The notes under the pieces are model-generated. The model had not been told where the DNA came from and ran no database searches. It saw only the letters and a program-made list of their open reading frames with translations. Shown piece after piece: positions 1 through 64,000 of a stretch of DNA of 64,000 nucleotides. The first letter of the stretch is position 1; every line of letters starts with the position of its first letter. The stretch is taken from NCBI GenBank assembly GCA_002897115.2, contig BCIH01000014.1, positions 324,861 to 388,860 on the forward strand. The letters run 5' to 3'. Position numbers and translations under genes: made by a program. This DNA comes from Prototheca cutis. Taxonomy: Eukaryota > Chlorophyta > Trebouxiophyceae > Chlorellales > Chlorellaceae.

Positions 1-57
1 CCCCCCCCCCCAACACACACACACACACACACACAAAACGCGCACACACATACAGAC

Positions 58-2400
58 CTCGATGACGGTCAGTCCAAAGGGTTCTTGCAGGGCGATGTTT
101 GTGAACAGGCCTCGCGTGGCGACGGCAAACTTGTAGATGTCGGAGATGTCAGCCTGGGTGTGGTGTTTGGGGTAGGCCACGGAACCATGGAGGTCGTACT
201 TGTCAATGAGCTTGAGCACCTGGGTCAGCACCTTTTGGGAGCCCCCGGACATGGAGTCAATGTCGTCGCGGTTGCCCATGATCAGCACCAGATTGGCCAG
301 TTGGCGCAGCATGGGCGACTCGCCAAACACGCGGACGAGGGTGAGCAGGTTCTTCTTGGGGTCGGGGCGCGACATGGCCAGGATGGCGGGCTTGAGCGGG
401 TTGCGCAGGAACCGCGCGATGTCCTGCCAGATGCGCGGCCCCTCGGGGATCAGCGCGACGCTCGGGTCCAGAGCTTCCCCACGCGGCGTCAGTGGCGGGG
501 TTGCTGTCGGAGTTGCCGGAGGTTGCTTGGTGGTTGGGGCTCCAGTTTGCTTGTCAACGGCGGCACCACCACCGTCAACATCGGAGGACACGGAGCTGAG
601 GTGGCTCGTTTGGGGCGCAAGTTCGCGCTCGGCAAAGGCCAGGCGCTGCGCGACAAATTCCTTGACCACAGGGTCTTCCGGGATGGTGACTTTCAGGTTG
701 CTAAAGTCCAGGCCCGGGGGGGACACGCGCATCAGCGGCATGTGGCGTCCAAAGGACCGGCGGAAATGCAGCACCCGCGCCAGCTGGGGATTGTACCCGT
801 CGTACAGCCCCCACTGCTCGTCGACTTCCTGTTGCGTGGACGTAAACACCATGAGCGCGTTGTCGAGCGCCCGTTCCTCGGCCTCGATGCGGCGCGTGAT
901 GGCGTAGGTTTCTTCGATCTCGCGCCGCGTGAGCCCGCCGCCCTTGAGCAGGTGCTCCAGCTTGTTCCGGCCCAGGGAATGGCCCGTCATGACCATGGGC
1001 ACGCCCAGCGTCGATGCGATCAGCACTGCCACCTCCCCCGCATCCGCATAGTGCCCGTGCACCGCGTACAACTCGCACCGCCGCCCGGCCTCGGCCATGC
1101 GAGTCAGCTGGGCACCCGCGTGCGTGATGGCCCGGTCAGCAAACTCCCGCACGTGAGGCCACAGCAGCTCCTTGCGCACGTACTCGTCGGGGGGGCCGCA
1201 GGGAAGGCGCACGATGTATGCGCCCCCCGTGTCCCCGGCACCCGGGGACAGCTGCTCTTCCTCCACGCCGTACGATGCGTCGACGTCAGGGTCGCAGATG
1301 CGACGCGTCAGGAGCTCCACACGGTGGACCGCCGGGTGCAGCGCCATGGCTTTGGTCAGCTCCACGACATATTTCACCTGGCCGCCCGTGTCCGAATCAC
1401 GACCCAGTTCCATGTGGTCCCCGCGGACCAGACCGTGCAGCGAGATCATAATCACGTACAGCCGGTCGTACACCCCCGATTCCTTGACACCACCGCCGCC
1501 AAAGGCAGTGGACGGCCCTGTTCCTGCGCCACCCGCGCCTGTGACCAGGCCACCAGCAGATGTCGGCGTCCCCATTTGAAACTCGTCAAAGGCCGTATCA
1601 AACTTGACCGCCAGGTCGCGCCCCGGCTTGGGCTCCTCTGCAGCCGCCGCACCAGCCGCCACGGCACCGCCCTCCTTGCTACTGATCAGCTGGCCGGCCA
1701 CCAGGCGAGGCTCGGGCGACAGGGACAGCCCCGCCAGCTTGACAGCGCTTGCGCTGCGGCGCGGTGCACGCGACTGGCGCACGGCAGCCGCTGCGGTGCC
1801 CAGGTCCGCCGCCGACTCCTCGTCGGTAAGCTCATGTTCCTCGCCCTCGTGCCCGGCCTCTTCCTCGTGCTCCCCACGTGCCCGCAGTACCACGGCATGC
1901 TTGCGCTTCAGGAACCAGATGCGCCAGGACAGGTACTGCATCCGGGCATCCTTGTCGTTGCCCTGCTTCGTCACCGCCGCCGCCTGACATTTTTGGGGGG
2001 GCCCGCGGTCGTTGTCACATATTGCATCAACGCCAAACACCAGGACCGCCCTTCCAAAGCATGCACGTGGCTCGACGATTGACCAATTTTGGGGGGATTG
2101 CACAGGAACAGGCTTGGAGGATTGCATAAGCAGGCGCAAGCTCATGCGTGGAGAAAGCCGTGTCGCCCGGGGTCCTCCAGCTGCACATCAGCCACCCCCA
2201 TCAAACCGCTCCATAAGGAGCTCAGCCATCAAACCCATTGCAAAACCAGGCAAGATTACCTTGAGCCATGCTGAGCTGAGCGCCTCCTCGTTGAGCTTGA
2301 GCAGGCTTTGGACGTAAAACCTGCAGAGTCATGGTTCCGGCACACCTCACCTCGGGGCCAGCCAACCGGCCGTTCCCGGCGGGCAGGCGGGAATCGAGAA
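58..2400 (-). CDS. SPS: sucrose-phosphate synthase, partial (C-terminus beyond window)
   Basis: Makes sucrose-6-phosphate from UDP-glucose and fructose-6-phosphate in the cytosol. The large exon 58-1983 (642 codons) reads in order: an N-terminal segment with MQYLSWRIWFLKRK, the family signature DTGGQVKYVVELTKAMA, GHYADAGEVAVLIAS, VMTGHSLGRNKLEHLLK, STQQEVDEQWGLYDGYN, MSRPDPKKNLLTLVRVFGES, LIMGNRDDID, DKYDLHGSVAYPKHH and EPFGLTVIE, which are GT4 sucrose-phosphate synthase motifs. The upstream exon 2260-2320 (KLNEEALSSAWLK) joins in phase. A further exon ending at a donor at 2349 (GWLAPR) is likely, but the start codon is unresolved, so 2400 is approximate. A donor at 57 opens an intron running off the window; the sucrose-phosphatase-like tail, if present, lies there. 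Family is certain, the 5' end is not. Confidence 0.9.
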
Positions 2401-2462
2401 CCCCACATCGAACCGTCACGCACGTCAATGCCAAGGCAGTTGCAACCTGAAAGTCACGGTTA

Positions 2463-2563
2463 TCACACGCGCCTGTTGTAGGTCAGCCGGTCGCTGTCCG
2501 ACTTGTCCGACTTCTCCGACTTGGGCTGGTTGGCGTACTCGGAAGACAGGCCATAGGTGAGCA
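2463..2563 (-). other. possible terminal exon of an unidentified gene
   Basis: On the minus strand an acceptor-like CGCAG at 2564-2568 is followed by an open frame that reads TYGLSSEYANQPKSEKSD and ends NRRV-stop at 2463. Composition looks protein-like, but no family is recognised and no upstream exon was found. It could be a terminal exon, part of an unresolved 5' region of the sucrose-phosphate synthase gene, or chance. Confidence 0.2.
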
Positions 2564-2885
2564 CTGCGCAGCTCGCAGGTGTTCGCGGTGTTGCCGTCAA
2601 TAAACATCGCATTCGACAATCAATGCATCGGCAACATGTGTCATGGCCTACCCCACGTACATGCGTTGAGGTAGCTGTCGACCCATGCGTTCTGTGGTGT
2701 GGCCTCTGAAGTCATGCTTCCCGAACAACCCCACACAGAACTCGGCAGCACGTGTCTTCGGTTTCCCTAATTCTTATTTAATGAAGGAAGGACACACGAC
2801 AGTGTGGGACGTGCCTGTGTGGATGCGGGCAAACGCCCCTCCCGGTTCAAGGTCGGACCGGGAATCCGCGAGGAAGGTGCTGGCT

Positions 2886-3592
2886 ACCATGCAGGGCAAA
2901 AATAATGCCAGCTCAGCCAGCAACAGCAGCACATCACCCCGGGGGTTGCTGGGCATCACGGATGGCCCGAAAATTTCCACACTCTGCATGGCAATAGGAA
3001 GGTGGATGACTACCTCAAATGGCGGACCACCTCCGGGGCTGTTTTCCCTTTCCCGGGCAAGCAGCACTGGGCTCGTTGCCCCGGGAAGGGAGCCCCCAGG
3101 CCTTCGACCCCCAGGGCTGCTTTCCCTTCCCGGGGCAAGGGAAGGAGCCCCGGGGTTCCGACCCCCAGTTGAAAGGCTATAACCCCCCAGGATGGATGGA
3201 TGAATGTTCATCAGCACTGCGGTGCTGGGCGCTGGAAGCGCAGAGGCCGCTGGCCGGTCTTCCGCAGGCTCTGCACGATGTGCCTCATGTTCAGACACGC
3301 CATCAGGTCTCTGTTCCAGAGACGATGCTTGCCTTTCGGGAGCGGCACTCCTCGTTGGTGCAGAGCAGCAGCCCGTGGCACACCACAGTGGGCGTCTGCT
3401 CCCTGCGGTACGGGCGTGGGTTGGGCACGACCTGTCCTGCTATTAGAAGGAACCCAACCCATTCTCAGAGCGACGTGGCCAGGGAATGCGGTCCAACAGG
3501 CATTTTGTTTGGGAGGCCTGCCCTTGCTGTGCAGGTGGGAGCTCGCGAATCCCGAGAAGGTTTCATCATTTTTGCGCTGCATTCTACATTCG
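2886..3592 (-). mobile_element. dispersed repeat copy 1 with Fanzor/TnpB-like C-terminal relic
   Basis: One of three copies of a repeat shared with 39772-40394 and 53793-54414. On the minus strand it starts near the sequence complementary to AAGGTTTCATCATTTT, carries a degraded zinc-ribbon coding segment (3211-3420), and ends in a non-coding tail finishing at TGCCCTGCA. This copy is about 80 bp longer because the GC hairpin part of the tail (about 3045-3165) is partly duplicated. It lies between the sucrose-phosphate synthase and mitochondrial carrier genes. Ends are approximate; no target-site duplication or terminal inverted repeat was seen. Confidence 0.7.
3211..3420 (-). pseudogene. Fanzor/OrfB zinc-ribbon fragment, frameshifted (copy 1)
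   Basis: Minus-strand reading gives PYRREQTPTVVCHGLLLC then CTNEECRS in one frame and HRLWNRDLMACLNMRHIVQ in another. Compared with copies 2 and 3, one base is missing between the second cysteine pair and the WNRD motif. The pattern of a cysteine-containing HGLL segment, CTNxEC and WNRDxxAxxNMxxI followed by a basic GQRPxxFxR tail matches the C-terminal zinc ribbon and last RuvC aspartate motif of TnpB/Fanzor nucleases. No N-terminal domain or complete RuvC core is present, so this copy cannot encode a nuclease. Confidence 0.6.
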
Positions 3593-3807
3593 CGGAATGA
3601 TGTCGCGCGTCTCATTCCCAAGCTCGTCCTGGTCCTTCCTGACCGGGTGGTGGCAGGGCGGGGGCTCCTGGGCACATTTTTTAGTAGGACTGACGCAGGC
3701 AAACCAAAAGCCAGCACACACACATGCCTCAAACCAGCAGCAAGTGTTTGGTCTACAATACATTCGTCCTCTATCCCGGAGCGGAGGGGCAAACGGCAGT
3801 GTGGTTT

Positions 3808-3840
3808 GTGTGTGTGTGTGTGTGCGTGTGTGTGTGTGCA
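3808..3840 (+). repeat. GT microsatellite
   Basis: A run of GT dinucleotides with one GC interruption, intergenic, just downstream of the mitochondrial carrier stop codon (gene on the opposite strand). Confidence 0.85.
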
Positions 3841-3899
3841 CGTGGTTGGGGGAGGGCCAGCGGCAGGCAAGGGTGTGCTTGGGTTCGTTTTCTTCCCTT

Positions 3900-5259
3900 C
3901 TATGCGGCAGCGGAGCTGGCCTTTGCCAACTTGGATGCGGCGTACCGGTGGTCTTCGATCGCGTCAACCAGCGTCCCGCGGATGCCCGTGAGGATGAACA
4001 CCGCTCCGATGAGCCTAAACGTCCTGGGCAGGATTCCCTTGAAAAAGCCGCCAAGACCCTCGGTGGCCAGAATGTGCCGTGCCGTGGAGGCGATGCTTGC
4101 AAAAGTAGGGTTGGCCTTGTTATCAAGAGCCGCCTGCACCATGTCGTTGAAGGGGGAGTTACAATGTTTGGCAAGGGAAGGGAAGGCTAGGGTCGTTTGC
4201 TTGTGTTGGCAGGCGCAGTATGGACCCCACAGACTTTCATACACCCCCGCCCCACTCTCCACCCCAGTCTGCCCACCTGCATCTGCGTCTTGATGGTGTC
4301 TGCCGGGTGGCTGGTGACCGTGGCCAGGATGCCGGCAGAGATCCCCGAAAGCACCAGCGCGAGGCCTGGCGTGCCCTCAAACGCCGGGTGCTCGCTAAAC
4401 TTCTTGCGAAGCAGGGGTGCCACACCCAGGTACCCGGCCGTGTACAGCGACTCGCGCATCGCCGTAGCCGGCTGTGAATGGCGAAGTGGGAGAGCAGATT
4501 CTTTGGTGTGCCCAGGGGGTGTGTGTGTGTGTGTTGGTGGGGGGGGATTGTTCGTTCAGCAAAGCAGAAAACAATACTCCTAGGGGACTAAATGGACAGG
4601 CACCAACAGCAAATGGACCTTGACCATCCACCACACGGTACCATGCCTCCACTTACCAGGCCCTTGTAGACTTTCTGCGTGCCAAAGGTTTGCGCCACGG
4701 TCTTGAACTGATCACCCAGACTGAGTCCAGTCTTCTGCTGCTGGATCATGAGCAGCTCTGCGGGACAGCCGATGAGCGCTGACGTGGCTCCCGCAGCCAT
4801 GGCGATGCCAATGGGCGTCAGGCCGGCCGGGTCGCGCCCTAGCTTGTCCTGGTGCAGGCGCTCCAGGAACCGGTTCACGCCAAACTGAACTGCCGTAATA
4901 GGGAAGGTCGCCGCAGAGTTGACCTGTGGGTGTTTTTAGGGGGGTTAGAGGTGGGCCAGAGGGCAGTGAGGGGAGGGGGGCCGGCCAGCAAGGCAAAATC
5001 CCATTCCAATTCCACTGGTCCAGCAGCCCTCCCTTTTGCCACCCCACTACGACCTAGCAGGCTGCGCCTAGTCATCAGCAAACATTCAAGGAACCCCACG
5101 CACCGCAAGACCCCTGTACAGAACAGCAGGAGAGCGAGGGATGGGGCGTCCCTCCTGCAGCGCGTTCTTAATGGCGATGGTGGGCTGCATGACGCACACC
5201 TCCGTGAAGCCCGCGACACCGCCAATGGCGGTGTGCTCCAGGGGCGTCACGGAACTCAT
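3900..5259 (-). CDS. mitochondrial carrier family (SLC25) protein
   Basis: Exchanges metabolites across the mitochondrial inner membrane; substrate not determined. Four exons: 5104-5259, 4657-4923, 4277-4471, 3900-4133, all joining in phase to give 283 residues, normal for the family. Three degenerate carrier repeats are visible: EVCVMQPTIAIKNALQEG (repeat 1), ALIGCPAELLMIQQQ (repeat 2) and TVTSHPADTIKTQMQ (repeat 3, a good PxDxxKxxxQ signature), plus GGFFKGILPRTFRLIGAVF near the C-terminus. Repeat 1 has QPTIAIK instead of PxDxxK, as in divergent carriers such as yeast Yhm2-type citrate/oxoglutarate carriers; that assignment is only a suggestion. The intron at 4472-4656 holds a C/CA tract near its acceptor. 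Confidence 0.85.
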
Positions 5260-5784
5260 GGCTACTAAGTCAAATCACTGTCTGAATATGCAAAAAGGAA
5301 TGTGGGCGCCGCTGCGTGTCAGATGAACACCGTCGCCAGCGGGCCCAGGTACCACTCAGGGGCGGACCGCCCGCGGCTGGTCGTACACAAGGAGCCCAAA
5401 GCTGGAGACTGTGCCCTGTCAAGCGCGAGGTCAATGTACAGCGACAAGGCAGAAACAATTCTAAATGATGGCATGCACCACGTCGTTTGCGTCTGCTATG
5501 GTGGCACAGCCCCAGCAGCGCAGGTTGGCCCCCCATCTCCCCATCACCGACATGTTTCCATCGCCAAAGTCGTGGGGTATCTGCCAGGGTTTTGAGACTC
5601 CGCATCGGCCGGGCCTGCCGTTCCCAGCCTCCCTGACTCTTCCTCTCGCAATAGATACTCTCGGTTGAGTATAATGAAATGAAATACGGCAGTCAACGTC
5701 CAGCCAACGTTCAAACTGTGGAACTGGCCGGGCTCCCGCACGGATGGCCAATGCCAGACCCCATCTCAGTCAAAATGTGCGCAG
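5260..5784. promoter_or_regulatory. intergenic: mitochondrial carrier upstream region
   Basis: 525 bp between the carrier start and the stop of the next minus-strand gene. No coding exon recognised; presumed to hold the carrier promoter and the upstream gene's 3' end. Confidence 0.4.
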
Positions 5785-7333
5785 TCACGCAGCCACAGGC
5801 ACGGAAATCACATCAAGGCGCAGGGTGGTGCCCCAGTCTTCCACAATGCTGTCTGCAAGTGCAATGGACTGGTCCTCAAAAGCGCAAAACGCGTGTTTCT
5901 GTCCTTCCAGCCGCCGGACAATGCCGGCAGGCAGCTCCTGCAATTGCTCGGAGGTGCCGTGACTGGGTAGCCCTCGCTGGGAAGGGCAGCGCAAGGCGGG
6001 CCACATCCACTCACTCTCGCCTCTTGGCTCCCTCCCCACAATACCACCAGCAACTCATGCTGGCCCCGCATCCACCCATCCGGCCCTTACCTTGTCCAGA
6101 CGGCCGCACATCTCCTCGGGGCACCACATGTCTTGCGGCGTTACATAGACGACGAGCTGCTCCAGGCTGCGCATGTCCTCCCAGGGCGCCGGCTGCAGGA
6201 GATCCCGCATCTCGCAGGCCCCCAGGTGCAGCGCACACCGCACCGCCGCCGGCCGTAGCAGCGCACGTGTGGCTTCCAGGGCATGCCGCTCGGTCATGCC
6301 CGACTGCTTGGTTATCAGTGCACTGTGAATCATGAGAGGTTAGGGTGCTCTGGGAGTTTGCTGGGCATTTTTGGTCCGAGGCTCGGTCTGCGGTGGCAAA
6401 CGCCATGCACCACGCTCAGTGGCAAGCGTATCAGACAGTGAGTGCCATCAACCCCCTCACACGCACTTGACCCAGGAGCCGGGCAGGTACTGGACAGGGA
6501 CAAGCGCGTGGCTGACCCACCGCCACCAGCCCGCGAACCGTCCCAGGGTTTTCTGGCGGGGACAGGTCCGGTTCACCTCCAGGAACGGGTACAGCGCGTA
6601 AAGCGCCGCGATGCGGGGTGCCTGCCCCGCCAAGATGCCAAGCGCGGCGCTGGCCCTGATAGCCATGTACGCCCCGATGGAATGCGCCAGCACCACCAGC
6701 GGGGGGGCATCCTCCCCGCCAAAGTGCTCCATCATGAGGTCCACCTTGTGCTGGACCTGGCTCGACAGCGTGAAGTCCTTCAATACAAGGCAGCGGTGGG
6801 ACGTCGGTGTTGGTTTTGTGCCGGGATCAGCAGAGGAACAAGGGGTGGCAGGCATGCCAGTAGGGTTCATGACGACAACCGCGGGTGGTAGGCCGGCGGT
6901 GCCGGGCTGCTTTGGAGAGGGCCCCACCCCCCAAACACAAGGTGTTTCCTTGAACCATCATCCATTCCAGGCCACTGCGTCTCCAATCATTCGTACTACG
7001 CAAAGTAAACGCTCATCACCTTGGAGGTCAGGCCTTGGCCGTCCATGCCCAGGTGGTAGGTGCAGGTCACACATGCTTGGCCTCCCAGCCGGTCGTGCAG
7101 GCGGCGCATGAAAGGTAGATAATACCCCGCCACCCCCGGGTTGCCCGGGATGACCAGCACATTCAGTCTGGGAGGGCCTGCAGAATGCTGGGTACGAGCG
7201 TAAGTGGCGTATCGCGGGGAGGGCATGCGTCTGGGGCATGTCGTGGCCTCCCTGATCACACACCTCGAGCGCCCAGCCGGAGCAGCTTGGTGGGGTGCCC
7301 ACCCACCGACAACACCGTCGTCACCACCTTCAT
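5785..7333 (-). CDS. lipid droplet-associated hydrolase-like (LDAH/DUF2305) protein
   Basis: Alpha/beta hydrolase of the LDAH family, associated in animals with lipid droplets and neutral lipid turnover. Five exons: 7264-7333, 7020-7177, 6467-6777, 6091-6322, 5785-5937, summing to 307 residues (human LDAH 325). Family landmarks are VIPGNPGVAGYYLPFMRRL near the N-terminus, the nucleophile elbow VVLAHSIGAYMA, ALYPFLEVNRTCP, an acid-loop YVTPQDMWCP and a late histidine in EGQKHAFC. The start is the first ATG of exon 1 (MKVVTTVLSVGG). It is head-to-head with the GatB gene, 324 bp away. Physiological substrate is unknown even in better-studied members. Confidence 0.85.
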
Positions 7334-7657
7334 GGTACCCCAGCCGTCCAGTACACGCGCGAAATAAAATATAACCTCACAACCAACTCATTGCTATACC
7401 GTGAGCGGCCTTTTGTGTCTGCAGTCGACAGGCAATTACCCAATGATCCCATTTCGTTAGCGTCAGAACGCGACCTGCCAGTGACGAGATTCAACTCCCG
7501 GTCCCCCACCATCCCATCGCCCGGCTTTGGCCACTGAAACAACGCCGTGCCTCAAGCCCCACTCGAGCATACAAACTGCAACTTGCATTGTCGACACGTT
7601 ACATTGCGGTGGCTGTTTGAGAGCCTGGTGGTGCCACACATGCGTGGCTAGATCGCC
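7334..7657. promoter_or_regulatory. head-to-head spacer, LDAH-like / GatB
   Basis: 324 bp between divergent start codons, no coding potential seen. It must contain both 5' UTRs and both promoters; AT-rich words (AAATAAAATATAA at about 7362) lie near the LDAH side. Confidence 0.5.
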
Positions 7658-10406
7658 ATGCGTGCGGTTCTGGCTGCAACCCTGCGGCCATGCCTGCTCC
7701 CCCTGGCATCCCCCGCCACGCGGGCCTGGGCCTGCCATGGCAGTGTGAACAGTGACAGAACATATGTTTATGCTCATCATCGACGACTGCACGTGTGCAA
7801 AGCGACACAGGCGGCACCAGCGTGTTCCCAACAAGCCTCGGTGGTGGTGAGTGTGCGACAGGGAGGCCTGGGGGTCGGCTTGCCTGCTCCTTGCTTTCAT
7901 GACTACTGTGCTGGGATAAGGGGGTGACGTCTGTGTTACACAATCTGGGTTGTCAGGGAGAAAACCATCCATCAATCAACTTCCCTTGCACCTAACATCC
8001 GAGCTGTGCAGGAAGACTATGAGGCTGTGATCGGCATTGAGTGCCACGTCCAGTTGAACACGCAGACCAAGGCCTTTTGCAGCTGTCCCAATAGATACGG
8101 CGGCACGCCGAACTCGTACGTCTGCCCTGTCTGCCTCGGCCACCCCGTGAGTGCGTTGTTGTGGGGGAGGGGAGTGCTGTCGTGAGGATTTCCTCCGATG
8201 GGCAGCACAAATTCCCCTGGCTGAATCCCACCGAGCGCGCTCCCCAATCCCCCCTGCCTTCGTGGCAAACCTTGCCACAGGGCACGCTGCCGGTGCTGAA
8301 TGCGGCGGTGGTGGACAAGGCGGTGCTGACGGGGCTGGCGCTGGGCTGCTCCATTGCTCGGCGGTCCATCTTCTCTCGCAAACAGTACTTTTACCCCGAC
8401 CTTCCAAAGGGCTACCAGATCTCGCAGCACGACACGCCCCTGGCGGCCGATGGGGTGCTGGAAATCGACTTGCCAGGTGGCGGCACAAGGAGCGTCGGCA
8501 TCACCCGCGTGCACATCGAGGAAGATGCCGGGAAGCTCACCTACGTCGGCGCAGCAGCACTCACAGGCGCCGCCGCCGCGCGCGTTGATTACAACCGTGC
8601 AGGCGTGCCGTTGCTGGAAATCGTGTCCGAGCCCGACATCCAAACCCCGCAGGAAGCCGCCGCCTATGGCTCCGAGCTTCGGCGCCTCCTCCGCTACATC
8701 GGTGTCTCCAGTGGCAACATGGCTGTGCGCTTTCTTTGTTTCTTTTTTTGTTATTGTTTTGGTGTTTGGTGTTTGGTGGTCGTGGGCATACTGATGGTGG
8801 TGGTGGTCATCATCATCGTGCCTGCGTAGTCCATCAGCAGGGCTTCATTCCCCAGCGGCACATGACCCACCTGGAACCATGCCCCCCAATGACAACCTCC
8901 CCAGGAGGGTTCGCTGCGCTGCGACGTCAATGTGTCGGTGCGGCCACGTGGCACAGCAGAATTGGGCACCAAGGTGGAGATCAAAAACCTGAACTCCTTT
9001 GCCGCGGTGCAACGCGCGATCCAGTTCGAAGTGGACCGCCAAGCAGGTGCACTGGCCTCGGGGGGGGACGACCAAGTCGTGCCCGAGACGCGGGTTTGGG
9101 ACGAAGTGGCACTCGTCACACGCAGCATGCGCCGGAAAGAAGGAATGGCCGACTACCGCTTCTTCCCAGAGCCAGACCTGCCACCTTTGGTCATCGCTGA
9201 AGAGATTGTTTCACGCGTCCAGGTTGAATGCAGGGTTTGTCGTTCATAGGTGATGGGTGCTTGGTCGTTTGAGCGCTTGATTCTCCAAACATCTGGCAGC
9301 AGAGCTTGCCTCTGAACACCCCCCCCCCCCCCCCCCCAAAAAAAAAAAAAAAATCCACACAGGCCAGCATGCCGGAGCTGCCGCGGCAAAAGCGGCAGCG
9401 GCTCGAAGGTCTTGGGTTGCCAGCGTACGATGCTGCCGTGCTGTGTGATGACGTGGCTGTGGCGAGGTACATGGACGCAGTGCTGGACGCCGGCGCCCCA
9501 CCAAAGCCCGCAGCCAACTGGATCATGGGCGACCTCATGGCCTACTGCAAGGTTTGTTTGGCGATGATCATGGGAATTCTGCGGGCCACACCATAGGGCC
9601 ATTCTGGCATTCCACCCTCTCTTTTCCCGTCTGGAACCACTCCACAGGAGGCAGGTGTGGGCATGGACGAGATCAAGCTGAGCCCCGAGAGTCTGGCGGA
9701 GCTCATCCAGCTCATCCAATCGGGCATCATCAGCGGCAAAATTGCAAAAACCATCCTGCTTGACTTGCTCGATGGCCAGGGTGTGTACCGTGTCAGGGGG
9801 ATTGGATTGGATGCAATTTTACTCATCTTCTTTCGCGTTGCTCGGAGGCTACCAAAACAATTATCAGGGCTCTGCTCGGGCGCGCTTGAATTGCAAGGAT
9901 GTAACCGGGCAGGATCTTGGCCTGCAAGAGCTGCCAACATTGTGGTCCAGACAACCCCCCCTCCTTGCCCAACATACAAAAAGCAGGCGCTGATGGGGTG
10001 AGGGCGTTTGTGGAGGCACGAGGACTGCTGCAGATGAGTAATGAGGCTGATCTCCTGGCAGTCATAGACAAGGTCCTTGCTGACAACCCGAAACAGCTGG
10101 AACAGTACCGGAACGGTGCGTGGGGGTTGACTTGTCTGTGTGTGTTTGAGGTACTGGTTTGACGACGGTTGGGATGAGCAAGCAAGGCCCCCAGGCACCG
10201 CTGGTGCGCGCTGCAAAAGACCGGAGTTATAGCAGCCCTGATCAGGCAGAACTCAAAAGCCCATCACCTCCCGTCCAATCTGCACAGGCAAGACCAAGCT
10301 GCTGGGCTTCTTCGCTGGGCAGGTGATGAAAGTGACCAGGGGCCGGGCGAACCCGACTGAACTCAACCGCATGCTCGCGGAGCGTCTGCAGCAGGGAGCG
10401 ACCTGA
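7658..10406 (+). CDS. GATB: glutamyl-tRNA(Gln) amidotransferase subunit B, organellar
   Basis: B subunit of the GatCAB complex that converts Glu-tRNA(Gln) to Gln-tRNA(Gln) in mitochondria and/or plastids. Eight exons: 7658-7846, 8012-8146, 8281-8724, 8905-9222, 9363-9551, 9648-9780, 9987-10115, 10288-10406; 551 residues. Exon 1 encodes an arginine/alanine-rich leader ([18 protein letters not shown]) fitting an organelle presequence. The GatB core follows: [101 protein letters not shown], and the C-terminal YqeY-type tail [17 protein letters not shown]. The intron before exon 5 ends in C19-A16 immediately before the acceptor. Confidence 0.95.
9319..9353 (+). repeat. compound C19-A16 homopolymer tract in GatB intron 4
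   Basis: Nineteen C followed by sixteen A, ending nine bases before the acceptor of GatB exon 5. Confidence 0.9.
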
Positions 10407-10737
10407 AAGGTGTATCCTCTGTGTGTACAATCGATGCGTCTTTGTGCCTGTCACGAGAGCGCTTGATCACGAGAAACAAAGGTCCCTTGGGGACAGGCGG
10501 TCGGCCTGAACACGAGTCCCGCCGGCCAGGAACGGTGCTGGTGCGGCTGCCGACCCCCGAAAAATCCATTCCAGCGAGGGGTCCCCAGTGAGCACGCAGG
10601 GCGATCATGAGGATGGTGATCACCCTGTTGCCCAAGCTGCTTGCCCATCAATCAACTCATCTGGACCTGCAACGGCCTGTTGAAATTTACCATGTGAGCC
10701 CCTGCGGCCGCGAGGGGCTGGGGAAGTGATCCGCAGG
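10407..10737. promoter_or_regulatory. intergenic: GatB 3' / TRAPPC8 5'
   Basis: 331 bp between tandem plus-strand genes. An upstream ATG at 10607 opens a 29-codon frame ending at a GTGAGC donor-like site, which could be a 5' leader exon, but its peptide does not match the family N-terminus. Confidence 0.35.
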
Positions 10738-13660
10738 ATGGGCGACCTCGCCCAGGTGCAAGCCTGGCTTGCAGACATATGGAGCCCCGCGGTTATGGTC
10801 CTGGAAAGCCCCGAAGTTACCAAGGAATGCGTGGAAAGCTGTGGCCTGACGGCCACCGAGCTTCTCAGGCCCTTCGGAGTCCTGCCCGAACTGAACGGCA
10901 GCGTGGGCGGTGAGCCCCCTGTGGGCGATGGGAGGGAAGGACCTGCAGTAAAGCTGCCTGGGCGTGTGGGGTTTGTTAAAGACGAAGAATGAATTGGTAA
11001 TGTTCTGTGGGGATGCCCATTTGTCCCTTCCCATGGCTGGCACCATTGGGCGTTGGGCGTGTAGCCTGTTCACCCTTGCCGGACGCTTGCCCACCCACCG
11101 CAGTGCCCATCCGGACGAATGCGGAGCGGCCCTTGCGCCTGCACGCCTGGCGTCTGCGATTCTACACCGGCAAGGACATGTTCCAGCCTGGCCTGCATGC
11201 GGCCGACGCCCACCTGCACGCCAAGCTCGCCCGGGTGGCCGCACAGGAGGCAGCAGGCCCGGTCCCGGACATTCCGGCCCTGATCGAAACCGGTGAGTGC
11301 GGATGGGTGGGTGGCAGGTGGGCGAGTGGGTAGGTGACCGCAGGCTCCCATGCAGAGCATGCTGGGAATGGTGCTCATGAGCGAATGTCCATGCCCGCCA
11401 TTGAGGGGCCTTTCGTCCACCAACCACCGCCTCCATGGACACAGAGAGCATTGTGGAGTCGACTCCCTGGTTTGAGATGTATCGGAACGAGATGTTTCGG
11501 ATGCAGATGTTTGGCGAGCACGAGACCATGGATCACCCTGTCGCAAGTGAGAAGGGATGCGATGCTGGGGGGATGGGATGGGAGGGAGCGCGTGCCTGTC
11601 GTTGAGGGGTCTGGCCAGCAGAGGTCCATCCACGTTGTGCATCCCATCAACATGGCCACGTCGATGATGCTCGAATCCGCAGTGCTGCTGGTGGTGTCGT
11701 CGTCGACAGAGGGGGGTCTGGCCGAAGCCTTTGAGCAGCTAGAGGCCACGGCCCCCCTGCCGGAGCTGATGGCGCGTGGTGGCATGGAGATGGCCATCCC
11801 CCGGATCTACCTCGTCCTGCACAACATCCGCACCACGCCCCCCGAACAGCTCGAGAAGTATGGTTTTGTGCGTGTGTTTTTTTGGGGGGGGAGTCCTTGA
11901 GCCGCTGCCTTTGAGCTTGGGAGCGTTGATCCTCAGAAAACTCTGCCTGTCCTAACATCTGGACTTGCGAGGTCTATCATCAGTGGACTCCACTGCAGTG
12001 AATACCTGGTTGACAACAAATGTGTTTACAACCCGCGCAGGGCGGAGGCAGCACTGGCTGCTGCCAGTTCAAGGCTCGGCGCCGCATGCCAACTCCTGCT
12101 CATCAACCGCGGCGACGGCGAGACACCCGCCGTTGCGCCTGGCTTCTGGCTCTCATTCATGGAAGGTCCGTGGGTTGCATTAAGTTTCTTTGGACTGGCT
12201 TTTCTGTATAACTGTGTGCGTGACTGTGGTTGGGGGGGGGGGTACGGTGAGGTGGGATGCTTGCTGGGTGAGAAGTGTGCAGTAGACTGGGCCACAGCAC
12301 CAGCCAGCACACATTTTAAAAACGCATGCGCACGCAACACACAGATACGTTGGCCCATGGCGGGGCTGGTGAGCCCGAGGCCCGACAAGCTGCACCGGCC
12401 GGCGGTGGCTACGGTGCATTCATGTCTGCGCCAGACATGCACGAGATGGCCGAGTTTATGCGGCAGATGGCGGTCAGCGTCCTGATTCCCAACTTGGAGA
12501 GCCGAATCCGCAGTCTGCACACCCATGTACGTCGCAGTGGCGATGCCGGTCGTGGTCGATGGTTGCAGCCGAGATTTGCGAGCGCCGACACGTTTGTGGT
12601 CTTGTCCTGTGCTCGCATGCTGATCATGGTGTCCACTGGGCACGTCGTCCACATCACTGACAGGTGATGGAAGCGCGCAAGGGTTTCCGCAACAGCTTGA
12701 AGAGCTTTCTGTGGCGCAGCAGTGCGACCGGGGCGGCAGGCGATGGTGCCACTGGCACGGCGCAGCCGCCGCAGCCGCTATCAACACCACATCGCAGGAC
12801 GACATCGCAGGACTACCGTGATCCCGGCAATTTGACCTTGGGTGGGCCCGGAGGTTCCCCCGGCGGCATTGGCCCCGGCGAACAGCCCATGGACGAGCCC
12901 GCCTCGCCACAACGACCCCCGCCAGTGCACCCGGCGTCCAGTCTGGTGTACCGTATGCGCAACCTGGCGGATCTGTGCTTGATGGTGGGCGACCTGGAGA
13001 CGGCCGGCACCGCACTTCGGACGCTGACCGCGGAACTTCGGTCTGATCCGGCGGTGCGGCACCTGGCCGGGGCCAGTGAGGCATTGGGTGTGGCAGGCGT
13101 GCTCGCCGGCGCCCCGCTGGCCGACATCCGGGGTCACCTGCGCGAAGCCTTTTATCGATACGCCCAGGCAGTCGGTGGAGGAGGCGGGCGTGGCGGAGGC
13201 GCCGGGCCCAAACCTGCACCCCAGGCCACGCTGAGGACGGCCGAAGAGCGGCACTGGGTGCGGCACGCTACGCGCGCTGCGGTCATACTCGCAGAATATG
13301 CTCGGGCCGTCGGGGCCCACGCCGATGCCGAGTGGGCCTGCATGAAAGCGCACTACCGGGTATGGTGGTGGGCTGTCTGGCTTTTGTCCCTTTTTATGGA
13401 TTAACTGATTGATTGGTTGTGTGTGGTGTAGGAGGACCCCACCTCACCCCAGCCCACACCACCCCCATCCCTGAGTTCACAGGAGGAGAATGTGATGGCG
13501 GGTCTGTTGCTTGAGCAGGCGGCACACTCGTACATCCGACGCGTGCCGCCGAGGCAGCGCAAGTTTGCCTTTCACTTGCTGCTCGCAGGGCTGCGGTTCA
13601 GTGTCTGCGGCCAGACCGCACTCCTCCGCCATGTGTACAAGTGTGTCGTTGGTTTTGACC

Positions 13661-13693
<33 letters not shown>

Positions 13694-16431
13694 NGNGNGN
13701 GNGNGNNGGGGGGGGGGGGGGGGTCTGGAGGGGAAACGGAATTTCCAGAGGGGAAAAGGACCCGGACCTGACAGTGTGTGGCACGTGCAGCCCATCATCA
13801 CAACGCAAGCATGAAAAGCAAGAGCTCGTCACTGCCTCCTTTGCATGCCAATGCCAACCCTGGAAACTCTTGCAGACAAGTCCTCAAAGTCTACGGCGAC
13901 CAGGGTTGGCGACTCATCCAGGAGCACCTGCACGACACGCTGGCCCGCCATGCTAGGTGTGCATGGGGGCTGGGAGATTTGTCGCTTTTGAGGACGGGAG
14001 TTTCAGTGGTTTTTGGGATGATGGTGGGCGAGGAATGGGTGACAGAACTTGAAGCGACTGCTGGTTGTCACTCGCATGCCCTGACCAGGCGCAAAGGGGG
14101 GGCCCGCTGTCATTCGTTCGATGCAGTGCCGCACATGACGCTGGTCGCTGAATCACCATAACCAGCAGGCCCCCCTCGCAACCTCTGAAACAGGGAGGAC
14201 GGGGACCTTGCTGAAGCTGCCCGGAACCTGGCGCTCCTCCTCAACCCGGTCAGCACCAGCCCCCAGGCGCAGCAAGCCAACTTCGACCACCTCAGCCGGA
14301 CCCTGGAGGCCGCGGCCACAGCCCAGGTGTTTTTGGTGTTATGGCTGGGTTTCTTATTGCTTGTAGGTCCTGATGCTCACAACCCTCCCTTTGAAATTGA
14401 AGTCTATCCAAGAAAAGGGCATCAACGCGCCGCCAACTCCAACCCCCCCAAAAAACAGGTGACGGTACCGGCGCTGCCACTGGCGGTGCCAGTGATGGAC
14501 CTGACCCGCGTTCGGTTGGAACTGGAAGGCCAGACGTGCCTCTGTGGTCCCGGTGCGGCGCAGTTGGCGCCCGAAGTCTGGACTCCGCTGGACCGGGCAC
14601 TGGCAGCCGAGCCCCGGGAAGGGCCTGGCGCCACCTGGCTGGATGGTACGGTGGGGCTGATTGGCATAGAGTCTATTTTTGAGAGTGTCCAAGCAAATGG
14701 GTGTTTTTTTGCAGCCGTTCAGCACACATCGCCTCAACCATGTGATTGTGCCTGTCCATTAAAACCCCCCCCCCNNNNNNNNCCCCCCCCCCCCCAAAAA
14801 AAAACAAAAAACAGGTGCCGCGGCGGCCCCAACCCTCCGCCAGGAGCGGGTGTGCCGCGCAGGGGAGGAAGTCGGTGTTACGTTGCGACTGGGCAACCCG
14901 TTGCGCATCGATCTTGCCGTCAAGGACCTGCACCTCCTCTGCCGACTGGAGCCCGAGGGGGAGGGGTTGGGGGCGGCGCAGCCGTCGACCACCGCCAAGT
15001 ATGTCGCGAGCGGCCAGCCCAATGGCAATCCCGATGATGCTGCCGGCGCATCTTCTTCCCGGCTCTTCAGCGTCACAATGGTAGATGTGGAGCTGTTTGC
15101 CGGGGCGCGCGAACCGGTGCGGTTGGGAGTGACGCCTCGAGTCGCCGGCACATTGCATGTGTCGGGTGTGGGGTGGACGCTCCCCGGTGGCTTGCGGGGT
15201 TACCACCCGCTGCAAGTCCCGCCGCCGCTGCCGAGGCGTCCGGGGACAAACGTGCCATGCCTGGACGCAGAGCGAGGGCCGCCGGGGGGCCTGGCTGCGA
15301 ACGTGCGCGCCCCGGGCCCGAGACTGGAGCTCGGGCTGAACGGGCTGCCTGCCGCGGTGCTGGCCGGGGCGCTCGTGCCGTGCACGCTGCGCATCACCAA
15401 CACGGGCGCTGTGCCCGCGGCAACGCTGGCCCTGGCGCTGCCCCCGCAGTTGCATATTTTTGGTGCGGTGGTTCACGGTAGTGGTGGTGGTGGTGGGGTC
15501 GTGGCAGCACCCGGCGCATCAACAACAACCATGTCTGGCGCTCCGAGGATCACCACGCTGTCACCATCCGAGCGTGTGCTCATGACTGCCGCGGCCGACG
15601 ATGTCAGGGCCTCAGATACCACCCAACGTGGCTGGACATGGGCAAGGGCCACTGGAGGTGTGCGTGTGTACAGTCCCGCCGCTAGCACCCTGCTCCAGCC
15701 GGGAGACAGCCTGGAACTGTCGTGCATTGCCCGCTGGCCTCGACCAGGGCAGCAGGCGCTGGCCTTGGTGGCTTCGTATTCGGCTCCTGCTGCAGGCGCG
15801 GGGGCAGCTCGAGGCCAGGCCGCGCCACGAACCTCGCGCCTCGGGCTCGAGCTCTCCATTCTGCCGTCTGTGCAGCTCAGCGCTGGCATCGCCGCGGGTG
15901 AGATGAAGAAGTGGTAAACGAGTGGATTCCACTTTGCTTGCACGATGGAGCGAGGTCCTTCTTGCTTTTTTCTCAGTTTGTGTTGTCTCGAAAACGACTG
16001 GCGATTGCAACTTCAACCACGCCCCCTTTTCTTCCTGTGATGCCGCAGGCACGCGCGAACCTGGTGCAGCACTGCTGCAGCTCTGCGTGTCAAATCTCCA
16101 GGGTCTAGAGACGTACGAACTGGACCCCCCACGCTGCCTGGACTGGCCCGGCGACGGTGAAGATGGCGACAATGACAATACAAAGAACAAGGCATGCTGG
16201 TTGGAGGGCGGGTATGAACCCGTGGCGTTGGGGCCTGAGGCAGCAGCCACGCTGCACCGCCGGCTGCCAGGCCTGCCGCCGGGAGCGCGGCTCCCGACGC
16301 ACAGCACCGTCGCGCTGAGCTGGCGGGCGCTGGAGCGGCCGGGGGCGGGGCCCAGCCGGGGCATGTCGCTCATGCCCCGACAGCTGTGAGTTTGGAGTAT
16401 CACAGGATTAGTGGGTGGTGGTTTTTTTTGT

Positions 16432-16462
<31 letters not shown>

Positions 16463-17018
16463 TTTGACCCTGGGACTGCGAGACACGCCGCAGTGGCTGT
16501 GAAAAATGGCCCGTCGCCCGCAACACTCCCTTGCACTGGAACAAAACCCCTCTCAAATCCCCAGGGTTCGGCCCGGGCCACGGATCCATGCATGGCTGGT
16601 GCCGTGCGACGGTTCTCATGCCGTGCAGGCCGATTTTGAAGCCGGGGGACTGTGCGTGGTGCCGCTGCGGCTGCAGCTCTGGACGGCCGCGCCGGCGAGC
16701 GTGGTGGTGGAGGCGGCGGATGGCACGGACGGGGGCGAGGGGCTTGCTGCCTTGCCCTATTTTTGGATGGGCCGCACAGTGTGCAGCGTGAGTCCCCTCC
16801 CGGTGGGCAGGGTGCACGAGATTGAGCTGGAGGTGGCCATCACGCGGCCAGGCTGGCACGCGGTTGGGGGCCTGACCCTGAGCTGGGGGCCTCCAGGATC
16901 GAACCAGCTCGACGGGAGCCGGGCCATCCCGGCGTGCATGTTGGAAGCTGCGCAGAAAGCGCGAGAAGCCGCGGCAGGCACTTCACGACACCAATCTGCT
17001 CCGACGTCTGTCGATTGA
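10738..17018 (+). CDS. TRAPPC8: TRAPP complex subunit TRAPPC8 (Trs85-like)
   Basis: Subunit of the TRAPPIII Rab1/Ypt1 exchange complex at the Golgi and in autophagy. Fourteen exons: 10738-10909, 11104-11292, 11445-11546, 11683-11857, 12041-12165, 12345-12526, 12664-13359, 13432-13640, 13876-13956, 14194-14326, 14459-14650, 14844-15897, 16049-16385, 16565-17018; the sum is 1366 residues (human 1435). Matches include WSPAVMVLESPEV and LRPFGVLPEL at the N-terminus, STPWFEMYRNE, LLVVSSSTEGGLAEAFEQL, EFMRQMAVSVLIPNLESRI, ARKGFRNSLKSFLWR, YRMRNLADLCLMVGD, LLLEQAAHSY, PRQRKFAFHLLLAG and the beta-rich C-terminal ASNP/TRAPP region. Several introns carry G- or C-runs, two of them broken by N. Exon 12 may hide a further small intron. 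Confidence 0.9.
13668..13723 (+). repeat. GT(n)-G(n) compound tract with ambiguous bases
   Basis: GT repeat passing into alternating N/G (13694-13707) and then sixteen G, inside TRAPPC8 intron 8 soon after the donor. The alternating N pattern looks like consensus ambiguity in a hard-to-read repeat, not a scaffold gap. Confidence 0.85.
14765..14809 (+). repeat. C(n)-N8-C(n)-A(n) tract in TRAPPC8 intron 11
   Basis: C run interrupted by eight N (14775-14782), followed by an A-rich run, shortly before the acceptor of exon 12. Confidence 0.85.
16425..16463 (+). repeat. T(n)-G(n) compound homopolymer in TRAPPC8 intron 13
   Basis: T-rich stretch followed by fourteen or so G, about 40 bp downstream of the donor at 16386. 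Confidence 0.85.
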
Positions 17019-17318
17019 GTTTGTGCGCAATTGTAATGTTTTTCACCAAAAGCGTGTAAGGCACGAGAGGACGATCGTGCCATTCGGAAACTGTCGCTCG
17101 GTTGGGGCCTCGATTCGATCCCGGAGCAGCTGACAAGGGCGTTTCCGGCGTTTGATAAGTCTCGAAAAACCCCTTTCTCCGACGAGGACCCATCCGACAT
17201 GGCACTCCTCGGAAAACTACTATTTAGTTTCTGTGTTTCCCAGAATGTGTGAAGTTCTCACATTTGTTGGAAGTGATCCCTGCCTCTGGCAATCGATTGT
17301 AGCGAATCGAAAGCAACC
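17019..17318. promoter_or_regulatory. intergenic: TRAPPC8 3' / acetate transporter 1 5'
   Basis: 300 bp with no coding exon. A TGTAA element occurs about 14 bp after the TRAPPC8 stop (17033-17037), the polyadenylation word common in green algae; a single case does not prove use. Confidence 0.35.
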
Positions 17319-18411
17319 ATGACGACCACCGACAAGCGCCCGTCGATGGACGCCAACGAGATGCTCGTCGAGCGGCTCGACAAGATCACGACCATCATGG
17401 CGGCCTCGGCCCAAGGTCACTACCAGAGGACTTACACCGTCATGTAAGTTGTGTCTGTGTTTGGACTATGAATGCCGGGAAGCTCGGCACGCGCCGGATG
17501 GGATTGTCGTGCTCTCCGCGGCAGTACACCCACCAATCTTCTGACAAGGGGTTGATCGGGGCCTATGGTTACAGACTTCGTTGCTCCATTCCCTGCACAA
17601 CACCTCCATTATACTTGTTTCATCATATCGTGTTAAATTCCGCCTCATCGACACTCCGTCCTGCAGTGATCTGGCGAGCGCGGGCCCGCTGGCCTTTTTC
17701 TCCTTCGCCCTGGCCACGGGCTTCCAGGGCCTGATGTACACGGGCAAGCTTGAGGCCACGGGCGCCCAGTTTTCTCTGATGGTTGGCTCCTGCATCGGCG
17801 GCGTCCTCATGTTTATTTCGGGCCTCGTGGAATTCCTGCGCCGCAACGTCGTTGGTGCCACCATGTTTACGCTGTTTGGCGCTTTCTGGTTCGCCACCCA
17901 GGGATACAACGTCCTGCTGTCCAACGGCACGTTTGCCTATGGCATGGACACTTTCCCCAAGTCCATCCAGGCCCTGCTGTGCGGCCTGGGTCTCATAACC
18001 TTTTTCGTCAGCGCCATTGTGTCCCTCATGTCCGTCGCCATGGCCGTGTCCACCCTGTTCCTCGCCATCTACCTCTTTGTCCTGGCCGGCGCCCAGACCA
18101 GCACCAACCCCGACGTGCTGCACGCCGCGGGCTGGCTGGGCCTCATCACGGGCCTTGCCGCCCTCTACGTCGGCTTTGGCATGATGCTGGAAGAGGGACT
18201 GGGCAAGGAAATGCTGCCCATGCTCTACTCCAAGCTGTACAAGACTCATGCAACCATGCTCTACCCACGCCTGTCCCTGCACGACCCGCTGTCTGTCGCG
18301 CCGGGTGTCCCCTACGAGGGCCGCCCCGAGCTGTTCAAGGGTGACAACCTGGCCGCGCTCCAGCAGCCCTCGCTCGCTGACCTCAACCGCATCCACGCCG
18401 ACCAGGTGTGA
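17319..18411 (+). CDS. GPR1/FUN34/YaaH family (AceTr) acetate-type transporter 1
   Basis: Six-helix plasma-membrane or organelle-membrane channel/transporter for acetate and related short acids. Two exons, 17319-17443 and 17667-18411, give 289 residues. An N-terminal soluble tail (MTTTDKRPSMDANEML, then KITTIMAASAQGHYQR) precedes six hydrophobic segments between about residues 45 and 215. The position of the family NPAPLGL signature reads SAGPLAFF, so the first conserved N-P pair is lost. The cytosolic tail YEGRPELFKGDN and QQPSLADLNRIHADQV parallels the second copy at 24313-25777, which shares YAGRPEIHRGDN and QQAPSLNDLNEVQRG. The two are paralogues about 6 kb apart in the same orientation with unrelated genes between. 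Confidence 0.85.
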
Positions 18412-18485
18412 GGCGTCGCGGATACAAGTCAAGGTGTCGAGGAGCAGTACACAGCGCTGCAACGCACATCGTACGGCGATGCACT

Positions 18486-18526
<41 letters not shown>

Positions 18527-19191
18527 GTACTATCATCGTATCTGGAACCTCAAACACACAACCCCCGCAAACGAACCCGCGGCCGGCCAGGCTGAACCCC
18601 GCGTGTGCATCGCGCGCGTATAAAACTGTATTTGCGGCAGAGGTCCACGTTTTTCCTGTGGACACGCAAACTCCTGTCCTAATCCCCTGATGTACCTGTG
18701 CTGAACGAACACAGTTTTCTGGCACATCTTCTGTTTTGTTCGTGCAGTGGCCCGCCCTGCACGCTTTGGCTGACCCGGCTTTCCCTTGCCCAGGGCCCAC
18801 GTGCCGCGGTGCAGGGGTGATTTTCTACTCAGGTCACCCGCTCCCCCTTTTACGATTTTGGCCCAGGCAATGTTCTCCCAGTGTCGGCACTGAACCAGCC
18901 CTCATTGACATCAACTAACCAACAGTGACCACAACGAATCCAAGTCAGGAAAAGTGGGGACACGTGTGGATATGTCGGTTCGTGTACAGAAGAAGAGGGG
19001 TCTCGACCTGGGTGCCAGCGTGACTGTGATTTGCGGCACAGGAACCAGCAGCATTTCCCCTGGCAACACCGCAGCTCCCGCAGCCCTGCCATCGTCGCAT
19101 CCGGTGCTCTCCTTCCATCCAGCATACATGTCATCCTCGCTGTGCCTGAATGACGTTTGGGGGAAGACATCCGCGTTCAAAAGAACAGCAG
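18412..19191. other. intergenic between convergent genes
   Basis: 780 bp between the stop codons of acetate transporter 1 and CstF-64. It contains the 47-bp C run listed separately; nothing else recognised. Confidence 0.4.
18488..18534 (+). repeat. C47 homopolymer
   Basis: Uninterrupted run of 47 C starting 77 bp after the acetate transporter 1 stop codon, probably within its 3' UTR. It would be a strong i-motif / G-quadruplex former on the two strands. Confidence 0.9.
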
Positions 19192-21004
19192 TCAAAGCAC
19201 TGCCTCTTCATAGAAGAGGACTAAAGAATGCCAGCGTGGGGGGTTTGTCTTTTCTCCCAATTCCCTGAACCCAAACCAACCCACCACCATTATACTCACC
19301 ATTTGCTGCTGCAGGGCCAGCACCTGCTCTCGCTGTGCTGCTGGCAGCTGCTCCAGCTGTGCTGGCGTCAGAGACAGCACCTGCTGCAGCAGAGCTGCAC
19401 CACGTGATCGTGTGTACGGCGGGGTGCGGGAGAGAGTGTGAGACGGCCTGCTGCCAACAAAAAAGTCACTCACAGGCATATCTGTGTAAAAAGAAAACCA
19501 CAACTGAAATTAGTCACGCAATTGTAATCCTCAAATCCATCAGATCCCCCCCCCCCCCAAAAAAAGCACACACCAAAAACAAAAACAAACCTTGCTGCTG
19601 TTCCGGTGTCATGCCCGCTGTCGCTCCAAACTGGGCTGCCGCTGCTGTGACGGGAGCGGGCGCGGGCGCTTCGGGGACGGGTTCGGTCATGCCTGGAGCG
19701 TACGTGCGGCCACTGACCGCGGGACCCCGGGCCTGGCGAGGGTCGGCCGGCGCATCGGCATAGCCGGCAGGCATGGACTGCGCGGGTGTGGGCCCCGCGC
19801 CGTTGACCCCGCCGCCGCCATAGTACCCGGCGCTGGAGCCATAGTTGCTGTACGCCGAGTGCTGGGCATGGGCAACAGGGGGTGCGGTGGAGGCGTAGCC
19901 GGCATACTGGTCACCGTGCGTCGGAGGTGGGGCAGAGTCCCGGGGTCCTGGCGCATCATGCACAACTGGGCCCCCTGCCGCTGCCGGGAACCCTCGGCCC
20001 GGCATCGTCCCTGGGGGCGCGCACCCCTTTGGCGCGACGTCCCCCCTCGGATTGCTTACGTAACCCAGGATGATCTGGCTCTGGAACAGGGCCTTGAGCA
20101 GGACGGGGTTGCCCGCCAGCATGTCGCGCGCCGCAGCACGGTCTTGCCTTGCCAGCGCCTGCACTTGACCCAGGAGGTCATACAGCTCAGACCGGGAGCG
20201 CCGTGCAAGGAGCTTGGTCAGCCCGTCGGCGGGGACCCCCGGCGTGGGGCGAAGACCCAGCAACTGCGCCGCACCCAATGCCGAGTGGTACGCAAGGTCG
20301 CCCCCGACCACACGACTGGTGTTTGACCCCGGGCGGGCGGGCATCGAAGCCCCCCCGTAGCCCCCGCCATAACCTCCCCCACCCCCGCCGGCAAAGCCCG
20401 CGGGGCGCGCTGCGCCAGGTGGGGGACCCCGCGCCTCAAAGGGCCCGCCCTCGGCAAAGACAATCCGAATAACGCGGCCATTGAAGTCCTTGCCACTCAA
20501 GTTCCGGATGGCACTCTCCGCGGTGGGAATATCGTAAAACTCCACAAAGCCAAATCCCCGCGGACGCCCCGTGTCACGGTCGTTGACAATCCTGCATTCA
20601 TGTGTGTGTGTTTGCGCATGCACACAGCATGTATGTATGGATTATGGTCGAGGCCATGCGCTCCCTGGGCCAAAACTCAGCACCAGGCAAACAAAGGGCC
20701 TTCCAGTGATCAAAGCTCCCCGCCTGAAAGACAAGTTGCCGTCGTCATAAGCACGCCTTGATAAGAAAAAACCAATAATCAGCGCACCTGACTGTCTTTA
20801 CGGGGCCAACCTGCCCAAAATAGTCGATGATGTTTTGCTCCGTGATGTCGTACGACAGGTTGCCCACTGTGTGGAACAGGGGAGGTTGCCGGCCTTGGCG
20901 AGTCTGCAAGAGAACTGATACTACAACCCACAGCCCATCAAAACGGCATGGAACCTACCGAAGACCGCAGGCGCAGGGGTACCAACCCCCTGCAATGCCG
21001 CCAT
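19192..21004 (-). CDS. CSTF2: cleavage stimulation factor 64 kDa subunit (CstF-64)
   Basis: Binds the downstream GU-rich element during pre-mRNA 3' end formation. Five exons: 20959-21004, 20788-20866, 19591-20591, 19300-19394, 19192-19203; 410 residues. The N-terminal RRM reads AVFVGNLSYDITEQNI (RNP2), GPVKTVRIVNDRDTGRPRG, FGFVEFYDIPTAESAI (RNP1) and NGRVIRIVFAE. A hinge region follows (SELYDLLGQVQALARQD, LLKALFQSQIILGYV), then a Gly/Pro/Tyr-rich middle, and the C-terminal three-helix domain LLQQVLSLTPAQLEQLPAAQ, which binds Pcf11/Rna15 partners. The last exon is only four codons (AVL-stop) and is the least certain piece. Start codon lies 337 bp from the divergent ISD11 start. Confidence 0.9.
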
Positions 21005-21341
21005 CACGTCCGCCCCCTTCCTAGGCCCTGGCCCGGCCCAGCGATCTCACACTGCTTGATATGTCAGGATCCAATCCACATTCCGCACTAGATTTTACAA
21101 GGACAAACTTGCGGGCCGCTGGGAAGGCCGCTGAGCGTTTGCTGGGAATCCGGGCAAGCAATCGTGATGTTTTGCTTGGGGGCCCGGGGGCCCCAGCACG
21201 AGCGCGCACGCGCATTTGGTCAAGGCCAGATGTTGGGCATCTCCCTCTTCCGATACACGAGGCATGCACTGCTAATATACCTTTAGAGTTTGTAGCAGCG
21301 TTCACGGCAGGGAAGGCTGGGTGGAAGCAGAACAACGCATC
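21005..21341. promoter_or_regulatory. head-to-head spacer, CstF-64 / ISD11
   Basis: 337 bp between divergent start codons. It contains a perfect GC palindrome-like block (GGGGGCCCGGGGGCCCC at about 21177-21194) roughly mid-way. Confidence 0.45.
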
Positions 21342-22045
21342 ATGCCGACGAGTGGGGAGGTGAAGGCCCTTTACAGGGCGTTCCTGCGCGCAGGCGAGTC
21401 TGTCTGGCGCCAGAGTCCCCCTCGCACTCATGCATGTGTTTTTCGAATCATTGAATGCAATGATATCTTCTGTCCTCCACGCAGGCGCGCGGTTTCCCAA
21501 TTACAACATTCGAGAGTGAGTGATTGGGCTTGGGCATCCCAGCATGCTGAGGCTCCTCTTTTTGGCGGCCTGTTCCCCAGCACACTTCAATAGCCAACGC
21601 AAACCCATCCCATGCGATCCATGCCCTTGCACCACAGGTTTGTAAAGCGACGGGCGGGCGAGCGATTCAGGGAGATGCAGCAGTCCACCAACCCAGAGGC
21701 TGTGGACGCTGCCTGGAAGAAGGGCCTGGCTGAACTGGAAGCTGTCCACAGGCAGTCGATCATTTACGGCCTGTACGCACCCAAAGAGAAGAGCGTCATG
21801 GTGAGCGTGGTTTTGAATAGGCAGGGCGGGGCTGGGTTGGGAGAAATGCTGCTGCGGAATAATGGTCACCGTTGGTTTCGCGGCCGTTGGGCCCTCAGGG
21901 GGGCCGGGTGGGAACGTGCAATCCCAACCTTTTAAAATGGCAGGTGGTATGCCCCATCACATTAGTGCACAGTGCATTTCTGTTCCATCCGCAGGACCTG
22001 CCCCTAGAGAGCCTGGAGCTTTCTGCGGCGCCTCAGGATGCGTGA
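21342..22045 (+). CDS. LYRM4: ISD11/LYRM4-like LYR-motif protein
   Basis: Small mitochondrial adaptor that stabilises the cysteine desulfurase NFS1 in Fe-S cluster assembly. Four exons: 21342-21393, 21485-21515, 21638-21800, 21995-22045; 98 residues. The LYR motif is in VKALYRAFLRAGARFPNYNI, followed by FVKRRAGERFREMQQSTNPE, LAELEAVHRQSIIYGLYAPK and a short acidic tail. The first intron has donor AG/GCGAGT, so it is a GC-AG intron; using it restores the conserved glycine between RAFLRA and ARFPNYN. Length and order of motifs fit ISD11 better than other LYRM proteins. Confidence 0.85.
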
Positions 22046-22284
22046 GCACCCGCTCGAACCGTTGGATGTGTCGGTCTGCCTTTTGGGCATCCTTGCCAGA
22101 GTGGCCTTGTCCCATGCGGATGCGACAAGGTTGCTGCTCTTATTTCATTCCCATGTCATGGCCATGCCGGGCACGCCTTGTTACGCAACGACCCGCGCAG
22201 TTCGGGGACGAAGGGGCCCGGAACAAGTGGGACGAGGGGGCAGTTTGAAAGGATAAACAGACGTGGCCAGGCAGGCCCCCTCCC

Positions 22285-23477
22285 TCACTTTGATGGCAGA
22301 TCCGGCACCGAAGCCAGGGCAGGGAGCATCATCGATGCTGCCTGGGCCACTGATTCAGTGTCGAGACCCAGAGCGGCGATCGTCCCGGGATCAAACACGG
22401 CTTTACGCCACTCATCACCACGACCCGCGTCGCCCTCGCAGCCAGTTGCCTGCGCAGCGACGAGCATCGCTGCGGCCGCCAGGACAGGCGGCGGGTACCG
22501 CACGGCGCATGCACAGAGCGTCAGCGCATCATTCAGCACCGCCACCGCCACAGCAACAGCTGGGGCCCGCCAGCGGAGCGCAGCCGTGAAAGCCAGCAAG
22601 TGCGGGTGGGGGTGAAGGACGCAGACCCCAAACCCTAGCGTGCGCAGCAGCCGCTGCTCGTCCTCGATCAGCGTGGCCTTGGCCTCGTAGTACCGTGGGC
22701 CCGCAAGAGGCTCATCCCCGGCGGTGGCGGTGCGCTCCCCCGCTGCGGCTGTCGAATCGTCCCCGGCATACCGGGCAGGCCGGGAACAGAGCGCATGCGC
22801 CACGTTGAGCAGGTCGTTCGTCACGAGGGGGACCTGGCAAAGTCACGGGGACAGGTATGGATGCGTTTGGGGGGGAGATGGGGCGGGGGGAGTCGTGGTC
22901 ACAAGTCGCAGCATAGCTTTCTCCGGAAACACACCCCACAACCGAGCGGTGAGGCACCGCGATCCCCGGGGGGCGCCGCGCCATCCGCCAAGCAGCGGCC
23001 CGGTTCGCACCTCTTCAATCTTCGCTGCCACAAATAAGCACACAGGGACGATTCTCTGCAATGGACAGCAGATTGGGGGGTCTGCATCAGAGCAAGGCCG
23101 CTGGGGTCCTGCCTGTTTGCACCGTCGCCAGACAGCCGGGGCAAACCAGCAAACAGAGGGCGCAGCAGCCATGCAGGCCGCCTCACCGGATGGTTCCAGA
23201 TGCACAAATCATGACCGATGTCATTATCTGAGCCTTGGGACTCCACCAATTTCCAGTGCAACCACAGAGCAGTGGCGACAGCCTGCCAAGGCAGTCCCAG
23301 GACGTGGCCCACGGCGCGCACGATTTGCCCGGTCAACGGCCCATCCTCGGCCAAGCTCAATGACATGCGTGTGGCGTATTTTGTGACAAATTTGGGCACG
23401 ACGCTGCGGCAAAGGCGTTACATGGGGATGCTTGCGGTCCGGTTGTCGGCTGTCCAATTTCCCACCCTGTCGATCAT
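22285..23477 (-). CDS. cyclin-box protein, transcriptional cyclin (L/Q-like)
   Basis: Regulatory partner of a transcription- or splicing-linked CDK. Four exons: 23422-23477, 23187-23403, 23011-23055, 22285-22833; 288 residues. The first cyclin fold contains RAVGHVLGLPWQAVATALWL, HDLCIWNHPRIVPVCLFVAA and AAKIEEVPLVTNDLLNVAHA; then YYEAKATLIEDEQRLLRTLG and a second fold starting FGVCVLHPHPHLLAF. The order AAKIEE ... E-x-x-LL-x-x-LGF ... HPH is typical of cyclins L, K, T and Q (FAM58); I cannot separate these. No destruction box or PEST stretch was noted. It converges on ISD11, with 239 bp between stops. Confidence 0.75.
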
Positions 23478-24312
23478 GGCTGACCTCCCGCTGGCGTCCG
23501 TTAAATAGCGAACACGAGGAGGTTTCTTGTACACATTCTGCGCTCGTGAACTCAACATGACGTCGTGCACCCATGTCATGGTCACATGGGAAACCCTATG
23601 ACGTGGGTGGGCAATAGGCAGCCACCTGGTGCTGTTCGAGTTTGTCCAGCAGTGCAAGGGGATAAACGGGAGCCCATCTTACGTCACAAGCAGCCACTCT
23701 AGCAGGTTGAAACAAGGCCTCGCCTGTTGACTAGGGTACATGATTGCAGGCATGAAGCATTCTGGCCCATGGCTCGGGGCGTCGGCACTACCGCCTCCGT
23801 ACGAGGCCATTGCAGCATGCCGCGAGGGTGGCCCCTTCCTCGAACCGACAGCTAACACAGTAGAAGCCATTCTGCAACGTGCAACAGCCCTCATTCTCCG
23901 CCAGTAGCATGCAATTGATGTGCGATTGGATAATCATTGATGGCTCCCCAGTATGAGTCCAAGGTGCCCAGGCCGTTGCGGTGCGGTGCGCAGGGGCGCC
24001 CCTTCAGGCAGCACCACAACGCTGGACAACTATCTAATCATCCCCAGAATTATGAGAAAATCATTACGGGACGTTAATTGCCTGATTTTGTGGAGTTTGC
24101 CGTGCATCATCCAACGCTGTCCGTAGCCCCGCGGGCCTTTACGTGGGGCTGCTGAAAGCGACAGCTCTGACGTCAGCACCCCGGCCGGAGTCCAATTAAA
24201 TTCTGGACAAAGGCGCCGAGGTTCCCAGAACACATTCTTCCTTTTTTAACTGTTTTTGGCACCTCTCCGAGCATATCCATAGCTGGCTCTTTCAACTTCG
24301 AGGAGTTTCACC
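23478..24312. promoter_or_regulatory. intergenic: divergent cyclin / acetate transporter 2 promoters
   Basis: 835 bp between divergent genes with no coding exon seen. A CRE-type palindrome TGACGTCA lies at 24168-24175, about 140 bp upstream of the transporter start, and further ACGT-core words occur at about 23559 and 23600. Such ACGT elements often bind bZIP factors; function here is inferred. Confidence 0.4.
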
Positions 24313-25777
24313 ATGACGACCCCTGCCACCGCCTACCCGGTCGGCACCGTGCATGACACCAAGAAGAATGGCGACCAGCCTGGTGTCGCGATTCTGGCGG
24401 ATCGCATCGAGAGGCTGACCACGGTGATGGCTGCGTCCACGCAGGGTCACTTCCAGCGCAACCTTGTCGCCTAGTGAGTGGGTTGATGCGTGGCCATTGC
24501 AGGGCCCCAGAGACTGTACGAGGTCTCACACTCGCGTCTTTTGGGGGTTGCATGCGTGTTGTTGTGTATGTTTGTCATGGCGGTGCTTCTTGTGGGGTGG
24601 CATGGCCTGTTTCGAGGGAGCTCGGGGCTGCGGGGAAGGTCCCTCGGGGGGATACGTTGCGGGGGCAGCGTGGCACAGCTGCGTGTCGGAGAGAAGTTGG
24701 CGGCGCCGGAAATGTTTCGGAGCCGGGTTCGGCGCCCAACATTCCCGCGCTGCCGCCTTCCGAACTAAAAATTCCGCACCCATCCGAGCCATGTCGTGAG
24801 CTGACCCTTTGTCCGACCCACCCCGCCCATGCAGCGACATCGCCAACCCGGCCCCCTTGGGCTTTGTGGCCTTCTCCATCTCCCTGGGTCTTTACATGTG
24901 TGTCGAGGCCAAGATCGTCGATGCCGCCGCCCAGTTCCTGGTCCTGCCCCTGGCGTAAGTCTGGAGTTGTTTGCCAGCTAGGGTGCCAAGGCCTCCTGGG
25001 AGACAAGTCAAAGGGGGGCTGCCCCTAGGGTTTCGTTTCGGCAACAATCTGGTGTGGGCTGTACTGCATCGTCGCCCCGGCTCAACCCCCCCTTCTCGTC
25101 ACCCTTCCCGCCCACCCCCAAAGATCGATCCAATCCACCATTGCTGCAGTATCTTCCTGGGTGGCATGGCCATGTACGTGACTGCCATTCTGGAGCTGTT
25201 CCGCCGCAACTCGCTGGGCTACACGGCCTTTGGCTGCTACGGCACCTTTTTCATCTCGGTCGGCGTGTACGGCATCCTGCAGGCGCAGGGCACCTTCTTC
25301 CTGGTGTCGATCAAGGGCCAGCAAGCTCTCACGGCCCTGTTTGGTATCGCCTCCGTCGTTTTCTGCTGCGTCTCCGCGGCCATCTGCGTGCTGCTGCCTG
25401 TCGTCTTCCTCATGCTGACCATCATGTTCTTCCTGCTGGCCGGAGGCTTCCGCAACGAGACCTGCGCCAAGGCCGCCGGATGGTGGGGCGTCATCACCGC
25501 CGCCGTCGCCATGTACTGCGCCGCTGCCTTCCTGATTGAGGATGTGTGGGGCCGGGAGATTCTGCCCATCCTGTACACCAAGCCCTACAAGAACCACGCC
25601 AAGCACCTGTTCCCCAAGGTCTCCAGCAGCGACCCGTATGCCGTCACTGCGGGCGTGCCCTACGCCGGTCGCCCCGAGATCCACCGCGGCGACAACGTCG
25701 AGGCTCAGCAGGCGCCGTCCCTCAATGACCTCAACGAGGTCCAGCGCGGATACAAGCGCGACGGGGAGATGGTCTGA
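24313..25777 (+). CDS. GPR1/FUN34/YaaH family (AceTr) acetate-type transporter 2
   Basis: Acetate/short-acid channel-transporter. Three exons: 24313-24473, 24835-24954, 25150-25777; 302 residues. The N-terminal soluble tail ends RIERLTTVMAASTQGHFQRN, closely matching the first copy. It keeps the full family signature NPAPLGFVAFS at the start of the first helix, then five more hydrophobic segments including FLGGMAMYVTAILELFRRNS and AAGWWGVITAAVAMYCAA. The C-terminal tail contains KPYKNHAKHLFPKV, GVPYAGRPEIHRGDN and ends KRDGEMV. Compared with copy 1 it has one more intron, inside the first helical hairpin region, and retains the signature residues lost in copy 1. Confidence 0.9.
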
Positions 25778-26808
25778 GCGCAGACTCTCTTGCACGTCAA
25801 GCGGACATCACCGACGGCAGCGTCGGCGCGGCCGGGGCGCTTTTTTGAAGGTCCATCCTGAAATTTGGCTCGTGAAGAGCGCGGGTCGCAGCCCCGCCGA
25901 TGCGAGGCGCCGCGCAGTGCCAGCATTGCGCCGTCACCGGACGACCAGCGCAGGCCGCGTCAAAGGAGTGTGAATTTTGTGGAGTGAACCCTACTAACTG
26001 AACAGTGGTGCGAGCGCCGGAGCCCGCCACGGCCGCGCCCGATCCGCTGAGCAGCACTTTCTTTTGCCCCCATGAAACCCCCACCCTGGTCCCATGTGTC
26101 TGGGCCACACCACTGTGCCTGTGCCAATGGCTGCAAAACAAAACACCCCGTTCCCTCGCCATGTCACAGAGGCTATTGGCCCAAAAAAATGAGCCTGCCC
26201 AATTCTCAAGTGACTAGTTTGACTATCCTGTCCCATCCTCCCCGGTTTTGAACAGAGGACTGCTCACAATACCCCCCGGCCCCCGGTTCTTTCATCCCTC
26301 ATGATCCCTCAAGAAACAGGCACACCGGAACGTAGCATTGGCATGCTCTTTTATGCATCATCACGTAGCGTTCAGTTGAAAATCTTCTCCCAAATTCCAG
26401 GTCACACGGTACAAGGGAAATGGTGGTTGGGGCCTGCCGGCATGGAACAGCACCACGGAGCAGGGGTTGGAGACGTGATTTCTCGACACGCTGACCAGGC
26501 AGGCGCCGGTTCTCCGGCACCCCCTGAGCCATGCACCCTCGGGGCCCATGCCTGGACTGTTCTGCACACGATGCAGCCTCACAGCGACAACAAATGAAAC
26601 ATGTGAGTGGAGGGCATGGGAATGTCCATGCACCTCTGTGGCGACAACTTGATGGGTGCAAGCGCGGTATGCCATCGTGGTTCGAAACACATTTCTGCAT
26701 GTTCAGCTCTCAACAGGCCAGTAATGAATGCAGCGATGAAAGGCTGCGTGGGGTAATTGAGATTCACATTCCTCCGCTCCTCGCTCCAGACATGGATGGC
26801 GCCGCCTC
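25778..26808. other. intergenic between convergent genes
   Basis: 1.03 kb between the stops of acetate transporter 2 and the purple acid phosphatase. I see no exon, RNA gene or repeat of note. Confidence 0.4.
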
Positions 26809-29713
26809 TCAAATGGTTGCCAGGCCATTCAGCAGAGTCACATCACGGCGGCTTGGCTCCACCAGAACCTCCTCCGCATGGTGCTTGCCGCCACGCTTCG
26901 TCAGCCAGACCTCATCAAACACTTCCCCCGCTGTTGTCGTTCAGGAGGGCGGAGTGGGGGCAAGTTTGTGGGCGTGCGCGCTACCGGAAGATATATTCAG
27001 CTGTAACATGGAGTGGTGCCACACTCCGGCCCATGCCCGGGGTAGTCCGACCCATATCCGGGGTCATCCATGACATTGCCCCCCCCCAAATACACACACT
27101 GCCGTGTACCCTTGCTTTCGACGGCTTGCATGTGAAAGTGCGTGCCATTCATGTGCACCCGGATGTGGCCGTGGATGTGGAAGTTTTCATACTCAATCCA
27201 CGTGGGTGCCCGGTCAAAACCGTTATCAGTCAGATCTGGAGGGAAGATGGGCTTGGGCTGCTGAGTGTGAATGCGGTTCTCTAAATTTGTAGTAGCACCG
27301 GAAACGCACATAAACCCGTAACCCAAGCCTGGGCACTCCAGCATCCGAGTCCATGCATGCTTGAGGCGGGGAGGGCGCCCACACACCGAGGTACCTGCAC
27401 CGCCATGGCCGAAACAGATGTGCACCGTCCCGTGGTTTGATCGATGCTCCTCCGCGTGCCGGCCCCTGCAAGAGCGCGGATTGGGAGGTTGGCAGGCCGA
27501 AGTCGCAGTTGCCTGGTTTTGCAAATGCGTAGATGTACCTGTGGAGCATTCCTTGGAAGAGCCCACGCCTATAGTTCCGCGCGCGTGCCCCCCCCCCCAA
27601 AAAAAAGAAGAAAAAGAAGAAGAAAGCACAACCCAGCAATACTAATAAACTCACATGCACTTGTTGAGGTTGACAGCACAGGTTCGCTGGTACGAGTGGT
27701 GATGGCCTGCCAGGACGACATCGACCTTGTTTTCCCGGAGCAGGTATTCGAGCGCCACGCTGAGCTGTAGCGCGGTGGTCTGCTTGCCCGTGGGCCAGAA
27801 GAAATCGGCCGCATCAATGTAGAGCGGGCGGTGCCCCATGAGGATGAGCCAGGGTGTCACGGTGCGGTCGACGGCCGCCAGGTCCCCTGCCAGCCACAGG
27901 TGCTGCGGCGAGCCAGGGGTGTAGTCATGCTCCGTGCTCATCACTGCGATGTGCGCGGGCCCAAAGTCAAACGAATAAAACGCCTGGTCTGCAGCCAGAT
28001 TGGGCCGGGGCATGGGGAACCGTGCATAGTACGGCACGCCACACTCGCCGCCCGAGTCGTCCGACGTCGTATAGAATGCCTGCCCCGGCCAGTCGCGCTC
28101 GTGGTTGGCGATCGACGTCGCCATGGGAATGCGGTCCATGATGTCCCGTTGCTGGTACAGAAACGTGTCCCACAGCACGCCGTACCCCCGCGCATAACTG
28201 ATGTCCCCGTTGTGCAGCGCCAGCCGGTACGGGTGCACGACGTCGCTGTCGTTCCCAAACCTGCATCAATGTGTTGTTGTGGCGCTGAACATGAAAACCC
28301 TGATCGCTGGTGCTGTTATTGGGATTGGAAATGTGACATCCCAATGCATACCCTTTGTAGCCGCGCTGGGCGTCGTCGAGCATGCGCTGGGCGACGTCGA
28401 GGGCGGGCTGGTACTCCATGGCGGCCGTGGACCCATCGGGCTCGCCGACGCCCTGGTCGGCGACGGCCAGCACCGACACCGTGACGTCGGGCCCGACTCC
28501 CGGGTGCGAGAGGAAAGAGTAGACATCGGACAACCGCGGCGCCTGACCCGTCACGGGGTCGCGCTGCGTGGCATCAGCCACGACGTAGTAGTACCGCGTG
28601 TTTGGCGTCAGGCCCGCCATGACCGAGGTGTGAAGGTGGCCTGGATCGAGCCAGCCCTCTGCGCTCGCGGGCGCGCCGCACATGTCCTCTCGCGTATAGC
28701 GCTCTGTCGTCGCAGGGCTGGCAAACATCAGGTCGTCGGGCCGGAGCCCAAACCGCACATATGGCTGGCCAGAGTCCCGTGTCGTCCACTGCACCAGCAT
28801 GTCCCTGCAGCGTTTTTGGGTATTGTTTTGCATTGTGTCTTAGGGTTTTAGGGTGAACGGGTCTCTGTCTACGGCTCTGTTTTCCGTGACAGAGACAGGC
28901 AACAACAGCAGCCGCTCCCACAACAATCCACCCACCCATCCACCCTGGAAGACAGCCACTACCATGCATAGCACCCACAATCGTTCCCCCCAAACGTACA
29001 CGGGGCGGTGGCCTGGCATGAGGTGGATGCCGGTCAGCTCATTGGGGTCAGTGTTTTCCAGCACAGGTCCTACCGCCGCAACGACAGGGTCGGTGAACAC
29101 GTGCCTGATAAAGACAAAACGCATGTCCTGCCGCAGATTGAGCACCCGGAACCTGCCACATGGGTTCGGTGCAACATGGTAGGGTGATAGTAGTTCAAGA
29201 TGCGGTCATCATCCTTGCCATTATTCCTATGGCCATGCCCATTGAATCTAACATAGCATTGCATGCACCCAAGGGGGGGAGGAGGAAGGGGGAGGACCCC
29301 CCCCCACACTTCCAGCCGCCACCCATACACACCACGCTCTGAACGCACTGGAGGGTGGCGCCGCCGTTTGCAAGATAATTGGCGTCCTGGCTCGCCAGGG
29401 AGTACTTGACTGGGGCGGCGCCGTCCAGGTAGGCGTCGGGCGGGGTGAAGAGGGCAATGGCGTCGTGGGCGTGCACCTTCTTCACCCCACGCAGCGTGAC
29501 TTCCACCCACTGCCCGCTGCGCTCCAGGCTGGTCGCGTTGTAGCTCAGCTCGATGCCCGACTCGTACGCCACCTGCATCCGCTTCACAGGCACCTTTTCA
29601 AGATAGTTGTGGTATTCCACATCCGCGCATGCGGGGTGCAGGGCCAGTACGGCCAAGCAGGCTAGCGCCAGTGCTGGCCGGCCCAACGCCCGGCCGCGCC
29701 GCGAGCCTTTCAT
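26809..29713 (-). CDS. purple acid phosphatase (metallophosphoesterase), secreted
   Basis: Dinuclear-metal phosphomonoesterase, usually secreted or vacuolar and used in phosphate scavenging. Seven exons: 29349-29713, 29000-29152, 28352-28804, 27655-28260, 27395-27465, 27110-27235, 26809-26930; 631 residues. A signal peptide is clear (ALALACLAVLALHPACA after a basic start). The fibronectin-like N-domain has VLNLRQDMRFVFIR and MLVQWTTRDSGQP. Metal motifs in order: AVADQGVGE, HNGDISYARG, IANHERDWPG, GHRPLY and AGHHHSYQRTC, with GECGVPYYARFPMP and DYTPGSPQHLWL between. The usual GDxG reads ADQG and GNH[DE] reads ANHE, but the ligand D, N and H residues are kept. The start could be 11 codons upstream at 29746. 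Confidence 0.9.
27589..27607 (-). repeat. T(n)-G(n) tract (sense strand) in phosphatase intron 4
   Basis: Ten C then A/AG-rich sequence on the plus strand, i.e. pyrimidine-rich then G run on the sense strand, about 50-65 bp after the donor at 27654. Confidence 0.8.
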
Positions 29714-30126
29714 GAGCGCCGGCAACCGGTTCCCTCCTGCAAGCAACCCTAAATTGACAATCCTCTACATTACATGCATATACACGAATCACACGGGCTG
29801 CTGTAGCACAGATAACAGGGCTTGGATCCCATGAGAATATGCTGGTGGCGCCGTGGAGAAGCCACGACATCAAGCTGACGTTTAAAATGTCGGCGAGTGG
29901 CTGGGACCGGCATGTCAATTGTCACCGCCCTGATCACACATCCCACGCCCCACCTGCGCTTGACATTGCAAGGAATAGATCGTATCATACCGTGGACGTG
30001 AGGGACAGGTGACGATCGTTGGCGAGGAGGAGGAACCGGACGGACGCTCGGGGGCCTAGTCCATCCATGGAGAGCAGCCAACCACAGTAGGGGACTGGAC
30101 ATCCCCCCGGCGCGCGACGGCCCGTC
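29714..30126. promoter_or_regulatory. head-to-head spacer, purple acid phosphatase / PIG-B
   Basis: 413 bp between divergent start codons, no exon seen. If the longer phosphatase start at 29746 is used the spacer shrinks to 380 bp. Confidence 0.45.
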
Positions 30127-32317
30127 ATGCGTGCCGGGCAGCTGTACCTCGCTTGTTTCGCCTTTCGAGCCGCACAAGCCCTCCTGCTCCAGACATACTT
30201 TGCCCCTGATGAACAGTGGCAGAGCCAGGAGGTGGCACACCGACTGGTGTTTGGGTGAGCTTCTGCCGCTGTGGGGACTAGGGGTTTTGGGGTTTGGTTG
30301 GAATGGCAACAGTAGAGGGGTTGTTCACGATCCATGGGATTGGACAGAGGTGAAGTGTTTCAGGACGTGCTCTGGTAAATATGGTCGACTGGTTGCCCGA
30401 GTCCTGGGCATGCATGTGCCTCTGCTCGATGGCGAAGTACATGCTTCTGCTTTGTGGGATTCAGCCCATCCATTGACTGTCAGACACCACCGGGCTGCTC
30501 ACATGCCACCACACCACCCGCCTCGCCATCCCCCCAGGAAGGGCCACTTGACGTGGGAATGGACCGAGGGTCTGCGGCCCTACCTCCACCCGCTGTTGTT
30601 TGCGGCGCCACTGCGGTTACTGGCTGTGGCAGGGCAGGACTCGCCGGCCGCGGTGTGGGCCGCACCCCGGCTGGTGCAGGCCGCCGTTGCGGCTCTTGCT
30701 GACTCGTCGGTGACCGGACTGGCCCGTGAACTCACGCCCGATCTGGGCCGCTGGGCCACGCTGTGCACGCTGGGCTCCTGGTTCTCGGGCTACGCCATGG
30801 TCCGCACGTATAGCAACGCCGCCGAGGCCGCGTTGTGCGCACTGGGCACGCTGTTGTGGTTGCGTGCACGGCCCGGAGCGCGCAAGGCAGGGCCGACGGC
30901 CGGTGCCCAGGTGCCCTGGCTATGTGTCGCCGCGACGGCGACGGCGCTGCGCCCCGCTGCCGCGGCCTACTGGTTGGGCCCCGGTCTGGCCCGGCTGGTC
31001 TCGTTGCGGGGCGCCAGGCCGCGCGTGAAAACTGTGGCGCTGGCGTCCATCACGGGTGCCACAGCGCTGGCGGGTTCGACAGCGATCGACCGATGGGTGT
31101 CGGGGCACTGGGGGCTCGCGGCCTGGCGTTTTTTGGCCTTTAACGTGCTGCATGGCGGCAGCGCACTCTACGGCACCCACCCCTGGCACTGGAATGCGAC
31201 GCAGGGACTGCCGGCCGTGCTTGCCAGCTATGTGGTGCTCCTGGTTCCCGGGGTCGCCTCACTGCACCTCCTCGACAGGTCTGCTGGGTGTCTGCTTGTT
31301 CGTTTGTATTTATTCGTGTGTTGGCATATTATTCACTTGCTTATGTTATGCCGGGCTGCCGAGTCGGATCATGATGTGTTTGAACAGGCGGCCAGTCACC
31401 TCCTTTTAGAGCCAGGCCTCTGGACCAACACCCACAGGGAGGGTCGCCGTGCGGCACTATCGTTGGTTTTGGCCGCAGGCTGGTCTGTGGTGGTGGCCAG
31501 TCTGCCAGCGCACAAGGAGTTTCGATTCCTGCTGCCCACGCTGCAGCTGTGCATGCCACTGCTGGGTCTGGGAGCCTGGGCCCTGGCCGGTGGCGTGGGG
31601 CTGCGGGGGGGCCCGCGGCGCCGTCACCGTGTTGGACGCCTCGTGCTGGCGGGCACGGTGCTCGTGCAGATCATCTTTTGGCTGTTTTTTGGCCTCGTCC
31701 ATCAACGGTGAGCAAGGTCTGTCTGGTCAGGGGAGGAGGCGGGCTTGGACTGATCAAAGGCTGACGGCCAGCCAGCTTGCCAGTCATCCAACAGCGGCAG
31801 TACAACAATGACGCACGTGCACAGACGCTGCACCCGCTCCCATGCACACAGGGCGCAGGTCCAAGTGATGGATGTGCTGGCGCGAGCGGGCCAAACAGGC
31901 CGCAGCCCCGCCAGCGTGCTGTTCCTGACGCCCTGCCATGCCACACCCTACTGGTCGGCGCTGCACGGCACCAGGGTGGGCCGGCTGCGGTTCCTGGACT
32001 GCTCCCCGGCACAGGCCAGGGCGGCCGTCGCGGCGCTGAATCACGAGGAACGCGCATGGCTGCTGTTTCCGACCGAGCTGTGCGGCGTGGAAGAAAGCGA
32101 GCGCGCATGCTTTGAGCGGCAACCGGCCGCTGTCGCGACTCGGCTGCTGGAGACCGCACGGCCCAGCCTTATTGTGGCCTTCAAAGGTGCACCACCGGGG
32201 CTCGACGCGCAGCTCAAAGCTAAGGGGTACGGTGTCATGGAGACCCTGCAAAACTGCTGGTTCCAGACGGACGATGACTACGCATGCACGCTCAACGTCT
32301 GGGCGGCGGAAGTGTAG
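30127..32317 (+). CDS. PIGB: GPI mannosyltransferase 3 (PIG-B/GPI10)
   Basis: ER membrane GT22 enzyme that adds the third mannose of the GPI anchor core from dolichol-P-mannose. Four exons: 30127-30254, 30538-31278, 31438-31707, 31852-32317; 534 residues. The catalytic luminal loop TYFAPDEQWQSQEVAHRLVF and GHLTWEWTEGLRPYLHPLLF are diagnostic, followed by YGTHPWHWNATQGLPA, PAHKEFRFLLPTLQLCMPLL, and the C-terminal FLTPCHATPYWSALHG domain specific to PIG-B. About ten hydrophobic segments fit the multi-pass topology. Exon phases all agree. Confidence 0.92.
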
Positions 32318-33123
32318 CGGGCGGGTTGTCGGCTACCATGCCCATTCCGTGGCGTTGCTCATGCAGCGAGCCATGATGGTGGCTTTGGGAACGTGATCTA
32401 TGGTACTGATTTTTTGTGTGCTGGAGTCTTACCGCCCATTCGGACTGCCCCACACTGGTTTCGCCCAGCAGGAGCCCAAACAACTCCCAGTGCCATTTAT
32501 GGCACGCGTCGCGATATCGCAGGAGTCTCCAGCTGCATGTAATGAATGAAGCCCAATACCCACCCCATGCCATGCCAGATCGCGCCATCCTCCCCACGTC
32601 ACAACGGCATGATGTGGGCGTGGGGTACAGGTTGGAAAGCCCCACGACGGGCTCGGAGCCCCTGTCAGCGGGGGGCGTCTGTTTTGTGCAGCCAAACATG
32701 CTCCATACAAGTTCACGACGTGAGGGTTCACAACGAAGTTTTGTGTACGAGGCCGCCGAGGACGCGGGCGACGTGGCCAGCTAGTTACCAGAACCGAACG
32801 AACCGAAAAGACAAGCGCCCCGGGACAAAGACAAACCGGCCATCCACCACCACAAGTCTCGCTCGTGCTCCCTGGGCCTCTGCCAAACACCGCCATATTA
32901 CACCTTTGCCAAGGGTTGACTGCGGCGTTAAAATAGAACAAAACCTGGAAAGGGCCTGCAATGGCGGGCCAGTCCTAGCGTACTGCCTTGGGGAGCGGGC
33001 CGAGGCCGCTCAACCCGCGCGTGCGCGCCTTATCGGCTTTCTGGTTGTCCAGAGTGTCGCGAAGAAGCGCAACTAAAGCGTAAATTGGGGACCGTGCATT
33101 TCTCGATCCTTGGACGAGAGCAC
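32318..33123. other. intergenic between tandem genes
   Basis: 806 bp between PIG-B and the next plus-strand gene. No exon, repeat or RNA gene recognised; presumed 3' UTR and promoter. Confidence 0.4.
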
Positions 33124-35122
33124 ATGAGCACGGCGGTCCACCTTGGCTTTCCAATGGTGTCGTCCTCCGGTCAGGGCCAGGGCGTGGCGGATCTGGTGGA
33201 GCTCCTGGATAGCAAGTGGTACGTGGTGTTGTTAAATAAAAAGTGTAGGTGGCAGAGCTGCTCTGGATCTGCCTTGCGCAGCCTGACCGAGCTCGGGTGT
33301 TTCATGCGGGGTCCCCCCCCTCGCCAACTTGCCTGCCTGCCTGCCTGCCTGCCGTAGGTTTGGCACCACCTCGCGCTCGGGCTCCAACCGGGGTTTCCGG
33401 CGCGACGCCCGTGGCGCGACGGGTCCCCGGAGGTCCTACAACAGCCTGGGAAACAGCGGCGTGAGCGACCTGAGCAGCAGCGGGAGCCGCGGCGAACTGG
33501 AGACGCGGATCATCGACTGGGGCCAGAACCTGGACTGGTTCCCTCCCGCGCTGGACAAGCAGCAGCAACAGCAAAGGCTGCGCTCCCCCGCTCGGCCGCG
33601 GGGCGACGGGCCGGGCCTGGCGCCGCCGTCTGGCACCACCTGGGCGCTGGCACAGCCGTCTCCACCCGGCACGCCCGGCGGCGCGCCCGGGCCCGAGCCC
33701 GAGCTCGAGCCGCGGCGCGTGCCCTCGCCCTTTGAGAAGCCACGGGATCCTTCCTCGTCGCCGCCCGACCACCTGGGCACCTGGGCAGGGCGACAACGTG
33801 TCTTTTCTGAGTACCTTCGCGAGGAGGAGGAAGCCGAGAACGCCGCTGCAGCGGCTGCTGCGACAGCTGCAGGTTCGGTGCCGTCGGTGGACGGCTCTCC
33901 TCTGGACGGCGGCCGTGCTGCCGCGGCGGCCGGTGCAGGAGTGCCACAGCAGGGCAACCGCCCACGTCCCCACTTTACAATCGACCCCGAGGTCGTCGCC
34001 GGCGGTGCAGGTGCGACGGGACCATTGGTGTCTGCGGCCACGGTGAGTGACGGCGGCCCTGTGGTGTTGCGGCCGCCTTCGCTGCCGGCTGCCACCACCA
34101 CCGGCGCTGGAGAGGCTGCCGGTCCGTCGCAGCAGAACGAGGACGACGACGTCAACCTTGCGTGGCGGTGGCGGTTTACGCGCAAGTGGCAGATGGAGCA
34201 GGCCAAGCAATTCGACCCGTCGTACGGCCAGGGCCCCGAGGACGACGACGATTGGGACGCAGCGTTGGGCTTCATGACGGCGCGGGCGGGCGAGCTGGAC
34301 ATGCCGACACCCGGCTCGATGGAGCTCGAGCGCGCGGCGCGCGCCGCGGCCGACGGTGCGGGAGGCATGGGCGGCGGCGGCGGCGCGGGCGCGCTGACCC
34401 CGGGTGGCACGTCCCTGCTCCCCGAGCCCAGCCCCAGCTTCACCGCACCCGTGCTCCTCGAGGGCGCGGGGTCTGCGAGCGTGGGCGACACGCTGCTGGC
34501 TCGCGAGGCCGAGGCCGCCCCCGCCACACGGCGGCTGGCTGCCGTCGCGCAAAAGGCCCGCCACCTGGCAGCGCGCCAGGTGGAGATCGAGCACGCCGTC
34601 GCGGCGCGGTGGGAGTCGGCGGCCGTCGGCGCGCCGTGGGTCGGTTCGCACCTGGACCCCGTCGCCGTGGATCACTGGGGGCGGTTTGCTTTTGTGCTGG
34701 CGCGTGTCCAGGACGCCGAGGACCGGCGCAAGCTGCTCGTGCGCGGGCGCAACGGCGGCAGCGAGGCGACGCTGACCGCCGCACTGCGGCGCGAGGTTTC
34801 GTCGGCCGCGGCGCAGCACCGGCTGCCTGCCGCGGCCGTCACCATCCTCGCCGCGGGCACCATGGAATGGCGCCGCATGGGTGGCGGTCAGGGGCTCGGT
34901 GGCACGGGACTCAACGGTGCCGCGCCTGCGTCGCCACAGCCGGGTGAAGGCCGGGTGCTGGCTGTCCGCGCACAGACCATGGGCAAACTGAAGGATCCCA
35001 TGGTCCGCAACCTCCGGGACGCCGACCGCGTCGTGTCGGAGCTTGCCTCCGCGGCGCTGCCCCCGGGCTGCAGCATCCAGCCCGCCTCGCCTTCCAGTAT
35101 TGCCGTGCCCGTCGCGCGTTAA
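33124..35122 (+). CDS. unknown low-complexity protein
   Basis: Not recognised. Two exons, 33124-33218 and 33358-35122, give 619 residues. It begins MSTAVHLGFPMVSSSG, then a basic Arg/Gly/Ser patch (RSGSNRGFRRDARGA), a Gln run (KQQQQQRL), Pro/Glu-rich and Ala-rich linkers, an acidic-aromatic block (NLAWRWRFTRKWQMEQAKQF, then EDDDDWDAALGF), and an Ala/Arg-rich helical C-terminal region (ARHLAARQVEIEHAVAARWE, AVDHWGRFAFVLARVQDAED). No signal peptide or membrane segment. Strong wobble-GC bias in this frame and a clean intron argue that it is real. A long opposite-strand open frame here is a compositional shadow. Additional exons downstream of 35122 cannot be excluded. Confidence 0.6.
33330..33354 (+). 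repeat. GCCT microsatellite
   Basis: Five to six tandem GCCT units immediately before the acceptor (TAG at 33355-33357) of the unknown gene's exon 2, where they serve as a pyrimidine-rich tract. Confidence 0.85.
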
Positions 35123-36221
35123 GCTGAGCAACAAACCGCTGCGTCATGCAGTCGTCGCGGGGAGCCTCCTCGTCTGGTACACGACGGCCAGCCGTCCACC
35201 ATTGCTACCGTGCTCTATGACCGCTGCTGCCACCGCCGTCGACGTCTGATATTTCATGCAGCTTGAGTCCTGATGCGGCGGTGGCAGTGCTCAAAGCGCC
35301 GGTGCCACTGTGCAGCCCGCCCCCACTTGTGGACGACCCGGACCCCTTTCCCGTTTGGACCCGAACGAAGACACAGTTGTCAACCGCCTCCCCCCTGGCG
35401 CGGGCCTTGCGCCCGGGTCCGCTGAGAGCCGCATTTCAACAAGAGAGACCCAGCGCGTGGAGCGTATCACTGCCTGGCTTTCCGCCGACCGCCCTCGCCC
35501 TTGTGCGTGCCTGTTGCGGCGGCATCTTTTTTCCACCCATAAGCACAGCCGTCACCGGGACGGCTCGCTCCGGCCGCCCAACGGATGTCCCGTAGCCACC
35601 TGGCAGCCAGTCATCTCCCTGGCTGCAAGCCACGGCATGTCTCGTGTGCTTGGAGGCTGTCCGGTTTGCTTGCAAAAGGCTGAAGCCCGGACGGGCGTTG
35701 CGCCCGAGGCGCCGTGCGCAGTCACGACGTCGCGCCGCTGCCTCTCGTGCCGTATGGAACGTTTACTGTGGGCATCGCGCCATTGACCCTTCCCCCCATA
35801 CCCTTTCCTTCTCGTGCCATCCATCCAGACCAGCCGGAATGGACCTGAGTCAAGCCAGTCGTCTTGGAAAACCCCAACCGTTGTTTTCGTTTGTTCCCCC
35901 ATGCTCTAGTATGCGTATGCAGTTTTCCCACATATCTCGGCGTGCCGCTATCCTAGAGTGGCCATTGCGTGCGTGCATGTCGTCGATGCCGGAGCCCAGT
36001 ACCCCTGGGGCCCTGTGCTGACCCCGGCAACAGAAAATCCGGATGCCAGGCGTGCCAACGGCCTCTTGGCCTCGCTTTCCTATGACACGCTCCTTTCCTT
36101 TCCTTTCCCGATTTATTATGCTCCGTCAAGAACTGTCTTGGCTTGTGTTTTTGTGACAGTGTCGCAGTAGGATGGGGACCGGTTTTGGAAGCAGCGTGCA
36201 GGGAGCGCAATGGCTGTATTT
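35123..36221. other. intergenic between convergent genes
   Basis: 1.1 kb between the unknown protein gene and POLA2. Some frames at 35260-35600 have coding-like composition, and an acceptor-like CATGCAG is at 35244-35250, so an extra 3' exon of the upstream gene is possible; no family is recognisable. Confidence 0.3.
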
Positions 36222-38773
36222 TCAGAGGCGGTGGACGTCCACTCGGATGGCCTCGCAGGCGGCAGTCCGGCGGTCTGTGGCTGGCGCAGTGCAGATGCGG
36301 GCGAACGTTCCTCGACTGGCCCGGCCGGGGTTGACTGCCACGCCCCCCCTGCTGCCGGGCAGCGCCCTGGCAAAGGGCGCAAGGTCCGAAGGCACCAGCA
36401 GCACCCCGGGGGGGGTGTCATGGGGAATTGCCAGCCCCGTAGTCGCAGCACCGCAGTCCAGGGGCAGGCCTGGGGGGGGCGGGAACAGCGGGAAGTAGGA
36501 TTCCTGGTCTGCCACATGTGCCGCGAGCGCGGCGGTGCGCTCGCCTGGCGGAGACGGGCCCAGACTGGCATCCCGGTGCACCAGCTCCTCGCGACCCGCG
36601 GCCATCAGCCAGTCGGCGGAGCACGCACCCAGTGCCAGGCCCGTGCCTGCCAACTCCACAGTCGCCGGGTTTGGCAGTGCCATGATGCCCCCTGCCACAG
36701 GGGGCAGTGCCGCCGCGGGGCTCGGGAACACCGGAGTTTGGTGCAAGTCTTGGACCGAAGGCACCAGCAGCACCCGTGTGCTGCGGTGCGTCTCGGCAAA
36801 TGCCTGCACTGGAGCCAGCACCTGCAGTATCGTTGGTTTTGTTGACAGGGAGGTCGAGTGGAGGAGAGGTCTGTGCAGGTGTGTCAAGCGGGGCATCAGA
36901 ACCACAGGTGCCCCGGGATTCGAAGAACGCGTGATGCATGGAAAGACCGTGGCTTTCAACGACATGGATCGCAGCACATTCTGCATCCAAGTCCATCCTT
37001 GCTCCCCTCTTAAAACAGACCAGGGGGGCCAACCAACAGAGGAAACAGCCAACGTCCGTACCCGGCTTTCAAATATGGTCTGGAAGGTCTCGTCGACCAG
37101 ACCCGCTCCAAGTTGCGGGTGTGCCTCGTCCACAAAGGGTCCCATGAGCAGCAGGCACGCGGGCCGAAGCTCGCCGCATCGCCGCAGCAGCGCGTGCAAC
37201 GGGGCGTACTCCAAGTCGCTCGCCGCGGTGAACGGTCCCGCAGCGGCAACGACTGACGCTGGCGCTGCGTCAGCGGGCGGTGGCCGGGCCGCGGACGCTG
37301 ATGCAGCAGCGGTCTGCCCATCCACCACCAAACCCCTCGGTCGACAGGTCACCACTTCGGCTGCGACGATGCAGTGGCCCGAGGGGTTGCTGCCCCTGAC
37401 GGCCACCACCTGCCCTGGGAATAGACGGTACGAGGACACGTGGGACAGGTCCAGCTTGACCCTGGCGCCGCCAGACACACGCTCACTGCCCTCCAGCAGC
37501 ACAGACTGCGGGTTGAGCCGACCGGACTCCGTGCCTGTAGTTGTTCGGTTGGGGGGGCAATTGATGAATGTTTCCTTCTGCGAGAAGGGCTTCCCCGCAA
37601 TGGGGATGGGTTCCCTGTCAGGCTCAACAAACTTTCCCCCTTTCTTTCTTTCCCTCTGCATAAATCCCAGCAAACCAACGACAGACCCACGCACCAGAGT
37701 CGCAGCAGATGCGGCCGACAAATGTGGCGGTGGTCTGGCAGACCGTGCCGACGGGGTGGGGCCGCGCCGCTTCGTCCCCTGCGTTTTCCAGGGCAGATTC
37801 CCACACTGCGATGCGCGCCTCGAGGTAGGCGGCCCGCACCTCCAGTCGGTCGGCCCCAAACCGTGACCCGGTCGGTGCGGGATGGCCCAGGACGATGATT
37901 TCAGGCCGTGGAGTACCATTCTCAGCCATACAGCAGGGGAGCTCCGGGTTGAAGCTGCACACGGGGGCCACTGGGCCCTCCACAGCCGGCAGTGCCGGTG
38001 CCGCAGTGGGCCGCGCCGCGGTAGTCGGGCCAGTCGTCGGCCTCGCAACTCCAGCGGGAGATGCCGCGGCTGCCAGCATCGATTCCATGCCAGATCCCAC
38101 CGTCTTGGCTTGCATGTAGGGGCTGATGCGCTGGTTTGGTGCGACAACGCCCTTGCCATGAGGCGGGTTTCGCCTGTAGGGCCACATGTTGGGGTCGGTG
38201 GTGACAGGGTGGGACGGCTCTGGAACAGGCCAAGGAGGAGCTCTCCCAGTTCCAGCACCAAGCGCAAGAGCATGCATGTCAACAACCAATAACTGGAGGC
38301 ATTGAAATCCCCAAGCGTTGTATGGGCCTACCCAGTTGTGTTAGTTGCGTCTGTCAGGCACTTGCTGCTCTTCAAGGTGTTGCTGGCAGAGAATGCCCGC
38401 ACATCCTCCAGTGTCACTTGGGCCGCTCCAAACCTGACAAAGTAGAATGACCGGTTGTGGGGGGACGGCGGTGAGCAAGGGAAACATCATTTCACTGTGT
38501 TCCCTCTCCAGGGTGCAAACCTTCTCCCAGGGGAGGGGCCGCATACTCCCATCCGCCCTCAAATGCTATGGCCGATGGCTGGATGATCACACTATGCAAC
38601 CCACAAAACGAGCACCTGTTTATGGTCATGAAGCGATCGAATGCAGCTGCGAGATCGCCGGGATCGGCTCCATGTTTGCCTGCAATACCCGCGAGTTCCT
38701 GGAGCACGCCCGGCTCGACAGCCCTGTAGGCCGTCGAGTGACGGAGCAGGACAGTGTGGATAGCTTCATCCAT
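36222..38773 (-). CDS. POLA2: DNA polymerase alpha subunit B (p70/Pol12)
   Basis: Accessory subunit of Pol alpha-primase that links primase and polymerase at replication origins. Five exons: 38616-38773, 38332-38433, 37695-38242, 37062-37534, 36222-36821; 626 residues. The N-terminal helical domain starts MDEAIHTVLLRHSTAYRAV; a disordered linker follows. The OB fold includes CQTTATFVGRICCDSG, SVLLEGSERVSGGARVKLDL and SSYRLFPGQVVAVRGSNPSG. The inactive phosphoesterase domain shows CGELRPACLLLMGPFVDEAH, TRVLLVPSVQDLH, SYFPLFPPPPGLPLD, PPGVLLVPSDLAPFA and GVAVNPGRASRGTFARI. Exon 3 uses acceptor GGGAG at 38243-38247 to keep phase; this is the weakest junction. Confidence 0.92.
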
Positions 38774-39118
38774 AGTACTCAGTTGTGGAGGCGGTGATGC
38801 TCCATGCGTTGAATTTGCCACGCCAGCGAGTCCCCCTAAGATGCAGCCGAGCTGGACCACAGTTCGAATTGAGACCACGGGGTCGTGATCACGTGGGCGC
38901 AGACGCCCTGGGGCGGGCGCCCTCCCTGGCACCCCCCTCCCCAATGGGGAGCATGGTCCGGGAGCCCAGCCAACTCTGTGTCGGGCACGGCTGCTCAGAT
39001 TTTATGACGTTGTATGAAAACACTCAATCGGCATAATAGTTGCGCGTTGTAATCGACAGGAGCCTTTGTTCGCGCGCCGGGCAGGACTGGACACCTCAAG
39101 CGTTCAGGGCCCGTCGCC
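38774..39118. promoter_or_regulatory. head-to-head spacer, POLA2 / RPB10
   Basis: 345 bp between divergent start codons, no exon seen. A CACGTG-type word (TCACGTGG, about 38889) lies near the middle. Confidence 0.5.
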
Positions 39119-39497
39119 ATGATCATCCCCGTGCGCTGCTTCACATGCGGCAAGGTCATCGGCAACACATGGGACACCTACTTGGACCTTCTACAGGCGG
39201 GATACTCAGAGGGGTGAGACAGGGAGCGGAGGGACCCCTTGCATGCCCGGCCCTGGTCTATCTGCAGGAGCCAAACTGCGGACGCCACCCGCCACCACTC
39301 ACCCTCCACTCTGCAGAGACGCCATGGACGCGTTGGGGCTGTCTCGGTACTGCTGCAGGCGTATGGTCATGACGCACGTGGACTTGATCGAGAAGCTCCT
39401 GGCGTACAACCCCCTGGAGCGCACGGAGAATAACGTCGTCCAGCCACAGCCCGTCAGCGTTCCAGAGACCAGGATGGACTCGGGCAGCGACGAGTAA
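39119..39497 (+). CDS. RPB10: RNA polymerase I/II/III shared subunit RPABC5 (Rpb10)
   Basis: Zinc-binding subunit common to all three nuclear RNA polymerases, needed for assembly of the Rpb3-Rpb11 platform. Two exons, 39119-39213 and 39317-39497; 91 residues. The sequence is near-invariant: [58 protein letters not shown]. The four zinc cysteines (CxxC and CC) are present. Typical members are about 65-75 residues; this one carries a roughly 25-residue extra tail ending in an acidic GSDE. Confidence in identity is very high because of the invariant motifs. Confidence 0.97.
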
Positions 39498-39771
39498 GAC
39501 TGATGACACATCCAATGGAAGCAAGGCCTGGCCAAAATGGGGAGGACGCTCAGATTCCCCATGCGACATAGGCATTGTCGGCGGTGGCTGAACGTGCTGG
39601 CCCCTCCTTCACAGGGACCGGCCGCCGGTTCTGAACACTGACTGCGTGTATGTACTACTCTTTCGTTTATGTTTGATGACCTCCCGTCCATGGACTTGTT
39701 TTGACCCGGGGATCTTTTATAACCTTGAAAATCTTGCGCGGACAATGGCGTGCAGGACTACTGGTGAGAAG
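39498..39771. other. RPB10 3' flank
   Basis: 274 bp between the RPB10 stop and repeat copy 2; nothing recognised beyond probable 3' UTR. Confidence 0.35.
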
Positions 39772-40394
39772 TACCGTGCAGGGCAAAAATAATGCCACCA
39801 GCTCAGCCAGCAGCAGCATCACATCATCCCGGGGGTTGCTGGGCATCCCTGATGGCTGACAATTTTCACACTCTGCAGGGCAATAGGAAGGTTGACGACT
39901 ACCTCAAATGGCGGACCATCTCCGGGGCTGCTTTCCCGTCCCGGGGCAAGGGAAGGAGCCCCGGGAGTTCCGACCCCCAGTTGGGAAGGCTATAACCCCC
40001 CATGATAGATGGATGGATGTTCATCAGCGCTGCGGCGCTGAAAGCGCTGAGGGCGCTGGCCGGTCTTCCGCAGGCTCTGCACGATGTGCCTCATGTTCAG
40101 ACACGCCATCAAGTCTCTGTTCCAGAGACGATGCTCGCTGTTCGGGGGCCGGCACTCCTCGTTGGTGCAGGGCAGCAGACCCTGGCACACCACCTCGGGT
40201 GTCTGCTCCCTGCGGTACGGGCGTGGGTTGGGCATGCCTTCTCCTGCTGCCGAGAAGGAGCCCAACCCATTCTCTGAGCGATGCGGCCAGGGAATGCGGT
40301 CCAACAGGCATTTTGTTTGGGAGGCCTGCCCTTGCTGTGCAGGCGGGAGTCGACAAATCCCGAGAAGGTTTCATCCTTTTCTGCCGGTAATGTA
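39772..40394 (-). mobile_element. dispersed repeat copy 2 with Fanzor/TnpB-like C-terminal relic (best preserved)
   Basis: Second copy of the 620-bp repeat, lying between the convergent RPB10 and histidinol dehydrogenase genes. Minus-strand order: conserved upstream part (40240-40394), intact zinc-ribbon frame (39990-40304), non-coding tail to 39772 with a GC stem at 39922-39964 whose arms CCGGGGCT and AGCCCCGG pair perfectly. The right edge is set by where similarity with copy 3 stops (near TAATGTA). No terminal repeats or target-site duplication could be recognised. Confidence 0.72.
39990..40304 (-). pseudogene. Fanzor/OrfB zinc-ribbon C-terminal fragment, open frame (copy 2)
   Basis: An open minus-strand frame contains PRPYRREQTPEVVCQGLLPC, CTNEECRPP, RLWNRDLMACLNMRHIVQSL and KTGQRPQRFQR before a stop at 39990. 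The C-x5-C and C-x4-C spacing and WNRDxxAxxNxxxI motif match the C-terminal zinc ribbon of TnpB/Fanzor; the aspartate of WNRD corresponds to the last RuvC catalytic residue. The upstream domains (wedge, REC, first RuvC acids) are absent, so the frame is a relic or a non-autonomous element, not a nuclease gene. The ATG at its start is not conserved. Confidence 0.65.
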
Positions 40395-40554
40395 CAGCTA
40401 GAGCGTGGGGAAGAACAGTGCAGCATGAGGAGGGTGTTGTAGTCATGCCAGGGCTGAACAACAGCATGCACACTGGTTTGGAAGGACACCACTTGGATTG
40501 GTGCTGGCGAACTGGCCAAACTCATGCACATGTTGTCAGGACAATGACCATCAC
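40395..40554. other. histidinol dehydrogenase 3' flank
   Basis: 160 bp between repeat copy 2 and the histidinol dehydrogenase stop; nothing recognised. Confidence 0.3.
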
Positions 40555-42152
40555 TCACGGCAGTCCTAGGCGGACGGTGACGGCTCGGCGGTGGGCTTCC
40601 AGCCCTTCGACGGCCGCCATGGTCGCGACGGCTGGCCCCAGCGCGGCCAGTCCTTCCCGCGTCAGCCCCTGGACTGTCATGGCGCGGGTGAAGCTGTCCA
40701 GGCTGACGCCGCTGTACATGCGTGCGTAGCCGTAGGTGGGCAGGGTATGATTTGTCCCCGATGCATAATCCCCCACAGACTCGGGCGTCCAGCGGCCCAA
40801 GAACACCGACCCGGCGCGGCTGATGCTCGGCACCCACTCCTCGGCGTCAGCGGTGTTGATGATGAGGTGCTCGGGTGCGTACGCCTCTGCGAATGCAATG
40901 GCTTCAGTCCGGGAGTTCACGCACACCACGCGGCTGTGAGTCAGCGCGCGACGCGTGGCCGCCGCGCGCGGCAGCGCATCACATGCTGCGTCGACTTGTT
41001 TCAATATCTCCTCCACATCCACGCCCGGCAGCGCGACCAGCAGCGCCTGGCTGTCGGGTCCGTGCTCTGCCTGGGAAAGCAAGTCCAGCGCCACGTGCGC
41101 AGGATCCGCGCCGGCATCGGCGACGACCAGGACCTCGCTGGGCCCCGCGGGCATGTCGATGGCCACGAGGGCCTCGCCCTGCGCCAGCGCCATCTTGGCC
41201 GCGGTGACATACTGGTTCCCGGGCCCCAGGAGCTTGTCCACTTTGGGCACGGTCTCAGTGCCCCAGGCCATCGCGGCCACGGCCTGGGCGCCGCCAGCCC
41301 GCAGGACGTGCGTCGCACCGGCCAGTCGAGCGCAGTACAGCACCTCGGGCGCGATGCTGCCATCGGCCCGCGGCGGCGTGGCCAGCACGACCGTCCCGCA
41401 CCCCGCTAGAGACGCGGGCGTGGCCAGCATCAGCGCCGAGGAGGGAAGCACCGCCGTGCCCCCGGGGACGTAGAGGCCCACTGCGCCCAGAGGCCGAGTC
41501 ACCCGCTGGCACACCACGCCTGGCTCCGTCTCCACGAGCAGGTCGGGGCGGCGCTGCGCAGCGTGGAACGCCGCAATATTGGCGTGCGCACGGTCAAACG
41601 CAGCCTTGACCTCCAGGGAAAGTTCAGGTTCGGGGAGATCCTGAAGCAGTAGTTGGTTGCCGATGTTGAAAATGGTGGTATTCTATTTGTGATTGCCATT
41701 GGCAGCGTTTGTGATTGTGGCAGCGCTTGATGTTCTCCGCACTTGTTTGAAATATCCCGCCTGCAAGACGGCACAGCACCAGCCCCCAACTGGAGCCGGA
41801 CCTGGATGGGGGTGCAGACGGCGTCCAGATCGACGCCATCAAAACGGCGGGTGTAGTCCTTGACGGCGTCGTCGCCGCGGCGGCGCACGTCCTCCACAAT
41901 GGGCGCCACCGTCGCCATGATGCTGGCAAAATCGATGCGGGGCCGGGCCACCACCGCCGCCAGGTCCTCCTTGCCCAGCTGGGAGTACTGGTACACTTGC
42001 ATGGGCACAGAGGGAATGGCTGTCGTCGTGGCCTGGGTCGCCACGCTATCTCGGCTACGGGAAGTGGTGGCAGCCGCGGGAGTCCGGGGCCTCACGCAGG
42101 CAGGGCCATGGAAGGGTGCAAAGTTTCTGGTGGGACGCAAGCTGCCCTGCAT
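40555..42152 (-). CDS. HISD: histidinol dehydrogenase, probably plastid-targeted
   Basis: Zinc enzyme for the last two steps of histidine synthesis, oxidising L-histidinol to L-histidine with NAD. Two exons, 41802-42152 and 40555-41640; 478 residues. The first about 50 residues are Ser/Thr/Ala/Arg-rich ([20 protein letters not shown]), a transit-peptide composition. Core motifs: [113 protein letters not shown] (catalytic and zinc residues), [35 protein letters not shown] and [18 protein letters not shown]. Length and order match plant/fungal HisD. Confidence 0.95.
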
Positions 42153-42501
42153 GCTGCGCCGACCAGCAGGCTCCTGCAATATCAAACCTCTCACAATGTA
42201 AAACAATGCTTACGAGACGTGGGGTGTCTACGTTGCACCAAAGCAAGGTTATTTGCGCCGAGGGATTTGCCGTGTCCCCACATGCGCACGTGCCGCTAGG
42301 CCCGCAGAGCCAAGCCCCGGGGGGCCCCTGCCATCCCCGTCCCAAATCGCAGGGCGGGAAGTGCCTGCCGGGGCGCTGGGATCCGGGGAGCGACTGCACC
42401 AGCATTCATGCAGCCCGATCAGGCACTGTATTTCCCCCACTAGAAGGTTTATTGGGGGCCGACTGTGCCGAGGGCATGCGTCGGCCCAGCAATCGCCCAC
42501 A
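42153..42501. promoter_or_regulatory. head-to-head spacer, HisD / BAT2_N protein
   Basis: 349 bp between divergent start codons; no exon seen. Confidence 0.45.
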
Positions 42502-45500
42502 ATGTCATCGCAGCACCGGGAGCGGCACTCCTCTGGAAATGGAAAGGGCCGGGACAGGACCCCGCTGGGCCCGGGCAGCATGGTGTCCATAGGAGTAACC
42601 AAGGTGAGTTGTGAGGACGACAGAGTGCCGTGCTCTGGGCATTCCCACGCCCCGCAGTGGCGGTGGCACTGGGCTTAAACTCCCTCCTCCCTGCCCCGCT
42701 CGCAGCGAGCCAAGGCGAGCGTCAAGCTGGCCCTGCCCAAGCCCGTGAATCTGCCATCATTAAAGAAGGTGCGCCATGCAATGTCCGTGAGCGAACTCGG
42801 CGCCCACGCCTGGTTATGGCCCCCTTGATGTCCTTAGCCAGAGCAGTGCCTGCCCTGGAACTTCTTGGCATGATGGGCAAAACAGAGCCCCCTGCAATTA
42901 ATTCCTGCACACACATTCCATGGCGTGTGCATAGACACATGCGCAAAAACAGCAACACATCGCCCCGTCTCCCGCGCACCAGGAGCATGCCGGGACCATC
43001 TCTACGGCCCTGGCCGCCCGTGGCCAGGGCTGGGTGGGGGAGGAGGGCAGCCTGCCCGAGGTCGGGGACAGCCAGGCCTCTCTGATTGAGAAGGCCACGT
43101 GGGCGTCGGGCGATGCTCCGCGCATGCCAGAGTCTGGGCCCGCGCCCTGGATCCGCCCCGCCGTGCTCAACCCGGCCGAGTTCCCCAGCCTGGGCGAGGA
43201 GCTGCGGCCGCAGTCGCGCGGGAGCCGTGGCGGTGGCAGCAGTCACGGCGGGGCCCCGAATTACCCGTTGATGGAGGGCAACTGGGATGAAGACGAGCGG
43301 AGCTTTGTGCCGCCAGGCAGGCCGTCGACGGACGACGATGGGAGGCCGCGCTCGCGCGGGCCGCTGGGGCCCCGCGGCGGCCCCGGTCCATACTGGGAAC
43401 GCCCTCTGTCGGCGCAAGGCCCGGCGCCACATTGGAGTGAAGGACCCCGTGGTCCAAGCAGGGACCGCGAGTTTGACCGGCCTTCCCAGGACTGGCGCTG
43501 GTCTGGGGGCCCAGGCGGCGGCCGGGACGCCGCCTGGGCCGGAGCCCCCGGGTGCCACGACTTGGACGATGGTCGCAGCCGCGGGGGTTCCGGGCCACCG
43601 CCGGCCGACTGGACGTCTGAGCAGGACGAGTCCCACAGCTATTCTGCCGGCTGGCGCGGCTTGCCGGGACTCGACAGGGGCCACAGGTCCGACCTGTTCC
43701 CGTCGGTTGTGGCGCCGCCACCACCGCCTCCCCCAGGAGTCCCGCCGCCGTCGACGTCGATGCTGCGGGCCAGTCTGGGCCAGGACAGCGCCGAGCACCA
43801 CGTCGGTGCCTGTGCCGCGGCCCAGACGGGCGAGTTTGCTGGCCCAACCCCTGCCTCTGCAGCACCGCGGGACCCGGAACGGGAGGCGTTTGAGGCGGAG
43901 GTGCAGCGCATGGCGCGGGAGATGAAGGAGGCCGAGGAGCGACGGCAGCGTGGGCTGGGTGGTGGGGCGGAGGCAACCTCAGAGCTTGGTCGGGGGGCTG
44001 TCGTCGGGCCCGTGTCAGACGCCGCCACGAGCACGGGCTGGCGAGGCGTCGGTGCTCACGGACCCCGCCAGGTTGAGGGTGGTCCGGCAGGTGCCGCGGA
44101 AAGTCTGCATCTGGCGCCCGACCCGCATCAGCGCCGAGGCGGCAACGTTGCAAGAGCGCTGCCGTCTACGGGCAGCGTGGTTGAGAACCACCGTGGCGAT
44201 GGTTTCCCGCCGCTGCAGGCGGCAGATGCTCGACCGCCGCCGCTGCAGCGGGGCGATTTCGCTGCCAGTCGGTCCGACGAGCCCGACTGGCGCATGCGGC
44301 GCCCGCAAAGCATGCCGCAGCCCGTGCGCAGGGACGGCCCGCCCGCGTTGCTCCAGCGCAGGAAGCCGTCCGATGAGGCGGCTCCTGTTGCGACAGTGGC
44401 GGTGCAAGCAGTGCCGACACCGGCGGCTCCGGCGGCCACGCTGCGCGAGCGCCAGCAGCTCTACGGTGCGCGCGTATGTGTGTTGGGGGGGGGGGGGGGG
44501 GGATATGTGTGCATATCTGTGACTGAGTGGGCAGGTATGTATACAACTGGTCAAGTATGTATCACAGCCTACACTCCTGCCCAAGCGCAGAGGAGACGCG
44601 GGCCAGCATCGAGCGTGGCGAGCGCCGGGATGAGCCGGCGGTTCCTGGCCGGCGGGAGGGTTCGGTGCCTGCCGTCGGTGACGGTGCTTCCGGTGCGGCG
44701 CCGAGGCCTGCAGAGCCCGAGGCCGGTGCTCAAGCCCCCCAGCCACCGCTGGGTGGCGTTTCACCCGACGGCCCACAGAGAGCGGGCCCACCCCGGGTGC
44801 TCGCGAGACGCGCGGCGCCCCTCGAGGCAGTGCCGGCACCAGAGTCTGGCAAAGATGCTCTCCCCACGGGAGGCACGGTCGCCAAGGAACCCTCAGCGCC
44901 TGCGGCTGTGGAGCCACAGAACGCTGCCGCCGGAACGACCGGCCAGCCCGGCAACGTTGTGTCGGGAGCAGGCAAGGGTGCCGGGCAGACTATCGATGCC
45001 ACAACGAAAGCTACCATCGCCACTGCCGTGGCGCCGGCCGCCAAGTCCACCACCATGGCACGGGGCCCCGGTGGCCGGGGCACTCAATCCATTCGCCCCG
45101 TCCCCGTGCAGCCTCGTGCGGCGCCAAATGTTGTCATCGCGCAGCGTCCGGTGCCGGTTCATCGCGCCCGGGCGGGCCGCGGCGAGGACGGACACGGCGG
45201 TGGAGCCGTGGGGAAAAGGGCCGCTGGTGCAGGTGGCGCTGCCCAAGGGGCCGCAGCCGCGCGTGGCGGGGCTTCCGCTGGCGCTGGGCCGGAGCGCCGT
45301 GCTGCTGCTCCTGCACCGACTGCTGTTGCTGGTCCCACCACACCGACGACTCCAACCTTGCCGCCGTCTCTGGCGACCAGCGGCAAGTCGTGGCGCTCGG
45401 TGCTGAGCGGCATCCCCGACGCGGAACCGGCGCCCCCGCCCGTGCCTGCAGAGACGGCCCAGAACAAGGCCAAGGAGAAGAAGGCGGCGCGGAAAAAGGC

Positions 45501-47958
45501 TGCCGCTGAGGCCAAGAAGGAAGCAGCCAAGGCCGGCGGGGCCACTGCCCCTGCAGCACAGCCCGCGGGCAAAAAGGACAAGTCGGAGCAAGCGGGGCCG
45601 CAGACCTCGGCGGAGACGACGGGGCGCAAGGAGACGGGCAAGGCTGCGAAACGCGCGGCCAAGAAGGCCGCGGAAGCTGCGGCTGGCGGTGGTGGAAAGG
45701 CAGGCAAAGAGGACGCCAAGGCCGAGTGCGCGGCGCCGGCCGCTAAGTCGACCAAGGGGAACCGGGGAGGCAAGGGAGTTGTCGCGGCAGTGGCCGCTGG
45801 CACGGCAACGACAGCGGCGAATGGTTCTACCATTGCCAAGGCTGCGACAACTACGCAGCAGCCGGCACCGCTGGCATCCAAGGATGTTACCGGGCCCGGC
45901 GCGGCCGAGCCTGCGGCTGCTGACACGGCGACGAGCCCGACGTTCACTGTGCCGGCGGCTACGTCGTCGCTGGCGGCCCCCTTTGGGTGGAACTCGCCGC
46001 TGGCCGACGAGATGGCACGTCTACAGATGGTGGCCATGGCTGCGACGGACGAGCCGCTGGACAGCGCCGCGCTGCGCCTGTTGCCGGCGCTGGGCTCCGA
46101 CCTCTTGGGTGGTGGTGGCCCTAGTGGTCCTGGTGGTGCTTCAGAAAAGTCTGCTGCTACTGCTTCCGGCGACGCGACAGGTGCAAACGGCTTGGGAGTG
46201 GCGCAGCTGGGGTCTTCACGCACTTCGGACACCGGTGCCCCAGATCGTGATCAGGTCCCTCCTCGCGATGGCGGCGCTGCCGCTGCCGCCACACTGCCTC
46301 CAGCCGACGGCCTGTTTGGGCCGCTGTCCGGCTCTGGGCTGTTTGCACCGCCTGCGCATGGCGGCGCAGAGTTGTGGGGCCGTGCGGCAGCACCGGGGCC
46401 CGGCGTCCTGCTGGGACTGTACGGCGCGGGGGAAGGTACAGCGCCGGTGGCAGGCGACACAGTCGCCGGTGGGTTTGCAGACCAGCCGGGGGCTCTGGGT
46501 CCCGGGTTTGCAAGGACCGCCGGCCCGACGGCCGTGGCGCCCAGTGCAGCAGTCTCAGCCGCCACCACGAGCCCCGGCCCCAGGCCCACAGCTGCAGCGA
46601 CAGCGGGACACTTTGGCGCAGTCATGGCCGCTTTTGGCGGCAATGCTGTCGGGGTCGCAGACCCGGGCGCGGAGCAGCAGCAGGTGTTGGTGGGTGCGGG
46701 TGCCGAGGGCTGGGCCCCGATGGGCTGGCGTCCTGATTGGAGCAGTCCCCAGGGCCGTGGTGCCAGCCTGGGGCCTCCGCCAGAGGGCCCCCCCAGGTTT
46801 GGCGACGTCGCCGCTGCGGTGGCAGCAATGGCACCACCTGCTATTGCAAATGCGGACCCGGCAGCGGCGCTGCCCGACGACGCATTTGGGGATGCGGGCG
46901 CGCCCGCCGCGCCAAGCCCGGCGTACGGCGGCGGCGGTGGCGCGCATCCGGTGATGCATACCCATGCTGCGCTGCAGGGCGTCCCGCACGTGAGGAGGCC
47001 GGGCGCGGCGCCGTCGGCGGGGTTCCATCCACACGTGGCGCACCATGGCCGGCCGGGCACCGTGCCGCCGTATGGCAGCGGGCTGCTGGGGTACGACGCG
47101 GCTTTCCAGCGGCACACGATGGATCCGCGTGCCACTCCGGGGCCCTACGGTGCCGTGATGTTTGGGCCCGCCGGCTTTACCGGGAATCCCCTGGGGATGC
47201 TGGGTGGTGGTGGCCACGTTCTGAGGCCAGCAGCACCGCTGCCCGCGGCGGCTGTCACGCCCCCGCCGCCCCCGCCCCCGCGCGGCGGCGGTCCTGGTCC
47301 CGCCCACCGCCCCGGCGCCAAGACTGTCGCGGGGCCGGCGGCCGGGGACGAGGCCCGCCAGGCACGTGGCGGCGCCGCTGCATCGGGCGGCGGCTCGGCA
47401 AGGGGTCGTTATGCCACTGGGCGCGGGCAGGGCAAGCCTTACGGTCGCGGCGGCCGGGGCAGCCAAGCCACCCCTCCTGTTACCAAGTACCTACTTTGTT
47501 GTTCGGGAGGGAGGGAATACTATTGTTGTTGTCACTATTGCGGGGTGTTTGGGTAGTCGACGTTCTGTTGTCACGCGCAAGAGACTGTGTGTGCGTGGGG
47601 GGGGGGGGGGGGGGACCGCGCCGCGGCACTGCTGCAAAAGGACACTGGCGTGGTGTCCATGAACCTCTGACTCTGAACCAATAGTAGGAGACCTACCAAC
47701 AAAAAACAAAACCTAAGAGGACATCGCCGCAATGACGTTTGCTATCCCACCACAACTCGCAGGGACGAAGGTGGCGAGGCCCAGGCTCACCGACCGGCTG
47801 CGGCTGGCGCGACAGAGAACAAGGACGACGGGCCAAAGCCGCCCGCTGCCGCGCAGCAACAGCGCTGGCGGGGCAGCAAGGCCGGTCGCGGCAACGGCAA
47901 TGGAAAGGGTCCCGCTGCAGCCACGCAGGCCGTGGCTCAGGACAAGATGGCGTCCTGA
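42502..47958 (+). CDS. BAT2_N/PRRC2 (MOS1-like) large intrinsically disordered protein
   Basis: Related by its N-terminus to animal PRRC2 and plant MODIFIER OF SNC1 1, scaffold proteins linked to translation and RNA regulation. Five exons: 42502-42603, 42706-42768, 42983-44465, 44591-47486, 47763-47958; 1579 residues. The conserved block is ASVKLALPKPVNLPSLKKEH then GQGWVGEEGS and WIRPAVLNPAEFPSLGEEL, ending in the EFPSLG motif. After that come RG/GG- and Pro-rich stretches, an Arg/Glu helix (FEAEVQRMAREMKEAEERRQ), a Lys/Ala-rich helix (KAKEKKAARKKAAAEAKKEA), and C-terminal RGG-type segments (GQGKPYGRGGRGSQ). The family assignment rests on the first 120 residues; the rest is low complexity. 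Confidence 0.75.
44485..44502 (+). repeat. GT(n)-G(n) tract in BAT2_N gene intron 3
   Basis: G run of about seventeen preceded by TGTGTGTT, about 20 bp after the donor at 44466. Confidence 0.85.
47590..47615 (+). repeat. GT(n)-G(n) tract in BAT2_N gene intron 4
   Basis: TGTGTGCGT followed by about seventeen G, within the 276-bp intron 47487-47762. Confidence 0.85.
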
Positions 47959-48597
47959 TGATGCGAAGCACGGCGGATGGGGAAGCATGGGGTGTTGGTG
48001 ACACACACACACATACCCCCCCCCCTTCTACCGCCATGGGAAAAGCCCCTCATGCATATGGGGCAGCCATCGCCAATGTCCAAGGGGCAGAAGCCCCTTT
48101 TAAGAGCCCCGGGCTAGCGACATCATCACCGCCAATCGGGCGCAGGGCAGGCATGCATGAACGAGTGACCGATTCTGATCCAACATTCTTTTGTTGCCCC
48201 TTCTCAACCCCTTTGCTGCGTGCATGGGCCCCTGAAATCCTTTGGCCCCCATTTCAATGTCTCTAGTTGGCCCCAATTGGCTGCTGTCGCTGGGATGTGC
48301 TGCTATGGCACGCCTGGTTCCCCTCTTGCAATGGCCCACAGGCTGGCTCACGCGGCACGGGCCTCATCTGCCGCCTCTTGTCGCGAACGAGCCCCCACCC
48401 TGGAATTCTGGCAAACAACTCCTGATTTGTGGATGAAGCCTGGAATGCATGCGTGCAAGGGGACGAATGCAACACAACACAGCTCGGGCGATGATCACAC
48501 AAAAGGGCGGTGCCAGCGCAAATGGCACCAAGGTTCTGGAAACAGTACGTAGGGTTTTGCCGACGTGGACCGGCACTTGAGCCTTCCAGCTGAACCA
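47959..48597. other. intergenic between convergent genes
   Basis: 639 bp between the BAT2_N gene and the CFAP298-like gene. Contains a CA then C10 tract at about 48001-48027 soon after the stop; otherwise nothing recognised. Confidence 0.4.
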
Positions 48598-49271
48598 TCA
48601 CCGGAGCTGGATGCATGGTGACAAGCCCTGCAAGCTGGCGCGAAGCTGTGTGGGTTCAGCCCAGCCCAGGTGCCCGTACTCGGGCGCGTCTGCTGCCAGA
48701 GCGACTCGTTCTGCCTCCTGGCGTCGGAACTGCCAAGCCATCAGCTGCTTCTCCTCCTCCTCGGTAAAGGCAGGTTCCCGGGGCGGCCGGCCCATGCCGC
48801 CGGGGTGCACCCACACCACAGCCCGTGTCTTCTCGTTGTGGCCTAGCGCTGCAGAGAGTGGCATGTTGCGGTGCAAGGGCTTGCCGGCAAAATAGAGCTG
48901 CAGGCGATGGGCAGGCACGGAACCCTGCCTGGGTCTCTCGGCTGGAATGCCAGGCAGAAGTTCATGTGGAGGGAGTGAAACAGAGGGAATCCCGCCTGCG
49001 TCGTCTGGGCAATCCGCCTGGCCGTGACCATTGTCCTCGGGCTCTCCGTCCTTTCCAAGCCGCCTCACAAGCTGTTGCAGGACTGCCCCTGCAATCTCAC
49101 TCAAGCTGCACTCGTGCTGGAACTCCGCGTGCCCATCGCACTGCATGCATATTCGTATTATTGTTGTTCATGACGTGTTACGATGCATGCCACAGGAAAC
49201 ACCATGGAATACCTGGACAGCCCGGAATGATCACCGCCGTGCCTGCGCACCTTGACCCGAAGCAGGACCAT
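48598..49271 (-). CDS. CFAP298 (C21orf59)-like ciliary protein, short form
   Basis: CFAP298 acts in cytoplasmic assembly of outer dynein arms of cilia. Two exons, 49251-49271 (MVLLRVK) and 48598-49140, give 187 residues, against about 290 in typical members. The start MVLLRVKCDGHAEFQHECSL resembles the family's MVLLHVKRG beginning, and the C-terminus is strongly matched: QLYFAGKPLHRNMPLSAALG, GHNEKTRAVVWVHPGGMG, PPREPAFTEEEEKQLMAWQF, RRQEAERVALAADAPEYGHL. The middle third of the family is missing, by loss or because an exon was not found. Splicing places the cysteine-starting exon directly after VLLRVK, in phase. It implies a ciliated stage or ancestry. Confidence 0.7.
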
Positions 49272-50126
49272 GGCTCCCACCGCAACAGAGATCGCGATGA
49301 TTCGTCGGACAAAAATGTCCACGAACACACTGTTACATTACATGTTAATATCAAAGTTCGGCAGTGCTGTATGAGGTCTGTCGTGCCCAGCGCCATTGAT
49401 CCATTCCGGTCGACTGGGGTTGACTTCGCATCGGTGTAACGGTCCGATCGGCGATCCCCCTACCGTTGGGCACGCCATAGTTAATCCCTACACGGTCCTG
49501 TACTAACTGTAAGCCTTCGCTACGAGGTTACAGTACTGCGCTAGCGATAGGATCATGTAAGAATGCCCACTGGAGGAATGGGACAGGGATGGAGTAATAT
49601 ATAACGGTCGGTGGGCGGTTTGCCTCGAGAACAGGAAGAAAGGTTGACAAGATCAGTTTTGGGGCCCTACAATCGGCCTCCGGAACGAAACACCAATGTT
49701 CAAACATCCCAGGTGGGGTACGATCCCAGAGAACCTGGGGGCGCACCCCACGGAGATCCGCGAGGGTAATCCAGAAAAAAACTGGCCTCACAGCACGCGT
49801 TCAATGGTGCTGTTCCGCTGGCCAAAGCCAGCGGAGTGTCTTGGTGATGAAATCATACAAGGTGGAGCGCCTGGGAGGCAGGGGACATGCAAGGGGTTGC
49901 TGCGCGTGGTGCACCGGAGGGCCTGGAAGGGATTTTCGGGAATCGCTCAAACGTTCCCGTTCCCGAGCCCGCAGCACCTCGCACGAGCCCGCAGCAGTTC
50001 CGCACGGCGCGTGTGCGGCACCCTGGCCCGCTCGGCTTGCACTCGATAACAGATCACATTGTACTTGGAATGCATGCATCCAACCAGTAAAGAAATGCCG
50101 CCTTAGAGTGCCACGCGCTGTCGCCA
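49272..50126. promoter_or_regulatory. intergenic: divergent CFAP298-like / ALG6 promoters
   Basis: 855 bp between divergent genes. No exon recognised. AT-rich word TAATATATAA lies at 49594-49603; a short imperfect hairpin (arms CTGTAAGCC and GGTTACAG) occurs at about 49507-49533. Confidence 0.35.
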
Positions 50127-52467
50127 ATGGTTGATCGCGTCACGCGGCAGCCCCTGGCCAAATGGATGATCTGCCTGGCAGTGCTGGCCAAACTGTGCGT
50201 TGGCCTGGGATCCTACTCAGGTAAGTGAGATATAGAGGATACCTACGCAATGAACCGGGGGGCATCTGGCTCTGGCGTTTTGCTGGGGTCCATCTCCCAG
50301 GATACTGCCACCGGCGCCTGCGGCCTACGCAGGCATGAGCACGCCGCCAAAGTATGGGGACTACGAAGCCCAGAGGCACTGGATGGAGATTACCATCAAC
50401 CTCACCCCTTCCCAATGGTGCTCAAGCATTGGGGTTGGCTTCTGTCGTCTGAAAGGAGATTGTCCCAGCCTGAAATACCCTGACGGAGCCATCATCTGCA
50501 GGCCCTTGTTATGCCATGCGGACCATCTGGCCCTGCTCTGCCTCGCATTGATCAGCACCGAGATTCCCTCCTTGACTGCAGGTATGTCAACTCCACGGAG
50601 AATGACCTGATGTACTGGGGCCTGGACTACCCACCCCTCTCTGGTTACCAGGTGATGGGCGAGACGGGGGGCATGAGATCGAGCTTCTCTCCGGCTGTGG
50701 ACGTCCATCGCTGGCCCTGGCCATGATGGATCCTGCCAGAGTGTGCGTTCACCGAAGCGTGGTCACACCTGCCGCCTCTTACCTGTTCAGCAGCAGCACT
50801 TTGCATGGACCAGCCCCCACCACACAAACTCACCTACAGAGTTGGCTGCATGCCAAGTTCCTGGCCGTGTTTGACCCCAGCAGCGTGGCGCTCATGGCAT
50901 CCAGGGGCCACGAGAGCCCCCTGAGCAAGCTGCTCATGCGTTCAACGGTGGTGCTGTCAGATGCAGTAGTCCTGATCCCGGCCTCCCTCCTGGCCGTGGC
51001 GGCCTTTGCCTCGTTCTCGCCGGAGCTGGAGCTGGCGGTGCACCTCCTGCTCTGCCCGGCGCTCCTTCTCATCGATCACGGCCATTTTCAGTTCAACGGC
51101 ATCAACCTAGGCCTCGTGGTGAGATGGAGAAGGAGGTTGGGCTGCAGGGCCGCTGGAACAGGGATGTGGTATCAACCTCGAGACACCTGCAGGGATGTAT
51201 GGTCGTGAAAGAGGTCGCTCCGACAGCGGCAGTCGATGCTCGGTGCTCTTCGAAAGCGGCAAATCACGGCGCCTCTCCAGATGCGACTTGACAGGCAAGG
51301 GCATCTGCGCCACATCGACCGCCAGGGTCGGGTTTGAATGATTCCCCCATTCCCAGACCCCGAATCCTCATTCCACCCCTCCGCGTAGGCACTAGCTGCT
51401 GCAGCGACTGTGCATGGTCGGCCCGTCATGGGAGCGGTCTGCTATTCGTTGGCCCTCAACCATAAGCAGATGACGCTCTACTTTGCACCTGCTTTCTTCA
51501 CGCACATGCTGGGACTGTGTCTCCAATGCAGGCCCTTTGTGCGCAAGGTTTGTGTAATTTTTTGGGTCTTGTCAGGGGGTAGCTTTCGTTGGGGAGCTAT
51601 TGCAACAGATGACCGAGCTGTTCTGCTTTGCGAACGGATCCCCACGCTGCCACCCACACCCACCCGCTCTCACAGTTGGGTCTGTTCGCGGCGCTGGGTG
51701 CGGCAGTGATCGCTACTTTTTCAATTCTGTGGCTACCCGTCATCCGGCCCCCTTCCAGCCTCACGGCGGTGCTGAACCGGGTGTTCCCGACGCAACGAGG
51801 TTTGTTTGAAGATTACGTGGCCAACATCTGGTGTGTGAGCTCGCTGGCGATCAAGTGGCGCCGCCTGCTGGGCCAGGGCCAACTGCTGGCGCTGTGTGCG
51901 CTGTGCACGCTGTGCGCACTGGTGCCTGCGGTCGCCACGCAGCTCGTCCGGCCCACGCGCCGCGGCCTGGTGCTCGCGCTGGCAAACAGCTCGTTGGCCT
52001 TCTTTCTTTTTGGATACCAGGTCCACGAAAAATCCGTGCTCTTGCCGTTGCTGCCGCTGTGCCTGCTGGGCGGCGGGGTTGCCGATCTTGCCCAGTACGT
52101 CGCCGTGTTTAGTATGCTACCCTTGCTCCGCAAGGATGGTCTGGGCTTTGCAACTTTTGGTGGGCTGGTACTCTATGCGTGTGCACGGCGCTTGGCGTTG
52201 GATTGCAGTCATGACAGGAGCCGCAATCCACCGACCAAAAAAGCGAAGAGCGACAGCTGGCAGCGGGCCAAGCTTGTTTTCCTCGTGGGCGCTGCAATTT
52301 TAACGGCTGGATTCACCACATTCCCTCCCCCCCCGCGGTACCCCTTTCTCGAGGATGCAGCCTGCATGGCCTGGAGTCTGATCGCCCTGCTGGGCATTTT
52401 CGTCGCCACCAATGCGCAACAGTGGGCAGAATTCCGCTCGGCTGCCGAGGACAAGAAAGTCATGTAA
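50127..52467 (+). CDS. ALG6: dolichyl-P-Glc:Man9GlcNAc2-PP-dolichol alpha-1,3-glucosyltransferase (ALG6)
   Basis: ER GT-C enzyme adding the first glucose to the lipid-linked N-glycan precursor. Six exons: 50127-50220, 50333-50417, 50582-50651, 50840-51118, 51389-51547, 51676-52467; 492 residues. Diagnostic sequence: [40 protein letters not shown] (the LDYPPLT-type motif), [53 protein letters not shown] and [19 protein letters not shown]. These separate ALG6 from ALG8 mainly by the [10 protein letters not shown] and FEDYVANFWC forms. Around eleven hydrophobic helices. The C-terminus ends DKKVM. Its stop lies 246 bp from the stop of the converging AGTRAP-like gene. Confidence 0.93.
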
Positions 52468-52713
52468 ACGAATCTGGAGGAGCTGGGTTCCAGGCCTATC
52501 AGTGGAGGATGGGGCCCAAGCCACCCAGGCAGGCAGGCCAAACAAGGAACAATGGTCACACCAAGGACACGGCCGGGGACTGTCCCGGGCAGGCCCGACA
52601 GTCATTCGTCTCCCCCACACACGCGCTTTCCAACTGGGACCGAACGAATTCATGCTGTCGCAGCAGTGCTGGGGAAGGGGATACGCCATCGCAGCAACAA
52701 GAACAAGCTTGTA

Positions 52714-53616
52714 TCAGAGCAGGGCCTCGCCTGCCGTTCCCTGACTCGGCTTGGGTAGTCGGCCCATCGAGGGTGCCGCCGTGGACGCGCCCGCCCCTTG
52801 CTGCTCCGCGCCTGGGCTGCCTGCCGACGATTGGTACCCAAACCCGGCTGTGGGCAGGGCCGTGCCATTGACCAGCGTAGAGGGGGGCGGTGGGTGGAAA
52901 GGATCGCCACCTGTGCCGTTTGCTCGGCCGCCAAATGGCTGGTACTCGGCCGTGCTCATGACGCCTGGCAATCATTGTTGTTGTTATTTGGAAGGGAGGG
53001 CATTGACATCGCCCATCTTAATCGAATTCACAGGGCATCCTCCCGATGCATGCCTGGCAACCCCAAACACACACACACCCCCTCCCCCCNCCCCCACCCA
53101 CATACACACAGACAAACACACACACAGACGTATACACACTCTCTCACGAACCTGATGTTGCTTGCAGCCACTGGAACGCATACAGCAGCGATGCTGCCTT
53201 CACCGCGAGCTGGCACAGTGCCATGAACCACGCCAGGCGGCCATGCTTGTCACCCAGCAACCAAAACATGTCCGCGAGGATGTATGCCGGGGCAACCACC
53301 TGTGCAGTTTTTCCAGGGCAGCCAATATAGATATGTGATATGATGAGGAAGAATGGCAATGTTTCCCTGAACGCTGGGCCAAAACATGAAAAGGGGGCCA
53401 GCTCCATTCCCAGGAGAGAGGAACCAAAGCCCCACCCACCAGGAAGATGGAGAGCAGTTCTCTCTGTGTCCACAACACGGCCACCAGGCCCACACCGGCC
53501 ACTGCCGCAGCAGAATCGCTCAGGAACGCGCTGAGTCCCAGTTGAATCACTAGAAGCCACTTGAGTTTCTCCCCAGGCGTGTCAAAGTCCAGCTGCAAGT
53601 CCAGGACCGACGCCAT
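52714..53616 (-). CDS. small multi-pass membrane protein, AGTRAP-like
   Basis: Three exons, 53440-53616, 53152-53299 and 52714-52964; 191 residues. Four hydrophobic stretches are visible: KLKWLLVIQLGLSAFLSD, AAAVAGVGLVAVLW, VVAPAYILADMFWLL and LAWFMALCQLAVKAASLLYA. A Pro/Gly-rich cytosolic tail starts STAEYQPFGG and includes DPFHPPPPSTL. The layout (four helices, then YQ...DPF in a short tail) resembles type-1 angiotensin II receptor-associated protein (AGTRAP), but identity is low and I offer it as a suggestion only. The second intron is full of GT/G repeats and contains one N at 53090. Confidence 0.55.
53070..53141 (-). repeat. GT(n)/G(n) compound tract in AGTRAP-like intron 2
   Basis: CA/C-rich on the plus strand, i.e. 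GT then G on the sense strand, starting about 10 bp after the donor at 53151 and interrupted by one ambiguous base at 53090. Confidence 0.85.
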
Positions 53617-53792
53617 CGTGGACGACTGGCCTTTCCCTGGAGCTCGGGGCCTGCACGACCAAGCCCAAAGTCGTCGATTGAATGGTAATGACGAAAGGAT
53701 GACGATGTTGACTCTCGATGGAAGTTCGAATGGTGAAAAGGCGGCTTGTATTCTGTTCGGAAGCTGATATACGTGTTGCGGGGAAGGGCTCT

Positions 53793-54414
53793 TCCGTGCA
53801 GGGCCAAAATAATGCAACTAGCTCAGCCAGCAACAGCGTCACATAACCCCGGCGTTACTGGGCATCACTGATGGCTGTGAATTGTCACCCCCCACAGGGC
53901 AATAGGAAGGTGGACCACCTCAATGATGGACCACCTCCAGGCCTGCTTTCCCTTTCCGGGGAAGAGAAGGAGCCCCGGGGTTCCCACCCCCAGTTGGGAA
54001 GGCTGTAACCCCCCAGGATGGATGGATGTATGTTCATCAGCACCGCACTTTTGGGCGCTGGAAGCGCAGAGGCCGCTGGCCGGTCTTCCACAGAGTCTGC
54101 ACAATGTGCCTCATGTTCAGACACGCCATCGAGCCTCTGTTCCAGAGACGATGCTCGCCTTTCGGGGGCCGGCACTCCTTGTTGGTGCAGCGCAGCAGCC
54201 CGTGGCGCACCACCTCGGGCGTCTGCTCCCTGCGGCAGGGGCGTGGGCTGGGACCGACCTGTCCTGCTGCCAAGAAGGAACCCAACCCATTCTCTGAGCG
54301 ACGCGGCCAGGGAATGCGGTGAAACAGGCATTTTGTTTGGGAGACATGCCCCTGCTGTGCAGGTGGGAGTCGACGAATCTCGAGAAGGTTTCATCATTTT
54401 CTGCCGTTAATGTA
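53793..54414 (-). mobile_element. dispersed repeat copy 3 with Fanzor/TnpB-like C-terminal relic
   Basis: Third copy, between the AGTRAP-like gene start and the ETF alpha stop. Same minus-strand order as the others: conserved lead (54290-54414), zinc-ribbon frame (54037-54285), tail to 53793. The hairpin block (about 53936-53980) is shorter and slightly degenerate. Its edges coincide with copy 2: CCGTGCAGGGC on one side and TTCTGCCG-TAATGTA on the other. Confidence 0.7.
54037..54285 (-). pseudogene. Fanzor/OrfB zinc-ribbon fragment, open frame with key residue changes (copy 3)
   Basis: An 82-codon minus-strand frame reads PRPCRREQTPEVVRHGLLRC, CTNKECRPPKGEHRLWNRG, SMACLNMRHIVQTLWKTGQR. The first ribbon cysteine of copies 1 and 2 (VVC) is Arg, and the WNRD aspartate is Gly, so both zinc binding and the RuvC acid would be lost. 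It confirms the family pattern while showing decay. Confidence 0.6.
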
Positions 54415-54682
54415 GATCGCATCGCGGTGCGAGTGTGGGGCACCCTTGCGTTGAAAGAGGGCTGTCTCATACCCCCTCTCTCCACACTGCACTGCTGTGC
54501 CCAAATCTCCGGACTTCATGTTACACTGTTCAGGGAGTCCACGGCCGGTTCGAGTTTGTCAAAATTTTGGCTGCTGTGTTGCCGAGTCGGTTCGCCAACG
54601 ACCACCTCATCTGGGTGTTGAACTTGGTTCTCCCTAGAGGGAGGTCCCCGCACGATAGCAAGCTTGGTCACACCTTGATGGC
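54415..54682. other. ETF alpha 3' flank
   Basis: 268 bp between repeat copy 3 and the ETF alpha stop; nothing recognised. Confidence 0.3.
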
Positions 54683-56142
54683 TCACTTGGAAGGCACACC
54701 TGCGGCCTGGAGTTCGGCCTTAAGCTCAGGCAACACCTGGAACAGGTCACCCACGAGTCCGTAATCGGCAACCTCAAAGATGGGCGCCTCGGCGTCGGTG
54801 TTGACCGCGACAATGCACTTTGCGTCTTTGATCCCGGCGACGTGCTGGATGGCGCCCGAGATGCCAAAGGCCATGTACAGGTCGGGCGCGACGACCTTGC
54901 CCGTCTGGCCCACCTGCAGGTCGTTGGCCACATACCCGGCGTCCACAGCGGCACGAGAGGCGCCGACAGCGCCGCCCAGCATGTCGGCCAGCTCCTCCAG
55001 CATGTGGAAGTTTTCAGAAGACTTGAGCGCACGGCCCCCCGACACCACCACGCGGGCCTGGGCCAGTTCGGGCCGGTCCGAAGTCGCGACTTCCTCGCCC
55101 ACCCACTCTGATGAACCGGCCGCATCGCGAGCCGCCTGCAGCTCTTCTGTGTCCACGGCTGTGACTGGGGCTGCATCAGCCCCGGTGCGCTCGGGAGCAG
55201 CAGCAAAAGCCGTCGTACGCACCGTCAACACCTGCAGATCCTGGGCCCCAGCGTCAACGGTGGCCAGCGCGTTGCCGGCATAGATGGGACGCTTGAACAG
55301 TGCCGGGCCCTGCACCTCCACCACGTCCGCCACCGCCTGCACGTCCAGCGCAGCCGCCACACGGGGCAGCAGATTGCGACCCTGAGAGCTGCTCGGCGCG
55401 AGAATGTGCGTGAACGCACGCCTGCGGGGGGAAGATGAAAGGACTGTTGTTGATTCTTGTTCTTGCTGGAGGAGGCGCTGTCATGGAGCATCGGTGGTGT
55501 ATATATGTGGCGCATTGACCAAATCCATCCATCAATCATAAAATCCATGCAGGGGGTCGCAAACCCATTCAACCAGCTCCCCGAGCCAAGCATTGCGACC
55601 CCAGCCCCCCACCACCACCAGCCCCTGAAACGTAACAAGTGTGTGCTCACTTCTTCTGCACCGCGGCGATCAGTGCGGCACCGGGCTCGGCGCGCACGTG
55701 GTCGAGGGCAGGGTCGTCCGCCGTCAGCACGCTCTCCACGCCCTCCAGGGTGGCGCCCTTGGCAGGGCCATCCCCCAACCCACTGCCTGCAAAGAGCAGG
55801 GTGATGGGCCCACCCAGGGCCCGCGCCGCAGTGACAGCCTGTGCCGTCGCAGGATCAAGTTTTCCTCCCTTTTGCTCCGCGATCACAAGTGAGCTCAGGC
55901 CCTGCGAGGCAGACAGAGCGGGGGACGGGGTAGGGACGCGGCCACCCTCGGCATGTCGTAAGCAACCCTGCGGCTGACAAGGAATGCCACCGCACTCGCG
56001 CTGTCGCGCTGATCCAGGACCCCAGTGAAGACTATCACTGCAACTCGAATCGGTGCATGAAATCGAAACACACCATGCGCTGCGTGGCGTAGGTCCATGC
56101 CGCGCGAGCCACAGGCGTGGCACGCAAAGTCACGAAACGCAT
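54683..56142 (-). CDS. ETFA: electron transfer flavoprotein subunit alpha, mitochondrial
   Basis: FAD-binding subunit of the matrix flavoprotein that passes electrons from acyl-CoA and amino-acid dehydrogenases to ETF:ubiquinone oxidoreductase. Three exons: 56074-56142, 55651-55901, 54683-55421; 352 residues. Exon 1 is a typical presequence ([20 protein letters not shown]). Then [54 protein letters not shown], the FAD domain [60 protein letters not shown] and [36 protein letters not shown]. Length and motif order are canonical. It is head-to-head with POLD1. Confidence 0.95.
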
Positions 56143-56601
56143 CTCCCAAAGACTCCGCGGCCCGTGCACAGCAGGCCCCTCGAGCCCAGACCCACAGCAA
56201 GAAGTATCTGCTCGATTATAAAATTACAACAAATATTAACTATTGCTGGCAGCGCGGGCTGTAACGCTTTCCCACTTGTTTTTGGCATGATTGGCCTGCA
56301 TGACCTGAAAATCGGCCCTGCCCGCGGACGACCTGGTCCGGATGGCGACCCACGTGGGTTTCCTTTGAATCTCATGAATCCCCGATCGTCAGAGGGGGGC
56401 CCAGGGATGAAACTTGCCGCATGCTCTCCTCGACACAGCAACGCATCATCGGTGCATGTCATTTGAATCGCCATTGCCTGGCCGCATCGGCAGATCATCC
56501 CGCTGAGAACAGTGGGATTCGAAACGAGCGGTGGGTGCGTGCGGTGTTGAGCTCGACGAGCATGTCCTAGCCGCGCCAGCACCCGCGCTCCCCCAGCAGA
56601 C
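56143..56601. promoter_or_regulatory. head-to-head spacer, ETFA / POLD1
   Basis: 459 bp between divergent start codons; no exon seen. Confidence 0.45.
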
Positions 56602-59600
56602 ATGTTGGGATCATCACAGAAGCGTGCTGCCGTCGTTATGGATGGACAAGAGAACCTTCCATCCAAGCGGGCGGCCCCGGACGTGGGTGGGGAGTCGCAG
56701 CCCACCCTGCTGGACGCCCTGGACGATCTGGACGATGCCCCAGAGCCCGTGGAGGTGGTGGATGAGGGGGTGCTCGGGGAGGCCGGCAGGAACTGGTGCA
56801 GACCCCCAGCCCCTGCCCTGAACCCCGACACTGACAGGCTGGGTGCGTGGTATCGGGTGGGGTTTTCAGTGAGCACTGCGCGTCAGATGCATGCTGCACT
56901 GGGTTCTTGAGATCCTTTTGGTGCAGCGGCGTGCAACCTCTCCAGTGCCTGGGCTGGCCCATGCCTGTGCCATGACATGCTCGACCGTCATGCCCCACTA
57001 TTCCAGTGTTCCAGCAGCTGGAGATTGATTACACGTCGGCCCCCTCCAACCGCCGATTCTACGGTGAGCAGCTCAAGGAAGCGCCCATCATCCGGATGTT
57101 TGGCGTCACCGAACATGGTAAGCCTGGATAACGCTGGCGTGGGACTGATTTGTTGTGTGTGTGTGTGTTTCTCTTTGTAGTAGAACTGTCTGTCCTGAAG
57201 CTATCATGGAGACTGAGGAGCTGAGAATTTTTCTGGCCGCCCACTCCCCCTGCAGGCAACAGTGTGTGCACGTTTGTGCACGGATTTGAGCCGTACTTTT
57301 TTGTCGAGTGCCCGCGCCCTGCCTTTAGCCCAGACGACTGCCGGTCGCTCAAGGAGCTCTTTGACGTGCGTAGGGTTTTCCTTTGGTAGGTAGACATCAT
57401 CCTGCTGCCGCATGCTGCACGATGACAAGCCCAGACCCCCACCCTTTTGTGAACCCCCTTTCCTGCTGCAGAACTTGTTGTCTAGCCGGGACCGGAGTGG
57501 GAACGGGCGGTGCTGCCTGCGGGTGGAGGTGGTCCAAGCACAGACCATGATGTTTTACCAGGCCACGACGGCGCGGCCGTTCCTGAAGATCACGCTCACG
57601 CTCCCAGGACTGGTGGCACCGGCACGGAGCCTGGTGGAGGGCGGTCTGTGGATGGAGTGGCTGGCCTGCCGCCTGGCCCAGACGACGTACGAGAGCAACG
57701 TGCTTTATGTGCTGCGCTTCATGGTCGATCACGGCATTGTCGGCGGCAACTGGGTCGAGTTGTCCCCGGGAAAGTACTCCTTGGTCCCCGCGCAGGCACG
57801 TAAATATCTGTGTGTGTGTGTGTCGGCAAGGGGATGGTCCTGTGTTGGGCTGGCCGTTAGGTGGATGCACACCACTCACGGCCGGCACCAGTCGTTGCTC
57901 ATCCCGCTTTGCCTGCCCTGCCCAACGACGAGCCCTGCAGGCCCAGACCTCGCACTGCCAGCTGGAAGCCCACATCGGCGTGGCAGACCTGATCAGCCAC
58001 GTGCCCGAAGGCGAATGGGCCAAACTGGCGCCTTTTCGAATCCTGTCTGTCGACATCGAGTGCCAGGGTCGCAAGGTGAGTGTCGCTTGGGGTCCTCAAA
58101 GAAGGCTCTCGTGCCTGTGCTGAACCGGTCCAAGGTTCACATGCTGCCCCCTGCACCTCTTCACACCCATGCGCGTACATGCAGGGTCATTTCCCAGAGG
58201 CGCAGCACGACCCCGTCATCCAGATCGCATCCATGGTCACGGAGATGGGCTCTACCACGCCAGCCGTGCGCAACATCATGACCCTGCGCAGCTGTGCTCC
58301 CATCGCCGGCGCAGGTGCGTCGGTGCTGAATTGATCCGACATGAATGCATGACGCTTCTTACAGCGCTTGCCAAAACCCTCTCACTCCCTCGCCCACAGA
58401 GGTGATGTCGTTTGAGGACGAGAGGTCGCTGCTGCTGCGGTGGCGGGACCTGGTGCTGGAGACGGACCCTGACATGATTATCGGGTATAACATCGTCAAC
58501 TTTGACCTGCCATACCTGCTGGACCGGGCGACGACCCTGGAGCTGCCGCAGTTTTGGGCGTGGGGCCGCATGCGTGGGCGGCGCTGCCGCGTCAAGGACG
58601 CCCGCTTCTCCAGTAAAGCCTACGGCACGCACGAGTACAAGGAGATTGGCATCGAGGGGCGCGTGCAGTTTGATCTCCTCCAAGCCATCCGCCGCGACCA
58701 CAACCTCTCCTCCTACAGCCTCAACTCTGGTGGGCTGGTTGTGTGGGGCGGTGGGGTGGGGGCCCGGTTTGTGTGGGGTGCGGGGCCTGGGCGGGTTGGA
58801 AATTGGGAGAGCCGTCTCCAGCCCCAGGTCCCTTGTACACGAACACACAACCATCCCCAAAAATATAAACTGCTGCAGTCTCGGCACATTTCTTGGGGGA
58901 GCAAAAGGAGGACGTGCACCACACGGACATCAGCACGCTGCAGGACGGCAATGCCGAAACGCGGCGGCGTCTGGCGGTGTACTGCCTCAAGGACGCCTAC
59001 CTGCCACAGCGCCTGCTGGACAAGCTGATGCTGATGTACAACTACGTGGAGATGGCACGTGTGACAGGCGTGCCACTGTCCTTTTTGCTGGCACGGGGCC
59101 AGAGCATCAAAGTCTTCTCCCAAATCCTGCGAAAAACACGGTCCCGTGGGCTCCTCGTGCCAAACATGAAGGTTGGTACTCCAGGGGGAAAGGGGGCCCT
59201 GGTGGCGGTTCATATTCACAGTGTCTTATCATCGTAGGCAGTCCTGCTTATCACTCCCCTTCTTCAAAAACAAAAACATGGCAGCGTGGCGGGCCTGCTG
59301 GGGAGGATGGCGTGGCGTACGAGGGTGCCACCGTTTTGGAGCCAAAGGCCGGGTACTACTCGACGCCCGTTGCAACACTGGATTTCGCGAGCCTGTACCC
59401 CAGCATCATGATGGCACACAACCTGTGCTACACGACGCTGCTGCCGCGGTCCACACACAACAGCTTCCCTGTCACTGGTTCTTCCCCTGCCGCCGTGGAG
59501 TCACCCAGCGGCGAACGGTTTGTGACGCCCAGGCTGCGGCCGGGCGTGCTGCCGGAGATCCTGCGCGAGCTGCTGGCGGCGCGCAAGCGTGCACGGAAAG

Positions 59601-61513
59601 AAATGGCGGCCGCGGAGGACCCCTTTGTCCGCGCCGTGCTCAACGGGCGCCAGCTGGCACTCAAGGTCTCGGCCAATTCCGTCTATGGCTTCACGGGGGC
59701 CACCCTCGGTGCACTGCCGTGCCTGGAAATCTCCTCCTCCGTCACCTCGTTTGGCCGTACCATGATTGAGGCCACCAGGTGCAGCATAGGGTTGCCTGTG
59801 CGCTCTGCGATGGGCATAAAACTTGCTCTTCCATCGCCTTTGACCCTACATCATTGCCCCCCCGTCCCCGCCAACCACCCCTGACCCTCAACAAACACTG
59901 ACAACAGGCAAAAGGTGATGGCGCACTTCAACAAGGCGAACGGGTACCCCGCGGATTCCGATGTCATCTATGGCGATACCGATTCCGTCATGGTCAACTT
60001 TGGCGTGCCCGACACGGCCATGGCCATGGCTCTGGGCCAGGAGGCCGCCGGCCTTGTGTCTGCCACATTTGCCGATCCCATCAAACTGGAGTTTGAAAAG
60101 GTACCCGTTGGGTGTGGTTCGGAAAGATTGGCCCGACACCACCTGGCCCTGATCCCCTCCCTGGCCCCCCTCTGCCATCCACCCCCAGCTCACCTCGATT
60201 CTTGCAACGCTCACCAGCCGGCACACCCACCCAACACTCCCAACAGGTTTACAATCCGTACTTGCTGATCAGCAAGAAGCGGTACGCGGGGCTGCTCTGG
60301 ACCAAGCCGGAAGCTTGGGACAAGATTGATACCAAGGGCATCGAGACGGTGCGCCGCGACAACTGTCTTCTGGTCCGCAACGTCGTGACCGAGTGCCTGG
60401 ATTTGATCCTGGTCAAGCGCGACCCCGAGGCAGCGGCGCAGTACGTCAGGGGCGTCATCGCCGACCTGCTCCAGAACAAGCTTGACCTCAGTCTCCTCGT
60501 CATCAGCAAGGTCAGCCGGGTTGGGCCCGGGCGGTCCGGCAGTCGTGAATTGGAGTTGGTCTTAGGGGCTGGCTGCGTTTCACATCCATGCCTGCAACAC
60601 ATCGCACCAGGGCTACCAACCGCCCTAGAATGCAGCCCTCCCCCAAACCCTACAATAACCAATTCCAAAACAGGGTTTGACCCAGGACGCCGGGGACTAT
60701 GATAACAAGGCGGCGCATGTGGAGCTGGCGAAGAAAATGAAAAAGCGCGACCCGGCGACGGCACCCGCGGTGGGTGACCGCGTGCCTTACGTCATCGTCA
60801 AGGCGGCGAAGGGCGCCAAGGCCTACGAAAAGGCAGAGGACCCACTGTACGCGCTGCGCCACGGCCTGCCCATCGATGCACAGCACTACCTTGACCACCA
60901 CCTGGCACAGCCGCTGCTGCGGCTGTTCGAGCCGTTGCTGAAAAACCCGCGTGAACTGTTCACGGGGGCGCACACGCGCACCATCACGCTGTCCACGCCG
61001 TCCTCGGCATCGGGAGGCATCATGCGCTTTGCCCAAAAGCGTGCCACGTGCCTGGGGTGCAAGGCTGCGCTGGGTGCCGGCGAGCGCACCCTCTGCAAGC
61101 ACTGCAAACCCAAGGTCTGTTTTGTTGACTGGCTTTTTAATTGTTGGGGGAATTTTTTAATTGTTGGGGGAATTTTTTCGTCGTGAGTAGTCGTTTGACT
61201 GGTCGTGCCGTGATTGGGCATGGACACGAGCTCTCCCCGAGTCGTCGTTCCAGCTTCCAACCAACTGAGCCTGGGCTGCTCAACCTCAAACAACCGACAG
61301 GCGGCGGAGATCGTGTGTCGGACGCTGGGCACCGTGAACGAGCTGGAGACGCAGTTTGCGGCGCTGTGGACGCAGTGCCAGCGGTGCCAGGGGTCGCTGC
61401 ACCAAGACGTGCTGTGCCGATCCCGCGACTGCCCCATCTTCTACCGCCGCATGAAGGTGCAAAAGGAGATGGGTGAAGCCGCGGCCTCCCTCGCCCGCAT
61501 CGACGACTGGTGA
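56602..61513 (+). CDS. POLD1: DNA polymerase delta catalytic subunit
   Basis: Lagging-strand replicative polymerase with 3'-5' proofreading. Thirteen exons: 56602-56842, 57007-57117, 57256-57365, 57472-57795, 57941-58075, 58185-58314, 58400-58729, 58879-59171, 59285-59778, 59908-60100, 60247-60510, 60674-61114, 61301-61513; 1092 residues. Exonuclease motifs: RILSVDIEC (about 299), [10 protein letters not shown] (about 385), YCLKDAYLP (about 493). Polymerase motifs: [11 protein letters not shown] (about 594), [13 protein letters not shown] (about 686), YGDTDSVM (about 745). CysA (CLGC...CKHC) and CysB (CQRC...CRSRDC, iron-sulphur site) close the protein. The intron after exon 4 appears to use a GC donor (CAG/GCACGT); this choice gives the spacing expected before CQLE. 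All phases agree. Confidence 0.96.
61141..61178 (+). repeat. 20-bp tandem duplication in POLD1 intron 12
   Basis: Two near-identical 20-bp units beginning TTGTTGGGGGAATTTTTT, just after the donor at 61115. Confidence 0.8.
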
Positions 61514-62111
61514 TCAGTCGGCTCGGTGCACGTGGGGGTGTGAAGGCCTGGCTGCTGTGGGCCGGTGCTTTGCCAGAGCCCGCTCCGGGCACGGGTGGGC
61601 CAGAGCGCCTCGCTGCTGCTCCTCAAAATGCTCGGCAGCTGTGGAGCCCTGTGAAGCCGCCCTGGGCATGACAAAAGGGTCCATACTGCAAAGAAGAAGA
61701 AACATCCAGGCACACAAAATGCACAGCAAACAAACATACGGTAGTAGATATTTCTTGAAGGGTTTTAAGCCTCAGATCATCAATCAGCGATGCAGATGGC
61801 CGGACGACCGGGGCCCCACCGGGCCCCCTGCACCTCCCAGGACGGAGGAGCAAACCGCGGGGGCCGCGCGGGTCGAGGTGACTCGGAATCGGGCTCCGTG
61901 ATCTCATTCCCTCACATCATCATGCGTCATTCACACATGCCAAACCACAAAGGGATACTTGCATTCGATTTTTTCTGATACCAACAGATCCATACATTTC
62001 GTTTCTAGAAGGTGTCGGCAGCCCCTGCGGAGTGCACACCGAAATCGGGAGCAACGCAAAACCCGCGGGCCGCTACCACACCCGACAGGAATCCCTGGCG
62101 AACTTCCCGCG
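61514..62111. promoter_or_regulatory. intergenic: POLD1 3' / PCCA 5'
   Basis: 598 bp between tandem genes; no exon seen. Presumed POLD1 3' UTR and PCCA promoter. Confidence 0.4.
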
Positions 62112-63931
62112 ATGCAAGTTCAGCAGCTGCGGAGACGCCTGCTGGGCGTCATCTCGGGTCATGTGGGCCAGGCCGTGTCCCCCGGCCTGCCGGCCTGGGC
62201 TGCAGCCTTTAGCACGACACCCCTGTCCATGGAGGCGCAGCAGGGCAAGACCCGCCTGTTCAACAAGCTGCTGATCGCCAACCGCGGGGAGATTGCCATT
62301 CGTGTCATGAAAACCGCCCGCAAGCTGGGTGCGCCGTGGGGCGAGGGGTTCTCGTCATAATGCACCCTGTCGCCGCGACGTGCCTCCCCCGGGCAGATGA
62401 GCAGATGCTCGGACACACCGGAGTTTCCGACATCGATGGGGAACTGTCGGGAGGGCACCGGGTCAACAGTGGGGTTAGCATCGTTTTCGCTCACCATCAC
62501 TCTTGGCGCTACTTAAAGGTCAACGTATTTCACTTACCGCTTGATTCTCTCCATCGCTGCACACACAGGCATTCCCACAGTGGCGGTGTACAGCGATGCG
62601 GATGCTTCGGCGGTGCATACTCGGTTTGCAGACGAGGCGGTGAACATTGGGCCCGCGCCGTCCACACAGTCATACCTGGACATGTACAAGATCCTGGACG
62701 TGATGAAGAAGACGGGCGCCGACGCCGTGCATCCGGGCTATGGATTTTTGTCAGAGAACGCTGCCTTTGCGCAGGCGGTGGAGGACGCCGGGCTCACGTT
62801 TGTGGGGCCGCCTCATCATGCCGTCCACGCCATGGGTGACAAGGTAGGCCTTCTTGGCCCTTTTCTGTGGCTGGATGGGATGTGCAATGCGCGACGTGGC
62901 CTACAAAGACGCAAAGAGAGCTGGAGCAAGATGATGAGCAAACAAACATGCATACATACATACATACATACAACATACAACATACATGCCTGCATGCAAC
63001 CCCACAAACAACAGGTGGAGAGTAAGAAGTTTGCGCATGCTGCAGGGGTCAATACGATCCCCGGATGGGCTGGAGTGGTCGAAGGACGGGACCATGCGGT
63101 GGAGCTTGCCCGCGAGATTGGGTTCCCCGTGATGGTCAAGGCTTCGGCGGGCGGTGGCGGCAAGGGCATGCGCATTGCTGTGGATGAAAAGGATCTGCTG
63201 GAGGAGTACGATCTGGCATCCCAGGAGGCGGCTTCGTCGTTTGGCGATTCACGCATGCTGATCGAAAAGTACATTGAGCAACCGCGGCACATCGAGATCC
63301 AGGTCATGGGCGACAAGCACGGCAATGTCGTTTATTTTCCTGAGCGCGAGTGCTCCATCCAGCGTCGCAACCAAAAGGTGATCGAGGAGGCGCCATCGCC
63401 CTTTGGCACACCGGAGCTGCGCAAGGCCATGGGCGAACAGGCCGTCCAGCTCTGCCATGCCGTGGGCTACCACTCGGCGGGAACCTGTGAATTCCTCGTC
63501 GACAAGCACCGCAACTTTTACTTCCTCGGTACGTGGCTGATGGTGGTGATGTTTGGGTTTTGTTGTTTGTGGCGGGGGGTAGTTGTGGGGGAGGTTGGGA
63601 AAGAGAGAGAGAGTGTGTGTGTGTGGGGGGGGGGGGGGGGTCTGCTTAGGGTTAGTGCCTCTGACTGGACCGCGGAGGCATCACCAAGTGCAGATGGATC
63701 ACTTGCAAAAACCATGTCAACACAAAAATGCACTACCCCACCACCTCACAGAGATGAACACGCGGCTGCAAGTGGAGCACCCAGTGACAGAGGCCATCAC
63801 CAAGCAGGACCTGGTGGAGCTCATGCTGCGCGTGGCAGCGGGTGAGAAGCTAGGCATCACGCAGGACGAAGCGTCGAAGGTCCACGGCTGGGCATTCGAG
63901 TCCCGCGTCTACGCCGAGGACCCCGCCCGTG
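62112..63931 (+). CDS. PCCA: propionyl-CoA carboxylase alpha subunit, partial (3' end beyond window)
   Basis: Biotin carboxylase subunit of the mitochondrial enzyme that converts propionyl-CoA to methylmalonyl-CoA. Four exons are in the window: 62112-62328, 62569-62843, 63015-63528, 63752-63931; about 395 residues, next exon outside. An Arg-rich presequence ([24 protein letters not shown]) precedes [53 protein letters not shown], the ATP-grasp loop [73 protein letters not shown] and [26 protein letters not shown] plus [13 protein letters not shown] fit propionyl-CoA carboxylase best; methylcrotonyl-CoA carboxylase is the alternative. The biotinyl domain is not visible. Confidence 0.88.
62948..62971 (+). 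repeat. CATA microsatellite in PCCA intron 2
   Basis: About six CATA units followed by related ACATACAA words, shortly before the acceptor of exon 3. Confidence 0.8.
63605..63640 (+). repeat. GA-GT-G(n) compound tract in PCCA intron 3
   Basis: GAGAGAGA, then GTGTGTGTGT, then about sixteen G, about 75-110 bp after the donor at 63529. Confidence 0.85.
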
Positions 63932-64000
63932 GTGGGTGGATGTTTTCTCGTCGTTTTTGTTTTATGCATCTATTTTTATTTGTGCATTTGTGAAGGGACG

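Follow-up and report, generated by a model that had tools for sequence, protein, structure and literature searches.

Three short repeats in a 64,000-nucleotide window of the Prototheca cutis genome (the window being the whole stretch of contig BCIH01000014.1 that was analysed) are members of a dispersed family that most probably, with a probability of about 80%, consists of non-autonomous ghost derivatives of a Fanzor1 DNA transposon that spread non-autonomously. All three copies of the ~620-bp repeat lie on the minus strand, as the preliminary description of this DNA had it, and the terminal repeats allowed their ends to be refined to the positions listed in Table 1. Compared with copy 2, copy 3 is 86% identical and copy 1 is 88–90% identical, the latter in two pieces. 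The preliminary description had also held that the copies share the zinc ribbon and last RuvC aspartate of the TnpB/Fanzor C-terminus and that the rest of the protein is missing from them. The second of these claims is correct, with only the last ~65 codons kept, but the first applies fully to copy 2 alone (61 in-frame codons). Copy 3 has WNRGS in place of the parental WNRDL and has thus lost the last RuvC Asp, a zinc-ribbon Cys is altered as well (VVRHG), and copy 1 is frameshifted.

Table 1. Positions of the ghost elements, their parts and other features (window coordinates unless a contig handle is given)
Feature	Position	Strand	Remarks
Ghost copy 1, 620-type	2885..3586	-	702 bp; additional stretch in 3′-UTR; coding remnant frameshifted
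Ghost copy 2, 620-bp Fanzor element	39772..40394	-	Query copy; terminal repeats 40367-40394 (left), 39772-39798 (right)
Copy 2 left terminal repeat, type I	40367..40394	-	26/28 versus type-I left end; CTG just before
Copy 2 Fanzor1 C-terminus remnant, 61 in-frame codons (zinc ribbon and last RuvC Asp)	40035..40217	-	P0001 versus 9cf0, E 2.5e-14
Copy 2 right-end block present in all three forms (full-length, 620-bp, 354-bp); candidate region for an omega-RNA scaffold	39772..39918	-	
Copy 2 right terminal repeat	39772..39798	-	25/27
Ghost copy 3, 620-type	53792..54414	-	Last RuvC Asp to Gly in coding remnant
Short ghost of the second Fanzor/TnpB-like family (A)	49712..49950	-	~57 bp left end and ~185 bp right end, including last ~30 codons of family-A gene
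Alg9-like mannosyltransferase	30131-31711		
DNA polymerase alpha/epsilon subunit B	36222-38285		
Family-B DNA polymerase	58502-59884		
Carboxylase/carbamoyl-phosphate synthase ATP-grasp	62541-63845		
Fold-back mini-element L112	C5:67192-67313		
Fold-back mini-element L113	C7:263340-263448		
Fold-back mini-element L114	C8:807732-807843		

The 104-residue window ORF (P0001) alone matched the solved Fanzor1 structures of Parasitella parasitica (9cf0, E 2.5e-14) and Spizellomyces punctatus (8gkh, E 7.5e-7), which bears out the proposed TnpB/Fanzor homology even though Pfam at E ≤ 1 gave no family for the window ORFs (0 of 5 proteins). This silence is what could be said for the view that the Fanzor likeness reflects chance or low complexity and that the repeat is an unrelated non-coding one; the match at 2.5e-14, together with a full-length parent in the same genome that matches at 1.9e-54, refutes that view and leaves it a practically negligible probability. 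Rfam at the gathering threshold returned no match in the window, and a distant blastn comparison with a phage collection gave none either.

The Fanzor family suspected in the preliminary description has a full-length member joined to the same 3′ end, the C20 element, which is ~3.43 kb in length and has both ends and a 708-residue open frame (with scattered N). Two other parental elements have both ends, namely C18, with an internal deletion in the gene, and L067, which contains an N run. Terminal repeats flank the gene in all three elements, as in a gene carried by a transposable element. Fanzor1 proteins are recognized by a DPG motif in RuvC-I and by a catalytic Glu rearranged to six residues before the first CxxC (PMC10711439). 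The C20 frame has FIDPGRGDL, aligned to LMDPGRRDL of 9cf0, and the rearranged Glu six residues before the first CxxC in IDEFRTSKRCPAC, aligned to IDEFRTSSFCPKC; IDEFRTS is also aligned between the parent and the solved Fanzor1. The zinc ribbon and last RuvC Asp are present in the parent as CPAC, CHGLLRC, CTNEKC and LWNRD (in LWNRDLMACLN). With 565 residues matched, the parent gave E values of 1.9e-54 to 9cf0 and 1.7e-30 to 8gkh; PF07282 scored 21.6 bits on it, below the 26.3-bit cut-off. Given that it shows the published sequence features and matches solved Fanzor1 proteins, the parent is a Fanzor1 by sequence criteria, and RNA-guided DNA cleavage is its predicted activity.

A close relative occurs elsewhere: the 647-residue protein P0006, encoded on an ENA contig of 3 kb, shares 72% identity with the parent Fanzor across 67% of the query. 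N runs interrupt Fanzor loci of both families in the assembly (L057, L060, L065, L066, L067, L068, L069 and L071), which prevents a count of intact genes at these loci, and long frames there may be artefacts of N. A check of long frames near Fanzor matches covered two places, L068 (4597 residues) and L057 (2483 residues), and both very long frames were rejected as proteins on account of the long stop-free N runs in front of them.

The family was sought in the whole genome (19.9 Mb in 23 contigs). The right-end pattern, with up to two mismatches allowed, occurred 293 times, full-length copies included, versus 0 for the same pattern reversed. The 620-bp query gave 371 first-look candidates and at least 45 matches from the best 40 of these 371 that were scored, and the coding-segment query gave 297 candidates, with at least 150 matches from the 150 scored. 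The similarity among the repeats is far beyond chance. Since a single query was used to pick the copies studied, by best match, the figures for divergence and subfamily shares favour query-like copies. A second, 354-bp form consists of a left block of ~150 bp and a right block of ~145 bp around a short middle, with the coding piece absent; its query gave 376 candidates, and the best 40 of them that were scored yielded at least 45 matches, 40 of them nearly full-length.

Positions 1 to ~150 of the 620-bp repeat correspond to the left end of the longer elements, and positions ~158 to 623 to the parental last ~65 codons, the 3′-UTR and the right end. Because the parental 5′ terminus is also carried, the ghosts are internal deletions with both terminal repeats. 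The suggestion that non-autonomous elements spread the 3′ ends of a Fanzor family is therefore right as to the Fanzor parent and the non-autonomous spread, but not as to 3′ ends alone. The 620-bp repeat has the same terminal repeats as the Fanzor locus, and the Fanzor gene is absent from the ghosts except for the last ~65 codons in the 620-bp form, none remaining in the 354-bp form. We infer, with good support, that a single internal deletion would have produced each ghost form; each deleted form then probably proliferated as its own line of ghosts, mobilized in trans via its terminal repeats by a putative transposase.

The terminal repeats are imperfect and ~28 bp long. Right ends read, as the reverse complement, TACCRTGCAGGGCAAAAATAATG, whereas left ends fall into type II, TACCRTGCAGGGCAAAAATGATG, and a diverged variant, type I, TACAKTAMCGGCAGAAAATGATG. 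There were 21 type I and 13 type II left ends in the 620-bp form, and 18 and 17, respectively, in the 354-bp form. The idea that the two types mark different insertion boundaries was rejected, as they align without gaps and both occur in both ghost forms; they are treated as variants. End statistics were based on 78 elements, of which 9 were dropped for weak ends and 69 used. TA was present at 60 of the 69 left ends and 59 of the 69 right ends. Head-to-head insertion at TA is seen at L067 (with L105) and at L025/L042, where neighbouring left ends are separated by a single TA and nothing else, so that the junctions are near-palindromic; the lone TA fits TA duplication. To judge from these ends, the elements insert at TA, with an apparent duplication of the TA target.

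TG stood directly before the left TA in 40 of the 69 elements, its mirror image following the right TA in 18; the background frequency is 0.11, and the left–right contrast has a Fisher p of 2.6e-4, so that a conserved dinucleotide lies upstream of the left repeat. Its frequency on the right is also above background (18/69 versus 11%). The contrast was 24 versus 8 of 35 in the 354-bp set (p 2.6e-4), but in the 620-bp set alone it was 16 versus 10 of 34 and not significant (p 0.21); all these p-values are after the fact, since TG had caught the eye in both sets before the test was made. The S. punctatus elements have CATA as their target motif and, correspondingly, a conserved CA before the left repeat (PMC10432273); by analogy, the predicted target motif (TAM) of the P. 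cutis family is 5′-TGTA.

A profile search of the genome for the Tc1/mariner transposase domain DDE_3 gave no match, the control being positive in 3 of 14 genomes. The transposase searches covered DDE_3 and DDE_1; the latter also gave no match, but its control was likewise silent, which makes this search uninformative.

The two ends are what the full-length form and both ghost forms have in common, the right one over a stretch of ~145 nt that runs to the terminus. Majority sequences were drawn up from 39 right ends of the 620-bp form, 39 of the 354-bp form and 7 of full-length elements, and they agree completely over their last 78 nt. The 620-bp and full-length majorities differ at 3 of 148 columns. 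Known Fanzor loci encode the guide RNA at this position, and it is on the position of the block, its conservation and this published precedent that a guide-RNA role can be proposed. Predicted folding gave mixed results over the 12 stretches for which z-scores against dinucleotide shuffles were computed. The 148-nt right end of the 620-bp majority folded well in the gene sense (z −3.57; 1 of 200 shuffles as good), with antisense and left-end controls at −0.56 and +1.33, respectively. Folds were weaker for the 354-bp majority (−1.71) and for three full-length right ends (−1.04 to −1.70), and a 620-bp 3′-UTR stretch outside the block, absent from the 354-bp form, scored −2.44. In a separate computation, the right half of the window copy folded like shuffles (−0.26). 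When RNAalifold was run on 85 right ends, the alignment did not beat its column-shuffled versions (z +0.55; 70 of 100 equally or more stable; antisense control z −1.38), and a double change was kept in only 5 of 57 predicted pairs. Covariation thus does not support an RNA structure at the right end. On balance, we lean slightly towards the block being a source of guide RNA in ghosts, as a candidate role.

A competing account takes the repeats to be MITE-like internal-deletion derivatives whose ends are kept solely for a transposase, neither the Fanzor piece nor the right-end block having a guide role. It agrees with ours on the origin of the ghosts as deletion derivatives and differs over the guide role. 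The missing covariation and the decay of the coding piece both fit it. So does the existence of fold-back mini-elements of 109–122 bp (Table 1), which indicate that mobility takes very little sequence: at the three loci inspected, elements of 122, 109 and 112 bp have the right terminal repeat at both ends and TA on both sides, and these mini-elements of two right termini hold little of the right-end block. However, the ~145-nt block exceeds the terminal repeat and is present in both ghost forms, with 97.9% identity between their majority sequences; the TG asymmetry at the left end is likewise not what this account would lead one to expect, and published ghosts of the same design have working guide scaffolds (PMC10432273). 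We regard it as a serious contender at clearly less than even odds.

If the ghosts do supply guides, the right-end block would be transcribed as the scaffold of a Fanzor guide RNA, with the flanking host DNA serving as the guide. Using the guides of ghosts, Fanzor made from full-length copies could then cleave the corresponding empty site, marked by TGTA and the guide sequence, and such cleavage may help the individual copy to home or to be retained.

The coding remnant looks like a passenger, with no sign of selection on a protein. Over 61 codons, the mean variation at codon positions 1, 2 and 3 was 0.093, 0.068 and 0.080 in 39 ghosts, versus 0.022, 0.011 and 0.042 in 6 full-length copies (7 were supplied, and L067 failed the motif filter); these are descriptive means, and the ghosts have no third-position excess. 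The CHQL frameshift reading is common to 12 of the 39 ghosts, and a two-base-shorter stretch matching this shift was found in 10 of 34 measurable ghosts. Ghosts therefore seem to descend from a master copy with a frame that had been disrupted before it multiplied. On the other hand, the remnant is stop-free with a length divisible by three in 15 of the 39 ghosts, and it is intact in copy 2, as might be expected if it were itself functional, for example as a small zinc-ribbon protein acting as a competitor or helper of Fanzor. That explanation is very unlikely: it is at odds with the variation at third positions and with the spread of the frameshift along with the element, some of the 15 are partly out of the Fanzor frame, copy 3 lacks a zinc Cys as well as the final RuvC Asp, and the 354-bp ghosts do without the piece altogether.

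The window also holds a short ghost of a second family, A (Table 1), which was the only full match among the best 40 of 112 genome candidates scored. Family A matched PF07282 with E values down to 1.0e-8, whereas its best match to a solved structure, a TnpB-like protein, was weak (E 0.025); resting on the profile, the family is labelled Fanzor/TnpB-like with no type given. In the genome, PF07282 gave 97 matches among the best 150 of 181 candidates, a number that includes weak matches and some members of the first family. A family-A element of ~4.85 kb was found in L058 (with ~200 N), and derivatives of ~1.15 kb at L056, L059 and L063.

Ghost Fanzor elements are already known in kind, and the green-alga family described here appears to be a further example with a conserved flank and right end. 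The nearest parallel is the ghost Spu-1 of S. punctatus, with 134 ghosts of ~550 nt versus 42 full or partial Fanzor genes (Saito et al. 2023, PMC10432273). Small-RNA sequencing was done on the Fanzor loci of that fungus, and cutting directed by scaffolds from ghosts was reported, 75-nt ghost guide scaffolds from four loci being functional with the Fanzor protein in human cells (PMC10432273). The P. cutis ghosts (~620 and ~354 bp) resemble Spu-1 in being short, in having the terminal repeats and right-end region of a Fanzor locus but no Fanzor gene, and in having a conserved dinucleotide immediately before the left repeat. No transposase was found here, and its authors reported none within the Spu-1 repeats (PMC10432273). 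As far as the published account of Spu-1 serves for comparison, the differences are that the dinucleotide is TG here and CA there, that one ghost form here retains the last ~65 codons, that one Fanzor family here has ghosts of two sizes next to a second-family ghost, and that the present elements are known from their sequence alone.

Other Fanzor-bearing elements are comparable in part. In Cyanidioschyzon merolae, CMe-1A is likewise a Fanzor1 element of ~3 kb, present in ~150 copies that are ~80% identical, and TE-N2_CMe is a short relative that shares one end with it, as ghosts share ends here (Bao and Jurka 2013, PMC3627910). Unlike the P. cutis elements, those of C. merolae are described as having no terminal repeats, and TE-N2_CMe matches the 5′ 635 bp rather than being a two-ended internal deletion (PMC3627910). 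The Mariner-like elements of the PUl-4 type also have Fanzor1 as their sole protein, terminal repeats and TA duplication; however, according to the same report (PMC3627910), their terminal repeats are identical to those of confirmed Mariner elements, whereas no DDE_3 transposase was found here. The commonest repeat of Auxenochlorella carries a Fanzor gene (PMC12633428), and that host lineage appears close to ours, although the two repeats are likened by description only. Among the host genes between the window repeats, 4 of 10 scanned ORFs have an assigned family (Table 1); for the gene at 30131-31711, the closest of 4 proteins at E ≤ 1e-20 is an Auxenochlorella protein (46% identity over 74%). 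Among the papers listed on Fanzor, TnpB and Prototheca transposable elements, no title or abstract opening describes these ghosts.

Ghosts are a main clue that Fanzor may act in trans. It is conceivable, though doubtful, that ghosts throughout the genome serve as a library of guide genes: the 3′ DNA flanking each ghost would steer one or a few Fanzors, made by the full-length copies, in trans to the matching empty allele (TGTA plus guide), and the whole family would home into its sites and be retained there by homologous repair. Such repair is described as unusually efficient in Auxenochlorella and Prototheca (PMC12633428). Auxenochlorella can be transformed by homologous recombination (PMC12633428), which would make the trans-guiding idea testable in a laboratory strain, and the P. 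cutis family offers a concrete prediction in its putative TAM.
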